Source: Anaerobaca lacustris (lineage in GTDB: Bacteria; Planctomycetota; Phycisphaerae; Sedimentisphaerales; Anaerobacaceae). From it: a stretch of 64,000 bases of DNA. The notes below the pieces were generated by a model. It was given only the letters and a program-made list of their open reading frames with translations. It made no database searches and was not told the origin of the DNA. The position numbers were made by a program, and so were the translations under genes. Location of the stretch: contig NZ_JASCXX010000005.1 of NCBI RefSeq assembly GCF_030012215.1, positions 1-64,000 on the forward strand, read 5' to 3'. Of this stretch, positions 1 through 64,000 are shown piece after piece; position 1 is the stretch's first letter; each line of letters opens with the position of its first letter.

Positions 1-127
1 TCCGTGCGATGATTTGAGGGTACTCGTCAATAAGGCCAAGCAAGAAGTCCATTATCTCATTCATGATTTCACGGATGTCACAAGCATCACTTCAACAAGC
101 CTCTCCGAGCTTATGTAACTGCAATAC

Positions 128-319
128 CTACAGCAGAACTCTCAGTATGAATTGATTCTGTGCAATTTGTCTAAAGGTGTGAAGAGCGTCTTCACTATCA
201 CGGGGCTCAGAGATATGTTCACCTTCTGCGACCATATCACACGGGCCTTTAGCCGTCTCGAAGACAGTTGCCACCGCGTATCCTATACGAAATGACACCA
301 TCGCCCAGAATTGTCTCAC
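128..319 (-). CDS. Possible small hypothetical protein after the integrase
   Basis: A 63-codon frame opens with GTG immediately after the TGA of the upstream recombinase on the same strand, so translational coupling is possible. I recognise no domain, signal peptide or membrane segment. No clear Shine-Dalgarno sequence is visible apart from the coupled position. A second, 24-codon frame starts at an ATG overlapping the recombinase stop, so the true downstream frame is unclear. It may not be a gene at all. Confidence 0.2.
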   Translation of the reverse strand: MRQFWAMVSFRIGYAVATVFETAKGPCDMVAEGEHISEPRDSEDALHTFRQIAQNQFILRVLL

Positions 320-1348
320 TCATTGTGACACAGAGGGATTGAGTGCCCAGCCTGCCACGGGCAGCAGACTGATTGCCTGTCGCAGCACCGGATCGACGTT
401 GGTATATACGTCGTTCGTGAGTTGCGGACTGGAGTGCTCCAGCAGCCGCTGCGTCACGGCCGTGGACACGCCCCTTTGAGCCAGCAGCGAGGCAAAGGTC
501 TTCCGCAGAACCTGGAATGTCAGACCGGGGAATTTGACTTGGTCGCGTATCCGGTCCCACTTTTTCGGGCTGAACCTGTCCGGAAGCAGCCTCTCCTGGC
601 CATCGGGAAGCGTGGCGACATAGTTGGACAATTCGGTCATCGTCTCCTCGGGAACAGGGCGTTCCGGCATCGCTTTGCCGGCCTTGCGGTTCCGGGTGGA
701 AATCGTCTGTCGATCGAAGTGAACGTCGCCAATGCGGATCGTTTCGATATCGCCGCGTCGAAGCCCTGTCGTCACGGCCAGCAACACCCGCAGACGCAAA
801 GTCGGATACCGTGAGGCAGCAGCCAGCAGGTCTTTCACCTGCTCGGCGGTGAGCGCAATGACGGGTTTCTGCGGCACCTTGACTTTCCGGATCTCCAGGC
901 CGGAGGCGACCAAGCGATTCCTGACGGCCCACTTGAGGAAGGCGCGCAGGTTCGTGATGTCCTTGTTCAGCGTGCTCTTGCCCACCTCTTCACTGCGTTT
1001 TAGGACGAACGCATCCAAGCTCTGTTGTGTGATCTGCTTCGAGGAACCCGAGCCAACCAGTCGTTCGAAATGCCGCAGCGTCAGCAGGACCTCATAGATC
1101 GACGCATCCTTGCGGCCTTCCACTTGCTTGAATCGCCTGTATTCTTCAACCATGTGTCGCCAGTCGAAGTCAACCACGCTGGTGAACACATCCGAGTTGA
1201 GTTGGGTGTACTTGATGTGGCGAAAGTGCTCGGCCAGGCTCTTGGTCGGCAATGCCTTGGCTTTCCTCTTGCCGCCTTCATACCACCCGCACCACCATCC
1301 TTTGATGTGCTTTCGTTTGTAGACCCATGGTTTTCTCATGGTGTCCAT
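320..1348 (-). CDS. Tyrosine recombinase / phage-type integrase
   Basis: A site-specific recombinase of about 342 residues. The N-terminal third has an AP2-like, Arg/Lys-rich start (motif 'KGWWCGWYEGGKRKAK') and a SAM-like core-binding domain. The catalytic domain shows the first Arg in 'TTGLRRGDIETI', the second Arg in 'FQVLRKTFASLL', the box II His in 'LLEHSSPQLT' and the nucleophile Tyr in 'NDVYTNV'. The usual His of H-x-x-R is Gln here (Q-V-L-R). I prefer the ATG at 1348 (MDTMRKPW) to the GTG at 1378, although neither has a good ribosome site. It faces away from the other recombinase of the element. Its target site is not visible. Confidence 0.85.
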   Translation of the reverse strand: MDTMRKPWVYKRKHIKGWWCGWYEGGKRKAKALPTKSLAEHFRHIKYTQLNSDVFTSVVDFDWRHMVEEYRRFKQVEGRKDASIYEVLLTLRHFERLVGSGSSKQITQQSLDAFVLKRSEEVGKSTLNKDITNLRAFLKWAVRNRLVASGLEIRKVKVPQKPVIALTAEQVKDLLAAASRYPTLRLRVLLAVTTGLRRGDIETIRIGDVHFDRQTISTRNRKAGKAMPERPVPEETMTELSNYVATLPDGQERLLPDRFSPKKWDRIRDQVKFPGLTFQVLRKTFASLLAQRGVSTAVTQRLLEHSSPQLTNDVYTNVDPVLRQAISLLPVAGWALNPSVSQ

Positions 1349-1378
1349 TGTATTGGCAGTTTTGGCTGCCAAGGCCAC

Positions 1379-1714
1379 CGGGCAGGGGTATCAATTTACC
1401 AGATGGTGACAAAACGGAGACATGGGCGAGACGGGCAAGAGCTTCTGTGCGATAACCTCACTCTGCAAAAAGGTTTATGGAGACAGGCCTTTCAGGGACA
1501 TAGAACAACCAGTCCGATGCCCCCTCACCCAGATCGTATCGCCCCGAATCCGTGCGCCCGATGCACTTTGGCGGCATCTGCGGTGCCGGCGTTGACCCAT
1601 CAGAGAACCGCTCATGACACATGGATGCTTGCCCGGCATAACCTTTCGCAATACACTGGCCTCCGGTTCCGACCAATGCAGATGGATCATTACAATGGCG
1701 ATGGAGGGTAGATC
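1379..1714. other. Intergenic region, no gene recognised
   Basis: Between the divergent recombinase and HU genes I see no convincing coding frame. It should hold both promoters, but no clear -35/-10 pair stands out. The HU ribosome site GGAGGG at 1703-1708 lies at its right end. Confidence 0.4.
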
Positions 1715-2035
1715 ATGGCCATCACCAAAAGGGACCTCATCGCACGCATCGCTGAGAGCACGGGCCTCACGCGCAGATGTGCCAAGGGTGTGGTCCAGGC
1801 GTTCTTCGATGAAGTTATCCGTGAGCTGACCCAGGGCAATCGCATCGAACTTCGCGGTTTCGGCGTATTCGAGACGAGAACCGCCGCACCGCGGATGGCC
1901 CAGAATCCCAAGACTCTCAAGAAGGTTCGCGTCCCAGCCAAGTGTAGGGCGGTGTTCAAACCGGGACGACTGATGAAGGATCAGATGAACGGCCATCTGT
2001 GCAGGTCTGGATCAAGGACCAGCTTTCTGTTATGA
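1715..2035 (+). CDS. HU/IHF-family DNA-binding protein
   Basis: A 106-residue histone-like protein. Residues 1-45 form the helical dimer region ('MAITKRDLIARIAESTGLT'). The beta-arm signature is visible as 'RGFGVFETR' followed by 'R-x-x-QNPKT', the segment that inserts into the minor groove with its Pro in 'NPKT'. The last 15 residues extend beyond the normal 90-residue length. A strong Shine-Dalgarno (GGAGGG, 1703-1708) sits 6 bases before the ATG. HU/IHF proteins bend DNA in recombination complexes, so within this element it may assist the neighbouring integrases. That role is inference; it could equally be a general nucleoid protein. Confidence 0.9.
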   Translation: MAITKRDLIARIAESTGLTRRCAKGVVQAFFDEVIRELTQGNRIELRGFGVFETRTAAPRMAQNPKTLKKVRVPAKCRAVFKPGRLMKDQMNGHLCRSGSRTSFLL

Positions 2036-2054
2036 TGTATTTGCTCATGAGCGG

Positions 2055-2130
2055 CTGCACTTCGGTGCAGTGACAGCCCCCGGCAAAGTCTCGCTTCCTC
2101 TCCCTCCGCACGCCGGGGGCTCCATTTTCT
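2055..2130 (+). terminator. Hairpins downstream of the HU gene
   Basis: A 6-bp stem with a TTCG tetraloop (CTGCAC 2055-2060, GTGCAG 2065-2070) is followed by a perfect 10-bp inverted repeat (2075-2084 with 2112-2121) and then a T-rich stretch from 2124. The loop of the second hairpin is long (27 bases). The arrangement fits a terminator for the HU gene. Confidence 0.5.
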
Positions 2131-2322
2131 ATTGGATCGCTGGCAAGGCCATTGTCATTGTTGGTCGTACCGGTGCGTCCCACAGGCGGCGACTGACGCT
2201 CGCCGCAAGAAGACGTATCTATCTATCCCGTGACTTTGCCCACATAGGTGTAAGGCTCGCCTTCACACACCTCGCAGACACCGCCAGAACCGACCCCACC
2301 GCTCCATGCGATACCCCGATCA

Positions 2323-2475
2323 TCACATCTGCATTCGCGCATTCGGGCACGCCCACACCACTTCCAGGATCGCTTTTCGCAGTTCAGGACTGTCCCGGAT
2401 GAGCCCCACGAGTACATGAACAAGCTTCTCCGCAGATGCCTGACTGCGGCGCGGCGTCCCCATTTGTTCTTGCAT
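2323..2475 (-). CDS. Possible small protein, perhaps the front half of a frameshifted gene
   Basis: A 50-codon frame starts at the ATG at 2475. Its composition is natural for a helical protein ('SAEKLVHVLVGLIRDSPELR') and it ends near a Cys ('VVWACPNARMQM'). In the next frame the DNA continues to 2223 with Cys-rich residues ('CRCDDRG', 'GVCEVCEGEPYTYVGKVTG'). Read together through one frameshift, the two parts would make a roughly 85-residue protein with a four- or five-Cys zinc-ribbon-like end. No family is recognised, and no good ribosome site is seen. It may be a decayed gene. Confidence 0.3.
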   Translation of the reverse strand: MQEQMGTPRRSQASAEKLVHVLVGLIRDSPELRKAILEVVWACPNARMQM

Positions 2476-2768
2476 TTTCTCACATCCGTTCACGATTCAC
2501 ATCCTCGTTGACCATGCCTGGACAGCCTGCCTGCTCGACCCCTGACGGCTTGGGACAAAATTAAGGCTCCCCCGTGCTTCCTCATTCTCGCATCTGCTCC
2601 TGTAGTCGTACTGGGCAAGCTCGGCCTCATGGATGGGCCGAGCTTGGCATCATCCGTCTTCTCAATGGGATGGAGAGATCATCAGCAAGGCAGCAGCTTG
2701 TATATCCGCATATGCGCAGGTTGCGCAATAATGGGGTTGCAGAAAGGCACAATGCTAAGGAGAACGCC
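2476..2768. other. Gap before the radical SAM gene, no gene recognised
   Basis: No convincing frame is seen on either strand. The radical SAM reading frame stays open back to 2574, but its ribosome site supports a start at 2769, so the upstream part is taken as untranslated. Confidence 0.4.
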
Positions 2769-3713
2769 ATGAGAGTACATCAGTGTCACCTGAAGACCGG
2801 AATACGGCCAACGCCCGAGTTCCACAAGAAGGGCCTCGCAACCCACGCGGTCAACGTAGGAACGAAGTGCGGCCACGGCTGCTTGTACTGCAGTTCCGGG
2901 GCAGTTCTTCGTACGCATCGGTCTTTCAAGGCATGCGGCGAGAACCCTTTCGGTTTCGGCTATGCGATCGTCGATCCAAGCACGCCAGAGCGGGTAGCAC
3001 GAGACGCAAAACACATCCACAAGCGAGGTCTGGTGCAACTGTGCACGTTCAGTGACGCCTGGGCCCCCGAGGCCCAGGAGTACCAACTCGGACGCCGTTG
3101 CCTGGAGGCAATCCTGTCGCAGACGGACTGGACGGTCCGGGTTCTCACGAAGAACGCCGCGATCCGAGACGATTTCGATTTCATCGAGGAGAATCGCGAC
3201 CGCGTCCTGATAGGCCTGAGCATCACTGCCGCCCTACCCAAGGCCGGAACGGTCCAGATCCTCGAACCCAATACTTCTTCCATCCAGGATCGGATGCTGG
3301 CGGTGGTCGAAGCCGCGGCTCGTGGACTGAGAACATACGCCATGTTCTGCCCCCTGCTGCCGGGAATCGCTGATTCCCCGGAGGACATTGAGCAACTCGT
3401 CAAGTTCGCGATCGATTGCCGGGCTGAAGAGATCTTCGTCGAGCCCGTGAATCCTCGCGGACCCGGTTTGCGACTTTGCCAGGAAGCCCTGCAGCAGAAC
3501 GGCTACCAGACAGAAGCCGAGGCGATCGGGATCATTCGCCGGAGGGCCAGTTGGTCGAATTACGTGACGGAACTGATCGCCAACGTCCAGCAGGCGGTGC
3601 GAAAGCACTCAGATATCTCAAAGCTGCGGTTCCTGCTCTATCCGTCGGGGCTGCGACCGGAGGACAAAGCGAGAATCGAACGGGATGATGCGGGAGTGGT
3701 GTGGCTGGGGTGA
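2769..3713 (+). CDS. Radical SAM protein (SplB-like iron-sulfur enzyme)
   Basis: A 314-residue radical S-adenosylmethionine protein. The 4Fe-4S binding motif is Cys-x3-Cys-x2-Cys in 'TKCGHGCLYCSSG', near residue 35. The rest of the sequence alternates strand and helix as in the partial TIM barrel ('VQLCTFSDAWAPEAQEYQLG', 'WTVRVLTKNAAI'). The overall pattern recalls the spore-photoproduct-lyase-like group used for nucleic acid or peptide modification, but the substrate is unknown. The ATG at 2769 is chosen because AAGGAG (2757-2762) lies 6 bases upstream. It is cargo of the integrated element, just before the excisionase-like gene. Confidence 0.8.
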   Translation: MRVHQCHLKTGIRPTPEFHKKGLATHAVNVGTKCGHGCLYCSSGAVLRTHRSFKACGENPFGFGYAIVDPSTPERVARDAKHIHKRGLVQLCTFSDAWAPEAQEYQLGRRCLEAILSQTDWTVRVLTKNAAIRDDFDFIEENRDRVLIGLSITAALPKAGTVQILEPNTSSIQDRMLAVVEAAARGLRTYAMFCPLLPGIADSPEDIEQLVKFAIDCRAEEIFVEPVNPRGPGLRLCQEALQQNGYQTEAEAIGIIRRRASWSNYVTELIANVQQAVRKHSDISKLRFLLYPSGLRPEDKARIERDDAGVVWLG

Positions 3714-3753
3714 ACGTGGCCATAGCGTTGGCAATGAAGACAGTAGGTCTTCC

Positions 3754-4002
3754 ATGCAACAGAACACGACAACCCATAAGGAATGGCCAGAGCGACCATT
3801 AGTCTTTCCTGACTTGATGACCCCGGTCGAGGCGGCGATGTTCCTACGATTGGACGAAGCCGATCACAGCCCTGACACCGCAAACCGTACCCTCAACTAC
3901 TGGAGGGAACGGGGAGAGCTAAGAGCCACCAAATTCGCCCGACGCGTCTGGTACTTGCGAAGTGAACTCGAAGCATTTCTGGAGAGAAAGACCGAGGGGT
4001 AA
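3754..4002 (+). CDS. Excisionase-like helix-turn-helix DNA-binding protein
   Basis: A small (about 82-residue) protein with a winged-helix fold of the MerR/AlpA/excisionase type: 'MTPVEAAMFLRL', a recognition region 'ANRTLNYWRERGELRATKF', a beta wing 'ARRVWYLRSELEAFLERK'. It lies just before the integrase gene, the normal place for a recombination directionality factor or a repressor of the element. The frame is open upstream to 3685, overlapping the radical SAM gene. The ATG at 3754 is chosen for the family's usual length, since no strong ribosome site decides it. Confidence 0.65.
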   Translation: MQQNTTTHKEWPERPLVFPDLMTPVEAAMFLRLDEADHSPDTANRTLNYWRERGELRATKFARRVWYLRSELEAFLERKTEG

Positions 4003-4039
4003 GTCCGTCGGGCCGAGGAAATCCACCCCAGTATCCCCC

Positions 4040-4068
4040 TTGCGCCGGCAGGCATGTGCGAGTATAAT
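4040..4068 (+). promoter_or_regulatory. Candidate sigma-70 promoter for the integrase
   Basis: TTGCGC at 4040-4045 and a perfect TATAAT at 4063-4068 are spaced by 17 bases, 58 bases before the integrase ATG at 4126. The -10 box is exact and the -35 is partial. Confidence 0.5.
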
Positions 4069-4125
4069 CCCCGGGTGTCAGTCGCTACTGGTGACTCTCC
4101 AGGCCAAATAGAAAGGAGATCACCC

Positions 4126-5352
4126 ATGGTGACAAAGAAAGTAAGCGTTAGCCGTAAATGGCTGGAGCCGATACCCGAGGAAGACGGGATCAAGATCCCG
4201 CGATCCGAGTGGGTCAAGAAGAGACGGCACTGCTGGATAGTCAGGTGGTACAGCACGGCCGGCAAGCGACACGGCAAGCTCTTTGACAAGCGAAAAGAGG
4301 CGGAGCGATACGCCCGAAAGCTGCAGGTACTGGTCGACTCAGGTAAACAAGACGAACCCAGCAAGATCACCCTGGGTCAGTTCGTTGAAGAGCACAAAAA
4401 GGTCATGAGGGGGCAGGTAGCACATGCCACGCTCATGGATCAATTGAGGGCTTTGCACCTACTCCAGGAATTCGTGGGTAAGGATATGCTTCTCCAGCGG
4501 ATCACTTCCCGAGACGCCGAGGCCTTCATCGCCTCTCGAATAGAGGCCGGGCTGAAGACAGGTAGTGTCAACAAGGACATACGAACTCTCAAGAGGGTCT
4601 TCAACCTGGCGATCGAGCCCCGAGGATATCTACGCGACGGGCAGAACCCATTCGCCAAGATCCGGGAAAGGAAGCAGACGGCCAAGAACATCCGGTATGT
4701 GACCGTTCCGGAGTACAGGGCGCTGATGGAAGCTGCGGGAAGTCTCTGGTGGAAAGCGCTGCTTTCCACGGCCTACTGTTGCGGTCTCCGGAGAAGCGAA
4801 ATCCTAAACCTTACCTGGGCTGATATTGACTTTGATGCCCAGCGGGTCCGTGTCCGTCCCAAGGAGAGTGGCATCCAGACGATACGATGGGAGCCCAAGG
4901 ACCATCAGCATCGGGTCGTACCCATGTCAAACGAGACGGCCCAGTTCCTCGTGGACCTACAGGCAGAGGCACCAGAAGCCTTTCCGTACATCTTCATCCC
5001 TCCCAAACGCTTCCACCGGATCAAGGAACGGCTGGAGTCTGGGCGTTGGAATGACCGAAAGGCGGTGATTAACAACCTGACGCGGGGATTCGAAGTGATT
5101 CGTTCGAAGGCTGGCGTCAGCAAATGCACACCCCACGACCTCCGGCGATCCGCGATCACGAACTGGGCCCAGGAGCTGCCGGTACAGGTGGTCCAGGAGT
5201 TTGCCGGCCATTCCAATATCGCCACGACGAGAAAGTACTACCTGACTGTCCGGGCAGAAGACGTGGAGCGGGCGAGCCAACTGATGAACCGCATGCTTTC
5301 GGCGTCGCGAGCACTTGACACAAAACCGACACAAAACGGGGGTGCCAAGTGA
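4126..5352 (+). CDS. Tyrosine recombinase / integrase next to tRNA-Phe
   Basis: A 408-residue phage-type integrase. The N-terminal part has an arm-binding region ('RHCWIVRWYSTAGKRHGKLF'), then a SAM-like core-binding domain around residues 80-185, then the catalytic domain. All catalytic residues are visible: Arg in 'CCGLRRSEIL', His and Arg in 'TPHDLRRSAI', His in 'EFAGHSNIATT' and the nucleophile Tyr in 'TRKYYLTV'. The start at 4126 has an ideal ribosome site (AAAGGAG, 4112-4118). Its position against the tRNA-Phe 3' end implies that it integrates the element into that tRNA gene. The Lys of the beta hairpin was not assigned. Confidence 0.93.
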   Translation: MVTKKVSVSRKWLEPIPEEDGIKIPRSEWVKKRRHCWIVRWYSTAGKRHGKLFDKRKEAERYARKLQVLVDSGKQDEPSKITLGQFVEEHKKVMRGQVAHATLMDQLRALHLLQEFVGKDMLLQRITSRDAEAFIASRIEAGLKTGSVNKDIRTLKRVFNLAIEPRGYLRDGQNPFAKIRERKQTAKNIRYVTVPEYRALMEAAGSLWWKALLSTAYCCGLRRSEILNLTWADIDFDAQRVRVRPKESGIQTIRWEPKDHQHRVVPMSNETAQFLVDLQAEAPEAFPYIFIPPKRFHRIKERLESGRWNDRKAVINNLTRGFEVIRSKAGVSKCTPHDLRRSAITNWAQELPVQVVQEFAGHSNIATTRKYYLTVRAEDVERASQLMNRMLSASRALDTKPTQNGGAK

Positions 5353-5406
5353 CATACGAAAAAGGCTGGCAACCGTAAGTGATTGCCAGCCAAGGCTTTA
5401 CATCAA

Positions 5407-5479
<73 letters not shown>

Positions 5480-5596
5480 GCCGGTACATCCTAAACCTTT
5501 ACTTTAGCGTATGGCGCGTCTGATGCAAGATATTTTGTCCGGCAGCGGCGACTTTCTTGTGAGGAATCGTCGGATCGCGTCGCACCCCAACCACCG

Positions 5597-6079
5597 TCAT
5601 CCATCCGCGACGTCCGCCTTGGGCGTGAAGAACACCAGCGAGATCAGGACCAGGCCGGCGCCGGCCAGGAACAAGGCCATCCGATGTCGCGGCTCGCTGC
5701 ACCGCTGGAGCCACTTGGGGAGAACGGGTTCGCCTGACTCCTGTTCGGCGCGGTTCATCAAGGCCCGGCGCGCCACCGCCAGTTCCTGGGCCCTCGCCTT
5801 CGGATAGACGGCATTCGGGTCCTCCGGCAGCGTGCCCAAGGTCGCCGGCGCCAGCCGCCGGAGGAGGTTTGGGTCGTTGTGAAGTTCGGCGAGCAGGGCA
5901 TCGTACTCCTCATTGAGGGACCGCAGACGATCCAGCGACAGGTGGGCCTCTTTGACGAGCCGCTCGTTTCGCCAGTAGACGATCAGGTCATCGCACAGCG
6001 CCGCCAGCCCCAGCGCACCGGCACCCACACTGAAGAAGATCACGAAGAGCAGGAAGTGAACAATCTTCTGAATCAGCAT
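5597..6079 (-). CDS. Membrane protein with FtsB/DivIC-like coiled coil
   Basis: A 160-residue protein with a hydrophobic helix at residues 8-30, a charged coiled-coil-like stretch at 35-75, and a second hydrophobic helix near the C-terminus ('LFLAGAGLVLISLVFF'). The segment 'LHNDPNLLRRLAPATLG' resembles the end of the FtsB/DivIC coiled coil, where a short 'L-x-N-D-P' turn precedes a helix and 'LG'. This suggests a septum-formation-initiator-like protein, but the extra C-terminal membrane helix is not usual and the match is by eye. No operon partner is nearby; the gene lies between tRNA-Phe and the enolase region. Confidence 0.6.
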   Translation of the reverse strand: MLIQKIVHFLLFVIFFSVGAGALGLAALCDDLIVYWRNERLVKEAHLSLDRLRSLNEEYDALLAELHNDPNLLRRLAPATLGTLPEDPNAVYPKARAQELAVARRALMNRAEQESGEPVLPKWLQRCSEPRHRMALFLAGAGLVLISLVFFTPKADVADG

Positions 6080-7906
<1,827 letters not shown>

Positions 7907-7969
7907 GCGCAATTCAGCAGCAGTTGGGCAGCCCGCCAGGTTCGGGCTGAGACAATGTGGACGCCCAAA

Positions 7970-8005
7970 ACGCCCCGTCGGGACATGCGACGGGGCGTAT
8001 CTTTT
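7970..8005 (+). terminator. Rho-independent terminator after enolase
   Basis: A perfect 11-bp GC-rich stem (7970-7980 with 7988-7998) with a 7-base loop is followed by ATCTTTTT. This is a textbook intrinsic terminator, 64 bases after the enolase stop. Confidence 0.9.
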
Positions 8006-8181
8006 TCCCGGCGTCCGTTCTGGTGCGAGTTTCACAAGAAAACCTGTAACATCACAGGCTGTGGTGCGTCTGTATGGTGAGGGCGTTCGGAGCCACGCCA
8101 AAGACTTCGTGGGCCACAGCAGCAGGCACCGGGTGGGACAGGACCCTCCGGCCGACAATTCGATCATCTTTGCTCTGAGAG

Positions 8182-8210
8182 GGCCGATTCGGCGGAGGAT
8201 CGGCCTTTTC
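8182..8210 (+). terminator. Second hairpin with T run, upstream of psd
   Basis: GGCCGAT (8182-8188) pairs with ATCGGCC (8199-8205) around a 10-base loop, followed by TTTTC. It lies 40 bases before the psd start, so it could be a second terminator for readthrough or an attenuator-like element. The stretch between the two hairpins (8006-8181) holds no gene. Confidence 0.5.
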
Positions 8211-8249
8211 TATTGCCCGGACGATCTGCCGGACCTATCATATCGGCTT

Positions 8250-8933
8250 ATGAGGATACCACTGACCAAGTACGGCTGGCCCCAGGTGGCCGTCTACCCC
8301 GCCCTGCTCGTTGTGGCCATGCTGGCCGTCGCCTTGGGAGGGGCGGGCCGCACACCCCCGTGGGCTGTTATCACGACGGAGGTCGTCCTCGCGGCGGTCT
8401 TCGTCTGGGCCCTGATGTTCTTCCGCGACCCCCGACGGGACGCCCCGGCCGACAAGAGTCTGTTCCTCGCTCCGGCCGACGGCAAGGTCACGGATATCGA
8501 GCGGATGCAGCAGAGCGACTTCCTTGACGGACCGGCCCTGCGGATCGGCATCTTCCTGAGCATCTTCAACGTCCACATCAATCGCGCCCCGTGCAACGTC
8601 CGGGTCGAGAAGATCGCCTACCGCAAAGGCAGATACCTCAACGCCATGAATCCGCTGTCGGCCAAGGTCAATGAATCGAACACCCTGACCCTGGCGCGGA
8701 CGGACGAGCCCGGAGGCCGCCTGGTCGTGCGCCAGATCAGCGGGGCCATCGCCCGACGCATCGTCTGTGAGGCGAAAGAGGGTGGCGAATTGGGTCAGGG
8801 CCAGGCGTTCGGCATGATCAAATTCGGCTCGCGAACCGAACTCTACGTGCCCGCCGGCGAACAAATCGAGTGCCTAGTTCGCATAGGAGATACCGTCAAG
8901 GCGGGGATCACTCCACTTGTGAGGTACAGATAG
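8250..8933 (+). CDS. psd: Phosphatidylserine decarboxylase
   Basis: Makes phosphatidylethanolamine from phosphatidylserine at the membrane. The protein has 227 residues, the short archaeal-like form. Two hydrophobic helices near residues 15-55 anchor it. The body shows 'FRDPRR', 'APADGKVTDIE', 'FLSIFNVHINRAP' and the self-cleavage site 'GMIKFGSRTEL', where Gly-Ser is cut to form the pyruvoyl group. The frame is open back to 8061, but only the ATG at 8250 gives a normal N-terminus. pssA follows after 3 bases, so substrate maker and user are one transcription unit. Confidence 0.93.
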   Translation: MRIPLTKYGWPQVAVYPALLVVAMLAVALGGAGRTPPWAVITTEVVLAAVFVWALMFFRDPRRDAPADKSLFLAPADGKVTDIERMQQSDFLDGPALRIGIFLSIFNVHINRAPCNVRVEKIAYRKGRYLNAMNPLSAKVNESNTLTLARTDEPGGRLVVRQISGAIARRIVCEAKEGGELGQGQAFGMIKFGSRTELYVPAGEQIECLVRIGDTVKAGITPLVRYR

Positions 8934-8936
8934 ATC

Positions 8937-9842
8937 GTGCGACGATTCCGATCGAAACCCAAACGGGACAAGGGCCGGCTCCTGAAGCGGATGCGCGGTC
9001 AGCGGGTCAAGTACATCGCCGTGCTGCCCTCGCTGATCACGATCCTCAACGGGGTCTTCGGCTTCATCGCGATCGTTTTTGCCAGTCGAGGGGCCGAGAG
9101 AGGCATTGCGGGATTCTCGCACTTCGCGGTGGCCGGCTACATGATCCTGCTGGCGATGTTCGCCGACATGCTCGACGGGCGTCTGGCGCGAATGAGCCAG
9201 TCGACGTCCAGCTTCGGCGGCCAGTTGGACAGTCTCTGCGACATGGTCAGTTTCGGCGTGGCGCCGGCCTTTCTCATGGTCAACGCAATCCAGGTCCACC
9301 TGGATCTGACGACCCCGCTGAGCAGCGGCTTGTTTCACCGCTTCATCTGGCTGGCGGCCCTGGCCTATATCAGTTGCGCCGCCATCCGCCTGGCCCGTTT
9401 CAACGTGGAAAACGAAGAGAACGAGGCGGCCCACATGAGCTTTGCCGGCTTGCCGACCCCTGGGGCCGCCGGCGCGATCGTCAGTCTGATCATCTTCCAC
9501 CAGGAGGTGACGCCGACGCTCGACGTGGCGATCTTTCTGCTGCCGTTCCTGACCCTGGGGGTCGCCGTTCTGATGGTCAGTCGCATCCGCTATCCGCACG
9601 TGCTGAACGTCTATCTCCGGGGCAGGCAGCCGTTCAGCTATCTGATGAGGGTGCTGCTGTTTCTGGGGATCGTGCTGTGGTTGGGCATGCAGACGGCCCT
9701 GCTGCTGATCTTCCTGGCTTTCGCAGGCAGTGGATTCGCCCAGTGGGTCTACCTGCGAGTGCATCCCGGCAAGCAGCCGCTCGTTGCGGCCCATCCGACC
9801 GCTGCCGCTGCGTCCTCAGGCCAATCCGAGACCCCCAGTTAG
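8937..9842 (+). CDS. pssA: CDP-diacylglycerol-serine O-phosphatidyltransferase
   Basis: Joins CDP-diacylglycerol and serine to give phosphatidylserine, the substrate of the preceding psd product. The protein has 301 residues. The CDP-alcohol phosphotransferase signature D-G-x2-A-R-x8-G-x3-D-x3-D is complete in the segment from 'DGRLARMSQ' to 'GQLDSLCDMVSFG'. Several hydrophobic helices follow. The start is GTG at 8937, three bases after the psd stop. The first 25 residues are strongly basic and the last 20 Ala/Ser-rich. The gene ends 5 bases from the end of the convergent PilZ gene with no visible terminator. Confidence 0.95.
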   Translation: MRRFRSKPKRDKGRLLKRMRGQRVKYIAVLPSLITILNGVFGFIAIVFASRGAERGIAGFSHFAVAGYMILLAMFADMLDGRLARMSQSTSSFGGQLDSLCDMVSFGVAPAFLMVNAIQVHLDLTTPLSSGLFHRFIWLAALAYISCAAIRLARFNVENEENEAAHMSFAGLPTPGAAGAIVSLIIFHQEVTPTLDVAIFLLPFLTLGVAVLMVSRIRYPHVLNVYLRGRQPFSYLMRVLLFLGIVLWLGMQTALLLIFLAFAGSGFAQWVYLRVHPGKQPLVAAHPTAAAASSGQSETPS

Positions 9843-9847
9843 CGTTG

Positions 9848-10699
9848 CTATTGCAGTGCTCCGGCCGGGATGTGAGAGGGATTCGGGCCCGTCGGCGACC
9901 GATGGACCTCCCGGTGCGGTCCGGCCGACTGGTTGATCTGGTAGTAGCGATCCACCACCGCCGCCAGGCGCGACAGGACCTCGCGACCCTCGTCGCTCGC
10001 TTCCAGGCCGACGATCTGCAGGCCCAGACACAGACCCGTGCGATCGGCCGTCGGAAGGACGTTGCGGATCTGGGCACTGAACATCAGGGGCATCTCATAC
10101 GGCATCGGCGTAAAGCGTACACCGACGAACTGCCCTTTTCGGAACTCCGCCTCGCCCACGCCGGTCGGATCGGTCTCCGAGGCCTTCAGCGGAAGGGTCA
10201 ACTGGGCGCCACCGGCCGAGATGTCCATCAGCCCGCCTTCGAAATACTCGTGAGCCGATTGCTTCGACTTGCGCTGGCTCGTGCGATGCCAGAGGACGAC
10301 CTTGACCTTGAGTGATTCGGGCACGTTGACGCGGAAATAGCTTCGTCGCTGCACCACGCCGATGCGGTCGGGCACGGCCAGGACGATGGTCCCGCCGGCC
10401 TCCGGATCGGGTGAAGGCTCCAGCGCAACGACCGTGGTATCGAAGACGAACTTGCCGTAGGCGTGTTTGAAATTCAGTCCCACGGGCTGCTCGACTCGGA
10501 TGTTGACCGGGTGCGGCTTGCCGGAGGAGTGGCAACCTTCCACATACAGCCTGTCGCCGGAAAGCTCCCGCATGAGCACTTTCGCCACGTGCCACTTGTC
10601 CTTGGACAGATACGACATGATCGCCGGCGCGCGTTCGCCGGTCACCGTCTGGAGCACGGACTGGGATTCATGCCCTTCCAGCATGACGATTTCGCTCAT
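9848..10699 (-). CDS. YcgR-like PilZ-domain protein
   Basis: A 283-residue cytoplasmic protein. Residues about 20-125 resemble the N-terminal domain of YcgR (flagellar-brake type). A PilZ domain follows from about residue 128, with the cyclic-di-GMP contacts 'RRSYFRVNV' (R-x-x-x-R) and 'DISAGGAQL' (D-x-S-x-x-G) both intact. It should therefore bind cyclic-di-GMP and act on motility, adhesion or pili; the output is unknown. The C-terminal 35 residues are a poorly ordered tail. It stands alone, convergent with pssA and divergent from the aldo/keto reductase gene. Confidence 0.88.
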   Translation of the reverse strand: MSEIVMLEGHESQSVLQTVTGERAPAIMSYLSKDKWHVAKVLMRELSGDRLYVEGCHSSGKPHPVNIRVEQPVGLNFKHAYGKFVFDTTVVALEPSPDPEAGGTIVLAVPDRIGVVQRRSYFRVNVPESLKVKVVLWHRTSQRKSKQSAHEYFEGGLMDISAGGAQLTLPLKASETDPTGVGEAEFRKGQFVGVRFTPMPYEMPLMFSAQIRNVLPTADRTGLCLGLQIVGLEASDEGREVLSRLAAVVDRYYQINQSAGPHREVHRSPTGPNPSHIPAGALQ

Positions 10700-11073
10700 G
10701 TCGACCTCCCATACCTACATCTGAAGTTGGCGTTCTCCCGGGGGATCGGACGCGACACGCCCCGGCGCAATGCTCCGGGCGGAGTCCCCCGCTAAAACAT
10801 AGATTATAATCGGCCATCGGCAAGACCGGCGTTAGGCGAAATCCCGCCTTCGCTGTGGATCGCGTGCCGGGACGCCGGGGCCGTGCTTTTCGACGCGACG
10901 CGCCAATGCCGCTTCCGATAATCACGAGGTTGGCTGTGTCACGAATGCGATTCCTGGTGGGTCCGTTGCCCTCAGAGCAGCCGAATCGGACAAAAGCAGT
11001 TGAAATCACCCCTGCGGCCGACTATTCTACGGCATGCCGGATCGTCGCCGGCATCACGTTTGGGGAAACCGCT
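10700..11073. other. Divergent intergenic region, no gene recognised
   Basis: It lies between the PilZ gene and the aldo/keto reductase gene. The sequence ATTATAAT at 10803-10810 contains a TATAAT reading on both strands, but no matching -35 box is seen at proper spacing. The reductase frame stays open to 10855 here but lacks family-like sequence. Confidence 0.35.
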
Positions 11074-12027
11074 ATGCAGAAACGAAGACTGGGCGATACC
11101 GAACTGCTATTGACCGCCGTGGGCCTGGGCACCTGGGCGATGGGTGGTCCGTGGGAGTTCGGCTGGGGCCCACAGGACGACGAGGAGGCCGTTGCTGCCA
11201 TCCTGGCGGCGCTCGAGCGCGGCATCAACTGGATCGACACAGCGCCGGTGTATGGTCTGGGCCATTCGGAAGAGTTGGTCGGTCAGGCGCTGAAACAGAC
11301 CCGGCACAAGCCCTATATCGCCACAAAGTGCGGCCTGCTCTGGAACGACCGGCGCCAGAAGGTCCCCTGCCTCGATCCCCAGAGCATCCGTCGCGAATGC
11401 CAAGCCAGTCTCGAACGGCTGGGCATCGAGACCATCGATCTACACCAAATGCACTGGCCCGATCCCGATGAGGGGATTGAAGCGGCCTGGGAAGAGATGG
11501 CCCGCCTCGTGCAAGAGGGCAAGGTCCGCTACATCGGCGTCTCCAACTACAGCGTGGCCCAGCTCGAACGCGTCGGAAGGATCCATCCGCCCGCGTCGCT
11601 GCAGCCGCCGTACAGCATGCTCCACCGCGAGGCCGAGGCCGAACTGCTGCCCTATTGCGCGCAGCACCAAATCGGCATCGTGGCCTACAGCCCCATGCAG
11701 CGCGGGCTGCTCACGGGCCGGTTCAGCCGCGAAAGACTGGCGGCCCTGGCGCCGGACGACCATCGCAGACGCCATCCGGACTTCCAGGAGCCCCGGTTCA
11801 GCGCGACGCTCGAACTGGTCGAGCGCCTGACACAGATCGCCCAACGCAGCGGACACACCTGCGCCCAGTTAGCGGTCAGTTGGGTCCTGCGGCGCAAGGA
11901 AGTCACCGCCGCCATCGTCGGGGCCCGCCGGCCCGATCAGATCGACGAGACCGCGCAGGCCGCCGATTGGAATCTCAGTGACGACGACATCGAAGAGATC
12001 GAAAGACTTCTTGCGGAAAGACTATAG
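11074..12027 (+). CDS. Aldo/keto reductase
   Basis: A 317-residue NAD(P)H-dependent oxidoreductase with the TIM-barrel order of the family. Visible residues include Asp and Tyr in 'NWIDTAPVYGLGHSEELV', Lys in 'IATKCGLLW', and the His region in 'DLHQMHWPDPDE'. The cofactor end shows 'SWVLRRKEVTAAIVGARRPDQ'. The start at 11074 ('MQKRRLGDTELLLTAVGLG') matches family N-termini. The substrate cannot be told; such enzymes act on sugar aldehydes or small ketones. It is first of a forward run with purB, 42 bases downstream. Its TAG stop lies inside a repeat (12022-12052). Confidence 0.9.
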   Translation: MQKRRLGDTELLLTAVGLGTWAMGGPWEFGWGPQDDEEAVAAILAALERGINWIDTAPVYGLGHSEELVGQALKQTRHKPYIATKCGLLWNDRRQKVPCLDPQSIRRECQASLERLGIETIDLHQMHWPDPDEGIEAAWEEMARLVQEGKVRYIGVSNYSVAQLERVGRIHPPASLQPPYSMLHREAEAELLPYCAQHQIGIVAYSPMQRGLLTGRFSRERLAALAPDDHRRRHPDFQEPRFSATLELVERLTQIAQRSGHTCAQLAVSWVLRRKEVTAAIVGARRPDQIDETAQAADWNLSDDDIEEIERLLAERL

Positions 12028-12052
12028 GTCCTGTAGGACCGATAGGACCTAT
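12022..12052 (+). repeat. 10-bp-period GGACC/GGTCC repeat, copy 1
   Basis: An interrupted repeat of TAGG(T/A)CC units with about 10-base spacing and a 9-bp inverted end (ATAGGTCCT with AGGACCTAT). It begins over the stop codon of the aldo/keto reductase gene and shares GACCGATAGGACCTA with the copy at 15845-15874. Confidence 0.7.
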
Positions 12053-12069
12053 GATTCAGGAAGAGAGAA

Positions 12070-13503
12070 ATGGCAAAGAACAAAGAGCTGTACACCAGTC
12101 CCCTGGTTGAGCGGAACGCCTCGCCCGAGATGGCGGCCCTCTTCGGGGCGCAGAAGAAGTTCAGCACGTGGCGACGGCTTTGGCTCGAACTGGCCAGGGC
12201 CCAGAAGAGGCTCGGGCTGGACATCAAGAAGAGCCAGATCGATCAGATGGCCCGCCACCTCGACGACATCGACTTCGTGAAGGCGGCGCGGTATGAGAAG
12301 GAGCTGCGTCACGATGTGATGGCGCACATCCGCACGTTCGGCGACGCCGCCCCGAAGGCCGCGCCGATCATCCACCTCGGCGCTACCAGTTGCTATGTCG
12401 GTGACAACACCGATCTGATCATCATGCGAGAAGCCCTGCACATGGTCGCGGGCAAGCTGGCGTCGGTGATCGACTTACTCGGCGAGTTCGCCGCAAAGCA
12501 CCGGGCGATGGCCACGCTGGGATTCACGCACTATCAGCCGGCCCAGTTGACCACGGTCGGCAAGCGCGCAACGCTGTGGTGCCAGGAGTTTGCGATGGAC
12601 CTCCAGGAGATCGAGTACCGCATCGCGAACCTGCCGTTTCGGGGTGTCAAGGGCACGACCGGGACACAGGCCTCGTTCCTGGCGCTGTTCGACGGCCGGC
12701 ACACCAAGGTCAAGCAGCTCGACAAGGACGTCGCCGCCGCATTCGGTTTCACGAGGCTCTGCCCCGTCACCGGCCAGACGTACTCGCGCAAGATCGACAC
12801 CCTCGTGGTCAACGCCCTGGCCTCGATCGCGCAGTCGGCGCACAAGGTCTGCAACGACGTTCGCCTGCTGGCGAATCTCAAGGAGATGGAGGAGCCGTTC
12901 GAGAAATCGCAGGTCGGTTCGTCGGCGATGGCCTACAAACGCAACCCCATGCGGTGCGAGCGCGTGACCTCGCTGAGCCGGCTCGTGCTGAGCCTGGCGA
13001 CCAGCCCCGCCATGACGGCCGCGGAGCAGTGGTTCGAGCGGACGCTCGACGACTCGGCCAACCGCCGCGTGGTGCTGCCCGAGGCGTTCCTGGCCGTCGA
13101 CGGCATCCTCCGCATTCTGATCAACGTCTTCGACGGACTCGTCGTGTACCCGAAAGTGATCGAGGCCCACGTCGAGGCCGAGCTGCCGTTCATGGCCACC
13201 GAGAACCTTCTCATGGCGGCCGTCAAGGCCGGCGGCGACCGGCAGGAGCTGCACGAGAAGATTCGCCTGCACTCGCAGGCCGCTGCCGCCCAGGTCAAGA
13301 CATTCGGCAAACCCAACGACCTGATCGGCCGGCTGCGGGCCGACGTCGCCTTCGCCAAGATCGACTTCGCGAAGGTGCTCGACCCCCAGGCCTACGTCGG
13401 ACGCGCGCCCCAGCAGGTGGACGAATTCATCAAGGCCGTCGTGGCCCCCGTCCGCAAGCGATACAGCAAGCACCTCAACCGGCGAGTTGAACTCAACGTC
13501 TAA
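12070..13503 (+). CDS. purB: Adenylosuccinate lyase
   Basis: Catalyses two fumarate-releasing steps of purine synthesis, SAICAR to AICAR and adenylosuccinate to AMP. The 477-residue length fits the longer purB type. The fumarase/aspartase superfamily signature with the catalytic Ser loop is '[16 protein letters not shown]'. Other matches are '[14 protein letters not shown]' and '[18 protein letters not shown]' with its catalytic His. It is followed after 14 bases by pyrE, so purine and pyrimidine genes share a likely transcript. An AGGAAGAGAG stretch before the ATG is a weak ribosome site. Confidence 0.96.
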
Positions 13504-13517
13504 GGAGATCGTTCCCC

Positions 13518-14042
13518 GTGACCAGGAAAGAACTGATTCAGCGGATCAAAGAGACCGCGTATCTCGAAGGCGACTTCACGCTGCGCAGCGGCAAGAAGAG
13601 CAAGTACTATCTCGACAAGTACCTGTTCGAGACCTGCCCGGACATCCTCAAGGCCCTCGGCGCCGAGTTCGCCAAGCACATGACCGACGACGTGACGCTG
13701 ATCGCCGGCGCCGAGCTCGGCGGCGTGGCCCTGGCGGCCGCGACCGCGATGGAGACCGGCAAGAACTGGGTCATCATCCGCAACAGCAAGAAGGGCTATG
13801 GCACCGGCAAGATGGTCGAGGGCGTCCTGAAGGCCGGCGACGTTGTGCTGCTGGTCGAAGACATCGCCACCACCGGCGGCCAGGTCCTCGAAGCGGCTAA
13901 GGTCATCGCCGAGGCCGGCGCGACCGTCAAGAAGATCGTCTGCGTCATCGACCGCCGCCAGGGCGCCGAAGAGAACATCACCGCCGCCGGCCACGTCTTC
14001 GAGTCCATCCTGACCAAAACCGACCTGGGAATCACCGACTGA
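13518..14042 (+). CDS. pyrE: Orotate phosphoribosyltransferase
   Basis: Adds ribose-5-phosphate from PRPP to orotate, giving OMP in pyrimidine synthesis. It has 174 residues. The N-terminal substrate strand is 'GDFTLRSGKKSKYYLDKY' and the PRPP-binding motif is 'VVLLVEDIATTGGQVLEA'. The start is GTG at 13518. Its ribosome site TAAGGAG (13501-13507) overlaps the purB stop, indicating coupling. It is shorter at the C-terminus than the 210-residue E. coli enzyme, as in many other bacteria. Confidence 0.94.
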   Translation: MTRKELIQRIKETAYLEGDFTLRSGKKSKYYLDKYLFETCPDILKALGAEFAKHMTDDVTLIAGAELGGVALAAATAMETGKNWVIIRNSKKGYGTGKMVEGVLKAGDVVLLVEDIATTGGQVLEAAKVIAEAGATVKKIVCVIDRRQGAEENITAAGHVFESILTKTDLGITD

Positions 14043-14065
14043 CGACTGATAATGGGACACATGGA

Positions 14066-15160
14066 ATGATCATTGGCGTACCGAAAGAGATCAAGAAGGA
14101 CGAGTACCGCGTGGCATTGCTGCCGGTAGGAGCCAATCTGTTGACCAGCGACGGCCACACGGTACTGTTCGAACGAGGGGCCGCGCTGGGCAGCGGCTTC
14201 GACGATGAGACCTATGCCGAGGTCGGCGCCGAGATTGTGGAGTCGGCCGAGGAAATCTACCGGCGCGCCGATCTGGTCGCCAAAGTCAAGGAGCCCCAGC
14301 CGTCGGAAATCGAGCAGCTTCGACCGGACCAGACGCTGTTCTGCTATTTCCACTTCGCCGCCTCGCGACCTCTGACGGTTGGGTGCCTCAAGTCCGGCAG
14401 CACCGCGGTCGCCTATGAGACGCTGGCCGATCCGCGCGGCCGGCTTCCCCTGTTGACACCCATGAGCGAAATCGCCGGACGCATGTCGATCCAGGAAGGC
14501 GCCAAGTGCCTGGAGCGGCCCATGATGGGGCGGGGCCTTCTGCTGGGCGGGGTCCCCGGCGTGGCGCCCGGCGAGGTCCTGGTTCTGGGGGGCGGTGTCG
14601 TCGGGACTCATGCCGCGCGAATGGCCGCGGGGCTGGCGGCGCATGTGACGATCATGGACATCAATCTCGACCGGCTCCGCTATCTCCACGAAGTCATGCC
14701 CGCCAACGTCACGACGATCTATTGCGATCCGCATACGGTCGAAGAGTACGCCATGGAGGCCGACCTGGTCATTGGCGCGGTCCTGATCCCGGGCGATCGC
14801 GCACCCCGTCTGATCAGCCGCGCACTCGTATCCAGGATGAAGCCGGGCAGCGTCATCGTCGACGTCTCCATCGACCAGGGCGGGTGCGCCGAAACGTCCA
14901 GACCCACTACACACAGCGACCCGATCTACCTCGTCGACGGCGTCGTGCACTATGCGGTGGCCAATATCCCCGGCGCCGTCAGCCGCACTTCGAGCGTCGC
15001 CTTGTGCAATGCCACGCTGCCCTACCTGCGGGAGCTGGCCTCCAAGGGCGTCGACGCGTTCGCTGCAACCGACGCCGGACACGCCGCCGCCATCAACATG
15101 CGCAACTTCCGCCTCACCAACGCCGCTGTAGCCCACGCCTTCCCCGACCTGCCCACCTGA
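14066..15160 (+). CDS. ald: Alanine dehydrogenase
   Basis: NAD-dependent reversible deamination of L-alanine to pyruvate and ammonia. It has 364 residues, close to the usual 370. The signature N-terminus is '[20 protein letters not shown]'. The pyruvate-contact Lys lies in 'VAKVKEP' and the catalytic His in 'FCYFHFAAS'. The Rossmann loop is '[19 protein letters not shown]'. It lies 23 bases after pyrE, last in the forward run, and is convergent with coaB, whose end is 32 bases away. Confidence 0.96.
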
Positions 15161-15192
15161 CGAAATCAGCGCCGGGCAGTTGATTGTGCGGG

Positions 15193-15825
15193 TCATTGCT
15201 GGCGGAAAAGTCTCTCGATTTCTCGGATAATGCGCCTGCTACTGGCAGTCTTATGTGATTTGCTGATCTCGATCCAATCGGAATCGACGGGTTTGATATG
15301 AAGAATTGAGGCTGGGGCGTTGATGGCGGCTGGGGTGTTGGCGACGATCATGTCGAGGCGCTTGTCGCGCATCTTGCGCGCGGCGTTGTCGCGCAGGTGG
15401 CGGTCCTCGAGGGCGAAGCCGACGACGACCTGCGAGGCGCTCTTATGCCGTCCGGCCCAGCGGAGGATGTCGGGCGTGGGTTTGAGCCGTAGGGTGGGCC
15501 TTGGCCCACCGTCCTTCTTGATCTTGGTCTTCGACGGCCTGGCCGGGGTAAAATCGGCGACAGCCGCCGCCATAATCAAGCAGTCGCACGGGGCGAAGTG
15601 CTCCTTGACCGCCGCGAACATCTCGGCCGCACTTTCGACGGCGACGAGCTTCGCGCCGGCCGGCGGTTTCAGCGCCGTCGGCGCCGAGATCAGCGTCACC
15701 TCATGGCCCGCCTTCAGCGCCGCGGCCGCCAGGGCATAGCCCATCCTTCCGCTGCTGGCGTTGGAGATGAAGCGGACCGGGTCGATGTACTCGCGGGTGC
15801 CGCCGGCTGTGATGAGAAAACGCAT
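15193..15825 (-). CDS. coaB: Phosphopantothenate-cysteine ligase (stand-alone CoaB)
   Basis: Joins cysteine to phosphopantothenate, the second step to coenzyme A. It has 210 residues and matches the C-terminal half of the usual bacterial CoaBC fusion. The nucleotide-binding start is 'FLITAGGTREYIDPVRF', followed by 'ISNASSGRMGYALA', the acidic 'MAAAVADFTPA', and the active-site loop around 'KIKKDGG'. Here it is a separate frame, 45 bases downstream of coaC on the same strand, with a 10-bp-period repeat in the gap. The separation is by a stop codon plus spacer, so it is a true split and not a frameshift. Confidence 0.93.
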   Translation of the reverse strand: MRFLITAGGTREYIDPVRFISNASSGRMGYALAAAALKAGHEVTLISAPTALKPPAGAKLVAVESAAEMFAAVKEHFAPCDCLIMAAAVADFTPARPSKTKIKKDGGPRPTLRLKPTPDILRWAGRHKSASQVVVGFALEDRHLRDNAARKMRDKRLDMIVANTPAAINAPASILHIKPVDSDWIEISKSHKTASSRRIIREIERLFRQQ

Positions 15826-15844
15826 GGGCGATTCTCGGTCATTC

Positions 15845-15874
15845 GATAGGACCTATGGGACCGATAGGACCTAC
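15845..15874. repeat. 10-bp-period GGACC/GGTCC repeat, copy 2
   Basis: Three GGACC units at about 10-base spacing (GATAGGACCTAT, GGGACCGATAGGACC). It overlaps the coaC stop codon and fills most of the coaC-coaB gap. It is related to the copy at 12022-12052, which also overlaps a TAG stop. Confidence 0.7.
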
Positions 15875-16425
15875 TGATTGTTGTCGGTCAGGGCCTCGAT
15901 GGCCGCGATGATCTCGCTCGGCTCCGCCATTCTCCCGGCGCCTTCGGTACCGCAGGCCAGGCGTCCCGTGGCGGGACCGACCATTCGAAAACCCAACTTC
16001 GTCAGCGTTGCGACGTTGGCCTGAACGATGGGGTTGGCCCACATCCGGCTGTTCATCGCCGGAGCGAACAGCATCGGCGTGCCCCAGCAGGCACACAGGG
16101 TCACACTGAGCAGGTCGTCGCAGATCCCGTGGGCGACCTTGCCGAGGATATTGGCCGTCGCCGGCGCCACGACCACGAGGTCGGCCCAGTCGGCCAGGGC
16201 GATGTGGGCGCTGCTGTGCTTCTCGGCGGCGCTCCAGAGAGTGGTGAACACCGGCGCACGTGTCACCGCCTCGAAGCTCTTGGGCCCCACGAACCGGCAG
16301 GCCCCCTCGGTCATCACCGTCCGCACGGCGGCACCGGACGCCGTCAGCTTGCTCGCCAGGTCCACCGCCTTGTAGGCGGCGACGCCCCCGGTGACCCCCA
16401 GCAGGATGTTGCGCGTCTCGACCAT
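15871..16425 (-). CDS. coaC: Phosphopantothenoylcysteine decarboxylase (stand-alone CoaC)
   Basis: A 184-residue flavoprotein that decarboxylates phosphopantothenoylcysteine to phosphopantetheine. The FMN-binding start is 'NILLGVTGGVAAYKAVDLA'. The active-site His is in 'HSSAHIALADWADL', the strand 'VVAPATANILGKVAHGICDD' follows, and the substrate loop is 'FAPAMNSRMWANP'. The family Cys is in 'RLACGTEGAGRM'. It precedes coaB and follows rpoZ, the order gmk-rpoZ-coaBC found in many bacteria, but without fusion. Its TAG stop lies within a repeat. Confidence 0.94.
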   Translation of the reverse strand: MVETRNILLGVTGGVAAYKAVDLASKLTASGAAVRTVMTEGACRFVGPKSFEAVTRAPVFTTLWSAAEKHSSAHIALADWADLVVVAPATANILGKVAHGICDDLLSVTLCACWGTPMLFAPAMNSRMWANPIVQANVATLTKLGFRMVGPATGRLACGTEGAGRMAEPSEIIAAIEALTDNNQ

Positions 16426-16464
16426 AGAAATGTGATGACCGGCCAGGCCGGACCCCGAAAAGGC

Positions 16465-16713
16465 CTACAACTTCAGCCTCCACAAATCGGCTTCGCCGCC
16501 CTTGCCCATGCCCGAGGTCCCCTCGATGGTGATCTTGTCCTGCAGGATCTCCTGGGCCACAATCTCCAGCAGGGTCAGCCCCGACGAGTCTTCGATCAGG
16601 GGTCGCGAGCCCTGGAGCAACTCGGCCATTCGCTTCTGCACGAGGGCGGCCAGTTTGAATCGCCCTCCGACCTTGTTCACGACTTCAGCACTCTTGAGTT
16701 CGTCCAGCATCAC
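16465..16713 (-). CDS. rpoZ: RNA polymerase omega subunit
   Basis: A small (82-residue) protein assisting assembly of RNA polymerase on the beta-prime subunit. The identification rests on weak sequence similarity to omega ('VVNKVGGRFKLAALVQKRMAELLQGSRP') and on position between gmk and coaBC, its conserved place. The GTG start at 16713 overlaps the gmk stop (16710-16712); an ATG directly follows as the second codon. The C-terminal 35 residues ('LEIVAQEILQDKITIE') are not typical of E. coli omega. Confidence 0.8.
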   Translation of the reverse strand: MMLDELKSAEVVNKVGGRFKLAALVQKRMAELLQGSRPLIEDSSGLTLLEIVAQEILQDKITIEGTSGMGKGGEADLWRLKL

Positions 16714-17366
16714 TGTTCTCCAGCGGAGCCGCCGCGTCCACTCGGTGACGGCGTGCCATCGAGGGCGCGCTCGATGATCTGCACCACCTCATCGACGGCG
16801 TGCTCCAGGTTTTCGTTGATGACCATGTTGTTGTAGTGTTCCCAGGCCGAGGCGATCTCGGCGCTGGCCTTGTCGAGGCGTCTCTGGATGACCTCGGCAC
16901 TGTCGCGGCCCCGTCGCCCAATGCGATCGGCCAGTACTTTCTCGTCCGGCGGCAGGATGAAGATCATCACCGCATCGGGATAGACGGCCTTGGCCTGCCG
17001 GCCCCCCTGCACGTCGATCTCGAGAATGACGCTCTGCCCGGTCTGGAGCACCTCATCCACCTTGTCCTTCGGCGTGCCGTAGAAGTTTCCGAACACATCG
17101 GCATATTCGAGGAGCAGCCCCCGGTTGATCCGCTCGCGAAACTCCTGCTCGGAGACGAACCAGTAGTCTTTGCCGTTCCGCTCGCCCGGTCCCTGGGGAC
17201 GGGTCGTCAGCGAAACACTCAGATGCACGTTCTTCAGCCGACGCAGCGCTTCGCGACAGATGGTGCTCTTTCCCACGCCGGATGGACCGCTGATGACGAT
17301 CACCTTACCGCGACGGTTGGTCTGGAGATTTGCGCTGGCTGTCATGTTCCCAATCCGATACGCCAC
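16710..17366 (-). CDS. gmk: Guanylate kinase
   Basis: Phosphorylates GMP to GDP with ATP. It has 218 residues. The P-loop is 'VIVISGPSGVGKSTICREA', and the GMP-binding region includes 'SLTTRPQGPGERNGKDYWFV' and 'LLLEYADVFGNFYGTPK'. The lid region shows 'RIGRRGRDSAEVIQRRL'. The first 17 residues before 'RRGKVIVI' are extra; an inner ATG at residue 8 is a possible start. It overlaps rpoZ by 4 bases and lies 52 bases after yicC, in the same operon. Confidence 0.96.
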   Translation of the reverse strand: MAYRIGNMTASANLQTNRRGKVIVISGPSGVGKSTICREALRRLKNVHLSVSLTTRPQGPGERNGKDYWFVSEQEFRERINRGLLLEYADVFGNFYGTPKDKVDEVLQTGQSVILEIDVQGGRQAKAVYPDAVMIFILPPDEKVLADRIGRRGRDSAEVIQRRLDKASAEIASAWEHYNNMVINENLEHAVDEVVQIIERALDGTPSPSGRGGSAGEQ

Positions 17367-17418
17367 GACCGACCGGAAAGCCGCTTCGACCTTCGAGGCT
17401 TCCCGGACGGATCGCTTG

Positions 17419-18303
17419 TCATTCCACGTTCTGGATCTGCTCTTTCAATCTCTCGATCAGACATTTCATATCGACCACGCGACGGACGATCTCCGCGTCG
17501 GCCGCCTTGCTCGCCACCGTGTTGGCCTCCCGAAGCATCTCCTGGCTCAGGAAATCCAGCCGGCGGCCCGCCTGGCCTTCCGTCTCACAGATCTGCCCGA
17601 ACTGCTGCAGGTGCGCGTCCAGCCGGGCGATCTCCTCCGAGATGTCCGACCGATCGGCGAGAATCGCCACCTCGCGAGACAGCGTTTCCTCGTCCAGTTT
17701 CAGCTTCGCCTCGGCCAGCAGTCCGTCCACCCGCTTTCGCAGCCGCTTGGCGTACTCCTTGATGAGGCCGTCACATTTCTGGCGTATGCACTCCAACTCC
17801 CGCGCCATCGCCTGGCAATGGCCTTTCAGGTCGGCTTCGAGGAATCGCCCTTCCGCCTCTCGCATCTGCTGGAGCCTGCCGATCGCCTCGCTGGTGATCG
17901 CCAGCACCACGTCCCGAATCTTCTGACTCTCCCGCTCGTCGGGCAGCACCGGATGCACGACGCCGGGAAGGTCCAGGAGGCTGGCCAGATCGATGGTCCC
18001 GCCGACGCCGACGGACGAGCCGACGGCGTTGAGCCGCTCGACGACGGACCGCAGTGCGACCTCATCGATCTCGAACAGGGCGCTGGCCGCGACTCCTTTG
18101 AGTCGAACCACGCAGTTGATCGTCCCCCTGGACAGGTTCTTGCGCAACAGCTTGTCGATGTCGTCTTCAAGAAACGCGACGGCTTCGGGCAGCTTGATGA
18201 TGGTCTTGAGGTAGCGATTGTTCACCGCCTTGATCTCGACGGCATAGCAGACACCGTCGAGCTGGCCATCGGCGCCACCATATCCGGTCATGCTGATGAG
18301 CAT
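17419..18303 (-). CDS. yicC: YicC-family endoribonuclease
   Basis: A 294-residue protein of the YicC family (YicC-like N-terminal plus DUF1732 C-terminal domain), known as an endoribonuclease acting on small RNA or mRNA. The conserved N-terminus is 'MLISMTGYGGADGQ' and the next conserved region is 'VEIKAVNNRYLKTIIKLPE'. The C-terminal conserved block is 'EEIARLDAHLQQF' to 'LDFLSQEMLREANTVASKA'. It stands before gmk, a very common neighbour. An operon with secG upstream is likely, with a 94-base gap. Confidence 0.93.
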   Translation of the reverse strand: MLISMTGYGGADGQLDGVCYAVEIKAVNNRYLKTIIKLPEAVAFLEDDIDKLLRKNLSRGTINCVVRLKGVAASALFEIDEVALRSVVERLNAVGSSVGVGGTIDLASLLDLPGVVHPVLPDERESQKIRDVVLAITSEAIGRLQQMREAEGRFLEADLKGHCQAMARELECIRQKCDGLIKEYAKRLRKRVDGLLAEAKLKLDEETLSREVAILADRSDISEEIARLDAHLQQFGQICETEGQAGRRLDFLSQEMLREANTVASKAADAEIVRRVVDMKCLIERLKEQIQNVE

Positions 18304-18397
18304 ATTTTCTTGCCTTCAAAAACGCAGAACGTCTCTGCGCTGGACCGGGGCCCCCCGGCACGCCCCCACCGACCTTTGTGGGAATTCCGCCCCGTGG

Positions 18398-18790
18398 CTA
18401 CGGGTTCGATCCGCCTGCCTCTTCGCCCAGGTCGGGCTCCGCTTGCGGGGCCGGCTCACTGACGGCCGGTGTCGGGCTTTCGGGCATCGTCTGCGGTGCG
18501 GTCGTCGTCTCCGAGCTGTAGTCACTGATCGTGGGCCGATAGAACTTGTTCATCACCACGGCCAGTGTCAGGAAAACCGCCACCAGGATGATGGTCACCC
18601 ATGTCAGGAAGTCGCCCGTCTTCGAGCCCAGAAGACCACCGGCCATGCCGCCGCCAAACGCCCCCGACAGTCCCCCGCCGCGACCTTTCTGGACCAGGAT
18701 CACCAGGACCAGCACGATCGAAACGAGGACGAACAGCACGGCGACCAGCTTCATCAGAATGCCAACTGCCAGAATCGGTACAACAGTCAT
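18398..18790 (-). CDS. secG: Preprotein translocase subunit SecG
   Basis: A 130-residue inner-membrane protein that helps the SecYEG channel. It has two membrane helices ('LVAVLFVLVSIVLVLVILV' and 'TWVTIILVAVFLTLAVVM') joined by the conserved loop 'QKGRGGGLSGAFGGG'. The loop continues into 'AGGLLGSKTGDFL', and the tail is Pro/Ser/Thr-rich. I chose the ATG at 18790; the frame is open to 18814 with another ATG, and neither has a strong ribosome site. The gene lies between tpiA and yicC; the tpi-secG pairing is common. Confidence 0.92.
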   Translation of the reverse strand: MTVVPILAVGILMKLVAVLFVLVSIVLVLVILVQKGRGGGLSGAFGGGMAGGLLGSKTGDFLTWVTIILVAVFLTLAVVMNKFYRPTISDYSSETTTAPQTMPESPTPAVSEPAPQAEPDLGEEAGGSNP

Positions 18791-18855
18791 GTTGGTGCCC
18801 CAAACACACATCATTCAATTGGATCTCGGTCACGCGGCGGCCCAACGGCGGTCCG

Positions 18856-19617
18856 TCAAGCGGCGGCCTCGATGATCTGCACGAAATCATCGGCTTTCAG
18901 ACTGGCCCCACCGACCAGACAGCCGTCCACGTCCTCCTGGCCCATCAGTTCCTCGGCGTTGTCGGCCTTGACCGACCCGCCGTAGAGGATGCGCATTTCC
19001 TGAGCGACGGCCTCATCGTACATTTCGGCCAGCAGCCTGCGGATGAAGGCGTGAACCTCCTGGGCCTGCTCGCGCGTCGCCGTTCGCCCCGTGCCAATCG
19101 CCCAGACCGGCTCGTATGCGATCGTGACAGCGGAAACCTTCTCGGCGCTGAGCCCGGCCAGACCGGCGCGGGTCTGTCGCTCGACGACCTGCTCGGTCTG
19201 CGAGGCGTCCCGCTCTTCGAGCAACTCGCCGACGCACAAGATCGGCAGCAGACCGCCGGAAAGCGAAGCCGTCAGCTTCCTGTTGACCAACTCGTCGCTC
19301 TCGCCCAGAACGTGGCGACGCTCCGAGTGCCCGCAGAGAACGTAGGTGCAGCCGACGTCTTTGAGCATGGCCGCGCTGATCTCCCCGGTGAAGGCCCCTT
19401 TGGCCTCGAAGTAAACGTCCTGGGCACCGAGCGCGACACCCGACGAACTGACGGCCTGCCCGACCGCCGACAGATAGACGAACGGCGGGATCACCGCCAC
19501 GTCCACGCTGCCGCCGGCCAGCGCCGACGCGCCGTCGACGACGGCCTTGGCCAAGGCCACGCCCGAACCGCAGTCCGTGTTCATTTTCCAGTTCCCGGCT
19601 ACAAACGGTTTTCTCAT
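18856..19617 (-). CDS. tpiA: Triosephosphate isomerase
   Basis: Interconverts dihydroxyacetone phosphate and glyceraldehyde 3-phosphate. It has 253 residues. The catalytic residues are visible: Lys in 'FVAGNWKMNTD', His in 'YVLCGHSERRHVLGE' and Glu in 'TIAYEPVWAIGTGRTAT'. The phosphate loop is 'ILYGGSVKADNAEEL'. The ATG at 19617 is supported by AGGAG just upstream; the open extension to 19812 is not family-like. It sits 28 bases downstream of pheA and 65 bases upstream of secG. Confidence 0.98.
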   Translation of the reverse strand: MRKPFVAGNWKMNTDCGSGVALAKAVVDGASALAGGSVDVAVIPPFVYLSAVGQAVSSSGVALGAQDVYFEAKGAFTGEISAAMLKDVGCTYVLCGHSERRHVLGESDELVNRKLTASLSGGLLPILCVGELLEERDASQTEQVVERQTRAGLAGLSAEKVSAVTIAYEPVWAIGTGRTATREQAQEVHAFIRRLLAEMYDEAVAQEMRILYGGSVKADNAEELMGQEDVDGCLVGGASLKADDFVQIIEAAA

Positions 19618-19645
19618 TGTGCTCTCCTGTCGTGATCTCTCACTG

Positions 19646-20716
19646 TCACAGTAACTCGGTGGCTCGCGGGAAGCTGCCCAGGATCGACAGTTGCAGGCAA
19701 TGCTGCCGCGACTCTTCCAGGCCGATCTGAATTCGCTCCTCGGTGTGGTGTCCGAGGAAATCGACGAAGAAATAGTACTCCCATCCGCGTTTCTTGCTCG
19801 GCCGCGATTCAATGTTCGTCATGTTGATGTTGTACTTCTTGAAGACCTCCAACACGTCGGCCAGGGCCCCGGCCTTGTGGGCGGTGCTGAAGAGGATCGC
19901 CGTCTTGTCCTCGCCGGTCGGTTTGGCGTCCTCTTTGCTGACGACGAGGAACCGCGTGATGTTGTTGGCGATGTCCTCGATGTTCTCGCAGATCATTTTC
20001 AGCCCATAGAGTTCGGCGGCGATCTTCGATCCGATGGCGGCGGTATTCGGCTCCTCGGCCGCCATCTGCGCCGCCCGCGCCGTCGAGGCGACGGGGATCG
20101 TCTTGGCCTCCTTGAACGTCGCGGTCAACCAGTTGCGACACTGGGCGAACACTTCGGGTTTCGAGTAGATCTTCTCGACGTCCTCCAGCAGGCAGTTGGC
20201 CAGCAGGTTGTGGTGGACGGCCATCAGCACCTCGGCACAGACCTTCACGTCCGTCTCGATCAGTGCGTCGAGCGTCTCGATGACGCCGCCTCCGGTCGAA
20301 TTCTCGATCGGAACGATGCCGAGGTCGCAATGTTCCTTGCTGATCTCGTCGAAGACACTGCGGATGTCGGCCAGGGGTTCGTACTCGACGCTCTGGCCGA
20401 ACTTGAGCATCGCGGCGGTGTGGCTGAAGCTGCCCGCCGGGCCGAGATAGGCGATGCGAAGCGGCTTCTCCAGCACGAACGACCCGCTCATCAGCTCCCG
20501 CCAGATCGCAACCAGCGTCCGATCCGGCAGAGGCCCCTGGTTGGCCCGGCGAATCTTGGCCAACACCTGCTTCTCGCGGTCGGGCGCATAGATCGGCCCG
20601 TCGGTGCGGCTCTTGAGCTTGCCCACTTCCACAACCACTCGCGCTCGCTCGTTGAGCAGCTTGACCAACTCGAGGTCGATCTCATCTATTCGATTGCGCA
20701 GGTCGTCCAACGACAT
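19646..20716 (-). CDS. pheA: Bifunctional chorismate mutase / prephenate dehydratase (P-protein)
   Basis: Makes phenylpyruvate from chorismate for phenylalanine synthesis. It has 356 residues in three parts. Residues 1-80 form the AroQ chorismate mutase ('LRNRIDEIDLELVKLLNERA'). The prephenate dehydratase runs about 90-265 ('IAYLGPAGSFSHTAAM', 'VPIENSTGGGVIETLD', and the Thr-Arg-Phe site 'NNITRFLVV'). The C-terminal ACT domain, which senses phenylalanine, holds 'AHKAGALADVL' and 'NMTNIESRPSK'. It is the first gene of the reverse operon; its promoter must lie in 20717-20830, where no clear box is seen. Confidence 0.97.
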   Translation of the reverse strand: MSLDDLRNRIDEIDLELVKLLNERARVVVEVGKLKSRTDGPIYAPDREKQVLAKIRRANQGPLPDRTLVAIWRELMSGSFVLEKPLRIAYLGPAGSFSHTAAMLKFGQSVEYEPLADIRSVFDEISKEHCDLGIVPIENSTGGGVIETLDALIETDVKVCAEVLMAVHHNLLANCLLEDVEKIYSKPEVFAQCRNWLTATFKEAKTIPVASTARAAQMAAEEPNTAAIGSKIAAELYGLKMICENIEDIANNITRFLVVSKEDAKPTGEDKTAILFSTAHKAGALADVLEVFKKYNINMTNIESRPSKKRGWEYYFFVDFLGHHTEERIQIGLEESRQHCLQLSILGSFPRATELL

Positions 20717-21011
20717 AAACCCAACTCGACTCTTTCCGCGACGCGTCCCGGCGAAAGACTGGTCGCTCCACGCGGAGGTTACCCGTGGTCAAACCCCTAT
20801 TGCCGGCCCGGTCGTCCTTCACAGGCTCAATTCGATCTCGTGAAAACTCTTTTTCTTATCAGGATTTTGCCCTTGCGTCAACGGATTTCGCCCGTAAGGT
20901 GAAGATTTGTGTGAGAAATGCCGGTTGCGGACCGACCGGCCGGCGCGCGACCCACGTAGGAACCGAAGCACCCTTTTCATGGGCAGGAACTTTGGGCAGG
21001 AGGCCGATGGC

Positions 21012-21593
21012 ATGACGGCGAGCATGCTGAGATATACAACTTTCGACACTCCGTGGGGCTGCTTCGGCTTGGCTTGTGCCGGCGAGCGGGTCTGCCGGAC
21101 CATTCTTCCTGCGCCGGACGGCGCGACGGTCCGGACGGCATTGCTGGCGGGCCTGGAGCGGCGAGCGTCGCACGATGCCGTCTTCGAGAAGGGCCTGGCC
21201 CGCGGCCTGCAACAGCGCGTCGTCGCCTATTTCGAGGGCGAAAACACCGATTTCAGTACTGATCCGGCGATCGACCTCGGCGGTCTGGGGCCCTTTACGC
21301 AGGCCCTTCTGACGGCCTGCCGACAGATTCCGGCCGGCCAGACGCAAACCTATGCAGCCCTGGCCCGGAGCATCGGCCGTCCCCACGGGGCCCGAGCGGC
21401 CGGCAATGCCCTGGCGGCCAATCCCATCCCCCTGATCGTGCCGTGCCACCGCGTCCTGCGCACCGACGGCGGGCTCGGAGGCTTCTCCGCCCTCGGCGGA
21501 ACAGCCGTGAAGCAGAGGATGCTTCTTCACGAGCGGTCCTGCCGTTTCTCTGGAGAACGAGCGGAATCGTGCGGGCAGCTATGGGCACATTGA
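21012..21593 (+). CDS. ogt: Methylated-DNA-protein cysteine methyltransferase
   Basis: A suicide DNA repair protein that takes the methyl group of O6-methylguanine on its own Cys. It has 193 residues. The active-site motif is 'LIVPCHRVLRTDG', the Arg finger and recognition helix lie around 'GQTQTYAALARSIGRPHGAR', and the end 'LGGFSALGG' is typical. The ATG at 21012 has a strong ribosome site (AGGAGG, 20998-21003). About 20 extra residues follow the normal C-terminus. A lipoprotein gene starts 32 bases later. Confidence 0.94.
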   Translation: MTASMLRYTTFDTPWGCFGLACAGERVCRTILPAPDGATVRTALLAGLERRASHDAVFEKGLARGLQQRVVAYFEGENTDFSTDPAIDLGGLGPFTQALLTACRQIPAGQTQTYAALARSIGRPHGARAAGNALAANPIPLIVPCHRVLRTDGGLGGFSALGGTAVKQRMLLHERSCRFSGERAESCGQLWAH

Positions 21594-21625
21594 ATCGCCT
21601 CATCCGCAGAGACAGGACCTTCTCG

Positions 21626-22900
21626 ATGCCGTCGGACGTCCGACGGACGACGTTGTTGACCGTTGCGGTGCTGGTCTGGACCTTGGCCGGCTGCCGAACG
21701 GTCAACAGGGGTCTCACCGAGGCCGTCCTGGATGGCGAGCACGCCAGGCAGTGGCACATCCGCTATGGTAGTCAGAGCTTCTACAGCCTCGGCGATGAGG
21801 GGCTGGCCAAGATCGAATTCGAAGGCCTCATCGATCGTGAGCGGGTCCGCGTGCGATACCAACGCGGCATGCAGGGCCAAGCCGAGTGCGTCGCCGATGT
21901 GACAACGCGCCTGATCGAGCAGGTCGAATTGCGGGTGGGCATGACCATCACCACATCAACTACCATCGATCTCTTGCGATTCGACGAGCCGCCCCAGAAC
22001 TTCGACATCCAACTGACGGTCGAGCCGAACGAGTTCCCCCTGCCGTTGTTCGTCCGCGCCGGCGACGAGTCGTGCACATCGATCCTGGCCCAGAACCGCA
22101 GCTACCCCTATGTTCTGATGCACGAACTGGTTGAGACCTCGTTGGCCGCCCGCGCGGGCGGGCGGGTCCTTCCCGACGTGGGATACGGCTGGTTTGGGCT
22201 TGGTGGGTCGGTCAACAACTACACCCGCTGGTTCCGCGATGGCTTGGCCAACTACGCCGGCTACCTGGCCTGCGAGATCCTCTCCGACGAGATGGACTGC
22301 CCGGAATGCCCGACGCGCGTCGCACCCCTTCTGCACACCAGCCCGCTCTCAAGGCTGGCCACGGTCAGGACGCGCCTGTTTTCCTGGTCGCAGTCGTCGC
22401 CCAGCGAGCACGAACGCGAGCACTACAACGCCGCACTGGGCCTGTTCCTGCTGATCGAGGACCGGTTCGGGCAGCAGACGATTCGCGATATACTGGCCGA
22501 CGTCGCTACGCGAGAGACCGTAGACGGACGGGACCTCCGCGCGATCGCAAGCCAGGTCATCGGCACCGACGTCAAACAGTTCGTCGCCGACTTCGAGTTT
22601 CCCATGATCGGCGGTGTACTGACGCCCGTCACCCGGGCGCTGGCCGCCAACAAAGGCCTTAACGTGGCCGAGGGCCTGCTTCTCGAGTTCGTCGAGCCAG
22701 ACGGCCCGGCCGACCGGGCGGGACTGAGGCCCGACGACGTGATCGTAGCGGCCGCTTCGGCTCCGGTAGCCGACACGATCGACTTTGAACTGGCCCTGTT
22801 GCGGGCCGGCCGGCCGGCCTCCATCCCGCTGGCGATCTGGCGAAAGGACGCCGGAACGATCGACGTCGAATTCCCCCTGCTGTACCCCGGCAAGGACTGA
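21626..22900 (+). CDS. PDZ-domain lipoprotein, peptidase-like
   Basis: A 424-residue exported protein. The N-terminus is a lipoprotein signal peptide ending in the lipobox 'LAGC' ('LLTVAVLVWTLAGC'). The middle (residues about 130-330) resembles a zinc-peptidase-like fold by pattern only: 'YVLMHELVETSLA' has an H-E but no full H-E-x-x-H, so activity is doubtful. Residues about 330-420 form a PDZ domain ('GLLLEFVEPDGPADRAGLRP' then 'DDVIVAA'), which binds peptide ends. Starts at 21581 or 21626 are possible; the second gives a clean signal peptide. The true role is unknown. Confidence 0.7.
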   Translation: MPSDVRRTTLLTVAVLVWTLAGCRTVNRGLTEAVLDGEHARQWHIRYGSQSFYSLGDEGLAKIEFEGLIDRERVRVRYQRGMQGQAECVADVTTRLIEQVELRVGMTITTSTTIDLLRFDEPPQNFDIQLTVEPNEFPLPLFVRAGDESCTSILAQNRSYPYVLMHELVETSLAARAGGRVLPDVGYGWFGLGGSVNNYTRWFRDGLANYAGYLACEILSDEMDCPECPTRVAPLLHTSPLSRLATVRTRLFSWSQSSPSEHEREHYNAALGLFLLIEDRFGQQTIRDILADVATRETVDGRDLRAIASQVIGTDVKQFVADFEFPMIGGVLTPVTRALAANKGLNVAEGLLLEFVEPDGPADRAGLRPDDVIVAAASAPVADTIDFELALLRAGRPASIPLAIWRKDAGTIDVEFPLLYPGKD

Positions 22901-23286
22901 AGCGACACGGGAAGACAGCGCAGGTTGTTGATGCGGACCAGTCCACCATCCCCAAACGCGGCGCGTTTGAGGTTGCCACACACCGGGCGTAATGGAAAGG
23001 CAGAAGGACGCCTCCGGCAAGTGAATGGGTGCACTGCGTGTTTGTAAGTGGCCAGTCGCATGCGTGGCCCTTACCACTTCGCGGCGCCGGGAACGACGGG
23101 ACTTGTTGGCGGGCTCTGCGAAGATCTACCCACAAACATGGATCGCACCCGGAGTGAACGGAGGCGAGAATTGCACTTGCGGGCGGTGATTCGGATGGGG
23201 TAAGGTTGTATCGTCGCCGGGCCTGATTGCAGCCAACGAACCGGCACGGACTCGAAGGGTTCACGCCAATTGACGAGGTGCAAACG
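22901..23286. other. Intergenic region, no gene recognised
   Basis: No convincing frame is seen on either strand between the lipoprotein gene and the oxidoreductase gene. A partial inverted repeat around AAGTGG and CCACTT (about 23047-23085) is the only structure noticed. Confidence 0.4.
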
Positions 23287-24615
23287 ATGGACGCATTGAA
23301 TCGTCGCGCATTCCTGAGACACTCCTTTGGTGCGGTCGGTGCACTGGCCCTGTGGCCGTCGGCCCGGGCGCTGGGGGCCAACGACAAGATCGTAATGGGC
23401 GTGATGGGCCTGGGCGGTCGCGGCACGTATCTGGCCGAGAAGTTCGCCGAGCGGCCCGACGTCGAGGTCGCCTACCTGTGCGACCCGAACACGAGGCGAT
23501 TCGCCCGGGCGCGCGAGGCGGTCGAAGAGGCCCAGGACCGCAGCCCCAAAATGGTCCAGGACTTCCGCAGGATGCTCGACGACAAGAGCGTGGACGTGCT
23601 GATCAACGCGACGCCGGACCACTGGCACGCTCCGGCCTCGATCCTGGCCTGCCAGGCGGGCAAGGACGTCTTCGTCGAGAAGCCGCTCGCCCACAACATC
23701 TGGGAGGGCCGCAAGATGGTCGAGGCCGCCCGCAAGTACCAGCGCGTGATCCAGGTCGGCATGCAGTCGCGCAGCGCCCCGTATGCACACAAGGCCAGGG
23801 ACTACATCCGCGCCGGCAAGCTGGGCGACGTCTATCTGGTTCGCGTCTACAACATGATGCAGCACCCCAAGCGGCCCGATACGCCGGACGGACCTGTCCC
23901 GGACGGTTTCGATTACGACCTCTGGTGCGGACCGGCGCCGAAACGGCCGTACAATCCGTCGCGTCAGTGGCTCAATCAGTTCGACTACAGTTGCGGCCCG
24001 ATCGCCGGCGACGCCGTACATCAGTTCGACCTAGCTCGGTTCCTCGTCGGCGATCCGCTCTATCCAAGCGCTGTTTCACAGACGGGCGCCATCCGCTCGC
24101 TTCGCGACGGAAGGGACATGCCCGACACGCAGATGGCGCTGTTCGAATACGAGGGGCTGACAATGACGCTCGATGCGTCGCTGTGGACGCCGTACATGAA
24201 GAAGATCCCCGCGAGCATTCGCGATTCCGACCGGTTCCCCGACTGGCCGTTCTGCAGTACGAAGGTCGAGGTCCTGGGCACGGAAGGGTTCATGGTCTTC
24301 GGCCGGCACGGCGGCGGCTGGCAGGCCTACGATGGCAACTGCGAGCTGGTCCACTCGGAATTCGGCCGCCAGGGGGACAAGGAGCACCAGGACAACTTCA
24401 TCGAATGCATTCGCAGCCGGAAGAGGCCGACATCCGATGTCGAGATCGGGCATCTCTCCGTGCTGCCGTTCCACATCGCCAATATCTCCTATCGCGTCGG
24501 CAACCAGCGTCTGCAATTCGACCTGGCAACCGAGTCGTTCACGAACTGTGACGAGGCCAATCAGTACCTCAAGCGCCAGTACCGCCCCGGCTGGACCATC
24601 CCGGAGAACGTATGA
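23287..24615 (+). CDS. Tat-exported Gfo/Idh/MocA-family oxidoreductase
   Basis: A 442-residue NAD(P)-dependent oxidoreductase, probably acting on sugars outside the cytoplasm. The N-terminus is a twin-arginine signal ('NRRAFLRHSFGAVGALAL'). A Rossmann domain follows with 'VMGVMGLGGRGTYLAEKF' and 'LINATPDHWHAPASI'. The motif 'VFVEKPLAHNIWEGRKMV' is the E-K-P signature of the family, whose Lys is catalytic. The C-terminal alpha/beta domain binds substrate. Such exported family members are abundant in Planctomycetota. The inner ATG at 23287 is chosen because the Tat signal begins there. The substrate is unknown. Confidence 0.92.
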   Translation: MDALNRRAFLRHSFGAVGALALWPSARALGANDKIVMGVMGLGGRGTYLAEKFAERPDVEVAYLCDPNTRRFARAREAVEEAQDRSPKMVQDFRRMLDDKSVDVLINATPDHWHAPASILACQAGKDVFVEKPLAHNIWEGRKMVEAARKYQRVIQVGMQSRSAPYAHKARDYIRAGKLGDVYLVRVYNMMQHPKRPDTPDGPVPDGFDYDLWCGPAPKRPYNPSRQWLNQFDYSCGPIAGDAVHQFDLARFLVGDPLYPSAVSQTGAIRSLRDGRDMPDTQMALFEYEGLTMTLDASLWTPYMKKIPASIRDSDRFPDWPFCSTKVEVLGTEGFMVFGRHGGGWQAYDGNCELVHSEFGRQGDKEHQDNFIECIRSRKRPTSDVEIGHLSVLPFHIANISYRVGNQRLQFDLATESFTNCDEANQYLKRQYRPGWTIPENV

Positions 24616-24661
24616 CGAGAGTTGAACGTCCTGCTCCTGAGAAGATGGCCGGACCGCGACG

Positions 24662-24764
24662 TTGTCATTCCGAGCGCAGTCGAGGAATCTGGCGCTGAAT
24701 GAGAGGCGCGCATCGTCTATGGCCAGACCCCTCGGCTGCACTTCGTTCCGCTCGGGGTGACAAA
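24662..24764. repeat. MITE-like long inverted repeat
   Basis: The left arm starts TTGTCATTCCGAGCGCAG and continues CGAGGAATCTGGC. The right arm, read in reverse, is TTGTCACCCCGAGCG plus 9 extra bases, then a similar CGAGGGGTCTGGCC. The imperfect arms of about 30-40 bases could fold as one long hairpin. Repeats of this kind (ATTCCGAGCG...CGAGGAATCT) are seen scattered in many bacterial genomes. It fills the gap between two genes and extends the downstream frame artificially. Confidence 0.8.
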
Positions 24765-24810
24765 CGAGTTGTCGCGCAGGGTTCTTCCGAATCGATCAGA
24801 GGATACGTTG

Positions 24811-25959
24811 ATGGCAAGACAGAGGAGGCTTCGAAGTATCGGGGTTTGCGCCGTTATTTGGCTGGCGTTGTGCGCCGGTGCGGAAGCGAGATGGCTGCCG
24901 ACGCACGACGTGAAGGTGCGGGTCGAGCACACCGAATTGGGTGGGCCTCGGGTCGCCGTCGAGTATGAGCTAACCGACCCGAACATCTCGCCGGAATCGC
25001 CCGCTTACGTCTTCCTCCGCTACAGCAGGGACTTCGGCGACAACTGGCAGTTGGTCCCGATGGATGCTCTGCAGGGTAATGGCTTCGATATCGTCGAACG
25101 ACCCGGACGCAAGGAGGTATTCTGGTGGGGCACGGACCAGACGGTGGCGACCGATCCGGAGCAGATCGAGGTCCGCGTCCGCGCGATCGCGATGGCCCGG
25201 ATCCCAGCCGGGCGGTTCGTGATGAAGGCCCTGCCGGGCGGCGGACGGGACGAATCGAGAAAGACTGGTCCGGACACGAACCTGCCGCTCTATTTCATGG
25301 CGAAATGCGAAACGACGGTCGCGATGTACGCCGATTACCTCAACGAGGTCGGCGGTGACGGCGCGGGCTGGAACCCCCGAATGGCCCGGGCCGACCGCTG
25401 CGGCATCGTCCAGGAGAGCAACCACACCTATAGCGTGGCCCCCGGCCGGGAGGACTATCCAGTCACGTATGTCTCGTGGTACGACGCGATGGGCTTTCTG
25501 CGGTGGTGCGGCTTGCGACTGCCGACCGAGGCCGAGTGGGAGAAGGCCGTTCGCGGCGGGCTCTACCTCGACGGCGACCAGACCAGAGCCCAGCCGAACC
25601 CCAAGCCCGAGCGCCGCTACCCCTGGGGCGACGAGGCCCCGGATGAAGGGGGCGTGTACCGCTGCAACTTCGACGGCGAAGACGACGGCTTCGAGCGTCT
25701 GGCGCCGGTGGGCCGCTTCGGCAAGTTCGCCAGTCCCTATGGCATCTGCGACCTGGCCGGAAACGTCGCCGAATGGACGCTCGACTGGTACTCGACCTCG
25801 TACCACGTCGGCCTCGACGGGTTCCGCACGGTCCGAGGCGGCTCATGGATGGCCGTGCCCGAAGGGTGCGACGCCGTCACGGGTGCGACGCAACTGCCGC
25901 TGCAGGAAAGCTCCATCATGGGCTTTCGCGGCGTCCGAGCCACCGCCACCGCTCCGTAG
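24811..25959 (+). CDS. Secreted SUMF1 (formylglycine-generating-enzyme-like) domain protein
   Basis: A 382-residue protein with a signal peptide (residues 1-25, 'VCAVIWLALCAGAEA'). Residues 30-130 form a beta-rich domain ('VKVRVEHTEL', 'VFLRYSRDFGDNW'). The C-terminal 240 residues are a SUMF1/FGE-sulfatase fold: 'RIPAGRFVM', 'YPVTYVSWYDAMGFLRWCG', 'LRLPTEAEWEKAVRGG', 'YPWGDEAP', 'NVAEWTLDWY', 'GFRGVRA'. The Cys pair of true formylglycine-generating enzymes is not present near 'VRGGSWMAVPEGC', so a structural or other catalytic role is more likely. The ATG at 24811 is chosen because the upstream part of the frame is repeat DNA. Confidence 0.85.
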   Translation: MARQRRLRSIGVCAVIWLALCAGAEARWLPTHDVKVRVEHTELGGPRVAVEYELTDPNISPESPAYVFLRYSRDFGDNWQLVPMDALQGNGFDIVERPGRKEVFWWGTDQTVATDPEQIEVRVRAIAMARIPAGRFVMKALPGGGRDESRKTGPDTNLPLYFMAKCETTVAMYADYLNEVGGDGAGWNPRMARADRCGIVQESNHTYSVAPGREDYPVTYVSWYDAMGFLRWCGLRLPTEAEWEKAVRGGLYLDGDQTRAQPNPKPERRYPWGDEAPDEGGVYRCNFDGEDDGFERLAPVGRFGKFASPYGICDLAGNVAEWTLDWYSTSYHVGLDGFRTVRGGSWMAVPEGCDAVTGATQLPLQESSIMGFRGVRATATAP

Positions 25960-26128
25960 ACGCATCCATTCCATTCAACGCTCCGTGGAGAAGACCGTTG
26001 AAGACGGCCCGCGACCGGCGTACAATTCCCGCTGGATGGACGGTCGGCAACGTCCTGATTGGAATGGGCGGCACGCACGAAGTCCTCCCACGAGGCGAAG
26101 ACGGAAACCATGATCCGGGAGTCAGCCG

Positions 26129-28573
26129 ATGGAACGACATGATATCGCGCACGCGGTGCTTCACGCGGCCGACGAGTTCAACAGCCGCAAACTCTGGGCG
26201 CGGTTCACGAACTACGACTGCTTTGGAGTGCGAATCGAAGGACAGGACGATCTGATGCTGGGTGCCGTGCTCGGCAACGCTGGGGAGGAATATGGTCTGT
26301 CCCTGTTTCGTGGGCCTCACGCCGCTGCTTCCCTGCACACGATTCTGGATCCCGAAGGACAGGACGATGATGCCCTGGACGACATGGATATCCTGAGTTT
26401 CAACATGGAGACGTTTGGCGACCTGCTACCGGATGCCAGGACCCTCTTGCGCAAGGCAGGCCTGGCCCCCCGTCGCAGCGATCAAGTGCCCCAGTTCCTG
26501 GCCAAGCCGGCAGGACACCAGGTCCGGCTGGCAGACGAAACGGAGCTGAGTCTGCTGCATTTGATCTTGCGAGCGGCTGTCGAGGCGGACCGGAAGAAAC
26601 AACTGCACCCGCACACGCTTGGGGACGAAGAGGGAATCTGTGTCCTGAACGTCAGCGGGCATGCGACGGCGCCGCAAGTGAGTGTGACGCGGGAACGATT
26701 CGAGCGGCAAGCAGCACCCGATACGATACCGCTGTTGCCTGCAACCCACGGCCTTGGCGGCCTGGCCCGCCTGGAAGCAACCTGGCTGATAGGCATGCCG
26801 ACGGTGCCGGCCGGCATTCAGGGCGACGATCGCACGATGCAGATACTGCTGGTGGTCGACGAAGCGAGCGAATACGTGCTTCGCGGCGAGACTGTACTCG
26901 GAGGCAACATCCGAGAGGCGGCGGCAATCGTGGTGGAGACGTTTCACGGCAAGGGTTTGACCGCTGTGACGGGCCTGCCCGACCAGATCGTCTTCTCCAG
27001 TCGCAAGCTCTATGAGGCCATGGCGCCGAGCCTCGAACAGGTGGGCGTACAATGCGCGTATGAGTCCGAAATCCCAACACTGCGGGCGATCGTCGCCGGC
27101 TTCGTTGCACGCCTCGGCATGGCCTCGCCACGGCCCGGCGAGACTGCGGAGCCCGCAGACGCATGGGACAACGAGGTTCCTGCATCCGATGACCTCGAGG
27201 GTTGGAAGGAGGTGGATCGGCGATTGTTTCAACGCTTTGCCCGGCACTTCGAGGAGGAAGACCGGCTGTGGTCGTCGCGCCCGATCAGGCGATACTTCAA
27301 CGACGATGATCTGGACTATTATCTCGACGAGCACGAGCAGCAAAGGGTTGCTGAGGCATACACCGCCTGGGGCATCCTCGATTACCGACCGAACAAGAAC
27401 AGCAGGACGCACGCGGAGAAGATGCTGGAGAAGGGTCTGCCGGAGGCCGAAGCTCTGCTGCTGCGGGCCCGAATGGAGAGCTGTCCCACGCTGTATCGGG
27501 TGGCCGGTCACAACGCCAAGGCCGGCACAATCGACCTCGAAGATGTCCTGCTGGGCGGGACCGTGACAGTGAACGATAAGGCGATGTCCAAGGACGTCCA
27601 CGACAGCATCTTCCTGGTGGCGCGCGTGTCTCGGGCAGGACAATTCCACTTCATTGAAGTGGCCGGCCCCCCGCTGGGCGCCGGCATGGGGCTGCACGCC
27701 GTGGAATTCCTGCGAAACGAGGGGGTGGAATTCACGCGTGAGGGTCTGCGAGCAGATGCCCACAAGCTCGGCTGGTTGTGGGGCTGGATGGATGACTGGC
27801 AGGCCAACTGGCAGCCGCCGCACACACACAACACCGACAGCCACGAGTTGCTCTGGCACACGGCGTCGTTCTCCGTCGCCGAACCGGAGCAGGTTCGAGA
27901 GGTTCTGAAGAAGCGAGAGGACGTGGACTACGACGAGGAGGTAGATGAATTCGTCTGGAGCAGGGACGCCGAGACAGACAGTGGCATGCCCGGGCAGAGG
28001 GTCATGCTGGGACGGCTGGAATTCGTGGGCGATGAGTTGGTGTTAACCGTCAACTCCGCTGAACGATTCGAAGCTGGACGCAGATGGCTGGACAAGTTGC
28101 CGGGTGTGGCCTTTGAGGCCGTTACGACACGATCTCTGGATCGGAGAGCGCACGACCTTCCCCTTGATGAGAAGATCAGCGAATCCGAACCTATCGAGAT
28201 CACGCCGGAGATTGAATCGTCCCTGCAGGACTTCATGAACAAGCACTACATGGGCTGGATCGACACGCCGTTACCGGCACTGGGCGGCAAGACACCCCGG
28301 CAGACCTGCCGAACGGAGGCAGGACGTCAGCGGGTCCTGACACTGATTCGAACCATGCCGGACCCTTGCGGGCCTGTAGCCGTCAAGGTTCCCCGCACAG
28401 CCATGATGGCGGAGTTGGGACTGACAGAACAAGCCTCGCCGCCGGCGGCAGGCGTCAGTAAGCCCGACGCACCGATTCCAATCAGTGCAATTCCCCCGAA
28501 ACCCAAGGCGGCTCGGAACGCTCCTTGTCCCTGCGGCAGCGGGCACAAGTACAAGAAGTGCTGCGGCCGATAG
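26129..28573 (+). CDS. Large SEC-C zinc-motif protein
   Basis: An 814-residue cytoplasmic protein. The last 18 residues are a SecA-C-terminal type zinc motif, 'NAPCPCGSGHKYKKCCGR'. The N-terminal 350 residues resemble the DUF6930/DUF7309-type regions found with SEC-C proteins, by general pattern only. Residues about 690-745 ('HYMGWIDTPLPALGGKTPRQ') recall the toxin-binding C-terminal fold of Xre/MbcA/ParS antitoxins, where 'LGGKTP' is conserved. No toxin gene is adjacent. The function is unknown. It stands between the SUMF1 gene and tRNA-Tyr with no close partner. Confidence 0.75.
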   Translation: MERHDIAHAVLHAADEFNSRKLWARFTNYDCFGVRIEGQDDLMLGAVLGNAGEEYGLSLFRGPHAAASLHTILDPEGQDDDALDDMDILSFNMETFGDLLPDARTLLRKAGLAPRRSDQVPQFLAKPAGHQVRLADETELSLLHLILRAAVEADRKKQLHPHTLGDEEGICVLNVSGHATAPQVSVTRERFERQAAPDTIPLLPATHGLGGLARLEATWLIGMPTVPAGIQGDDRTMQILLVVDEASEYVLRGETVLGGNIREAAAIVVETFHGKGLTAVTGLPDQIVFSSRKLYEAMAPSLEQVGVQCAYESEIPTLRAIVAGFVARLGMASPRPGETAEPADAWDNEVPASDDLEGWKEVDRRLFQRFARHFEEEDRLWSSRPIRRYFNDDDLDYYLDEHEQQRVAEAYTAWGILDYRPNKNSRTHAEKMLEKGLPEAEALLLRARMESCPTLYRVAGHNAKAGTIDLEDVLLGGTVTVNDKAMSKDVHDSIFLVARVSRAGQFHFIEVAGPPLGAGMGLHAVEFLRNEGVEFTREGLRADAHKLGWLWGWMDDWQANWQPPHTHNTDSHELLWHTASFSVAEPEQVREVLKKREDVDYDEEVDEFVWSRDAETDSGMPGQRVMLGRLEFVGDELVLTVNSAERFEAGRRWLDKLPGVAFEAVTTRSLDRRAHDLPLDEKISESEPIEITPEIESSLQDFMNKHYMGWIDTPLPALGGKTPRQTCRTEAGRQRVLTLIRTMPDPCGPVAVKVPRTAMMAELGLTEQASPPAAGVSKPDAPIPISAIPPKPKAARNAPCPCGSGHKYKKCCGR

Positions 28574-29088
28574 CGGCAAGGACGACCCTTCTCAGACCGT
28601 ACAGGCGAGGCATACCCATATCACAAAAAGTCCATGCAACGCGTCTCGCAGAATCAATGGGCCGGGCTGGATTCGAACCAGCGTAGGCTCACGCCAACGG
28701 GTTTACAGCCCGTTCCCTTTAGCCACTCGGGCACCGACCCAAACTCAATCAAAACAAGAAGTTGCGCCGCATCGTACCACGATTGGGACGCATCGGGCGA
28801 CCGAGTCCCCACTCGCATCCGAAGCCGGAGGCAGACACGCATTCCAGGCAACTTCGTCCCCACTGTACATTCGGCCGGCCGGTACTGCAAGGAAAATCGT
28901 GTTTGTTGCCATCCAAAAACGCGTTTCCCGTCTCGGCAGGTTCGTTCCACGGATCTCATTTGCCCTCCCGCCGGCTCGACCCTACAATCGAGGTTGTGGA
29001 TTCGCGGGCCACATGGGCATCGTGCCGCCGAGGAGCGGAACCCGAGGACCGACTCGACAAGGGACTATCGTGATGGATGCAACGGGGT
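28574..29088. other. Intergenic region around tRNA-Tyr
   Basis: Apart from the tRNA gene I see no coding frame. It should carry the promoters of the tRNA (minus strand) and of the XylR-like gene; none is clear. Confidence 0.4.
28658..28740 (-). tRNA. tRNA-Tyr (anticodon GTA)
   Basis: On the minus strand the acceptor GGGTCGG pairs with CCGGCCC (one G-U pair), the anticodon loop is CTGTAAA with anticodon GTA, a long class II variable arm follows, and the T arm has GGTTCGAATCC. The discriminator base is A and no CCA is encoded. Confidence 0.96.
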
Positions 29089-30255
29089 ATGCCTAAGAAG
29101 ATCGTTCTGCTGGTCAATCCGTCGAGAGAATACACCCGCCGCCTGCTCAGCGGCTTCGGGCAATATGCTCGTCTGCACACGCTGTGGACGTTCTACCGGC
29201 CCCTGGGGTTCGACGAGGCCGCCTGCGAAGGCAAGATTATGCCGTTTCTCAGAAGGCTCAAGCCCGACGGAGTCTTCATGCGGGAGCCCCCGGAGATCGA
29301 CAGGATCGTCAAGATGGGCGTGCCGATCGTCTGTGTGCCATACACGCAAGAGCGAATACCGGGCGTCGTCAACCTGCTCAGCGATCATGAGGGCGCTGGG
29401 AAGACGGCGGCTCGACATCTGCTGGATCGGGGGTTGCACCATTTCGCCTACTGCGGTTTCGACGATTGGTGGTGGTCGCGCCGGCGCCGGGACAGTTTCT
29501 GCGCCGAGGTGAATCGTGCGGGTTTTCCGACCGACGTCTACGTGGCGCCGTGCGCCAAGTCGCGATCCCGGCGTCCATCGGGATGGGACGAAGAGATGCG
29601 CAGCGTGGGGTCCTGGCTTGCGGCCCTGCCGAAACCGGTGGGGGTCATGGCCTGCAACGACGACCGAGCCGAGGTGGTCCTCAATGCCTGCCGAACCGCC
29701 GATCTGCGGGTCCCCGATCAAGTGGCGGTCGTGGGCGTCGGCGACGACAGCATGATCTGCGATCTGTGCAGCCCCTCCCTTTCGAGCGTTGCGATGAATA
29801 CCCAGAAGGTGGCCTACGACGCCGCCAAATCGCTCGATCGCATCCTCACGGGCCGCCAGTCGGACAGGCCCGCTCTCCGTATCCAGCCGACCGGCGTGGT
29901 GATGCGTCAATCGACGGACATCCTGGCAATTGAGGACACGCAGGTGGTGGCGGCCATGCGGTTCATTCAGAACCAGGCGAGAAGCCCTGTGACCGTCGAG
30001 GACGTGGCGGTTCACGCCGGCCTTTCGCGACGGATGTTGGAACGTCGCTTTCGCCGGGCACTCCAGCGGTCCGTCCACGACGAGATCCGCCGCAGCCGCC
30101 TCGACCGGCTGACAAGGCTGCTCGGGCAAACGCAGATGTCCATCTCAGAGATCGCCGAGGCGATGCGCTTCTCCGACGCAGCTCACATGTGCCGGTTCTT
30201 CCGCCGGGAAGCGGGAATCAGTCCGGCGCAATACCGCAAACAGCGGCTGATATGA
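29089..30255 (+). CDS. XylR-like AraC-family transcription regulator
   Basis: A 388-residue regulator. Residues 1-270 form a LacI/GalR-type sugar-binding domain ('KIVLLVNPSREYTRRLLSGF', 'GVMACNDDRAEVVLNAC', 'VVGVGDDSMICDLCSPSLSS'). Residues 285-385 form the AraC double helix-turn-helix ('VTVEDVAVHAGLSRRMLERR', 'ISEIAEAMRFSDAAHMCRFF', 'GISPAQYRKQ'). The same domain order occurs in E. coli XylR, which responds to xylose. It likely controls a sugar-degradation gene set, perhaps the LamG protein gene that follows, but no binding site is identified. ATGs at 29077 and 29089 are both possible. Confidence 0.88.
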   Translation: MPKKIVLLVNPSREYTRRLLSGFGQYARLHTLWTFYRPLGFDEAACEGKIMPFLRRLKPDGVFMREPPEIDRIVKMGVPIVCVPYTQERIPGVVNLLSDHEGAGKTAARHLLDRGLHHFAYCGFDDWWWSRRRRDSFCAEVNRAGFPTDVYVAPCAKSRSRRPSGWDEEMRSVGSWLAALPKPVGVMACNDDRAEVVLNACRTADLRVPDQVAVVGVGDDSMICDLCSPSLSSVAMNTQKVAYDAAKSLDRILTGRQSDRPALRIQPTGVVMRQSTDILAIEDTQVVAAMRFIQNQARSPVTVEDVAVHAGLSRRMLERRFRRALQRSVHDEIRRSRLDRLTRLLGQTQMSISEIAEAMRFSDAAHMCRFFRREAGISPAQYRKQRLI

Positions 30256-30518
30256 CACGCTGCCTTCGGGCATCGCGGCGCGGGCAACTCCGCAGAGGAT
30301 GCCGCAAAATGGCAAACAATTGACGCAACATGGCCAGGAACCGAGACGGCAGAATCCCGATAATCGCGATGTAGAGAAGACACGTTGCCGCCGATCTGGG
30401 CAGCGCCAGACGGCGTCGAGGTCGAGTTGTGTACGCCGCGGTCATGCGGCATGGCAAGAACCGTCCAGTCCCCGGAACCACGGACAACCGAAGAGTCAGA
30501 TTGCGAAGGAGGATGAAC

Positions 30519-33500
30519 ATGTCTCGAAAGATGCTTCCTGTTGTGCTGCTCGCCGCCGTCTTCGGATTGACGGCGGCAAAAGCGGGCGCTGTGGAATGGA
30601 GACGCGCCGCATACTGGGATGGACGCTACGCCACACAATGGGTCGGCAGCGGTGAGGCGATGCGCGACGCCCTGGCCGGCGCCGGCTACGCGATCCTCAA
30701 CGCCGACGAGCTGAAGAGTTGGATGGACGAGCGCATCGACGACGGCGCGATGAGCGTGGTGGTGTTCTGTCGAGACGTCGTGCCCGACACGGTCACCGAG
30801 TCGCGATCGGCGGACTGCACGCTGCGTCAGTACCTCGATGCGGGCGGCAAGATCGTCTGGTACGGCGAGCTTCCGTTGTACTACCAGGGCCACGCCGATG
30901 GGACCACGACGACGTGGGGCCACGGAGGGTCCACCGCCATTCTGGGGTTCAACGCGGCCAATCAGCCCTATGAGAGCAACCAACAGGTGGTCCTGACATC
31001 GACGGGCACGGACTGGGGTCTGACTCAGAGGTGGGCCTCGACGCGGGCGACGACGATCCCCGACGACCCCGCCGGCTTCACCGTGCTGGCGAGGGCGGTG
31101 TTTTCATCGGCCGGCGGCAACAGCCGCTATGCCGCCGCATGGGCCAGGCATTACGTCGAGGACGACCGGTTCCGTGGATTCGTCCGTATCTGGGACGTGT
31201 ATATCGGCTTTGGAAACACGATCATTGCCTCTCCCTCCGTGGAGGAGGTGATGGCTGTAGCCGAGTACGTCGCCTTCAAGGCCTCGGAGCCCCAGCCGGC
31301 AGACGGGGCCGACGGTGTGTCATCCGGCCCGTTGGCGTGGAGAGCCGGAGAGTACGTCATCTCGCATGCCGTCTACTTCGGGGCTTCGCCGGAGTTGGGT
31401 GAGGCCGACAAGGTCGATGAAACTCCGAGCAGCGTGACGCACTGGAACACGCCTGCCTTCGAGGCCGGCGCCACGTATTACTGGCGCGTCGATGAGATCG
31501 ACGTGGATGGGATCGTTCGTGAAGGTGCTCTCTGGAGCTTTACCGCCGCTCCGTCGGCGGCCCATGCCCCCGTTCCGCAGGATGGCGCCGAGATGGTCGG
31601 CGCCGAACAGCCCGAACTGACCTGGTCGCCCGGTCTGGACGCCGTTTTGCACGAGGTCTACTTCGGCGACGATCCCAATGCCGTTGCCGAGGGCGCCGAC
31701 GACACCTACCAGGGCAGCCAGGCCGAAGCCGCGTTCGTAGCCGGCTCGCTCGACCGGGGCAGGACGTATTACTGGCGCGTCGATGAGATCCTGTCCGACG
31801 GCACGACGGCGGTCGGGCCCGTCTGGAGCTTCACGACGCTCCAGCAGATCGCCCCCGTCGATCCCAGCCTGGTCGGCTGGTGGAAGTTCGACGAAGAGGA
31901 TGGGACTGTCGCAATCGATTCATCCGGGCACGATCGCCACGGTACGCTCGCCGGATCGGTGGCCCGCGTTGACGGTCTGTTCGGCCGGGCCTTGGACTTC
32001 GAGCACGGCAATGCCAATGACGCCGTGGTGGTTCCCGCCTTCGATCTGCCGGACGGCGGCATCTCGATGGCCGCGTGGATTCGACCCGAGAGCTTCTCAC
32101 AGCACGACGCCCGCATTATCGAGAAGGCCAGTGGTGTCGCGGCCGCCAATGACGCGTGGTGGATGCTGGGCTCGAACTCCAGCGGGTCCAATTACGTTCT
32201 GCGGTTCCGGCTCAAGACAAACGACGATCGCGACAGCACCACCCTGCTGGCCATGTCCGGGCCCTTGTCGGCCGGTGAGTGGGCCCATGCCGCCGCGACA
32301 TGGGACGGCACGAACATGTTCCTGTACAAGGACGGAGAGCAGGTCGGCCAGAGCGGCAAGGGCGGCACCGCCGTGGCCGCCAACCCTGATCTCGACATCA
32401 CCATCGGCAACAGCATCGTCGGCGGCGCCGGACTCCGCGCGTGGGACGGCCTCATCGATGACGTCCGGGTGTACAACAAGGCTCTGACGTTCAATGATCT
32501 CGATCAGGTGATGAAGGGCGACCCGCTGCCTGCGTCGGACCCGAATCCGGCCAACGGCGCCGCACCCGACAGCTCGGGCGCGGTCCTGCTGACCTGGCAG
32601 CCCGGAGAGCGGGCGTTCCAGCACGACGTCTATCTCGGCACGGACCGCGCGCTGGTCCGAAAGGCCGACGCCGCGGACGCGACCGGCATCTATCGCGGGC
32701 GGTTCAACGCGCCGAGCTACATGCCGAACCCGGTGGTTGAAAGAGGCCAGCAGTACTTCTGGCGCGTCGATGAGATCAATGGCGACGGGACCATCAGCAC
32801 CGGCCACATCTGGACGTTCACGGTGGCCGACTATCTGATCGTGGACGATTTCGAAGGCTACACGGACAATATCGATGCGGACGAGACCATCTTCCAGACC
32901 TGGATCGACGGCTATTTCGACGGCAGCAGCGGTTCGACCGTAGGCTACCTCGGCGCCCCGTTCGCCGAGCTTGGGGTCGTCCACGGCGGCAGGCAATCCA
33001 TGCCGCTGCATTTCGACAACAGCGTCGCGCCCTACTACTCCGAGGCCGAGCGGAGCTGGTTCTCGCCGCAGGACTGGACCGCCTATGGCGGCGGCTCGCT
33101 TCAGATGCAAGTTCGCGGCCGCACGCTGTCGGGAACCACTCACTATGATCCGCTGTCACAGACCTATACGATCACCGGCGCCGGGTACAACATCTGGGCG
33201 ACGTCGGACCAGTTCCATTTCGCCTACAAGCAACTGACGGGCGATGGCTCGATCACGGTTCGCGTCGACGGGATGAGCGAAGAGCTTCCTCACGGGGATC
33301 CGAGGGTCGGCGTGATGATTCGGGACACACTCGACTACAACGCGGCCAACGCCATCGTATTTGCCGAACCCGATCCGAGGACCCGGCTGACGGCTCGCGT
33401 CACCACCGGCGGCGATACGTCCAGCGTAGCCACCATCGATGGCGTTGGCACGACGCCGATCTGGTTGCGCCTGACACGAGAAGGGTTTGTCTTCAAGGCG

Positions 33501-33962
33501 GCCAGATCGAACGACGGTGTGAATTGGATGCCGCTGCTCGACAGTGGTTCCGAGGTGAACATCAGCATGATGGACCCCGTCTACATCGGTCTGGTCGTCT
33601 GCTCTCACGCCTCCGGCCAGTTCATCGAGGGGCGATTCTCCAACGTCAGCACGACAGGCAACGTCGCCCCGTCCGGGCCGTTTACGGTCTCTCGCGACGT
33701 GGGCATTGCCAGCAACCCGCCCGAACTGTTATATGTGGCACTGGAAGACAGCGCCGGTCGAATGGCCACCGTCAAGCACACCGGCCTGGCCACTACGGAT
33801 GCGTGGCAGAGGTGGGAGATTCCGCTTGCGGATTTCCCAGGGGTGAATCCGACGGCCATCCGAAAGATGGTGATCGGGGTCGGCGACCGGAGTAATCCGA
33901 TGCCCGGCGGCGTCGGCACGATCTACATCGACGACGTCCGCGTCATGGACACCGAGCCGTAG
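30519..33962 (+). CDS. Secreted LamG / fibronectin-III-like multidomain protein
   Basis: A 1147-residue exported protein with a signal peptide ('LPVVLLAAVFGLTAAKAGA'). Residues 25-250 form an unassigned domain somewhat like ThuA/GATase folds ('GGKIVWYGELPLYYQGH'). Two FN3-like modules follow, each ending in 'YYWRVDEI' (near residues 320 and 417). A LamG/concanavalin-like domain covers about 447-665 ('LVGWWKFDEEDGTVAIDSSG'). A third FN3-like module ends with 'YFWRVDEI' (about 745). The C-terminal parts (770-870, 875-1040) look like carbohydrate-binding and DUF1349-like beta sandwiches. It probably binds polysaccharide at the surface. Ribosome site AAGGAGG at 30506-30512. Confidence 0.85.
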   Translation: MSRKMLPVVLLAAVFGLTAAKAGAVEWRRAAYWDGRYATQWVGSGEAMRDALAGAGYAILNADELKSWMDERIDDGAMSVVVFCRDVVPDTVTESRSADCTLRQYLDAGGKIVWYGELPLYYQGHADGTTTTWGHGGSTAILGFNAANQPYESNQQVVLTSTGTDWGLTQRWASTRATTIPDDPAGFTVLARAVFSSAGGNSRYAAAWARHYVEDDRFRGFVRIWDVYIGFGNTIIASPSVEEVMAVAEYVAFKASEPQPADGADGVSSGPLAWRAGEYVISHAVYFGASPELGEADKVDETPSSVTHWNTPAFEAGATYYWRVDEIDVDGIVREGALWSFTAAPSAAHAPVPQDGAEMVGAEQPELTWSPGLDAVLHEVYFGDDPNAVAEGADDTYQGSQAEAAFVAGSLDRGRTYYWRVDEILSDGTTAVGPVWSFTTLQQIAPVDPSLVGWWKFDEEDGTVAIDSSGHDRHGTLAGSVARVDGLFGRALDFEHGNANDAVVVPAFDLPDGGISMAAWIRPESFSQHDARIIEKASGVAAANDAWWMLGSNSSGSNYVLRFRLKTNDDRDSTTLLAMSGPLSAGEWAHAAATWDGTNMFLYKDGEQVGQSGKGGTAVAANPDLDITIGNSIVGGAGLRAWDGLIDDVRVYNKALTFNDLDQVMKGDPLPASDPNPANGAAPDSSGAVLLTWQPGERAFQHDVYLGTDRALVRKADAADATGIYRGRFNAPSYMPNPVVERGQQYFWRVDEINGDGTISTGHIWTFTVADYLIVDDFEGYTDNIDADETIFQTWIDGYFDGSSGSTVGYLGAPFAELGVVHGGRQSMPLHFDNSVAPYYSEAERSWFSPQDWTAYGGGSLQMQVRGRTLSGTTHYDPLSQTYTITGAGYNIWATSDQFHFAYKQLTGDGSITVRVDGMSEELPHGDPRVGVMIRDTLDYNAANAIVFAEPDPRTRLTARVTTGGDTSSVATIDGVGTTPIWLRLTREGFVFKAARSNDGVNWMPLLDSGSEVNISMMDPVYIGLVVCSHASGQFIEGRFSNVSTTGNVAPSGPFTVSRDVGIASNPPELLYVALEDSAGRMATVKHTGLATTDAWQRWEIPLADFPGVNPTAIRKMVIGVGDRSNPMPGGVGTIYIDDVRVMDTEP

Positions 33963-34003
33963 GGGACCGCCGAACTCGTATTAGGATAGATGCAAAACAC
34001 GGT

Positions 34004-34030
34004 GGGGGCGAGGCGTGCCTCGCCCCTGCA
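34004..34030. repeat. Short palindrome GGGGCGAGGC/GCCTCGCCCC, copy 1
   Basis: A near-perfect palindrome (GGGGCGAGGC, GT, GCCTCGCCCC) upstream of the FG-GAP protein gene. A sister copy is at 41826-41853. It lies in the untranslated leader, although the downstream frame is open through it. Confidence 0.75.
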
Positions 34031-34061
34031 ACCAATGCATGATCTTCATGGAGGCAAGCCG

Positions 34062-35381
34062 ATGACCATTCAACCTCATCCTACCGACAAGCCTGCTGCT
34101 GGAATGCGGATTTGCCATGAAGGATGGAATTGGTGTGCGGCGCACACCCTACTTCTGATCTGCTTGACAGTTGCGATCGGCGCGACACCGATGCAGGCGG
34201 CCGAGATGAAATGGACGCACTTCGTAATCGCCGATCCGCTGCCGGGCTCGTCGTGGGGCACGGGGGGCATCGGCCTGGCGGACTTTGACGGCGACGGGGA
34301 CCTCGACATGGCGATCTCCCGGCGTGAAACCCAGACGGCCTACTGGTACGAACGCAAAGACGATGCAACCTGGGTCCAGCACGTGATCGGCACATCGGAG
34401 ACGTTCGCCAATACACTTGGCGCCGTGGCTCTCGACGTGGACCACGACGGATTCGTCGACATGGTGTATCGCGGCATCTGGTTCAAGAACCCCGGCGTTC
34501 TGGCAGACAAGCCCGATACCCCCTGGCAAGTCTATCCCTACGACGGGGGCGGTCACGACGTCATCGCCGCCGATATCAACGGCAACGGCAAGCTCGACAT
34601 CGTCAGTTACGACGGCCACGTTCTGGCATGGTTCGACACGACCGGCGACCTCGCCAAGACGGTGGTCGCCGACGGTCGCGACGACCACGGCGGCGTGGCC
34701 CCAAAAGGGTTTGGCGACATCAACGGCGACGGACACCCGGACCTGGTGATTCCGGGCCTGTGGTTTGAGAACCCCGGCGACGGCCGGGGCCCGTGGAAAC
34801 GACACCCCTGGCCCCACAAACCGATCCCCAACGCCTCCTACGGAACGAGCACACGCGTCTGGGTGGCCGACATGAACGGCGACGGACACGAGGACATCGT
34901 CTACAGCGACTGCGACACCGGGTTTTCCCATGTCTACTGGGTCGAGAACACCGGCGGCGGGACCGGCTGGGTCCGCCACCAACTGCCCGACCCGCCGGGC
35001 GATCCGCACACCGGGTCGTTCCACTCCCTGGGCGTGGCCGACTTCAACGGCGATGGGATTCCCGATGTCTTTGCCGGCGAGCAGGAAGACCCCGACACCT
35101 ATATGCAGTCGCAGGGCAAGCTGCCGATGAAGACGCCGGGGCTCAAGCCGCGCGGCGTGATCTGGCTCAGTTCCGGCGGCGCCAAACCCACCTTCACCCC
35201 GAACGTCATCCACGTCGGCAACCCCGGCTGGCACGACGCCGTGCTCGGCGACGTGGACGGTGACGGAGACATCGACATCATCAGCAAGATATGGAACAAG
35301 GATGGTCCCACGTATCACGCGGACTTCTGGCGAAACGATACACCGGTGCGCAAGTCCACGCCGGAAGCCTCACGCGACTGA
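34062..35381 (+). CDS. Secreted FG-GAP / VCBS repeat protein
   Basis: A 439-residue exported protein. The signal peptide is preceded by a longer than usual leader and ends near 'GATPMQAA' (about residue 46). The body carries seven calcium-loop repeats of the type D-x-[DN]-x-[DN]-G: 'DFDGDGDLD', 'DVDHDGFVD', 'DINGNGKLD', 'DINGDGHPD', 'DMNGDGHED', 'DFNGDGIPD' and 'DVDGDGDID', as in FG-GAP beta propellers. It is expected to be a surface or periplasmic binding protein; no enzyme domain is seen. The start is fixed by GGAGG at 34050-34054. A pseudopilin gene follows after 21 bases. Confidence 0.85.
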   Translation: MTIQPHPTDKPAAGMRICHEGWNWCAAHTLLLICLTVAIGATPMQAAEMKWTHFVIADPLPGSSWGTGGIGLADFDGDGDLDMAISRRETQTAYWYERKDDATWVQHVIGTSETFANTLGAVALDVDHDGFVDMVYRGIWFKNPGVLADKPDTPWQVYPYDGGGHDVIAADINGNGKLDIVSYDGHVLAWFDTTGDLAKTVVADGRDDHGGVAPKGFGDINGDGHPDLVIPGLWFENPGDGRGPWKRHPWPHKPIPNASYGTSTRVWVADMNGDGHEDIVYSDCDTGFSHVYWVENTGGGTGWVRHQLPDPPGDPHTGSFHSLGVADFNGDGIPDVFAGEQEDPDTYMQSQGKLPMKTPGLKPRGVIWLSSGGAKPTFTPNVIHVGNPGWHDAVLGDVDGDGDIDIISKIWNKDGPTYHADFWRNDTPVRKSTPEASRD

Positions 35382-35402
35382 CATGGCACAAAGGACATTC
35401 TC

Positions 35403-36266
35403 ATGAGCAGAACCAAGGGATTCACGCTGATCGAGCTGTTGGTGGTCATCGCGATCATCGCCGTCCTGATGGGCATCATCATGCCGGCCCTCAGCACAGC
35501 CAAGAAGGTCGCCTCGTCGGCGGCCTGCCTCGGCAACCATCGCACCTTGCTGACCGCCTGGTTTCTCTACGCCGACGATCACGACGGCCTGCTCGTCAAC
35601 AACCGCGCCTGTTACGATACGCCCGACGACAGGACGCCGTGGGTCCTGCGGCCCAAGGACGCGGCAGGCAACGACCTGATCAAGCCGGCTCCGATCACTA
35701 TCACGGACCAGGATCGCTTTCGCGGCATCCAGGCCGGATCGCTCTGGAAATACGTCCAGGACGTCGGCGCCTATCGCTGCCCGGGCGACAATCGCCGAAG
35801 CACGCGAAACCCGCCGCGCGACTGCTGGCGCAGCTACTCCATCTCCTATGCTTTCGGCCACGTTCGCACGGGCACCTATGGCTACCGCCCCTATCGCAGA
35901 CTGACGGACATCAAGAACGGCGCGTTCTACTACGTGTTCCTCGAAGAAGAGCATCAGGGCGGCAACTATGGCGAAAACGAGGGTGGCTGGCACTTCCGGC
36001 TCGACGGCGGGCAGAACGTGCTGGAGAACCCGGCCAGTTACACCTTCTACGACGCGCTGGCCTCCTTCCACAACAAGTCGAGCACGTTCGGCTTTGCCGA
36101 CGGCCACGCCGAGAGACAGAAGTGGACGGACAAACGCACGCTCGAATTCATCGCAAGCCTGGGCGACGACACCTCGGCCCTCTCCGGCGCGTACGTGAAT
36201 TCTGCGGGAAACGAAGACCTCTACTGGCTGATCGAGCATTTCATCGCGAAGGAACGCCGCGAGTGA
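35403..36266 (+). CDS. Prepilin-type N-terminal cleavage/methylation protein (pseudopilin-like)
   Basis: A 287-residue exported protein. The N-terminus '[20 protein letters not shown]' is a type IV prepilin signal: prepilin peptidase cuts before the Phe, and Glu5 is conserved. The C-terminal 'HNKSSTFGFADGHAE' is the H-x-n-DGH motif of the large Planctomycetota family related to DUF1559. The function of this family is not known in detail; they may be pseudopilins of a type II secretion-like machine. It is close behind the FG-GAP protein gene (21 bases), so they may be co-transcribed. Confidence 0.9.
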   Translation: MSRTKGFTLIELLVVIAIIAVLMGIIMPALSTAKKVASSAACLGNHRTLLTAWFLYADDHDGLLVNNRACYDTPDDRTPWVLRPKDAAGNDLIKPAPITITDQDRFRGIQAGSLWKYVQDVGAYRCPGDNRRSTRNPPRDCWRSYSISYAFGHVRTGTYGYRPYRRLTDIKNGAFYYVFLEEEHQGGNYGENEGGWHFRLDGGQNVLENPASYTFYDALASFHNKSSTFGFADGHAERQKWTDKRTLEFIASLGDDTSALSGAYVNSAGNEDLYWLIEHFIAKERRE

Positions 36267-36408
36267 GAAGGAACGTCGTCGATCGCACGCCCGTTCCATG
36301 ATCGCGCCAGCGACAGGCGGGATCTCCGCATTTCCTCTGCCCTCCTCCTCGTCAAGATCGGCCCCGCAGCCGCGGTCGCCCACCGTCCCCTTGCGCAGGG
36401 ATTGCAGG

Positions 36409-36436
36409 TTGCGGGCCGCGAGGGTCGGGCTATAAT
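36409..36436 (+). promoter_or_regulatory. Candidate promoter for the DJ-1-like gene
   Basis: TTGCGG at 36409-36414 and an exact TATAAT at 36431-36436, spacer 16 bases, 45 bases before the ATG at 36482. Confidence 0.5.
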
Positions 36437-36481
36437 ACGCTCCGGGGGGACCTGCAACGCTGGTCACACGGGAGTCAGGAC

Positions 36482-36964
36482 ATGGAATGGCGCGACGTAC
36501 ATCTGTTTGTCTTTGACGGTCTCTCCGACTGGGAGGCGGGCTATGCCGTGGCGGGGATCAACCATCCGCAGTTTCAGCGACAACCGGGCCACTATCGAGT
36601 CCGAACGGTGGCGCCGCACGAGGGCTCCGTGGTGACGATGGGTGGGATTCGGATTCAGCCCGATCTGACGCTCGACACGCTTCGGCCGGCCAACAGCGCT
36701 TTGCTCATTCTGCCGGGCGGCGCCGCCTGGGACGAGGGCCAGCACGGCGAAGCGGTGGAACTGGCTCGGGCGTTTCTCGATGCAGGTGTCCCGGTCGCGG
36801 CGATCTGCGGCGCGACGGCGGCCCTGGCGCGCGGCGGTCTGCCGGACGATCGCCGGCACACAAGCAACGCGCCGGAGTACCTGGCCGCAACGAAATACCG
36901 TGGAGCGGCGCTGTATGAGGAAGCGCCCGGTGCACAGGACAAATCGGAGGGAACAGAAGCATGA
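36482..36964 (+). CDS. DJ-1/PfpI-family protein, C-terminally short
   Basis: A 160-residue protein of the DJ-1/PfpI superfamily (glutamine-amidotransferase-like fold). The start 'VHLFVFDGLSDWEAGYA' and the nucleophile elbow 'VAAICGATAALARGGL' with its Cys are clear, followed by 'HTSNAPEYLAATKYRGAALY'. Relatives run to about 195-200 residues; here the sequence leaves the family after 'YEEAPGAQD' and ends at once, so the last strand and helix are missing. Its stop overlaps the ATG of the next gene. It may be a truncated or decaying gene, or the end may have been rearranged. Confidence 0.75.
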   Translation: MEWRDVHLFVFDGLSDWEAGYAVAGINHPQFQRQPGHYRVRTVAPHEGSVVTMGGIRIQPDLTLDTLRPANSALLILPGGAAWDEGQHGEAVELARAFLDAGVPVAAICGATAALARGGLPDDRRHTSNAPEYLAATKYRGAALYEEAPGAQDKSEGTEA

Positions 36965-37266
36965 CGAAGAAGATCATCATCGCAACAGTCACTGCGTACG
37001 TTGTCGGCTGTCTGCTCGGCCCGCCGGACATGATATCGCAACTGACGCTTGGCATGATGACCGCTGTGATCTGTGCGGTCCCCCTGCTGGTTCTCGTTCG
37101 ATTTGCATTCGTAAAGAGCGCATCGCCGCCAATGCACACACTCGTCTGCGTCCTGGTCTGCATGCTCTCTGTGCTGCTGGTCTTCTGCCATATCCTGGTA
37201 CGCAGGACAATGAGCCATCCGGAAGAGTTCTACAACGAGCCGCCGAGTGCCTCTTCCACTCCGTAG
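36961..37266 (+). CDS. Small membrane protein, TatC-end-like
   Basis: A 101-residue protein with three hydrophobic segments (residues 3-20, 30-50, 58-85). The stretch 'GPPDMISQLTLGMMTAVICA' then 'VPLLVLVRF' resembles the last two membrane helices of TatC, where 'PPDP-x-SQ' and 'VPL-x-x-LYE' are typical. The rest of TatC is missing, so it is not a working TatC. The ATG at 36961 overlaps the stop of the DJ-1 gene (ATGA), pointing to coupling. It could be a domesticated fragment. Confidence 0.55.
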   Translation: MTKKIIIATVTAYVVGCLLGPPDMISQLTLGMMTAVICAVPLLVLVRFAFVKSASPPMHTLVCVLVCMLSVLLVFCHILVRRTMSHPEEFYNEPPSASSTP

Positions 37267-37399
37267 AAACACCGACCTTGGGTGCGGCCACCGCACATGG
37301 CCGTTGACATCCGTCGGGCAAGTGTTACCCTCAGGCACAGAAGGGCAAACATGGTGCCTGCTCGGCGCGGGCCGGAATGACCGAAGGGAGGACAAACTC

Positions 37400-38677
37400 A
37401 TGCGACACATACACATCCCACATCCCGGCCGACCGACAAGGATTCTGGCGCTGGCGGCGGTCTTCCTGGCCGGCGTCGCAAGTCCCTCGCTCACACAGGG
37501 TCGGGTCCCGCTGACGTTCGAGGCCCGCACGATCGAGACGCAAGCCGTACTGTGGTGGGCCCGCGCGCCGGGAGACGTCGACGGCGACGGTCTGCTGGAC
37601 CTGCTCTTGCAGGACAACAACGGCCACGGCGGCGTGCTGTGCTGGTACCGGACGCACGACGACGGGACGCGCTGGACCCGGCATCGTATCGCCGAGAAAG
37701 CCCCCAACGGCGGTCCGTTTGCCGCCGGGGCGCTCGATGCCGCCGATATCAATCACGACGGACGCCTCGACGTGCTCGGCCTGTCCCATCCGGGCGAATG
37801 GAAGCAGGCGGGCGCGCCGACGGAGATCTACTGGTACGAGAACCCGGCGCCAGCCGGCGATCCGGCCATCGACGCCTGGACGCCCCATCGCATCGGCTCG
37901 GTGCCCGCCTTCGTCAAGGACCTCAAACTCACCGACTTCAACGGCGACGGCAAGGTCGATCTCGTGGCCATTACGTTCGTGGGCAACCGGTTCCACGTCT
38001 TCCGCCAGGATTCGCCGACGACCTGGACGAAAGTGCAGGATTTCGCCATCCCGAATCTCCACGAGGGGCTGGACGTGGGCGATATCACCGGCAACGGCCT
38101 GCCCGACGTCGCGACGAACGGCTACTGGGTCGAGAACCCCGGCGGCGACCTGACCGGCGCGTGGATTGTGCGCTCGATCGACGAGAAATGGCACAACCAG
38201 ACCGGCGACTGGTCGCGCAACGCGACGAAGGTGTTCTGCCGCGACATCACCGGCGACGGCCGGGCCGAGGTCTTCCTCTCGCACTCCGAGCGGGCTGGCT
38301 ATCCCGTCGCGTGGTACCACGCCGAGGACCCGCGTCAAGGCCCCTGGACCGAGCACGTCATCACCGACAAGCTCGTCGCGGTCCACACGCTGCAAGTCTT
38401 CGACTTCGACGGTGACGGGCGCTATGATGTGCTCACCGGCATGAACATGAGCCGGGCTCAGGCGCTGGGCGCCACGACGTTCCCCGCGATCGTCTTCCGC
38501 AATCGCGGCGACAACCTCGCGTGGGACGAGATCCTCCTGAGCGACGACGGAATCTACAACGGCCAAGTCGGCGACCTCCAGGGCGACGGGCGTCTCGACA
38601 TCTTCCGCCTTCCCACCCACGACGCCACAGTCTTCGAGGTCCTGGTCAACACCTCGCGCCCGTTGCGGAATCGCTGA
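37400..38677 (+). CDS. Secreted FG-GAP / VCBS repeat protein
   Basis: A 425-residue exported protein with a signal peptide ('RILALAAVFLAGVASPSLTQ'). It has seven calcium-loop repeats ('DVDGDGLLD', 'DINHDGRLD', 'DFNGDGKVD', 'DITGNGLPD', 'DITGDGRAE', 'DFDGDGRYD', 'DLQGDGRLD') with the 'YWYENP' and 'YWVENPGG' strands common in these propellers. It is paralogous to the protein at 34062-35381 and likely has a similar surface-binding role. GGAGG at 37387-37391 fixes the start at 37400. Confidence 0.85.
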   Translation: MRHIHIPHPGRPTRILALAAVFLAGVASPSLTQGRVPLTFEARTIETQAVLWWARAPGDVDGDGLLDLLLQDNNGHGGVLCWYRTHDDGTRWTRHRIAEKAPNGGPFAAGALDAADINHDGRLDVLGLSHPGEWKQAGAPTEIYWYENPAPAGDPAIDAWTPHRIGSVPAFVKDLKLTDFNGDGKVDLVAITFVGNRFHVFRQDSPTTWTKVQDFAIPNLHEGLDVGDITGNGLPDVATNGYWVENPGGDLTGAWIVRSIDEKWHNQTGDWSRNATKVFCRDITGDGRAEVFLSHSERAGYPVAWYHAEDPRQGPWTEHVITDKLVAVHTLQVFDFDGDGRYDVLTGMNMSRAQALGATTFPAIVFRNRGDNLAWDEILLSDDGIYNGQVGDLQGDGRLDIFRLPTHDATVFEVLVNTSRPLRNR

Positions 38678-38835
38678 CCATCCTGCAGCAGACGGCTGAC
38701 CCGACCTCCCGCCCTCGTCCGCTCGCAGGTTTGTTTGGAGCGAGGGGTACGATTTGTTAAGATAGAGAGGCATGTAGGCTCAGTTGCCGTCAGGACGTGA
38801 CGTCGCTTTGGATCCGACACAGAAGGAGCCCATCG

Positions 38836-41397
38836 ATGAAACCACGGTCGATTCTTGCCTCGATACCCCTCCGGACACTCTTGATTCTCCTTGCATGTGC
38901 AACTGTCCCCGACGTAGTACTCGCACAGGACCCGCCAAAGAGCTGTCAGGAAACGACGGAGCGCGTTCTCAAGCCGTTTCTGGATCGCGTCGCGGCCGCC
39001 GAGGAGGCGGCGACGCAGTACGAGGAGCAAAACGCCGTGCAGATCAAGAAGATCGAGGAGCAGATCCGGCTGCGGCAGGAATCGCGGAAGGTCTTCGACG
39101 AGGCGCAGGCCAAGGAGAACGAGGATTTCGGCAAGCGTATCCAGTGGGGCAACGAGGCGATTGCCGAGGCCCAGGCGGATGTGCAGAAGCGTCTGAGCGA
39201 AATGCGGAAGCAGGCGGTGGAGGCGCGGGCCCAGGGGCGCGACGACCACGCGGCGGCGATAGAGGAGTCGGCAGCGAAGCTGGCGGCCGAACTGGCCGCC
39301 GGCAAGATCGGTTGGTACAAGAAGGAGCTGAACCGACGCGATACCATTACCGGTTGGCAGGAGTACGTCGCCAAGCAAACGCAGGATCGGGCCCAGCGCA
39401 TGGGCGCTTACGGCGCGGGGGAGGTCGCCCAGTACATTCGGACGCTCAACTGGCGCGCGACCTGGAAGGACGTGGAAGCGAGCATCGCCAAACAGCAGGA
39501 GGACTTGGCCAAGGCTCAGCGACGTGAGTTCGGGTACTATCTGCGGGCGATCAACGCGCGCTTGACGGGCCAGGGAATCGACGATCGCGTGACCACTCGC
39601 AAGGATGAACTGGCCGATACGCAAGGGCGGATCGGGGCGGGAACCCTTGCCGTCTACGTCCCCGCATTGGGCGCGCGTATCGACCGCAACGGGGTGCAGA
39701 AGATCGTAGGCGAGGCACGGGACGCCTATCGCAAGACGGTCAACGCCTGGTCGGCCAAGACGTATTCGAACTACAATCCGCTGCATGGTGGGCGCCTGAG
39801 CAACGGAGACATCGAGAAGAGGATTGCCGAGAAACGGCAGGAGCTGATCGACTTCCAGGCCTTGGGTGAGGACGCCCGAGTCTATGCGGCGGGCGGGCGG
39901 CGGACGGCGCGGGAGATTCGCGAGCAGATCGGCGCCGCGCAGGCCAAGGGCGACAACACCGCGTACAACCATTGGCACGAAATTCTGGCCGCGTGGAAGA
40001 AGGCCTGCGCCGAATGGATCGCGGACAAGCAGAAGGAGATCGATCGCTGGGAGGCGATCCTGGTCAAACACAAAGAGGTCCACAAGGAGGATTTGGAGAA
40101 GCAGAAGGCGAACATTGACGGGCGGTTGCAGGATGCGCTGAACCAGACGCCCTGCGGGGGCGCCGGCGGCGTCGTGGACGCGAACGGGGAGGTGATCGAC
40201 CGGCATCGCAACCGGCTCGACGGGCTGAGCGAATCGGAGGAGGAGAAGCAGGAGCGTAGGGACCGGTACGACGACCGGGTGTACGTCGAGCCCGACGGGA
40301 CGGCACACGGCGATCCGCGCGACGCGTGGATCAACGCGATGCGCGACACGGGGCTGTCGGAGACGCAGCAGCAATCGGTGGCGGAACGGCTGAAGATGAT
40401 CGAGAGTATTCTGAAGTTGAAGGATTTCACCGACTGGATGGCGGGTTTCAAGGACGCGGCGGAGATGGCTCAGGCCACGGCGGCGATCGAGGAGTTCATC
40501 CGGGCGATGGAGGCCATCGACATCCACACGATGAAGAACGCGGATTTCTACGCCAGGCGGCGGGAGATTCGGCAGTTGCTGCCGAAGGTGACCGAGGCAC
40601 TGGAGAGCGGGATGCTCAGTCCGGGCCGGATCCAGCGGTATATCGACGCACTGGTCAAGAGCGGCAGCGGTACGCGGCAGACGCGCGAGCAGATTCGGAC
40701 GCTGCAACGTCTGCTGGATTCGTCTCAGGATCTCAAGAACCTGTGGCGCAGCAGCGCGGCGTGGCGGAATCTGGCGCGGAACTTCGCGAACGAAACGGCG
40801 ACGACCTATCGCCAGTTCGTCTCCGGTTCCTCGACGCAAGTCGCCCAGCGTCTGGACGCTTCGCTGAGCAAGATGACCAAGCTGGATAAGGGCCTTCTTC
40901 TGCTGAGCGTCGCGGCGGCGACCGCCGAGGCGTACGACCGGATCGAGCAGGGCGCCGCGGCATCGGACGCGATCGCGCGGAGCAGCGTGAATTTCGCGAT
41001 CGATCTGGCCATCGCGGGTTTTCCCATCACGGCGGCGGCGGAGATGGCCACGCAGATTCTGTTCACCTCCTATGGCTATGCGACGGGCGACGAGGCGTGG
41101 GCCCAGGGGACGCTGAGCAATACGAGCAAGTGGGTGGCCGAGCAGGCACTGGATCAGGTGGCCGACGGGGCCGCCTATCTGGGCGAGGCGTCGGTGGCGC
41201 TGGAGCGGATGGTGTTCAACGAGCCCAACATCAGTGAGATCCTGGGCAACGTCGATTACGGCCGGCTGCGTCAGTCGCTGAGCCGGGTGGAGGACCAGAT
41301 CGCGGCACTGCCGCCGGGCCATGCCGACGAGGCAAGGCTCATGCGGATGCGCGAGACCTTCCGCATCCTGATTCGAGCCAAACAGCAGGAGGCGTAA
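38836..41397 (+). CDS. Exported 853-residue coiled-coil protein with internal repeats, family unknown
   Basis: I do not recognise this protein. A signal peptide covers residues 1-31 ('LLILLACATVPDVVLAQ'). Residues 35-160 are long charged helices, coiled-coil-like. Between about 155 and 370 there are degenerate repeats of roughly 35-40 residues, each opening with Tyr and a small-residue/Arg core ('YIRTLNWRATWKDVEASI', 'YLRAINARLTGQGIDDRV', 'YVPALGARIDRNGVQKIV', 'YNPLHGGRLSNGDIEKRI'). The C-terminal 230 residues contain Ala-rich weakly hydrophobic helices ('GLLLLSVAAATAEAYDRI', 'SVNFAIDLAIAGFPITAA'). AAGGAG at 38823-38828 supports the start. No close partner gene is present. Confidence 0.75.
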   Translation: MKPRSILASIPLRTLLILLACATVPDVVLAQDPPKSCQETTERVLKPFLDRVAAAEEAATQYEEQNAVQIKKIEEQIRLRQESRKVFDEAQAKENEDFGKRIQWGNEAIAEAQADVQKRLSEMRKQAVEARAQGRDDHAAAIEESAAKLAAELAAGKIGWYKKELNRRDTITGWQEYVAKQTQDRAQRMGAYGAGEVAQYIRTLNWRATWKDVEASIAKQQEDLAKAQRREFGYYLRAINARLTGQGIDDRVTTRKDELADTQGRIGAGTLAVYVPALGARIDRNGVQKIVGEARDAYRKTVNAWSAKTYSNYNPLHGGRLSNGDIEKRIAEKRQELIDFQALGEDARVYAAGGRRTAREIREQIGAAQAKGDNTAYNHWHEILAAWKKACAEWIADKQKEIDRWEAILVKHKEVHKEDLEKQKANIDGRLQDALNQTPCGGAGGVVDANGEVIDRHRNRLDGLSESEEEKQERRDRYDDRVYVEPDGTAHGDPRDAWINAMRDTGLSETQQQSVAERLKMIESILKLKDFTDWMAGFKDAAEMAQATAAIEEFIRAMEAIDIHTMKNADFYARRREIRQLLPKVTEALESGMLSPGRIQRYIDALVKSGSGTRQTREQIRTLQRLLDSSQDLKNLWRSSAAWRNLARNFANETATTYRQFVSGSSTQVAQRLDASLSKMTKLDKGLLLLSVAAATAEAYDRIEQGAAASDAIARSSVNFAIDLAIAGFPITAAAEMATQILFTSYGYATGDEAWAQGTLSNTSKWVAEQALDQVADGAAYLGEASVALERMVFNEPNISEILGNVDYGRLRQSLSRVEDQIAALPPGHADEARLMRMRETFRILIRAKQQEA

Positions 41398-41884
41398 TAT
41401 CGATGCGGGGGACGCCGCGTGCCGCGTGCCGGCCAGAGGCGCATGAAAAAAGGACGCCTCGGATCGTCCGCAGGTTGGGACCTCGGTCCACTGCAAGCGC
41501 CCCCCAGGTACAGGCCTGGTTGTTGCTACACATATTATACGGCGCGATCGCAGAACCCATGCGCGGACAAACGGCTATTGTCCCATAGAAAAAACCTCAG
41601 ATGCCACCGCCTTTGGCTGTATCGCGATCCGAATGCATCGGTGCCGTGACCGATCCTTCGGACCGCCTGTGGACGCTCGAGACCCATATCGAAGACGTCA
41701 GTGCCAGGGGAACAACCAGACATGGACGCGAATTCTGCGAGAGGACCATGCGAAACACCGATTCGTAATGTGCCCGTGAGGGCATAGGGGATAACGCCTG
41801 ACGGCGTCACTACAAACAGGCGCCGGTAGGGGCGAGGCATGCCTCGCCCCTGCATTCGAATGCGGCAAATAGCCGGTGCGCGTG
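41398..41884. other. Intergenic region with palindromes, no gene recognised
   Basis: No convincing frame lies between the coiled-coil gene and the end of the MetF fusion gene. It holds a hairpin around ACGCC/GGCGT (about 41791-41806) and the palindromic repeat at 41826-41853. Confidence 0.45.
41826..41853. repeat. Short palindrome GGGGCGAGGC/GCCTCGCCCC, copy 2
   Basis: GTAGGGGCGAGGC, AT, GCCTCGCCCCTGC: a palindrome sharing its arms with 34004-34030 and the GTAGGGGC end with the larger 62-bp palindromic family. It lies 31 bases past the stop of the MetF fusion gene. Confidence 0.8.
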
Positions 41885-44422
41885 TCAGGACGGTTTTCGG
41901 TTTTGCTGACAGAATTGGCCCATCAGTTCCATGGCTTTGCCGGTCTTGTCGAGCGAGCCGTCGAGTTGGGCGAAGGCGTCGACCAGTTCGACAAGGGCCG
42001 GATCGGGCTCGACGGTGCCGTACTTGTGGGCGGCGTTGACGATGCCGGCGTCGAGGCCGTACTCCATCGCCTTGGCGACGTAGGCCCGGCAGACGCCGAT
42101 CCTGCGGCCGGGCAGATCGCGCACCGAATTGCTGACGCCCAGCGAGAAGTGCGCGCCCTTGAATTTCGGGTCGCTCTTGATCTTCCTGATCGTCTCGAAC
42201 GTACGGTAGGTGTAGCCCGGCACGCCCGGCTCCATCGGCATGTCGATTGCCAGCGGAAAGACGGTCGAGTCGAAGAAGATCTGCTCCGGTTTGAAGCCGT
42301 ACTTGCCGACCGCCTCGTCGAAAATCCGATGGGCCAGGGCGCAGAGCTCGTCGACCGAGTGCGACCCGCCGGGACCGGTGGGCTTGTCCTCGCTGACGAG
42401 CAGCGCGATGACGGAGAAATCGTATTGCCTCTTTAGCGGCAGGATGCGGTCCATCGTATAGACCTTGACGGAATTCAGCAAGGGCGGGCGAATGACCGTA
42501 GGGGCAGGCCCCTGTGCCTGCCCGGGCTGTGCAGGGCAACCACGGGGGGTTGCCCCTACCCTATACCATTCCTTCAGGCCCGCTTCGAGCACGTCGTCGT
42601 TGCTGCTGTCGATACAGATGGGCACGCCGTCGCCCCAGCGATGCACGAGCCGGGTGTACTCGACCATCATCGCAACGGCCAGCTTTGGATCGTCCTCGCC
42701 GAAGGCGTCGAGATTGACCGCGATGTAATCGGCGCCGTCGGCCGCCTGCGACTCGATCAGGGCGCGGATGTAGTCGAGTTCGGGACTGGGCTGGGTGTAG
42801 GCGTCGGCGCCGCGGTCGCGCAACTGGTGCATGATCTGGCCCGTCTTGGGGATCGATGCGTGAACGGATTCGCCGATCGAGATCAGAGCGTTCTTCATCG
42901 TGTGGTCCTTGCCGAACAGATAGTTGAGAATCGAGGAGGAGTGCTGGAGCACCGGATTGCGGCGCGGGTTGATCGTGGCGCGCAACCGTTCGCGCCCGCC
43001 CTTCTCGGAGGCAGCCGCCTCGTAGACGCGATTGCCGACGCAGACGCGTTCGAGGTTGTTGCCGCAGTAGCCGTCCACGGTGGCGTCGCCGCACGGGGCG
43101 TTGTCGATGCCCTTCTCGCAGTCGCCCATCGTGCAGACGCCGAAGTTCTCGGGCAGGAAGCAGTCGCCGCACTCCTCACAGTCGAACAGGGTGTACTTGA
43201 ACGCCTTCTCACTGGCGTTGAACAGCTTGTAGACGGGGCCCTCGCCCTTGTCGGCGCCGAGAAAGGCCATCGTCCCCTTGAAGGCACGGAATCCGGCGTG
43301 GTCGGGGTCGAGAAACGCGCGGTGCGAGAAATCGAAGAACCGCTTGCCCAGCGTCGGTCGCGGCTGCGACAGAGGGACCGCCCTGCCGCTGTCGTCGTAG
43401 AGATAGAACGCCTCCTTGGCGGGCCAGCAGAGGTTGTCCTTGAAGGGCTCCCAGTCGGCGCCGATCTCGGCGGCGCGTTCGACGATCCGTGTGAACGTCG
43501 CAAAATCGTGGACCCCTCCAATGTCCACACCGGCGGCGCCCATCGCTTTGAACATGGCCACCTGTTGCGCGGCCCGCTCGATGTGGTCGTCGAGCTTCTC
43601 GCTGTAGACCTTGGCGAGAAGCTCGTCGCTGACGAAGCAGCCGGGCAGCTTGATGTCGTGCATCAGACGCGGCGCCGGCGTCAGTGTGCTGAGCAGGTAG
43701 ACGTTGCCGACCACCGGAACGTCGATCCGGCGTTCCTTGAGATAGATGAACAGTTCGAGGCTCTTACGCCAGTCCCAGCCGACCTGGGTAATGAGAAATG
43801 CGGCGCCGCAGCGGACCTTCTTCTCCATCTTGTAGTATTGCTGCATCTGCGTCGCTTCGCTGTACTTGAACGGCGAGACGGCCGCGCCGGCGATGAACTG
43901 ATGCACGCCGGCCAAGGCATCGGGCTTGGCGCCGAGATAGGCGTCGTGATTCATCTTCCGGATCAGGCGGAGCAGCCCGACGGATTCGAGTTCGAAGACG
44001 CCCTTGGCGGCGACGGGTTTGTCGCCCGTCAGCGCCAGCACGCTGAAGACGCCCGCCTTGCGAAAGCCGACCAGCGAGCTGACGATCGCGTCGGCGTTGG
44101 CGTCCTTGCAACTGATGTGCGGCACGACGTCGAGGCCGTCGAGCAGGTGGTTCGCTTCGAGGACGTTGATGATGGCGGCCGGCTCGAGGTTGGCGACGCC
44201 GCCAGGGTTCTGGGGCAGTGCGATCGCGGCAAAGTCGAAACCCTCGGGCAGGACCGCCCTGCCGCCCTGAGCCGCCTCCTGATAGACGTTGAGAAACCGC
44301 TCAATGGGTGCGAAGCTGAACCCCGGGCCGCCGGTCAATTCGGCCAGTACAAGCAGGTCCGACCGCTGGCGAAGCTTCTGTCCCAGACTCTTGTGCTCCA
44401 TTGCCGTCTCCATTGGGTCCAT
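41885..44422 (-). CDS. MetF-MetV-pterin methyltransferase fusion
   Basis: An 845-residue, three-part folate enzyme. Residues 1-310 are methylenetetrahydrofolate reductase-like ('LVLAELTGGPGFSFAPIERF', 'VLALTGDKPV', 'AFLITQVGWD'). Residues about 400-500 form a Cys-rich MTHFR C-terminal/MetV-like domain ('DCEECGDCFLPENF', 'CTMGDCEKGI', 'NAPCGDATVDGYCG'), expected to bind iron-sulfur or zinc. Residues 509-845 are a pterin-binding TIM barrel like AcsE/MetH methyltransferases ('IGESVHASIP', 'YIAVNLDAFGEDD', 'CIDSSNDDVLEAGLK'). Together they fit the methyl branch of the Wood-Ljungdahl pathway or methionine synthesis. Residues 622-642 come from a palindromic repeat. The start at 44422 is uncertain by a few codons. 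Confidence 0.82.
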   Translation of the reverse strand: MDPMETAMEHKSLGQKLRQRSDLLVLAELTGGPGFSFAPIERFLNVYQEAAQGGRAVLPEGFDFAAIALPQNPGGVANLEPAAIINVLEANHLLDGLDVVPHISCKDANADAIVSSLVGFRKAGVFSVLALTGDKPVAAKGVFELESVGLLRLIRKMNHDAYLGAKPDALAGVHQFIAGAAVSPFKYSEATQMQQYYKMEKKVRCGAAFLITQVGWDWRKSLELFIYLKERRIDVPVVGNVYLLSTLTPAPRLMHDIKLPGCFVSDELLAKVYSEKLDDHIERAAQQVAMFKAMGAAGVDIGGVHDFATFTRIVERAAEIGADWEPFKDNLCWPAKEAFYLYDDSGRAVPLSQPRPTLGKRFFDFSHRAFLDPDHAGFRAFKGTMAFLGADKGEGPVYKLFNASEKAFKYTLFDCEECGDCFLPENFGVCTMGDCEKGIDNAPCGDATVDGYCGNNLERVCVGNRVYEAAASEKGGRERLRATINPRRNPVLQHSSSILNYLFGKDHTMKNALISIGESVHASIPKTGQIMHQLRDRGADAYTQPSPELDYIRALIESQAADGADYIAVNLDAFGEDDPKLAVAMMVEYTRLVHRWGDGVPICIDSSNDDVLEAGLKEWYRVGATPRGCPAQPGQAQGPAPTVIRPPLLNSVKVYTMDRILPLKRQYDFSVIALLVSEDKPTGPGGSHSVDELCALAHRIFDEAVGKYGFKPEQIFFDSTVFPLAIDMPMEPGVPGYTYRTFETIRKIKSDPKFKGAHFSLGVSNSVRDLPGRRIGVCRAYVAKAMEYGLDAGIVNAAHKYGTVEPDPALVELVDAFAQLDGSLDKTGKAMELMGQFCQQNRKPS
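42498..42559 (-). repeat. 62-bp palindromic element inside the MetF fusion gene (copy A)
   Basis: The ends GTAGGGGCA and TGCCCCTAC form a terminal stem. Inside are two hairpins, GGGCAGG/CCTGCCC and GGGCAACC/GGTTGCCC, giving a three-way shape. The gene reads through it in frame as 'VGATPRGCPAQPGQAQGPAPT'. Copies of the same 62-base length are at 61120-61181 and 58933-58994. Confidence 0.9.
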
Positions 44423-44645
44423 GATCCGTTTCCGGGCGAGACACATACCACAAACACTGTAGGCTAACAAGTATCTCCGCTTATTTCCATACCAATCATA
44501 TGATTCAGACGCGTGGCAGTCCATCCTCAGAATTGGGTGTGGTGGTTCGATCGACATTTCCATTAGAATAGAAATGGACTTGAACAGACGGATGTGAACG
44601 GTCGTCCCGCGGCGAGTGAGACGACAGACGGGAAAGGAGATGGAT

Positions 44646-46052
44646 GTGCGGACGATATCGATAACGGCGACCGTGATTCTGCTTGTCATCGCTCTGGCCA
44701 CTCCGGGCTTTGCCACGGCCGTCACGGTCGACGGGGCGGTGCGGCATCAGACGATCGAGGGGTTCGGGACATGTCTGATCGCCTGGGTCGGTCGCTTTCG
44801 CGATCTGTACCGCACCGAGGAGTTCCAGAAGCTCTACGTCGAGGGTCTCGGGTGCAATATGCTCCGCGTCAACATGTGGGGCCCGACGTTCGAGAAGCCG
44901 ACGGAGGACTGGACGAAGATCCACTATCAGGATTTCGACATGAGCGCCAACGGGGGCCGGCCGCAGATCTTCGTCGACTTCGGGCAGGGCATTCGTAAGC
45001 TCGATCCCGACGTCAAGATCATCGGCACGGTCTGGAGTCCGCCGGCGTGGATGAAGATCAATCGCTCGATCACCGACACGAGGTCAGCCGCGATCCGCGC
45101 GGGCGGATACGGCGGCTTCGACAACCGCGTGGACCCGAAGTACTTCAGACACTTCTGCAAGTGGATGGTCGAATACGTCAAACGCCACGAGCGAGAGGGG
45201 GTGCCCTTCTACGCGGTCAGTCCGGGCAATGAGGTCCAGTTCACCCAGTCGTTCGAGAGTTGCGTCTGGGATGGCAAGGACTTCGCCACCATCGTCGCTA
45301 TGCTGCGCCAGATGCTGGACGCCGAGGGTTTTGGCCACGTGAAGATCTTCGGGCCCGAGACGATGACCAGCCACCTGTACGAAGGCGGAACAGGCGCCTA
45401 CGTCCGGGCGATCCTGGACGACCCGAAAGCGCTGGCGGCGCTCGACGTGTTCGCCACGCACGGCTACGAGGACGGGGTCAAGGGCGAGATGTCGGCGACC
45501 TCGTCGCGGAAGTTCTGGGACCTGATCGAGCAGACGGGCAAGCCGTTCTGGATCACCGAGGGCGGCACGGGCGATCACGACTGGCCCGCACCGATCCGCC
45601 AGGGGATCGGCAACGCGGTGCACAACGCCCTGGTGGCGGGCCGCTGCTCGGCGTTCGTGCCGTGGCAGATCACCGAGGGTCGCAAGAGCATTCACGCACT
45701 GATGGTGATGAGCGAGTACACGCCCAAAACGTACACGGCGATGCACTACACGAAATTCCTCCGGCCCGGCGCGGTGCGCATCGACGCGACGCCCGGCTTC
45801 GGCGCCGTTCAGGTCGGCGCGTTTCTGCACGAGCAGGCAGGCGAGCTGACCGTCGTGGCCCTCAATCCGACCGATGAGGCGCAGACGCTGACCCTGACCT
45901 TCCGCAACCTGGGGCGATTCGATTCATTGAAGGTCCGTCGCACCAGCGCCGATGAGAGCCTCAAGGAACTGCCCGATGTGCCGGTCCGAAACGATACGGC
46001 CCGCTTCGACATGATCGACCGGAGCATCGTCACCTTCTCAGCCACTCTGTAG
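44646..46052 (+). CDS. Glycoside hydrolase, GH30-like
   Basis: An exported hydrolase of about 468 residues with a signal peptide ('ITATVILLVIALATPGFATA'). The catalytic barrel follows: 'QTIEGFGTCLIAWVGRF' at its start, 'LRVNMWGP', 'GTVWSPPAWMK', the acid/base region 'AVSPGNEVQFTQ' and the nucleophile Glu in 'FWITEGGTGDHD'. A C-terminal beta domain ('GELTVVALNPTDEAQTLTL') is typical of GH30. Likely substrates are beta-glucans or xylans. AAAGGAG at 44633-44639 is ideally placed for the GTG at 44646 (6 bases); the ATG at 44640 has no room for it. Confidence 0.85.
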   Translation: MRTISITATVILLVIALATPGFATAVTVDGAVRHQTIEGFGTCLIAWVGRFRDLYRTEEFQKLYVEGLGCNMLRVNMWGPTFEKPTEDWTKIHYQDFDMSANGGRPQIFVDFGQGIRKLDPDVKIIGTVWSPPAWMKINRSITDTRSAAIRAGGYGGFDNRVDPKYFRHFCKWMVEYVKRHEREGVPFYAVSPGNEVQFTQSFESCVWDGKDFATIVAMLRQMLDAEGFGHVKIFGPETMTSHLYEGGTGAYVRAILDDPKALAALDVFATHGYEDGVKGEMSATSSRKFWDLIEQTGKPFWITEGGTGDHDWPAPIRQGIGNAVHNALVAGRCSAFVPWQITEGRKSIHALMVMSEYTPKTYTAMHYTKFLRPGAVRIDATPGFGAVQVGAFLHEQAGELTVVALNPTDEAQTLTLTFRNLGRFDSLKVRRTSADESLKELPDVPVRNDTARFDMIDRSIVTFSATL

Positions 46053-46064
46053 GACCGGCCCGAG

Positions 46065-47432
46065 TCACGGCGTCGCTGGAGGATTTCGCCAGCCTGATGG
46101 AGCGCCCTTCCACAAACGGGTTTGTGTGGGGCGGCGGGTGCGGGCGGCGGCGGCCAGCAGGACGGCGGTCGCCAGCAGGCAGGCCAGGGCCGCCGAGCGG
46201 TACGATCCGGTGCGTGACAGGGAGGTACTGAACAGGACGGGGCCGATCGCGCTGAGCAGAACGATCATCGACATGTTCAGTCCGCTGATGGCCCCGAGGT
46301 GCCGGCGGCCGAAGTAGTTGGCCCAGGTGACGGCCGAGAGCAGTCCGAAAATCCCCATCGAGAGGCCATTGCCGGTGATGATCATCGCCACGGGCCAGCC
46401 CGGCTTCAGGTTCGACAGACCGACCATCGAGGTCGCCATCGACGCGAGCATGCCCGCCAGCAGCCATTGCAGGGCAACGCGGTCGCTGAGCCAGCCGGAG
46501 GCAAACCGCGCCAATACCGCCACGACCGAGATCGGAAGGAAGATCATCACCGCCTGGGTGCGCGCCATGCCGGCGCCATCGAAGATCGAGACCACGTGGA
46601 ACGTCAGCCCGGTCGTATAGAGCGCCGACAGGGCCAGGCTCAGCGAGAAGGTCCAGAACGCCCACGTCCGCCGGGCCTCGGCCAGAGTCCAGCATGGCTC
46701 GGACGTTGCCTCCTCGTTGGCAGTATCAGGCTCAGCCGGCGGCGCGCCGTCCGGGCGCAGGCCGCAATCCTCGGGGTTGTCGCGATACAGGGCCGAGGCA
46801 ACGACGGCGAACAGGCCGCCGACGACAGCGGCCATCATCACCCAGGCCCCGCGCCAGCCGAACTGGCGGATCAGGCCGTCCAATGCCAGCGGTGCGATGG
46901 AGAAGCCCATCGCCGTGAGGATGCCCGACAGGCCGCTGGCCAACCCGCGCCGGCGATCAAACCATTTGGCGACCATGTTGTGCGAGGTGAGCGTCAGGAC
47001 GCCCTGGCCCCAGAACCGCAGTGCGAAGAACGCCAGCGCGATCACGGCGTAGGCCGCCGTGGGGGCCGCCAGTCCGAAGGCCGTCGCCACATGCCCGGCC
47101 ACCACGTCGGATCGGCTCAGGACCACCAGCACGATCGCCAGAGACACGCTGGCAACGACCGCCATGACGCGCGATCCGAGGCGGTCGTACAGCCTCCCGG
47201 CGTAGGGCATCAGACAGGCGCTGCCGATCGTGCCGCACATGTACGCCGTGCTGAGCTGGCCGCGCGTCAGGCCCAGGGCCGTCAACAGGGAATCGGTGAA
47301 CACCGAGACGCCCATCGTCTGGCCCGGCACGCTCATCAGCACACCCAGCGCGCCGACGGCTACGACGGGCCAGCCGTAGAAGACCGGGCACTTGGCCGGA
47401 GAAAAAGGGATATGGGCCAAACTCCTTGTCAC
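46065..47432 (-). CDS. Major facilitator superfamily transporter
   Basis: A 455-residue membrane protein with about 12 hydrophobic helices and the loop 'AGRLYDRLGSRVMA' between helices 2 and 3, the usual MFS motif A place. The first helix follows 'CPVFYGWPVVAVGALGVLMS', as in oxalate/formate and monocarboxylate-type MFS proteins. A cytoplasmic loop rich in Glu and Pro ('PPAEPDTANEEATSE') splits the two halves. The GTG start at 47432 overlaps the stop of the preceding spermidine-synthase-like gene (GTGA), so they are coupled. The substrate is unknown. Confidence 0.88.
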   Translation of the reverse strand: MTRSLAHIPFSPAKCPVFYGWPVVAVGALGVLMSVPGQTMGVSVFTDSLLTALGLTRGQLSTAYMCGTIGSACLMPYAGRLYDRLGSRVMAVVASVSLAIVLVVLSRSDVVAGHVATAFGLAAPTAAYAVIALAFFALRFWGQGVLTLTSHNMVAKWFDRRRGLASGLSGILTAMGFSIAPLALDGLIRQFGWRGAWVMMAAVVGGLFAVVASALYRDNPEDCGLRPDGAPPAEPDTANEEATSEPCWTLAEARRTWAFWTFSLSLALSALYTTGLTFHVVSIFDGAGMARTQAVMIFLPISVVAVLARFASGWLSDRVALQWLLAGMLASMATSMVGLSNLKPGWPVAMIITGNGLSMGIFGLLSAVTWANYFGRRHLGAISGLNMSMIVLLSAIGPVLFSTSLSRTGSYRSAALACLLATAVLLAAAARTRRPTQTRLWKGAPSGWRNPPATP

Positions 47433-48145
47433 TGGGCTGGCTCCCTCGGCAGGATGGCAGCGAGCACCCAGTTCGTGTCGGGTTCGTTGACGTGCGGATT
47501 GAAGAACGGGACTTCGTGGCTCTGCACGGAGGCAAACACGGCGGTCATTGCGTCGAGGAACTCGGCGGGCGGTTCCCATGCCGACCACAGGGCGAAGACG
47601 CCGCCCGGCCGCAGGCTCTCTGCCAGAGCCTGCAATCCGGCTACGCTGTAGAACCGTGCGTGCCGGGCGTCGAGCAGGGACTCGGGCGAGTGGTCGATGT
47701 CCAGAAGGATTGCATCGTATCGCCGTCGGTCCGATCGCGATGTCCACAACGAGAAGAAGTCGCCCTCGACGAGCGAGCATCGGGGATCGTCGATCAGCCT
47801 GACGGCCATCGGCACGAGGCGATTGCGATGCCAGGCAATCACCGGGGCCAGCAGCTCGACGACGACCAGCCGGCGTACGCTCGGGGGTTCCAGCGCGGCG
47901 ACTGCTGTGTACCCCAGGCCCAGCCCGCCGACGAGCACGTCGCGAGGCGGCGAATCCATCGCCTCGAACGCCAGGGTCGCCAGCGCCCGCTCGCTGACGT
48001 TGACCGTGCTGGACATGAGCATCTCGTGGTCGAGCGTGACCTCGTAGACCCAGTCGTCCGGCACCGACGGCGACCGCCGGCGACGCAGCACCAGCTCACC
48101 CAGCGGAGTTTTCTGATAGTCCAGCTCTTCGAGTGGATGTGCCAT
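47429..48145 (-). CDS. Spermidine synthase-like methyltransferase-fold protein
   Basis: A 238-residue protein with the spermidine-synthase/Rossmann pattern. The cofactor loop is 'VLVGGLGLGYTAVAALEP', followed by the acidic strand end 'LVVVELLAPVIAWHRN' and the acidic motif 'YDAILLDIDHSPESLL'. It lacks the N-terminal beta domain motifs of true SpeE, so polyamine synthesis is uncertain. It is coupled to the MFS gene by a 4-base overlap and follows prfC by 12 bases, suggesting an operon prfC-this gene-MFS. Confidence 0.75.
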   Translation of the reverse strand: MAHPLEELDYQKTPLGELVLRRRRSPSVPDDWVYEVTLDHEMLMSSTVNVSERALATLAFEAMDSPPRDVLVGGLGLGYTAVAALEPPSVRRLVVVELLAPVIAWHRNRLVPMAVRLIDDPRCSLVEGDFFSLWTSRSDRRRYDAILLDIDHSPESLLDARHARFYSVAGLQALAESLRPGGVFALWSAWEPPAEFLDAMTAVFASVQSHEVPFFNPHVNEPDTNWVLAAILPREPAQ

Positions 48146-48157
48146 TGCGGTCCTCGC

Positions 48158-49810
48158 TTATCCGACGGACAACGCAACGGAGTCGCGATCGCTATCGGGG
48201 GTAAAAGGCTGGTCGCTGACCTGCACATGGTGGTTGCGGTCCTGGAAATAGCGCAGTTGCCAGTCGTCGACGCACAGCAGCACGGGATTGCCTTGGGCAT
48301 CGGACGCCAGGCAGGCCCCGGTGGGGACCAGCAGGTTCTCTCGCGACGCCGCCGGATCGAGCCAGCGGGTCACCGTCCACGGTGCGCCGCGAACTTCGGA
48401 GGCAACGCCGTACTCGCTTTCGAGCCGGTACTTGACGATCTCGAACTGGAGCGGCCCGACCGCTCCCAGCAGCGGCGCACGGCGGCCGGCCTCGGCCAGC
48501 TCGAACGATTGGATCACGCCCTCCTGGAGCAACTGGGCCAGCCCTTTGGCGAACCGCTTGAAGTCGGAGGCAACCGGATTTTCCAGATAGGCAAAACACT
48601 CCGGGGCGAAGCGCGGGATCTCGTCGTAGACGATGGCCGGATCTTCCGTGAGCGTGTCGCCGATGGCGAAGTGGGCGTTGCCGACGATGCCGACGACGTC
48701 GCCGGGCCAGGCCTCTTCGATGATCTCCCGCTCGCGTCCGAAGAGCTTGGCGGCGTTGGACAGACGTACGGCCTTGCCGGTGCGCACGTGAGTCACGGTC
48801 ATGTCGCGCTCGAACTTGCCGGAAACCACGCGGACGAAGGCGATGCGGTCGCGGTGCCTGGGGTCCATGTTGGCCTGGATCTTGAATACGAAAGCGGAGA
48901 ACGGCCGGTGCGTCGGGGCGATCAAGCCGGTCTGGGTCATTCGGGGTCCGGGCGCAGCCGAATGTTCCAGGAACCCGTCCAGCAGAAGCTGCACGCCGAA
49001 GTTGTTGATCGCACTTCCGAAGTACACCGGCGTGGTCCGCCCGGCGAGCACCGCGGCCGGATCGAAGGCGGCGCCAGCGCCTTCGAGCATCTCGATCTCC
49101 TCACACGTGGTGCGATAGACGTCGTCGTCGTTGAGGCGGTCCCGCACGACCGGGTCCGACAGGCCCGTCGTCAGCACGGGCGCCCGATAGGCCCCGCGTT
49201 CGGTGCGTTCGTAAAGGTGGGCCATCCGCGTACGCCGGTCCCAGACGCCTTTGAACCCGAAGCCGGTGCCCAGCGGCCAGTTCATCGGGTACGCCGCGAT
49301 GCCCAGGACGCTTTCCAACTCGTCCAGCAGCGTCAGCGGGTCGAGCGTCGGGCGGTCGAGCTTGTTCATGAACGTGAAGATCGGCACGCCCCGTCGTCGA
49401 CAGACCTCAAAGAGCTTTCGGGTCTGGCTCTCGATGCCCTTGCCCGCGTCGATGACCATGACCGCTGCATCGACCGCCGTCAGGACGCGGTAGGTGTCCT
49501 CGGAGAAGTCCTTGTGGCCCGGCGTGTCGAGCAGGTTGATCCGGTAGCCGCGATAGTCGAACTGGAGCACGGTCGAGCTGATCGAGATGCCGCGCTGCTT
49601 CTCCAGCTCCATCCAGTCGCTGGTGGTGGCGCGGAGGTTCTTCCTGGCGGTGACCGAGCCGGCCAGTTGCAGCGCCCCGCCGTAGAGCAGGAACTTCTCG
49701 GTCAGCGTGGTCTTGCCCGCGTCCGGGTGCGAGACGATGGCGAAGGTTCGGCGTCGGGCGATCTGGTCGCGTCCGAGCCGGTCGGTTGTCACAATAGCGG
49801 CATTGTCCAT
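48158..49810 (-). CDS. prfC: Peptide chain release factor 3
   Basis: A GTPase that recycles release factors 1 and 2 after translation termination. It has 550 residues. The G1 loop is 'AIVSHPDAGKTTLTEKFLLY', the switch region includes 'RGISISSTVLQFDY', G3 is 'LLDTPGHKDFSEDTYR', and G4 is 'TFMNKLDRP'. The C-terminal domains follow the RF3 pattern ('LQFEIVKYRLESEYG'). The ATG at 49810 has AAGGA just upstream; the open extension to 49990 is not family-like. Confidence 0.95.
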   Translation of the reverse strand: MDNAAIVTTDRLGRDQIARRRTFAIVSHPDAGKTTLTEKFLLYGGALQLAGSVTARKNLRATTSDWMELEKQRGISISSTVLQFDYRGYRINLLDTPGHKDFSEDTYRVLTAVDAAVMVIDAGKGIESQTRKLFEVCRRRGVPIFTFMNKLDRPTLDPLTLLDELESVLGIAAYPMNWPLGTGFGFKGVWDRRTRMAHLYERTERGAYRAPVLTTGLSDPVVRDRLNDDDVYRTTCEEIEMLEGAGAAFDPAAVLAGRTTPVYFGSAINNFGVQLLLDGFLEHSAAPGPRMTQTGLIAPTHRPFSAFVFKIQANMDPRHRDRIAFVRVVSGKFERDMTVTHVRTGKAVRLSNAAKLFGREREIIEEAWPGDVVGIVGNAHFAIGDTLTEDPAIVYDEIPRFAPECFAYLENPVASDFKRFAKGLAQLLQEGVIQSFELAEAGRRAPLLGAVGPLQFEIVKYRLESEYGVASEVRGAPWTVTRWLDPAASRENLLVPTGACLASDAQGNPVLLCVDDWQLRYFQDRNHHVQVSDQPFTPDSDRDSVALSVG

Positions 49811-50046
49811 GAAAAAGATCCTTGGGGGTGAATCGTCGCTGTTCGGGTCGTCGGCAGGCGACGGGCCCGCCGGAGGCGGATCGGGGCAACCCGAAATCAG
49901 GGTGGAGTGAGCCCGCAACCAAGCCGGATTGCCTCGGAGGGGCGGTTCAATCCTGATGGTGTCGCAGTCAACATGCTGGCATCTTAGCAACGCCCGTGCA
50001 CAAGGTCAACCCCGAATCCGCTCAGACCGACGAGGCCACAGGAGAT
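49811..50046. other. Gap upstream of prfC, no gene recognised
   Basis: Short stretch between the decayed pseudopilin and prfC. No coding frame or promoter pair was convincing. Confidence 0.35.
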
Positions 50047-50480
50047 TCACTGGTTCTCCCAGCCGCCCAGGGGCGGGACTTCGACAGGCCAGGCCAGGGC
50101 CAGGTTGCCGCCCGGCCCAAGCCGGCTCTCGCCCGAAAACGGGCCTCGCCGGCTGGCGCGAAGCTGATCGTCAACGGTGACCTTCTGCGTATGGCCGTCG
50201 AGCATGACGACATAGGAATGGCCGGTGTTCAGATCACCTTTGTGCGGACGATGGCATGTCGCAAAGGCATCGCCAAGATCCGAGTCGTCCTTCTTGAGTC
50301 GGTTTTCGTCGATAACGTATGTTGGGCCAATGTTCAGAGACGGCAGCTTGAGGGTCCCCGCCGGATCGTTCGTTCGTCCACCGCCCCGTCGTGATCGCTG
50401 ATGTAGGTCCTCATGATGATGCTGATGATCGCGATGACCACCAGGAGTTCCACGAGCGTAAATGCCTTCTTCGTATCCAT
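50047..50480 (-). pseudogene. Decayed pseudopilin-like gene (internal deletion plus frameshift)
   Basis: The ATG at 50480 begins an intact prepilin N-terminus ('[19 protein letters not shown]'), but the frame meets a stop at about 50336. In another frame the DNA continues with the usual family C-terminus: 'CHRPHKGDLNTGHSYVVMLD' followed by GH, then 'LALAWPVEVPPLGGWENQ' and a stop at 50047. The roughly 100-150 residues normally between these ends are missing. It is therefore a remnant with a deletion and a frame change. A sequencing error alone would not explain the missing middle. Confidence 0.75.
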
Positions 50481-50490
50481 ACTCGTTCGC

Positions 50491-51090
50491 TCACTTCGAC
50501 CGGGGCCACTGATAGACGGGCGTGCGCCCGCGCGCATCGGGCTTCAACAGTTCGCGCAGGATCGCCTGCCCCTGGGCACTGTCGGCGGCGACCCACCGAT
50601 CATCTTTCACTCGCTTGATGAGTCGCCCCTGGGCCCATGCCTGGGAATCCGTTATGTCGTAGGCGCCCGCCTTCGCCCCGATGGAAGGGTCGGGCCGTTC
50701 GAGAAAACCGACGAAGAACTCCGATTCGTTCGGTTTGAGCGCGTAGCTGTAGACGTGCGCCCGAAAGCCGGCGTGTCCCCCGTCGGGCAGAGAGCCGGAA
50801 GGCGCCGGGATCGGGCCGGCCTTCTTGAAACTGTCCGTGAACAGCCGGCCGGTGTTGGCGTCGCAGAACCAGGCCAGGCGACTCTGCACGACCGGCCCCG
50901 GGCGCGCCGGCCACAGGGTCCGAATCAACACGAAGCCCAGCAACCCCACGCTCAGGAACGCAACGACAACCACGCCGCCGAAATGCTGATCGATCCACCG
51001 GCGCAGGCCCCAACGCTCCAGTGCCCCGCGCCACTGCTCCAGGCGATGGCGAAGCTCATATTGCAGCAGATCGGGAACCTTCAACGCCAT
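50491..51090 (-). CDS. Single-pass membrane protein, family unknown
   Basis: A 199-residue protein with one membrane helix near residues 38-60 ('GGVVVVAFLSVGLLGFVLI'), a short charged cytoplasmic N-terminus and an outer part of about 135 residues ('RLAWFCDANTGRLFTDSFKK'). I recognise no domain. It lies between two pseudopilin-type genes on the same strand, 6 bases after the upstream one and 10 before the remnant, so it may belong to the same transcript and serve the same surface system. Confidence 0.65.
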   Translation of the reverse strand: MALKVPDLLQYELRHRLEQWRGALERWGLRRWIDQHFGGVVVVAFLSVGLLGFVLIRTLWPARPGPVVQSRLAWFCDANTGRLFTDSFKKAGPIPAPSGSLPDGGHAGFRAHVYSYALKPNESEFFVGFLERPDPSIGAKAGAYDITDSQAWAQGRLIKRVKDDRWVAADSAQGQAILRELLKPDARGRTPVYQWPRSK

Positions 51091-51096
51091 GCGATT

Positions 51097-51831
51097 TCAG
51101 TCTCCTTCTTCGGCCATGGGGACGGAAGGCCCCGCCGGCACATTGGGATCGGGGGTGCGACGTACCGTCAGCGCCTCGATCATCGATTCGAGGTCGGGGT
51201 TGTCGATCGAGGCCTCCTCCACGTCAGCGATCCGACCCTGGATCAGCTTCCGAGTGCGATCGTCCTTCCAGTGAATCCATTCGCCGTGCCCGTCGGCGAA
51301 CGACACGTTGCACCCGTTGCGGTGCCGGTTGGTCAGGCCCTGCAATCCGAACGGCACGGACCACGGGCGCCACAGCCACCGGTTGTCGTCCAGCACCAGC
51401 GGCCAGAAACAATCCGAGCAGCGGCGTTCCTTGTCGATGAAGACCATCTTCGCACTGGGGCCGGAGACCTGGTGCAGCCGCGCGAAGGGGACGACCCCGT
51501 CACGTTTCTCGCCCCCCATCGTATTCGACAGGCCGTACGAATTGGCCGGGTTGCCGTCATCATCGGTCTTGCAGAGCAAGACGTCCTCCGACTGGAGGTA
51601 GGATCGGAGGCGCGCCGGCCAGCGGTCGGGCGGGCAGAGTTCATCGTCATGGTCCGGGGCATACAGCAGCCACGCCAGCATCAGTTGGTGCTGGTTCGCC
51701 AGACAGTGCACCTGTTCCGCCTGGCGGCGCGCCTGGGTCAGGGCCGGCAGTGACAACGACATGAGAAGGCAGATAATCGAAACCACAACCAGCAATTCCA
51801 CAAGGGTGAATCCATCTCGATGCCGTCCCAT
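51097..51831 (-). CDS. Prepilin-type pseudopilin-like protein
   Basis: A 244-residue exported protein starting with 'DGFTLVELLVVVSIICLLMS', a prepilin peptidase signal with conserved Glu5. The C-terminal region has 'RHRNGCNVSFADGHGEWIHW', the H-x-n-DGH motif. It is shorter than the paralogs at 35403 and 62716. The ATG at 51831 has an AAAGGCGAG ribosome site and a normal distance to the signal. Confidence 0.88.
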   Translation of the reverse strand: MGRHRDGFTLVELLVVVSIICLLMSLSLPALTQARRQAEQVHCLANQHQLMLAWLLYAPDHDDELCPPDRWPARLRSYLQSEDVLLCKTDDDGNPANSYGLSNTMGGEKRDGVVPFARLHQVSGPSAKMVFIDKERRCSDCFWPLVLDDNRWLWRPWSVPFGLQGLTNRHRNGCNVSFADGHGEWIHWKDDRTRKLIQGRIADVEEASIDNPDLESMIEALTVRRTPDPNVPAGPSVPMAEEGD

Positions 51832-52140
51832 GGTTTCTCGCCTTTCGCAAACCGCCCCTGCGACCGACTCTCGCCTCGGCCGTCTCGACCGAAATCCCGG
51901 GCTTTCCATCCAGTTGCACGCTGCGACGCATCACGCTCTCGCTGCTATCATAGCCGCAGCGGCCAGGGTGTCAATGCACAAACAGTCGCCCCCGACGGGC
52001 AATGATGCTCTGCGGAGGCGGGCGAGAAATCACCGAAAAGAGACGCTCCGGTAACAAATCGGTAACGCACCGGCGGCATATTACGCTTGTGTAGAACGAA
52101 CCGTCACTGCTAATTTGGTTCTTTTGAAAGGAGTGGAGCC
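51832..52140. other. Divergent region upstream of the pseudopilin and TPR/CBM9/LamG genes
   Basis: No gene is seen. The right end carries the ribosome site AAAGGAG (52127-52133) for the gene at 52141 and two direct CGGTAAC units (about 52050 and 52060) that might be a regulatory site. Confidence 0.35.
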
Positions 52141-55100
52141 ATGAGAAGAAAGCCGTTCACCATCGTGTTGCTGGTGCTCGTCGGGCTGGTCGGCGCGATC
52201 GCTCTGGCCAAGTCGGCGTCGGTCCTGCTGCGCGAGGGCCTGTACGCCGAGGAGGTCGAAGGCGATCTCGACGCCGCCATCGGCGTGTACCGGCAGATCG
52301 TCGCCGACGCCTCGGCGCCGCGGGAGCAGGTGGCCCAGGCCCTGTACCGCTTGGGTATGTGCCACATGAAGCGAAAGGACGAGCTGGAGGCCAGGGCGGC
52401 CTTCAGCAAGCTGGCCGCCGACTACGGCGATCAGACCCAGCTCATCGAGAAGGTCCGGCCCCTGCTGGAGGAGCTGGGCAACGCCGATCCGGCGGCTCTG
52501 ATGCCTCCCGGGACCGTGGCCTACGTCGAGATCGGCAGTCCGGGCAAGCAGATCGAGACCATCCTGAACATGCTCAAGGACACGCCGTTCGAGAACCCGC
52601 TGGCCATGATCGGGCACGGTTCGTCCGGCGAGTCGATGGGGCCGCAGCAGATCATCAGCTCGCTGCTGAACCCCAGCATGATGGCCGAGTTCAAGAAGAT
52701 TCGCGGCATGGGCATCGGCATCGCCGAGATCGCCCAAAACAACCCGCCGACAATCGTCGTGCTGTACCCCGGCAAGAGCGACGCCCTGCGCGGGATCATT
52801 CAGATGGCGTTGGGCTTCGTCGGCCGGCCGGCCCAGGCAATCGAAGGGATGACAACGTTGTCGTTCGGAGACAGCGGAGGCGCCGCGTATGACGACACCG
52901 TGATCATCGTGACCAGCCCGAGCCCGAAGGGCGCCGAGTTGCTTCAATGGTCGGTCAAGCAGTACAAGGGCCTCATCAAGGAGCCGTCGCTGGCCTCCAG
53001 CAACAAGTCCTTCGCGAGGATCAGCAAGAAGGCCCGGCAGGACAACATGTTGACCGTCTGGGTCAACGCCGACGAGGCCTACCAGGCCCTGCAAAAGATC
53101 CTCCCGGCCGACGCGATGCCGGCGCAGTTTCGCATGGCCGACGGCATGGCCGACTTCAAGAACATCGACGACCTCATCGCGTCGTTGTCGATCCGCCCGA
53201 CGGGCCTGGCGCTGGACGCCAACGTCCATCTCAAGGACGGACACAACTGCCTGGCGTACAACCTGATCCGCACGCCCCATCTCAACGTCGGGGCGTTGAA
53301 CGTCGTGCCGTCGGACGCGATCGCGCTGTTCAGCGTGGCCCTGGGCCGGTCGGACACGGCGCAGGCACAGGCGGCCGGCGAGCAGATCAAGAACGTTACG
53401 GGCCTGGACATCGGCCGAGAGCTGTTCGACAACATCGAGCAGGTCACGCTGTTCGCCGTGCCGTTCCACAAGCCCACCGAGCAACTGAGCGACGACATCC
53501 CGCCTCAGGTCAAGTCGTTCGGCCTGGCGATCACCAGCGTCAATCCGCAGCAGACCCACCAGATCCTCAGCTCGGTACTGCGTGCGGTCAACGTGGTCAT
53601 CGACGAGACGCAGCCGGCCGGCGGGCGATTCGATTTTACCCTGCCCAACTATCAGAAGTTTTTCGGGTATATGGATGAGGCAAGCAAGACCACGATTCTG
53701 TCGCTGAATTCCAATCTCGTCGAGGCGTCCGTCGCCGCGATGAAGCAGCGCAGCGGCGTCAGAAGCGGTCCGTTGCAAGGTGCCTTGCAGACATTGCCCG
53801 AGACGACGAGCAAGCTGGTCGCAGTGAACGTGGCCGGGGCGGTGCAGTTCGCAGCGGCGAACATGGACCTTCCGGAGGGCGAGGTCGCGGACCAGGTCCG
53901 CGAAGCGCTCGCTCAACTGGCCCAGGCCAGCGCGAAGACCACGGTGCGCTTGCAGACCAGCGAAGAGGCCAACAGCTTCGGCGTCCGCCTGAGCATCGAC
54001 GATCTGCCGCCGATCCCGCAGCTCATCGGCCCGATCTCCCAGATCGCCGACGGCATGTCGCAGGTCCACGGTCGCCACGACCAGTGGAGCATGCAGCCGG
54101 TGCTCTCGGCGGGCATTGCACCGACCGACCGTGCGCCGGTCATCGACGGCAAGATAGACGATTCCTGGGCCAAAGCCCAGGCGTACAAGCTGGAGCACAG
54201 CCTCTATGACCCGGTCTCGGGCGACAGCGATTGCTCGGCCTGGTTCAAAACCCTCTACGACAAGGGCCATCTCTACGTCCTGGTCGAGGTCGCCGACGAC
54301 GACCTGCGCAGCGATTCGGCCGAGTTCTGGCTCGACGACGGCGTGGAGATCTTCATCGACGCCGACAACAGCCGGTCGGGGGCCTATGACGACAACGACT
54401 ATCAGTACTACTTCAAATGGCACCCCAGCTCGCCGGTCATGGGCGAGTCGAAACACGAAAAGACCGACGGTGTGGAGTTCGCCTTCGCCGGGACGGACGC
54501 CGGCTACCGCCTGGAGGTCCGGTTCCCCTGGGCCACGCTGGGCGCGACCCCGTCGCCCGGCACGACCATCGGGTTCGACGTGCAGGTCAACGACGATGAC
54601 GGCGGCGGCGACCGCAACTCCAAGATCGCCTGGAACGCCATGCAGGACGACGCCTGGCAGAACACCCGGGCCTTCGGCGTCGCCCAGCCGCTCGGACTGG
54701 TCGCCTGGTGGAAGCTCGACGAGAAGGACGGCAGGACCGCGGCAGACAGCTCCGGCAACGGTCGCCATGCGACTGTCCAGGGCAATCCGACGTGGCAGCC
54801 GACCGGCGGCAAGATCGGCGGTGCAATCGCGCTCGGCGGCGACGGTGATTTCCTTGATGTTGCCGACGAATCCTTCTTCGACTTCATGGGCGGCGTCACC
54901 GTAGCCGCGTGGATCAACGTGAGCCAATTCGACAGGCCGTGGCAGGCCATCGTCAGCAAGGGTGACAACGCATGGCGTATTCAGCGAAACAACGAAGCCG
55001 ACACGCTCGAATTTGCGTGTACGGGTCTCGATATCCCGGGCGGCAATGACTATGGCAGCCTCTTCGGAACTCGGGCCATTACGCCGGGTCGGTGGCACCA

Positions 55101-55323
55101 CGTTGCCGGCGTCTACGACGGCTCGAGGATGTCCCTCTATGTCGATGGCGTCCTGGATGCATCGCAGCAAGCAACAGGTATCGTCAACACCAACGATGTA
55201 CGCGTTCAGATCGGGGCGAACACCGATATGCAGGATCGCTTCTGGAACGGGATGATCGACGAGGTCCGCCTCTACAACTATGGCCTTGACGCCGGGGCGA
55301 TTGCGGGGTTGGCGGGCCAATGA
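52141..55323 (+). CDS. Membrane-anchored TPR / CBM9-like / LamG protein
   Basis: A 1060-residue protein with an uncleaved-looking N-terminal helix ('IVLLVLVGLVGAIALAKSA'). TPR-like helices cover residues 32-115 ('GVYRQIVADASAPREQVA', 'ALYRLGMCHMKRKDELEA'). A large middle region (120-650) is unassigned. Residues 663-850 match the CBM9-like sandwich ('PVIDGKIDDSWAKAQAY', 'DGVEIFIDADNSRSGAYDD', 'GYRLEVRFPWATLG'). Residues 855-1058 form a LamG/concanavalin-like domain ('LVAWWKLDEKDGRTAADSSG', 'RWHHVAGVYDGSRMSLYVDG'). It probably faces outward and binds polysaccharide. A histidine kinase gene follows after 28 bases. Confidence 0.82.
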   Translation: MRRKPFTIVLLVLVGLVGAIALAKSASVLLREGLYAEEVEGDLDAAIGVYRQIVADASAPREQVAQALYRLGMCHMKRKDELEARAAFSKLAADYGDQTQLIEKVRPLLEELGNADPAALMPPGTVAYVEIGSPGKQIETILNMLKDTPFENPLAMIGHGSSGESMGPQQIISSLLNPSMMAEFKKIRGMGIGIAEIAQNNPPTIVVLYPGKSDALRGIIQMALGFVGRPAQAIEGMTTLSFGDSGGAAYDDTVIIVTSPSPKGAELLQWSVKQYKGLIKEPSLASSNKSFARISKKARQDNMLTVWVNADEAYQALQKILPADAMPAQFRMADGMADFKNIDDLIASLSIRPTGLALDANVHLKDGHNCLAYNLIRTPHLNVGALNVVPSDAIALFSVALGRSDTAQAQAAGEQIKNVTGLDIGRELFDNIEQVTLFAVPFHKPTEQLSDDIPPQVKSFGLAITSVNPQQTHQILSSVLRAVNVVIDETQPAGGRFDFTLPNYQKFFGYMDEASKTTILSLNSNLVEASVAAMKQRSGVRSGPLQGALQTLPETTSKLVAVNVAGAVQFAAANMDLPEGEVADQVREALAQLAQASAKTTVRLQTSEEANSFGVRLSIDDLPPIPQLIGPISQIADGMSQVHGRHDQWSMQPVLSAGIAPTDRAPVIDGKIDDSWAKAQAYKLEHSLYDPVSGDSDCSAWFKTLYDKGHLYVLVEVADDDLRSDSAEFWLDDGVEIFIDADNSRSGAYDDNDYQYYFKWHPSSPVMGESKHEKTDGVEFAFAGTDAGYRLEVRFPWATLGATPSPGTTIGFDVQVNDDDGGGDRNSKIAWNAMQDDAWQNTRAFGVAQPLGLVAWWKLDEKDGRTAADSSGNGRHATVQGNPTWQPTGGKIGGAIALGGDGDFLDVADESFFDFMGGVTVAAWINVSQFDRPWQAIVSKGDNAWRIQRNNEADTLEFACTGLDIPGGNDYGSLFGTRAITPGRWHHVAGVYDGSRMSLYVDGVLDASQQATGIVNTNDVRVQIGANTDMQDRFWNGMIDEVRLYNYGLDAGAIAGLAGQ

Positions 55324-55351
55324 CGACGGGTTTGAATGAACGAGGGCGCCT

Positions 55352-57424
55352 GTGCCCAAACGCCTGAAGCTCAATGCGGATTCCGGCCAGTATCGGTGGG
55401 CGGTATCGCTGCTTGCGGTGGCAGTGGTGCTGCCCACCGTCTGCCTGCTCTGGTTCATGACCGAAGCAATCGACAACGAGCGGTTCGTGATCCGCCAGAA
55501 GCTCGTCCTGTTCCATACCGACCAGCTCGAAAAGGCGCGGCGTACGGCCGACGGCGACTGGGCCCGACGCTGCCGACGGCTCGAAGACGATAATGACGCT
55601 CATCCGTATCGCCGTCTGGTGGAGATCGTCGCCCAGGGCGGCTGCGATGCGGTGTTGATGTACGATCCATCGGGCCGGCGTCTGTATCCCGTGCTTTCAA
55701 CCGAGGCCGACCGCACAGGCGGTCCGTCCGATGTTCTGGCTGACGCCTGGCAGTTGGAATTCGTCGATCGCGATTACGCCGGGGCCGCCGAACGCTACGA
55801 GCAGCACGCGCTGTCGGCGAGCGGGTATCGCCGGCGTCTGGCCGAATGGGTCGGCAAGGCCCCGCCTCTCGACGATCGCGGGCTGCTCGACGCCCTGATC
55901 GGACAGGCCCGCTGTCTGGCCAAGCTCGACCGGATGGCTGAGGCCATCGCCGTGTGCCGACAGGTCGCCTTCAGTCCCTTGGCCGACGGCGCCGACGTCG
56001 GGGTCCTTTCGCGGATCGCCAACGCCCGACTGCTCATGCTCGGCTGGATGCGTGACCGCAGGCAATACGACGGACTGCTCGAAGAGACGTTCTCCGGGCT
56101 CCTCGACATGCTCTATCAGCCGAACCAGGCGGGTGCGTCGCTGCCGGCCGACCAGAATCTCTTCCTCGCGCGCAAGGCGATGGACATCGTCGGCCAAAGC
56201 CCGCGGCTCCAATCGCACCGACGGCAGATTGGCGGCGCGCCGCTGGAAAGACTGGTCGAATTCGAGGCACGATCTCTGGCGTTGGCCGACCGCTTTGCGG
56301 CGTCGAGCGACCTGGACGCATGGGAACCGGGCCGATTGCAACCGCTGGAAGCGGCGGACGACAACGCCTACGGCCTTCTTCACAGGTCCGAGCGGTCGGT
56401 CTGCTTTGCCCTGCTCTCGGGGCAGACGGTGCATGCGGCGTTGGGCGAATTCATCGGCAGCTTTCAGAGTGACGCCGTCGAATGCCGCATCACCGACGAT
56501 GCCGGCCGGCTGATCGTGGGCCCGGACGAGCCTCGGACCGAGCCGTTTGTCGCCGGACCGATCGGCGTGTACTTACCCAACTGGCGGATCGAGTTGTTCT
56601 TCAGAGAAGGCGACGTGCTCGACCGGGCCGCCGGCGAGCGCATCGCCGTCTACACCTGGACGGGCACGCTCGTAATCGTGCTGATCCTCATCTCCGGGGC
56701 CTTCGCGGCCCGGGCCATCGGCAAGCAGGTCAAGCTCAACCGGCTCAAGAACGATTTCATCGCCACCGTAACCCACGAACTGAAGACGCCCCTGGCCTCG
56801 ATGCGCGTCCTCGTCGACACGCTGCTGGAGGGTCACTACCGGGATTCGCAGCAGGTGACCGACTATCTGCAACTGATCTCGAAGGAGAACGGGCGGCTCA
56901 GCCGGTTGATCGACAACTTCCTGACCTTCTCGCGGATGGAGCGCAACAAACAGGCGTTTCAGATGCGCCAAACCTCTCCGGCTGTCATCGCGCGCAACGC
57001 GGCCGAGGCGGTCCGCACCAGGTTCGACAAGCCCTCCTGCCATTTCGAGGTGGAGATCACCGAGGACCTTCCCGACGTCACAGCCGATCCGGATGCGATG
57101 GTCACGGTTTTGGTCAATCTGCTGGACAACGCCTACAAGTACTCGCGCGACGACAAGCACATCGCGCTGCATGTCACGAGCGAGGATCATTCGGTGCATT
57201 TTGCCGTCTCGGACAACGGCGTGGGCGTCCCGCGTCGGGCTCTCAAGCGGATCTTCAAGCGGTTCTATCAGGCCGACCGGACGCTGTCGCGCCGCGCCGA
57301 GGGCTGCGGCCTGGGCCTGAGCATCGCCCGGTTCATCGTCGACGCCCACGGCGGAACGATCCGCGTCGAAAGCCGGCTGGACCACGGAAGCACGTTCACC
57401 GTCACCCTGCCCGCGAAGGGCTGA
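55352..57424 (+). CDS. Sensor histidine kinase
   Basis: A 690-residue membrane sensor kinase. One membrane helix lies near residues 16-36 and another near 430-450 ('TGTLVIVLILISGAFAARA'), with a sensor region of about 390 residues between them. HisKA has the phospho-acceptor His475 in 'VTHELKTPLASMRVLVD'. The ATPase domain shows N-box 'LVNLLDNAYKYSRDDK', G1 'VSDNGVGVPRRA' and G2 'GCGLGLSIARFIVDAHGG'. The start is GTG at 55352 with GAGGG upstream. It is followed by two OmpR-type regulators. The signal it senses is unknown; its operon neighbour is a polysaccharide-binding-like protein. Confidence 0.93.
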   Translation: MPKRLKLNADSGQYRWAVSLLAVAVVLPTVCLLWFMTEAIDNERFVIRQKLVLFHTDQLEKARRTADGDWARRCRRLEDDNDAHPYRRLVEIVAQGGCDAVLMYDPSGRRLYPVLSTEADRTGGPSDVLADAWQLEFVDRDYAGAAERYEQHALSASGYRRRLAEWVGKAPPLDDRGLLDALIGQARCLAKLDRMAEAIAVCRQVAFSPLADGADVGVLSRIANARLLMLGWMRDRRQYDGLLEETFSGLLDMLYQPNQAGASLPADQNLFLARKAMDIVGQSPRLQSHRRQIGGAPLERLVEFEARSLALADRFAASSDLDAWEPGRLQPLEAADDNAYGLLHRSERSVCFALLSGQTVHAALGEFIGSFQSDAVECRITDDAGRLIVGPDEPRTEPFVAGPIGVYLPNWRIELFFREGDVLDRAAGERIAVYTWTGTLVIVLILISGAFAARAIGKQVKLNRLKNDFIATVTHELKTPLASMRVLVDTLLEGHYRDSQQVTDYLQLISKENGRLSRLIDNFLTFSRMERNKQAFQMRQTSPAVIARNAAEAVRTRFDKPSCHFEVEITEDLPDVTADPDAMVTVLVNLLDNAYKYSRDDKHIALHVTSEDHSVHFAVSDNGVGVPRRALKRIFKRFYQADRTLSRRAEGCGLGLSIARFIVDAHGGTIRVESRLDHGSTFTVTLPAKG

Positions 57425-57449
57425 ACCGTAGGCGGAAAGGAAATCCCCA

Positions 57450-58172
57450 ATGGCAACGGTCCTGATTGTAGAAGACGACCCGGCGATGATGCGGGGTCTC
57501 GAAGACAACTTCCGAATGACCGGCTACGACGTGCTCACCGCCTGCGACGGGCCGCAGGGCCTGGAAACGACGTTGAAGGAGCGGCCCGATCTGGTTATTC
57601 TCGATATCATGCTGCCTGGAATCAACGGCTACGAAGTCTGCTCGGGCATCCGGGAAAAGGACCTGGACATGCCGATTATCATGCTGACGGCCAAAGACCG
57701 CGACAGCGACGTCGTGCTGGGCCTCGACGTCGGCGCCGATGACTACGTCCGCAAGCCGTTCAGCATCCGCGAGTTGCTGGCTCGGGCCAATGCGTTCATG
57801 CGGCGTCGCGGGATGTGCGAGCCGACGGTTTACGAGTTCGGCGGCTGCCGCCTCGACGTGCGCGCCGCCACGTTCCAACGGCAGGGCCAGGAGATTCCCC
57901 TGACCCCGGGACAGTTCAGGATGCTGCGGCTGTTCCTGCAGAAGGCGGGCTGCCCGTTGTCCAAAGACGAGATTCGCACGGCTGTATGGGGATACTCGCA
58001 TTTCATCTCCACACAAGACATCGACAAGACGGTCGCCGTATTGAACGACAAGATCGAATCCGATCGAACGCACCGGCCTCTTATCGAAGCGGTCGGCCAA
58101 GCGGGATACCGATTTGACGCCGGGGCGTTGATGGATATCGGAACCGGAGAAAGGATCAAGTGTCACGTGTGA
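57450..58172 (+). CDS. OmpR-family response regulator, first of a tandem pair
   Basis: A 240-residue regulator. The receiver domain (1-120) has the acidic pair in 'VLIVEDDPAMM', the phospho-acceptor Asp52 in 'LVILDIMLPG', Thr in 'PIIMLTAKD' and Lys in 'DDYVRKPFS'. The C-terminal winged helix (about 135-230) binds DNA ('LTPGQFRMLRLFLQKAGCPL'). It lies 25 bases after the kinase gene and is the likely partner. Its DNA-binding domain is less typical than that of the next gene ('WGYSHFISTQDIDKTVAVLN'). Confidence 0.93.
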   Translation: MATVLIVEDDPAMMRGLEDNFRMTGYDVLTACDGPQGLETTLKERPDLVILDIMLPGINGYEVCSGIREKDLDMPIIMLTAKDRDSDVVLGLDVGADDYVRKPFSIRELLARANAFMRRRGMCEPTVYEFGGCRLDVRAATFQRQGQEIPLTPGQFRMLRLFLQKAGCPLSKDEIRTAVWGYSHFISTQDIDKTVAVLNDKIESDRTHRPLIEAVGQAGYRFDAGALMDIGTGERIKCHV

Positions 58173-58177
58173 AGATA

Positions 58178-58207
58178 CGGCATGGGCTGAAGCCCATCCT
58201 ACAAACT
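58178..58207. repeat. Short palindrome between the two regulator genes
   Basis: GGCATGGGCTGAAGCCCATCC forms an 8-bp stem (ATGGGCTG/AAGCCCAT with a short loop). Short repeats of this type (ATGGGCTTAAGCCCAT-like) are found scattered in many genomes. Confidence 0.6.
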
Positions 58208-58230
58208 TGGCATGTTAGATTCTACTGCTT

Positions 58231-58911
58231 ATGGAAACCATCCTGATCGTTGAGGACGACCCCACGATGTTGCGGGGTCTCAAGGACAATTTCGAGTTTC
58301 ACAACTATCGCGTTCTCACGGCCGAGGACGGCGAGGCCGGTCTGAACGCGGCGCTGGATGCCCGGCCCGATCTGATCCTGCTGGACCTGATGCTGCCGAA
58401 GATCAACGGTTACGAGGTCTGCCGACTGATCCGCAAGGAGAAGCTGGACATGCCCATCATCATGCTGACGGCCAAGGGCGAGGAGTCTGACATCGTTCTG
58501 GGCCTGAACCTCGGGGCCGACGACTACGTCACCAAGCCGTTCAGCATCAAGGAGCTTCTGGCCCGCACCGAGGCCCTGTTGCGGCGGACGCGCTCGGTCG
58601 AGCCGGAGGTCTATCGGTTCGGCGACTGCACGCTGGACATCGCCGCCCGCAAGCTGACCCGCGGTCAGGAGGAGATCAAGCTGTCGCCCAAGGAGTTCAA
58701 GCTGCTGGAGTTGTTCGCCAAGAAGCCGGGACGGGCGCTGAGCCGCGATGAGATCCTCAATCTCGTCTGGGGCTATGATTCGATCTCCGGCCCGCGCACG
58801 ATCGACCGCTTCGTCACCACCCTGCGCAACAAGATCGAACCCGATCCCCACAACCCCGTCTACATCCACACCCTCCGCGAAATCGGCTACAAATTCGACC
58901 CACCCGCATAG
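58231..58911 (+). CDS. OmpR-family response regulator, second of a tandem pair
   Basis: A 226-residue regulator close in sequence to the one before it. The receiver shows 'ILIVEDDPTMLRGLKDNFEF', Asp52 in 'LILLDLMLPK', Thr in 'PIIMLTAKG' and Lys in 'DDYVTKPFS'. The winged helix is typical ('LSPKEFKLLELFAKKPGRAL', 'GPRTIDRFVTTLRNKIEPD', 'YIHTLREIGYKF'). It is separated from the first regulator by a palindromic repeat. Its TAG stop touches the repeat that fills the gap to pyrG. Confidence 0.94.
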   Translation: METILIVEDDPTMLRGLKDNFEFHNYRVLTAEDGEAGLNAALDARPDLILLDLMLPKINGYEVCRLIRKEKLDMPIIMLTAKGEESDIVLGLNLGADDYVTKPFSIKELLARTEALLRRTRSVEPEVYRFGDCTLDIAARKLTRGQEEIKLSPKEFKLLELFAKKPGRALSRDEILNLVWGYDSISGPRTIDRFVTTLRNKIEPDPHNPVYIHTLREIGYKFDPPA

Positions 58912-58997
58912 GTTTCGTCACGGACACCCCCTGTAGGGGCGCCCCCCTGTGGTTGCCCTTCCGGTACCGGGCAGACACAGGGGCCTGCCCCTACGCG
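58911..58997. repeat. Palindromic element with tail, supplying the pyrG stop (copy C)
   Basis: The 62-bp core (58933-58994) is read on the minus strand with the terminal stem GTAGGGGCA and internal hairpins. A 22-bp tail (58911-58932, GGTTTCGTCACGGACACCCC end) is shared with copy B at 61182-61203. It starts at the last base of the response regulator stop and its CGCGTAG end gives pyrG its TAG, so the gap between the two genes is entirely this element. Confidence 0.9.
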
Positions 58998-60763
58998 AGG
59001 CCGGCGACCTGTTTGACGGCTTCGATGCAGTCGGGCAGATCGACCTGTGCGTGGCGGCGTTTCGTGGCGGCCGCGACGAGTCCGACGAACATCGGGCTGG
59101 GCCTCAGCGGGCGGCTGGTCAGGCACGGATGGGCCTGGGTCCCCATGAAGAACGGATGGTCCGGCAGTTCGAGGATCTGCATGATCGGCTGGTCGGGGGC
59201 CTTGCCGGAGAAGACCAAGCCACCGGCTTCGAGCGTCTCGATGTACTTCGGGTCGACCTCATAGCGGTGCCGGAACCGCATGCGGACCGAGTCCTTGCCA
59301 CCGAAAAGATTCCAGGCCACCGTCTCGGGCTTGATCTCGACGTCGCGGCCGCCCAGACGCATGTTGCCGCCCAGGCCTTCGATCTTCTTCTGCTCGGGCA
59401 GGATGTCGATGACCGGCTCGGCGCATTTCGGATCCAGCTCGGTGCTGCCGGCGCCCTTGAGCTTGCAGACGTTGCGGGCGAAATCGATGACGGCCATCTG
59501 GAAACCCAAGCACAGGCCCAGATAGGGCAGGTCGCTCTCGCGGGCGTAGCGAACGCAGGCGATCTTGCCCTCGGCGCCGCGCGAGCCGAACCCGCCGGGC
59601 ACGATGATGCCGTCGACGCTCGCCAGACGCTCGGCCGCGTTCTTGTCGGTGATGTCCGTCGTCTCGATCCATTCGATGCCCACGTCGCAGCCCAGAGCAA
59701 TCCCCGCATGCTCCAGGGCATTGATGATCGAGGCGTAGCTGTCGCGGACGGAGGTGTACTTGCCCGTGATGCCAATGGTGCTCTTATACCTTGCCGTTCC
59801 GATGCGGTCGGTGAAGTCACACCACCTGGCCCAGGCCTTTCGCTCGTGCCGCAGGTTGATGCGGTCCTCGATCTTGAGCAGGCGCAGCACCTCGAAGTCG
59901 AGCCCGTGCTCGCGCAACATCGACGGGATCATGTAGATGCTGGCCGAATCGTGCAGGCTGACGACGCGCTCGAACGGGACGTTGCTGTAGATGCTGATCT
60001 TCTGTCGGGCCTTCTCGTTGACCGGATTCGTTGCGCGGCACGCGATGATGTCCGGCTGGATGCCGAGCTGCATCACCTGCTTGATCCCGAGCTGAGCGGC
60101 CTTGGATTTCTGCTCGCCCAGGGCCGGCGGCTCCAGGATGTACGTCAGTGCGACGAAGCAACTGCTGTGAGGGCCTTCCTCATAGGCCAGCTCGCGCATC
60201 GCTTCGAGGTAGTAGGCGTTCTCCAGGTCGCCGACGGTGCCGCCGATCTCGACGAAGACGACGTCGGCCTTGCTGTCGGCGGCGAGCTGTCGCAGCTTGA
60301 GCTTCACTTCGCCGGTGACGTGCGGGATCATCTGAACGTCGCGGCCGAGGTAATCGCCATGCCGCTCCTTGTTCAGCACGCTGCTGAAGATCTGCCCGCT
60401 GGTAGCGAAATTGGCCTTGCTCAGGTCCAGGTCCAGCATCCGCTCGTACGTGCCCAGGTCCATGTCGGTCTCCATGCCGTCGTCGAGGACGAAGACTTCG
60501 CCGTGCCGGAACGGGTTCAGCGTGCCCGAGTCGATGTTGAGATAGCCCTCCAGCTTGATCGGCGCGACCTTCAGGCCCTTGTCCTGGAGCAGCTTGGCCA
60601 GGCACGAGGAGAAGATCCCCTTGCCCAGCCCACTCATCACCGTGCCCATGACGAACACGTATTTGGTCTTGCCCTTCTTGTAGCCTGTCGGAATCGGCGA
60701 GAAGAATTCGCTCTCCGTCGAGGCGTCACTCAGTTTCGTCAGCAGCTCTTTGCTGTCAGCCAT
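58991..60763 (-). CDS. pyrG: CTP synthase
   Basis: Makes CTP from UTP, ATP and glutamine. It has 590 residues. The amidoligase half shows 'FVMGTVMSGLGKGIFSS', 'GTLNPFRHGEVFVLDDG' and 'VEIGGTVGDLE'. The glutaminase half has the nucleophile Cys418 in 'LGLCLGFQMAVIDFARN' and His545 in 'GTQAHPCLTSRP'. The usual 'HPEF' Glu of the catalytic triad is Cys547 here, and 'KLEGYLNID' replaces the typical 'KLDPYINVD'. The enzyme may thus prefer free ammonia or use another residue. It overlaps kdsB by 8 bases. Its TAG stop lies in a palindromic repeat. Confidence 0.93.
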   Translation of the reverse strand: MADSKELLTKLSDASTESEFFSPIPTGYKKGKTKYVFVMGTVMSGLGKGIFSSCLAKLLQDKGLKVAPIKLEGYLNIDSGTLNPFRHGEVFVLDDGMETDMDLGTYERMLDLDLSKANFATSGQIFSSVLNKERHGDYLGRDVQMIPHVTGEVKLKLRQLAADSKADVVFVEIGGTVGDLENAYYLEAMRELAYEEGPHSSCFVALTYILEPPALGEQKSKAAQLGIKQVMQLGIQPDIIACRATNPVNEKARQKISIYSNVPFERVVSLHDSASIYMIPSMLREHGLDFEVLRLLKIEDRINLRHERKAWARWCDFTDRIGTARYKSTIGITGKYTSVRDSYASIINALEHAGIALGCDVGIEWIETTDITDKNAAERLASVDGIIVPGGFGSRGAEGKIACVRYARESDLPYLGLCLGFQMAVIDFARNVCKLKGAGSTELDPKCAEPVIDILPEQKKIEGLGGNMRLGGRDVEIKPETVAWNLFGGKDSVRMRFRHRYEVDPKYIETLEAGGLVFSGKAPDQPIMQILELPDHPFFMGTQAHPCLTSRPLRPSPMFVGLVAAATKRRHAQVDLPDCIEAVKQVAGLA

Positions 60764-61634
60764 TGGAATCCTGTCCTTGGGATGCTGGGGTGTTGTGGGC
60801 CGGGTCGTTCACGTCCTGCTTGCGGTATCGTTGGACGAAGGCGGCGTATTGCTGGGGGGTGTCGATGCCTTCGGCGGTGTGCTCGACGGTGCCGACGAGG
60901 ATGGCGTGGCCGTTCTCGATGACGCGGAGTTGTTCGAGCTTTTCGGTCTTCTCCAGGGGCGTCTGCGGCAGGGCCGCCAATTGCAGCAGGAACTCTCGGC
61001 GATAGGCGTAGATGCCGATGTGCCGCAGGTAGTGGCCCGCCGGACCGATGCCCCCTCTGTCGCGGTCATAGGGGATGGGACTGCGGGAAAAATAGATCGC
61101 CCGCGCCGCCGCATCGCGCGTAGGGGCAGGCCCCTGTGCCTGCCCGGTACCGCAAGGGCAACCACGGGAGTTTGCCCCTACAGGGGATGTCCGTGACGAA
61201 ACCACCACCTTGACGACGTTGGGATCGGCCACCTGCTCGGCCAGGCGTAGCGGCGTCGCCAGTGTCGCCATGGGAACGTCGGGGTTCTCGACGAGGAGCC
61301 GGGCGAGGAGGTCGATGTGGTCCGGGTCGATTTCCGGCTCGTCACCCTGGACGTTGACGACGATGTCCGCATCCAAACCGGCGACGGCCTCGGCGATGCG
61401 GTCGGTCCCGCTCTGGTGATCGGCCCGGGTCAGCACACACGGGACTCCGAAGCTTTCGGCCGCGCGAACGACCCGTTCATCGTCGGCCGCAATGAGCACG
61501 CTTTGGGGCAGACTGGCCTTGGAGGCCCGCTCGTAGGTGTGCTGGATGAGATATTTGCCGGTGTCTTGGGCGAGAACTTTCCCGGGGAACCTGGTCGAAT
61601 CGTACCTCGCCGGTATACAGACTACGATCTTCAC
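60756..61634 (-). CDS. kdsB: 3-deoxy-manno-octulosonate cytidylyltransferase with a repeat-derived insert
   Basis: Activates Kdo as CMP-Kdo for lipopolysaccharide. It has 292 residues against about 250 normally. The N-terminus 'VVCIPARYDSTRFPGKVLA' binds CTP, and 'VNVQGDEPEIDPDHID' and 'YLRHIGIYAYRREFLL' are conserved. Between 'DPNVVKVVVSS' and 'YFSRSPIPYDRD' an extra segment (about 29 residues, with 152-172 coded by a palindromic repeat) is inserted. GTG at 61634 is taken as start. Its end overlaps pyrG by 8 bases, so the CTP-making and CTP-using enzymes share a transcript. LPS precursor synthesis fits a Gram-negative-type envelope. Confidence 0.92.
   Translation of the reverse strand: MKIVVCIPARYDSTRFPGKVLAQDTGKYLIQHTYERASKASLPQSVLIAADDERVVRAAESFGVPCVLTRADHQSGTDRIAEAVAGLDADIVVNVQGDEPEIDPDHIDLLARLLVENPDVPMATLATPLRLAEQVADPNVVKVVVSSRTSPVGANSRGCPCGTGQAQGPAPTRDAAARAIYFSRSPIPYDRDRGGIGPAGHYLRHIGIYAYRREFLLQLAALPQTPLEKTEKLEQLRVIENGHAILVGTVEHTAEGIDTPQQYAAFVQRYRKQDVNDPAHNTPASQGQDSNG
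61117..61203. repeat. Palindromic element inside kdsB (copy B, with tail)
   Basis: The 62-bp core 61120-61181 starts GTAGGGGCAGGCCCCTGTG and ends TTGCCCCTAC, with the same two internal hairpins as copy A. A 22-bp tail (61182-61203) matches copy C. The full 87 bases are a multiple of three. kdsB reads the opposite strand in frame as 'VGANSRGCPCGTGQAQGPAP' plus Thr. Confidence 0.92.
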
Positions 61635-61789
61635 CGTCGCTCGAACTCGTCCGTGGGAACAGTCATTTGGCCCAAGTGGCTGTTCATATTGGAAAAGACA
61701 AGACCCCGTTGCGGCCACGCGCCCCAACCCAGATAGCCAACGGGACCGTATTTTAGAGCGATCGATACCGACTGTCAACCATTGATGAC

Positions 61790-61817
61790 TTGAAATCCGA
61801 GGGCGGTGTTCTATACT
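61790..61817 (+). promoter_or_regulatory. Candidate promoter for fucU
   Basis: TTGAAA at 61790-61795, a 16-base spacer and TATACT at 61812-61817, 57 bases before the fucU ATG at 61875. Confidence 0.55.
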
Positions 61818-61874
61818 TCACCGGCGGGTCGCGCAAACGAACGTCAAATCCCGTCGATTGAAGAAAGGAATGCC

Positions 61875-62300
61875 ATGCTCAAGAACGTCCCGGCGGTGAT
61901 CGGTCCGGAGTTGATGAAGGTCCTGATGGAGATGGGCCACGGCGACGAGATCGTGCTGGCCGACGGCAACTTTCCGGCCGCCGGCATCGCGCAAAGACTG
62001 CTCCGCTGCGACGGCCACGATGTGCCCCCGCTGCTGGAGGCGATTCTGGGGTTTTTCCCGCTGGACATCTACGTCGAGAGGCCGGTGGCCCTGATGGCGG
62101 TGGTCCCGGGCGACAAGACCCAACCGACGATTTGGGAGCAGTACCGAAAAATCGTGGTCGCCAGCGGAGAAAAATTCTCGGATTTCGAGTTTGTCGAGCG
62201 GTTCGCCTTCTATGAAAGGGCCCAAAAGGCCTACGCCGTGGTCGCAACGAGCGAAAAGGCCCTCTACGCCAATATCATCCTGAAAAAGGGCGTCCTGTAG
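61875..62300 (+). CDS. fucU: RbsD/FucU-family sugar mutarotase
   Basis: A 141-residue cytoplasmic protein of the RbsD/FucU family, which equilibrates the anomers of L-fucose or ribose. Conserved features are 'MGHGDEIVLADGNFPA' with the catalytic His and Asp, 'FPLDIYVERPVALM' and the C-terminal 'FYERAQKAYAVVATSEKALYANIILKKGV'-type end, quoted here in parts as 'AYAVVATSEKALY' and 'NIILKKGV'. The end pattern favours FucU over RbsD. A possible promoter precedes it. AAAGGA at 61864-61869 is the ribosome site. It stands alone, divergent from kdsB. Confidence 0.9.
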   Translation: MLKNVPAVIGPELMKVLMEMGHGDEIVLADGNFPAAGIAQRLLRCDGHDVPPLLEAILGFFPLDIYVERPVALMAVVPGDKTQPTIWEQYRKIVVASGEKFSDFEFVERFAFYERAQKAYAVVATSEKALYANIILKKGVL

Positions 62301-62715
62301 GGCGGATTTCCGCGTCAGAGGCTCATTTGGGCCCCGTGGGAGATCTGCACAGACTGCGTCGGCTGACATGGAGAGCCGAGGCGGCCCTGGGGCAAACCGG
62401 GGGGCTGTTTGGGCTCAAAAACGGCACTTTGTCCTATAAATGCCCGATCCATTCTTGACACAAACGCAATATGGCGGTACAATCGACGTGTTCTGGTGAT
62501 ACCCGTCGTGCATAAGGCATAGAAAAGCGGAACAGGTATGGGTGTCCGCGCATCCGTGGTGTAAGTTATGCGGGCGTTTACGCTCTGCGGCGGTGGGTTC
62601 TTCTCTCACCGGGCATAGGGTCTGTATGAACTGTGGACGTTCTATCCTGTTGCAGAGGCAGGTGGGGAGTGGTTTTTAGGGTGCCTGAAAAGGCAAGAAC
62701 GAAGAGGAAAAGACG
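62301..62715. other. Long leader region upstream of the prepilin pair
   Basis: No gene is seen in this 415-base gap. It carries a strong promoter (62455-62483), several small hairpins such as GGTGGG/CTCACC (about 62594-62612) and TGCCT-GAAA-AGGCA (62681-62694), and then the purine-rich start region of the pseudopilin gene. I do not recognise a known riboswitch class. Confidence 0.5.
62455..62483 (+). promoter_or_regulatory. Near-consensus sigma-70 promoter
   Basis: An exact TTGACA (62455-62460), a 17-base spacer and TACAAT (62478-62483), one mismatch from consensus. Transcription from about 62490 would give a leader of about 225 bases before the ATG at 62716. Confidence 0.75.
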
Positions 62716-63543
62716 ATGAACCAACGACGGAAGGGTTTTACGCTAATCGAACTTCTGGTCGTCATCGCAATTATCGCGGTGCTGATGGGTGTCCTGATGC
62801 CCGCGCTGAGCCGCGTAAGGAAACAGGCCAGAAAGGTCACCTGTCTGGCCAACCTCAAACAGTGGGGCCTGGCGTTCGCCCTCTATTGCGAGGATAACAA
62901 CGGGAAGTTTTTCACGGGAGAGGTCGGCGGCAGCACCGCCAATGTGGGCTCCGGCGCGTTCTGGCGCCTGACGATGCGACCCTATTCGAAGGATGTCAAG
63001 ATGTGGCTCTGCCCCCAGGCGACGAAGCCTCGCCCAACGGGCGGCATCCCCTCGGGCGGCTGGTCGTACACCGCCTGGGAGGTGAATGAAGATATTGGCA
63101 GCTACGGCCTCAACGGCTGGATCCTGAACATTCGTGACGCGAGAGGCTCCAAGACATCCGCCTGGGGTCGCAACGATCTCGATGCGGCCGGTCGGCCAAG
63201 GCACTGGGGCAGGCCGCCCAGCAGGAATGCCAGTGAAGTGCCCGTGTTTGCAGGAAGCTGGTGGGTGGACTTTTGGCCGCTGGAGACCGATCAGCCCCCG
63301 CAGACGGACGCCGGACCCGGTGATACGCCGGGCACCAACGAGATGAACCGCGTCTGTGTCGATCGGCACGATGGCTTCGTCAACTCCCTCTTCGCCGACT
63401 TCAGCGTCCGTTCGGTCGGGCTCAAGGAGCTTTGGACGTTGAAGTGGCACCAGACGTACAACGTCAACGGCCCGTGGACTCTGGCGGGCGGGGTCGATCC
63501 GAGTTCGTGGCCTCAGTGGATGGCCAAGTACAGAGACTACTAA
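62716..63543 (+). CDS. Prepilin-type pseudopilin-like protein
   Basis: A 275-residue exported protein beginning '[20 protein letters not shown]' with the prepilin peptidase signal and Glu5. The middle has '[20 protein letters not shown]' and an acidic ligand-like region, and the C-terminal part has '[20 protein letters not shown]', a variant of the H-x-n-DGH motif with Asp-Phe in place of Asp-Gly. It is driven by a strong promoter and followed after 96 bases by a paralog. Confidence 0.9.
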
Positions 63544-63639
63544 ACCAACAAGGCAGGATACGTGGCGCGGCGGCGCAGTGGGTGTGGCCGGTGTGGTCGG
63601 GCCGTACATGAGATCAGCGATACGTGTAGGAGTTGTGTC

Positions 63640-64000
63640 ATGGATAAGAGAACGAAGGGTTTCACGTTGATCGAGCTTCTGGTGGTTATTGCCATTATCG
63701 CGGTACTGATGGCGATTCTGATGCCCACACTGAATCGTGCTCGCGAGCAGGGTCGCCGTGCGGCGTGCCTGGCCAATCTCAAGCAGTTGACGCTGGCGTG
63801 GCTGATGTACGCCGATGAGAATGACGGCAGAATCGTCAACGGCGCCGCCGGCATCGACGGCACGATTGCCTCACAGGGCCCCTGGTGGGTCGGCAAGTGC
63901 TGGCACGACAGCTATTCGAGCGGCACGATCCTGGACGAGGAATTACAGAGAACGGCAATCCGGGCCGGCGCCATGTATCCGTACGTCAGAGACATCGGTC
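63640..64000 (+). CDS. Prepilin-type pseudopilin-like protein, cut by the window end
   Basis: The first 120 residues of a further family member: '[20 protein letters not shown]' followed by '[20 protein letters not shown]'. The start ATG at 63640 has TAGGAG at 63627-63632. The rest lies beyond base 64000. It is probably in one transcript with the gene before it. Confidence 0.88.

Follow-up and report, generated by a model that had tools for sequence, protein, structure and literature searches.

A GTAG-REP dimer in frame within a loop of the MetV domain of Anaerobaca lacustris

The 62 bp palindromic element in a MetF/MetV gene of Anaerobaca lacustris is very probably a GTAG-REP dimer, a dispersed non-autonomous repeat that landed in a tolerant loop of the MetV domain and is translated as a disordered loop. 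The window analysed is the whole stretch of 64 000 nt at the start of contig NZ_JASCXX010000005.1. The finding is a genuine and well-placed, but otherwise ordinary, example of intragenic GTAG-REPs, and the earlier idea of selection for a particular frame is reduced to a survival filter. Its interesting part is the comparative loop series. MetV orthologues show empty, short-palindrome, long-dimer and heptamer states side by side, and the idea that insertions are filtered by tolerance is thereby testable.

The element and known repeat classes

The initial annotation had described a 62 bp palindrome that is open in frame within the MetF-MetV-methyltransferase gene, and this was borne out, the gene being intact. 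The element is bounded by GTAGGGGC...GCCCCTAC at exactly 42498-42559. On the plus strand it consists of GTAGGGGCAGGCCCCTGTGCCTGCCC, a 10 nt spacer and the inverse of GTAGGGGCAACCCCCCGTGGTTGCCC, and each REP unit is 26 nt, made up of GTAG followed by an 8 bp stem-loop. The features referred to below are as follows.

41826-41853: 28 bp single-palindrome relative, about 30 nt beyond the 3' end of the host gene
41885-44446, minus strand: host gene, intact, with a MetF-like N-terminal part and a methionine-synthase pterin-binding (folate) domain
42498-42559: GTAG-REP dimer of 62 bp, a pair of REP units in inverted orientation, read in frame within the MetV domain
42498-42523, plus strand: REP unit, GTAG and stem GGGCAGGC / GCCTGCCC
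42524-42533: 10 nt spacer separating the REP units
42534-42559, minus strand: inverted REP unit, GTAG and stem GGGCAACC / GGTTGCCC
58933-58994, minus strand: third dimer, between convergent genes, with its TAG at 58991-58993
58991-60763: pyrG, whose stop codon is the TAG of the third dimer
61120-61181, minus strand: second in-frame dimer, in the kdsB beta-hairpin loop

REP units are found in the genome as single, dimeric and clustered copies. A second family, of 28 bp palindromes (GTAGGGGC + 12 + GCCCCTAC), has its ends in common with the 62 bp dimer. The genome contains 17 GTAGGGGC...GCCCCTAC palindromes versus 1 match to the reversed control pattern, and this, together with the RNA fold (z -3.6), shows that the element is not a product of chance. 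A degenerate 28 bp palindrome, GTGGGGGCGAGGCGTGCCTCGCCCCTGC, is at 34002-34029 in the window, just beyond the end of the gene at 30543-33962. An Rfam scan of the window found two tRNAs and nothing else, and a search of the literature for the literal element motif matched only unrelated human, parasite and primer papers.

The repeats have the characteristics of the GTAG REP superfamily, namely a short palindrome that has a 6-9 bp stem and is tagged with GTAG at one end, dispersal as singles and inverted dimers, and a location mostly downstream of genes, with the TAG often serving as the ORF stop. This class has already been described (Di Nocera et al. 2013, PMC3733652), including dimers, some copies inside ORFs and the TAG that ends a gene, and the copies found here share with it the terminal GTAG, the 8 bp stems, the inverted dimers and the position at gene 3' ends. 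GTAG REPs are known in PVC bacteria, and REPs are found at the same recB site in two Xanthomonas species (PMC3733652). However, the hosts here are different, as is the stem sequence (a comparison that leaves aside the published consensus figure), the copy number is low, no flanking RAYT gene was found, and in relatives unrelated heptamer arrays occupy both host loops. REPINs (Bertels and Rainey 2011, PMC3116915) likewise consist of an inverted REP doublet that folds into one long hairpin, but they are described as extragenic, whereas several copies here are in genes, and no association with a RAYT was detected. Rickettsia palindromic elements (RPE) are also palindromic repeats in frame within functional proteins. 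However, R. conorii RPE-4/6 end in CGTC (PMC3733652) and the element here ends in GTAG. As it is also from a different phylum (Planctomycetota relatives, not Rickettsiales), it is not an RPE.

The host gene and its orthologous loops

The host ORF is 41885-44725 on the minus strand, and the coding model starts at 44446. Its C-terminal half matches, in sequence, the folate-binding domains of methionine synthase and corrinoid methyltransferases, and the predicted fold of this half matches 5von and 3k13 (E about 1e-12). Relative to four congeners, dN/dS is 0.11-0.15 upstream of the insert and 0.08-0.12 downstream. Values of about 0.1 on either side indicate that the gene works, and from its sequence the enzyme is evidently in use. 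The possibility that the host is a pseudogene, which the initial annotation had named as fatal to its proposal, is contradicted by these values and by the long open frame.

The barrel is well modelled in the MetV domain (mean pLDDT 85.6), and residues 144-160, which are the insert, form the only internal stretch with a pLDDT <50. In the predicted structure, this stretch is between a helix (128-142) and a strand (167-171), making the insert a disordered alpha-to-beta loop of the folate-binding TIM barrel. In TIM barrels, the loops from a helix to the next strand are on the face away from the catalytic loops, which places the insert on the barrel face opposite the expected active site.

An empty MetV loop, consisting of EWY, about six residues and PPL, is found in two members of the same genus (G002 and G004) and in most other genera. 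Three further congeners (G001, G003 and G005) have a 28 bp palindrome at the same codon, read as VGANHDSP and variants, and G024 has a TTCAAAA heptamer array. Among 98 MetV loci, one of them unscored, the loop is 18 nt in 79, 21 nt in 7 and from 30 to 195 nt in the rest, and all inserts longer than 21 nt are multiples of three; as several genomes were counted twice (whole_genomes and genome_contigs copies), the independent events are fewer. Two loci from other Phycisphaerae (L101 and L086) have in-frame MetV-loop inserts of 195 and 111 nt that show no period of 7. Other loops of the host protein likewise gain inserts.

The net MetV insert is +54 nt for an element of 62 nt. The dimer stands in place of about 14-15 nt of the ancestral loop, with a net gain of 18 residues. 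Flanking remnants are found after the MetV dimer (ATTCGCCC) and after the kdsB dimer (GCGGCGGCG, also present in the heptamer-bearing G001), and these suggest, on sequence grounds, that both dimers replaced earlier inserts. In MetV, the displaced insert may have been the shorter 28 bp palindrome, already present in the ancestor.

The KdsB hairpin is the counterpart of the turn that KpsU (1gq9) forms at residues 148/149. It holds the dimer in G000, a TCGTCGC-type heptamer array in G001 and G002, other heptamer arrays in G010, G012, G020 and G024, a non-periodic insert in G015, and 9 nt in the remaining scored loci. The best period was 7 for 7 of the 11 non-REP inserts tested, which was matched by 0 of 300 shuffles. 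In 408 kb of the genus, with runs of N set aside, there were 6 period-7 arrays (L108:2637, L110:3525, L117:499, L144:1336, L149:669 and L168:2269) versus 0-1 arrays at any other period in the range 4-11, and period 7 was the only one in excess. Heptanucleotide short tandem repeats of the STRR type are known from cyanobacteria. The arrays that occupy both host loops in relatives share this period, but STRRs are tandem arrays rather than palindromes and their sequence is unrelated to that of the element. The patterns at the two loops need a minimum of two or three changes in the genus, where gene trees are poorly resolved (support 59-100) and gains and losses of inserts are not exactly countable.

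It is possible, though we hold this view tentatively, that unrelated repeats (GTAG-REPs and heptamer arrays) land repeatedly and independently in the MetV and KdsB loops, each taking the place of another. Such displacement in place could occur, for example, by recombination through shared GTAGGGGC arms, and, if this were true, the turnover of repeats would regularly supply MetV and KdsB with new loop peptides. The further proposal that a recombinase recognizes both loops as DNA-level hot spots of integration, beyond any tolerance of the protein, is unlikely. REPs and heptamer arrays do recur at the same codons, and palindrome types have been swapped between species at orthologous sites. However, it is the position in the protein that is fixed while the flanking codons and DNA vary between lineages, the repeat families concerned are unrelated, and inserts have been gained in other loops of the same protein.

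Hairpin, reading frame and survival

The RNA fold of the element is very stable (-42.8 kcal/mol, z -3.6), and effects of REPs near stop codons have been published (PMC12306157). A functional mRNA hairpin, kept for translation pausing or stability, is nevertheless an improbable explanation for the MetV copy, as the element is not conserved in the genus and two congeners retain the gene with no insert at the site.

The MetV copy reads VGATPRGCPAQPGQAQGPAPT and the kdsB copy reads VGANSRGCPCGTGQAQGPAPT, and the phase is identical, in agreement with the initial annotation. From these two genes it had been inferred that insertions using this one open frame are selected. However, two copies are not significant evidence. 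That the element has no stop in its own frame holds, but of the two shifted frames only one runs into TAG. In both copies, whichever strand is read, phases 0 and 1 are free of stops and phase 2 is closed, leaving four of the six frames open. When in-gene copies were counted by frame, the check that had been proposed, with each orthologous or paralogous event entered once, the nine independent copies in which both phases are open were divided between phase 0 (5) and phase 1 (4; p = 1.0). A preference for one open frame was therefore rejected, and there is no sign of frame preference beyond openness itself. All four independent in-gene dimer events are in phase 0, a number too small to establish a phase bias. 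The short AT-core copies mostly have no open frame other than phase 0, and its use there is trivial.

Protein-level selection for this frame and for the peptide GQAQGPAPT is thus very improbable. The four dimer events point towards it, but the four open frames, the 5:4 usage and the unrelated heptamer-array peptides that occupy both loops count against it. What stands of the earlier proposal is that insertions that keep the frame survive, seen in the net +54 nt and in the inserts across relatives in both the MetV and the KdsB loops, every one of which is a multiple of three. Such a filter amounts to ordinary purifying selection, acting on the integrity of the protein and the tolerance of the loop. 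Under the preferred reading, a GTAG-REP dimer would have reached the MetV loop as a repeat, by transposition or recombination, been tolerated by the protein as a translated, disordered loop, and survived under a limit to frame-preserving insertions in tolerant loops. The MetV case argues against taking open frames in such repeats as adaptation.

Though the sequence comes from a draft assembly in 117 contigs, an assembly artefact or a pseudogene is scarcely credible given the dN/dS on either side of the insert, the long open frame and three window copies that differ in sequence and context.

Mobility and distribution

The element was beside none of the 18 Y1_Tnp matches in six congeneric genomes. 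Y1 genes thus exist in the genus without linkage to the element, and mobilization by a cognate RAYT, as in REPINs, may still come from a distant gene acting in trans; as association with a RAYT (Y1 transposase) is common but not universal, it is no condition of GTAG REP membership. GTAG-REP units are present in 24 stretches of a viral collection. No Y1 gene was found in 21 virus-collection records carrying the REP, nor was a transposase (Pfam Y1_Tnp) found between the REPs of a pair spaced by 1.3-1.5 kb in viral records L284 and L278. Of the traits of MITEs, inverted ends are present, and a target-site duplication is not readable because the MetV loop was replaced. No mobilizer of this REP family emerged, and its spread may be by transposition or recombination.

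A census of loci fetched around pattern matches in six congeneric genomes, not an exhaustive set, recovered 89 copies, from five of the six (G004 had no exact match). Gene models were from a codon-usage caller made for the analysis rather than curated annotation. On this basis, 20 copies are within predicted genes, 19 end a gene with their stop codon, and the remaining 50 are intergenic. With a coding density of 0.80 in these loci, in-gene copies (20 of 89) are strongly depleted, though the naive binomial p of 1e-30 takes no account of kinship between copies or of the loci having been chosen around them. The proteins that end at a stop codon from the element mostly reach the end of the Pfam model (ThiG 247/247, HerA_C 502/502), indicating true 3' ends and not truncations. 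The dimer very probably belongs to a non-autonomous repeat dispersed, mainly to gene 3' ends, in a Phycisphaerae-type planctomycete genus.

Only 11 dimers are in the fetched set, a low copy number for a REP, and in a class-wide search the dimer pattern was patchy (5 of 347 genomes). In-gene hosts, named from Pfam domains, include mfd, addB, a kinase-TPR protein, a dicarboxylate symporter and a GH127 enzyme. Among them are two repair genes, and a bias of REPs to repair genes has been reported (PMC3733652). Two paralogous kinase-TPR genes, in L116 (G000:C20:34164) and L120 (G000:C32:33619), contain the same 58 bp dimer in frame, and a near-identical 58-mer is present in three copies in G292, from another genus. 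At orthologous intergenic sites (L179, L140 and L177; L119 and L142), the position of the palindrome is kept and its core is species-specific, GAGGCATGCCTC in G000 and GAATRATYATTC in G002 and G005, which points to exchange of copies in place or to their concerted evolution.

Follow-up and report, generated by a model that had tools for sequence, protein, structure and literature searches.

The only kdsB gene found in a search of the Anaerobaca lacustris genome carries within its reading frame a palindromic repeat that, judged by its sequence, belongs to the GTAG REP/REPIN class, and the protein turn occupied by this repeat is filled in roughly one in three of the related species. The gene lies in the 64,000-nucleotide stretch of DNA analysed here (the window), the features of which are collected in Table 1. 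As the most probable explanation, with a probability of roughly 0.85, we propose that a GTAG-type REP dimer (REPIN), copied by a REP-associated tyrosine transposase (RAYT), came to lie in a tolerant turn of KdsB, and that selection causes a small number of such loops to be filled repeatedly.

Table 1. Positions of the kdsB insert, its copies and neighbouring genes in the window
Feature	Position	Strand	Basis
kdsB (3-deoxy-manno-octulosonate cytidylyltransferase) with in-frame insert	60756..61634	-	NCBIfam NF003952 2e-84, TIGR00466 2e-62, Pfam PF02348 5e-52
Net 84-base insertion encoding SSRTSPVGANSRGCPCGTGQAQGPAPTR, residues 147-174	61116..61199	-	alignment with the empty sites of G005, G003, G004
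REP dimer (REPIN) core: GTAGGGGCAGGC..GCCTGCCC and GTAGGGGCAAAC..GGTTGCCC, inverted orientation, GTAG at each outer end	61120..61181	.	sequence, inverted repeat, dispersed copies
Tail GTTTCGTCACGGACATCCCCT, common to the copy at the pyrG end	61182..61203	-	sequence comparison
pyrG (CTP synthase), comparison gene	58991..60763	-	family alignment
Second copy of the 87-base unit (91%), between convergent genes	58911..58997	+	sequence match
Third REP dimer of the window, in frame in an MTHFR/pterin-binding fusion ORF (41885-44725, minus): ..WYRVGATPRGCPAQPGQAQGPAPTVIRPPL..	42498..42559	.	sequence, domains

The profile match of KdsB to TIGR00466 was broken by HMMER into two parts flanking the insert, and the alignment points to GTG as the proposed start codon of the gene. 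Compared with the nearest empty site, that of G005, whose protein is 88% identical, the insertion amounts to 28 residues or 84 bases. An earlier inspection of the DNA, referred to here as the sequence-only reading, had described an element of 87 bases and about 29 residues; a unit of 87 bases (61117-61203) does recur at the end of pyrG, but the net insertion in kdsB is the shorter one. Its edges are clean, with the final Val of a strand on one side and the Asp of the native D-x-x-x-R-A-I turn on the other, and the added residues are preceded by VKVV and followed by the D-x-x-x-RAIYFSR turn. The insert is located in a protein gene rather than in 23S rRNA and contains no gene of its own. From the long form of the protein, tryptic peptides such as GCPCGTGQAQGPAPTR are predicted.

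That a palindromic repeat lies in frame inside kdsB, as first claimed from the letters alone, was confirmed by the 62-bp core and its dispersed copies. The inverted-repeat arms (61112-61145 and 61156-61189) are 10 nt apart. The insert forms a hairpin when folded as DNA and as RNA, with an energy that is no gain over dinucleotide shuffles (z = -0.2 as DNA, -1.05 as RNA) because the region is GC-rich, and the free-energy z-score, not being significant, was dropped as proof of a palindrome. The case for the palindrome therefore rests on the copy number and on the exact 9-bp termini (GTAGGGGCA; shuffle p about 0.03). The start of the tail (GTTTCGTC) also opens other repeat inserts at the kdsB site in G002, G090 and G091. 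A reading of the tail as a CGTC tag (CGTCACGGACA) was abandoned, as no paired stem supports it.

The 87-base unit matches its copy at the pyrG end with E=1e-28, and the insert region has 14 matches in the genome in all, which marks it as a dispersed repeat rather than a palindrome formed by chance. Fifteen REP half-sites were found at no more than one mismatch, and the family comprises about a dozen loci, a low copy number for REPs; these counts rest on searches and on about 0.44 Mb of sampled sequence. The exact pattern GTAGGGGCAN12GCC was too strict for a family search, giving two matches and performing no better than the control, and a literature search on the motif GTAGGGGC returned unrelated papers only. 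Translation of each locus placed in-frame copies in KdsB, the MTHFR/pterin-binding fusion, Mfd, two paralogous Ser/Thr kinases and a RAYT-like ORF on contig C48. In all of them the palindrome is read in the identical frame, Val-Gly-Ala (VGA), which is also used in KdsB of G096 and in Mfd of G003. The remaining copies are intergenic or donate TAG stops, as does the GTAG of the copy at 58911-58997 to pyrG. PyrG is shortened by three residues at this REPIN-given stop, while the proteins of G001 and G005 continue for EAC. Matches to the core were obtained in 30 of 89 genomes of the family. The two kinase-TPR proteins, each of 842 residues (L212, L214), have a REP pair at corresponding positions shortly after the kinase-domain match, probably the result of one insertion followed by gene duplication.

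An AlphaFold model of KdsB built with 45 homologues reached a mean pLDDT of 87, and residues 150-174, between strands 143-146 and 178-184, form the sole long internal stretch below 50. The rest of the model matches solved CMP-Kdo synthetases, with 1gqc as the best hit (TM 0.92) and the E. coli structures 3k8d and 3k8e among the others. In the model, the insert is thus a disordered loop between two strands of an otherwise intact fold, which agrees with the earlier proposals that it occupies a beta turn as an exposed loop and that the remainder of KdsB is preserved.

As had been suspected, the segment is absent from close relatives: three members of the same genus (G003, G004, G005) have a plain turn. 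The sequence-only reading had also stated that homologs with an equally long, non-repeat segment at this site would speak against it, and this turned out to be half the case, as G001 and G002 of the same genus have 17 residues there, which are nonetheless encoded by a DNA repeat, a different one made of heptamers (GTCGCTCGTCGCTGGTCGCTCGTCGCT). Given this origin, the claim is not undone, and the site appears as a recurrent harbour for repeats. The insert of A. lacustris (G000) itself has no heptamer periodicity. A GTT[T/G]CGTC left end and the right end (..AAARAI) are common to G000, G001 and G002, and because of the shared right end we infer that an older heptamer insert was probably swapped for the REPIN in G000.

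Across the GTDB family, an alignment-based count found the turn filled in 25 of 75 KdsB sequences from 14 genera, and every one of these inserts keeps a single open frame free of stops, while all ten relatives from the order outside the family are empty at this site. Significant heptamer periodicity was seen in 17 of the 25, and most of the others are palindromic; the repeats include REP pairs, a GATTCC...GGAAT palindrome and heptamer arrays, and in G083, G084 and G063 this palindrome adjoins heptamer arms. Other KdsB loops are filled near residue 88 (about 8 sequences) and near residue 117 (about 7), both likewise between secondary-structure elements of the model. When the KdsB tree is constructed with the loops left out, the state of the turn requires at least 19 parsimony changes, which cannot tell gain from loss, compared with a mean of 21.9 for shuffled labels. 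The state thus flips almost randomly on the tree, and turnover at the turn is about as fast as species splitting in this sample of genomes, nearly all of them metagenome-assembled. In kdsB of a distant planctomycete (L143, 3225-4073), a palindrome-ended insert with TCTGGAGAGGGG and CCCCTCTCCAGA at its ends lies at the same turn. In kdsB of G024 (L021), an AAAATTC array in the loop near residue 88 sets the two halves of the gene in different frames; a change in heptamer units would shift the frame, and the split may represent a pseudogene, slippage-based switching or a sequence error.

KdsB is not the only protein concerned. In Mfd, the hairpin RGGI(I/V)DIYAPL..RIEFFGD of the UvrB-interaction domain carries the present REPIN in G000 and G003, another REP pair in G001 and heptamers in G005, and further, different repeats occupy it in many family members (L239-L268). 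The MTHFR-like loop contains the REPIN in G000 and a single GTAG-type REP in G001, G003 and G005 (degenerate in the last), and is empty in G002 and G004. The same search with PyrG gave matches that cover the full protein and show no such gaps in nearly all genomes of the family. With the Mfd and MTHFR loops filled and PyrG not, the effect is limited to certain loops and does not extend to all genes.

We hypothesize that a RAYT probably spread copies of the REP dimer through the genome, and that the dimer landed in the exposed turn of KdsB or took the place of an older repeat there. One frame of the palindrome (GTA GGG GCA, Val-Gly-Ala...) is stop-free and would encode a peptide rich in Gly, Ala and Pro; kdsB stays open because of this frame and of a net length that is a multiple of three. 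The enzyme should remain active with a floppy 28-residue loop, the translation and near-neutral effect of which are presumed. Selection would remove insertions that are out of frame or disrupt the core, so that surviving copies would gather in the few tolerant loops, and repeat families without kinship to one another would therefore refill these loops time after time in related species. A preference for certain targets may contribute to this mechanism, as may recombination of filled with empty alleles. Presence and absence of REPs differ between related species in kdsB, at the pyrG end and in the MTHFR-like loop, and we infer that the REPIN is mobile.

A candidate for the transposase is the ORF on contig C48 (12304-12984, minus; L206), which has the HxH motif of Y1 transposases and contains a REP pair in its own frame after this motif, with further REPs at its downstream flank. 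It reached 21.5 bits against PF01797, for which the cut-off is 23, perhaps due to the splitting of the ORF by the REPs. Because this score is just under the cut-off, its role as the RAYT linked to these REPs is likely rather than proven. Another RAYT candidate, on contig C17, was set aside in favour of the C48 ORF, no cognate REPs having been seen at its flanks. The C48 ORF itself terminates at a REP-donated TAG.

The position of the inserts in the KdsB turn recurs within a codon or two, which is tighter than loose loop tolerance requires and has to be counted against our explanation. Such exact recurrence would be expected if the turns of KdsB, Mfd and MTHFR were favoured DNA targets, for instance by way of short hairpins or existing repeats, and if target choice mattered more than selection; in G090, G096, G083, G084 and G063, where heptamer arms flank the REPs, repeats likewise seem to have been inserted into repeats. 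However, three unrelated repeat classes share the one turn, the three different genes have no evident common target sequence, and the two further KdsB sites in use are, like the first, loops in the model, so that we regard predominant target choice as unlikely. Somewhat better odds, if still short of even, can be given to an ancestral composite insert of heptamer arms and REP in the g1/g54 lineage that was repeatedly and precisely lost, or replaced when it recombined with empty alleles. The ends common to G000, G001 and G002, the same left array in G090 and G091, and a turn variant of G054 (VTSHS) that is one residue short and may be a scar all fit this history, but the sequences in other genera are unrelated, and a single insert is insufficient for all 14 genera. 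Within one lineage, an ancestral insert can be compatible with the repeated filling of tolerant loops that we favour.

Intervening sequences of rRNA are cut out, and the palindromic hairpin in the mRNA, together with S23p/IVP genes accompanied by heptamer arrays in the same genome, could point to RNase III excision and rejoining of the kdsB message, or to ribosomal bypass. Neither would need the inserts at the turn to be in frame and free of stops, as all 25 are, and because the open frame is kept in every allele we consider removal or skipping highly improbable. An assembly artefact or chimera, suggested by the use of MAG data only, is less credible still, given that many genomes, assembled independently and in different projects, have the same type of insert at this codon and that the copies have diverged (85-91%), unlike assembly duplications.

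Rickettsia palindromic elements (RPE) are palindromic repeats found in frame in many protein genes. The suggested counterpart of RPE holds insofar as a single genome has palindromes within several of its protein genes (KdsB, Mfd, MTHFR-like, kinases, RAYT-like); the element is, however, a GTAG REP pair, and its likeness to RPE is claimed for the manner of working only. Like the GTAG REPs defined by Di Nocera et al. 2013, with Planctomycetes among the hosts (PMC3733652), and the REPINs of Bertels and Rainey 2011 (PMC3116915), it has GTAG at the outer ends, short stems, two close inverted REPs joined head to head, and dispersed multiple copies, some of which donate stops or lie in frame in genes. 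Insertion of REPs within genes is already known from Rickettsia and Opitutus: Di Nocera et al. described intragenic GTAG REPs in Opitutus terrae, Rickettsia conorii and others, noted stop codons donated to neighbours, proposed loop tolerance and reported one same-site case, in Xanthomonas recB (PMC3733652). What differs here is that REPs and unrelated repeats fill one codon position across 14 genera; against the literature searched, both the extent of this same-site turnover and its combination with heptamer arrays appear to be new.

With the KdsB turn filled by repeats of various kinds in so many related species, certain protein loops can be seen as safe harbours to which selfish DNA comes recurrently. 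The orthologous empty and filled sites show that, at defined turns of conserved enzymes, heptamer arrays and palindromes presumed to be mobile have become coding sequence many times over, and since one enzyme offers dozens of natural alleles that either have or lack an insertion, the way in which repeats make new protein segments becomes directly testable. Loop tolerance also joins REP, RPE and rRNA intervening-sequence phenomena in one idea. It is a more speculative and rather doubtful extension that the KdsB turn, the Mfd hairpin and the MTHFR-pterin loop have served as harbours for a long time in this planctomycete family, with several repeat classes targeting, leaving and reoccupying them repeatedly, among these classes heptamer palindromes that lack an ORF and are related to S23p intervening sequences, and with selfish DNA driving a fast evolution of loop length in conserved enzymes.

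The 23S rRNA intervening sequences with an S23p/IVP ORF (PF05635), such as that of Coxiella with heptamers beside the S23p ORF (PMC4990558), share heptamers, inverted-repeat ends and insertion into tolerant loops with the KdsB inserts, which in contrast lack an ORF and lie in frame in protein genes. Five of the seven PF05635 23S-IVP/four-helix-bundle genes of the A. lacustris genome (L102-L106) are accompanied by 7-base tandem arrays no more than 300 bp away, on one side or on both and often inverted, an arrangement that resembles intervening-sequence elements. These arrays are a possible source of those in proteins. A heptamer array at L198 (995-1047; SNESRATSDERRDTRYER) apparently lies in frame within an open frame of 545 residues.
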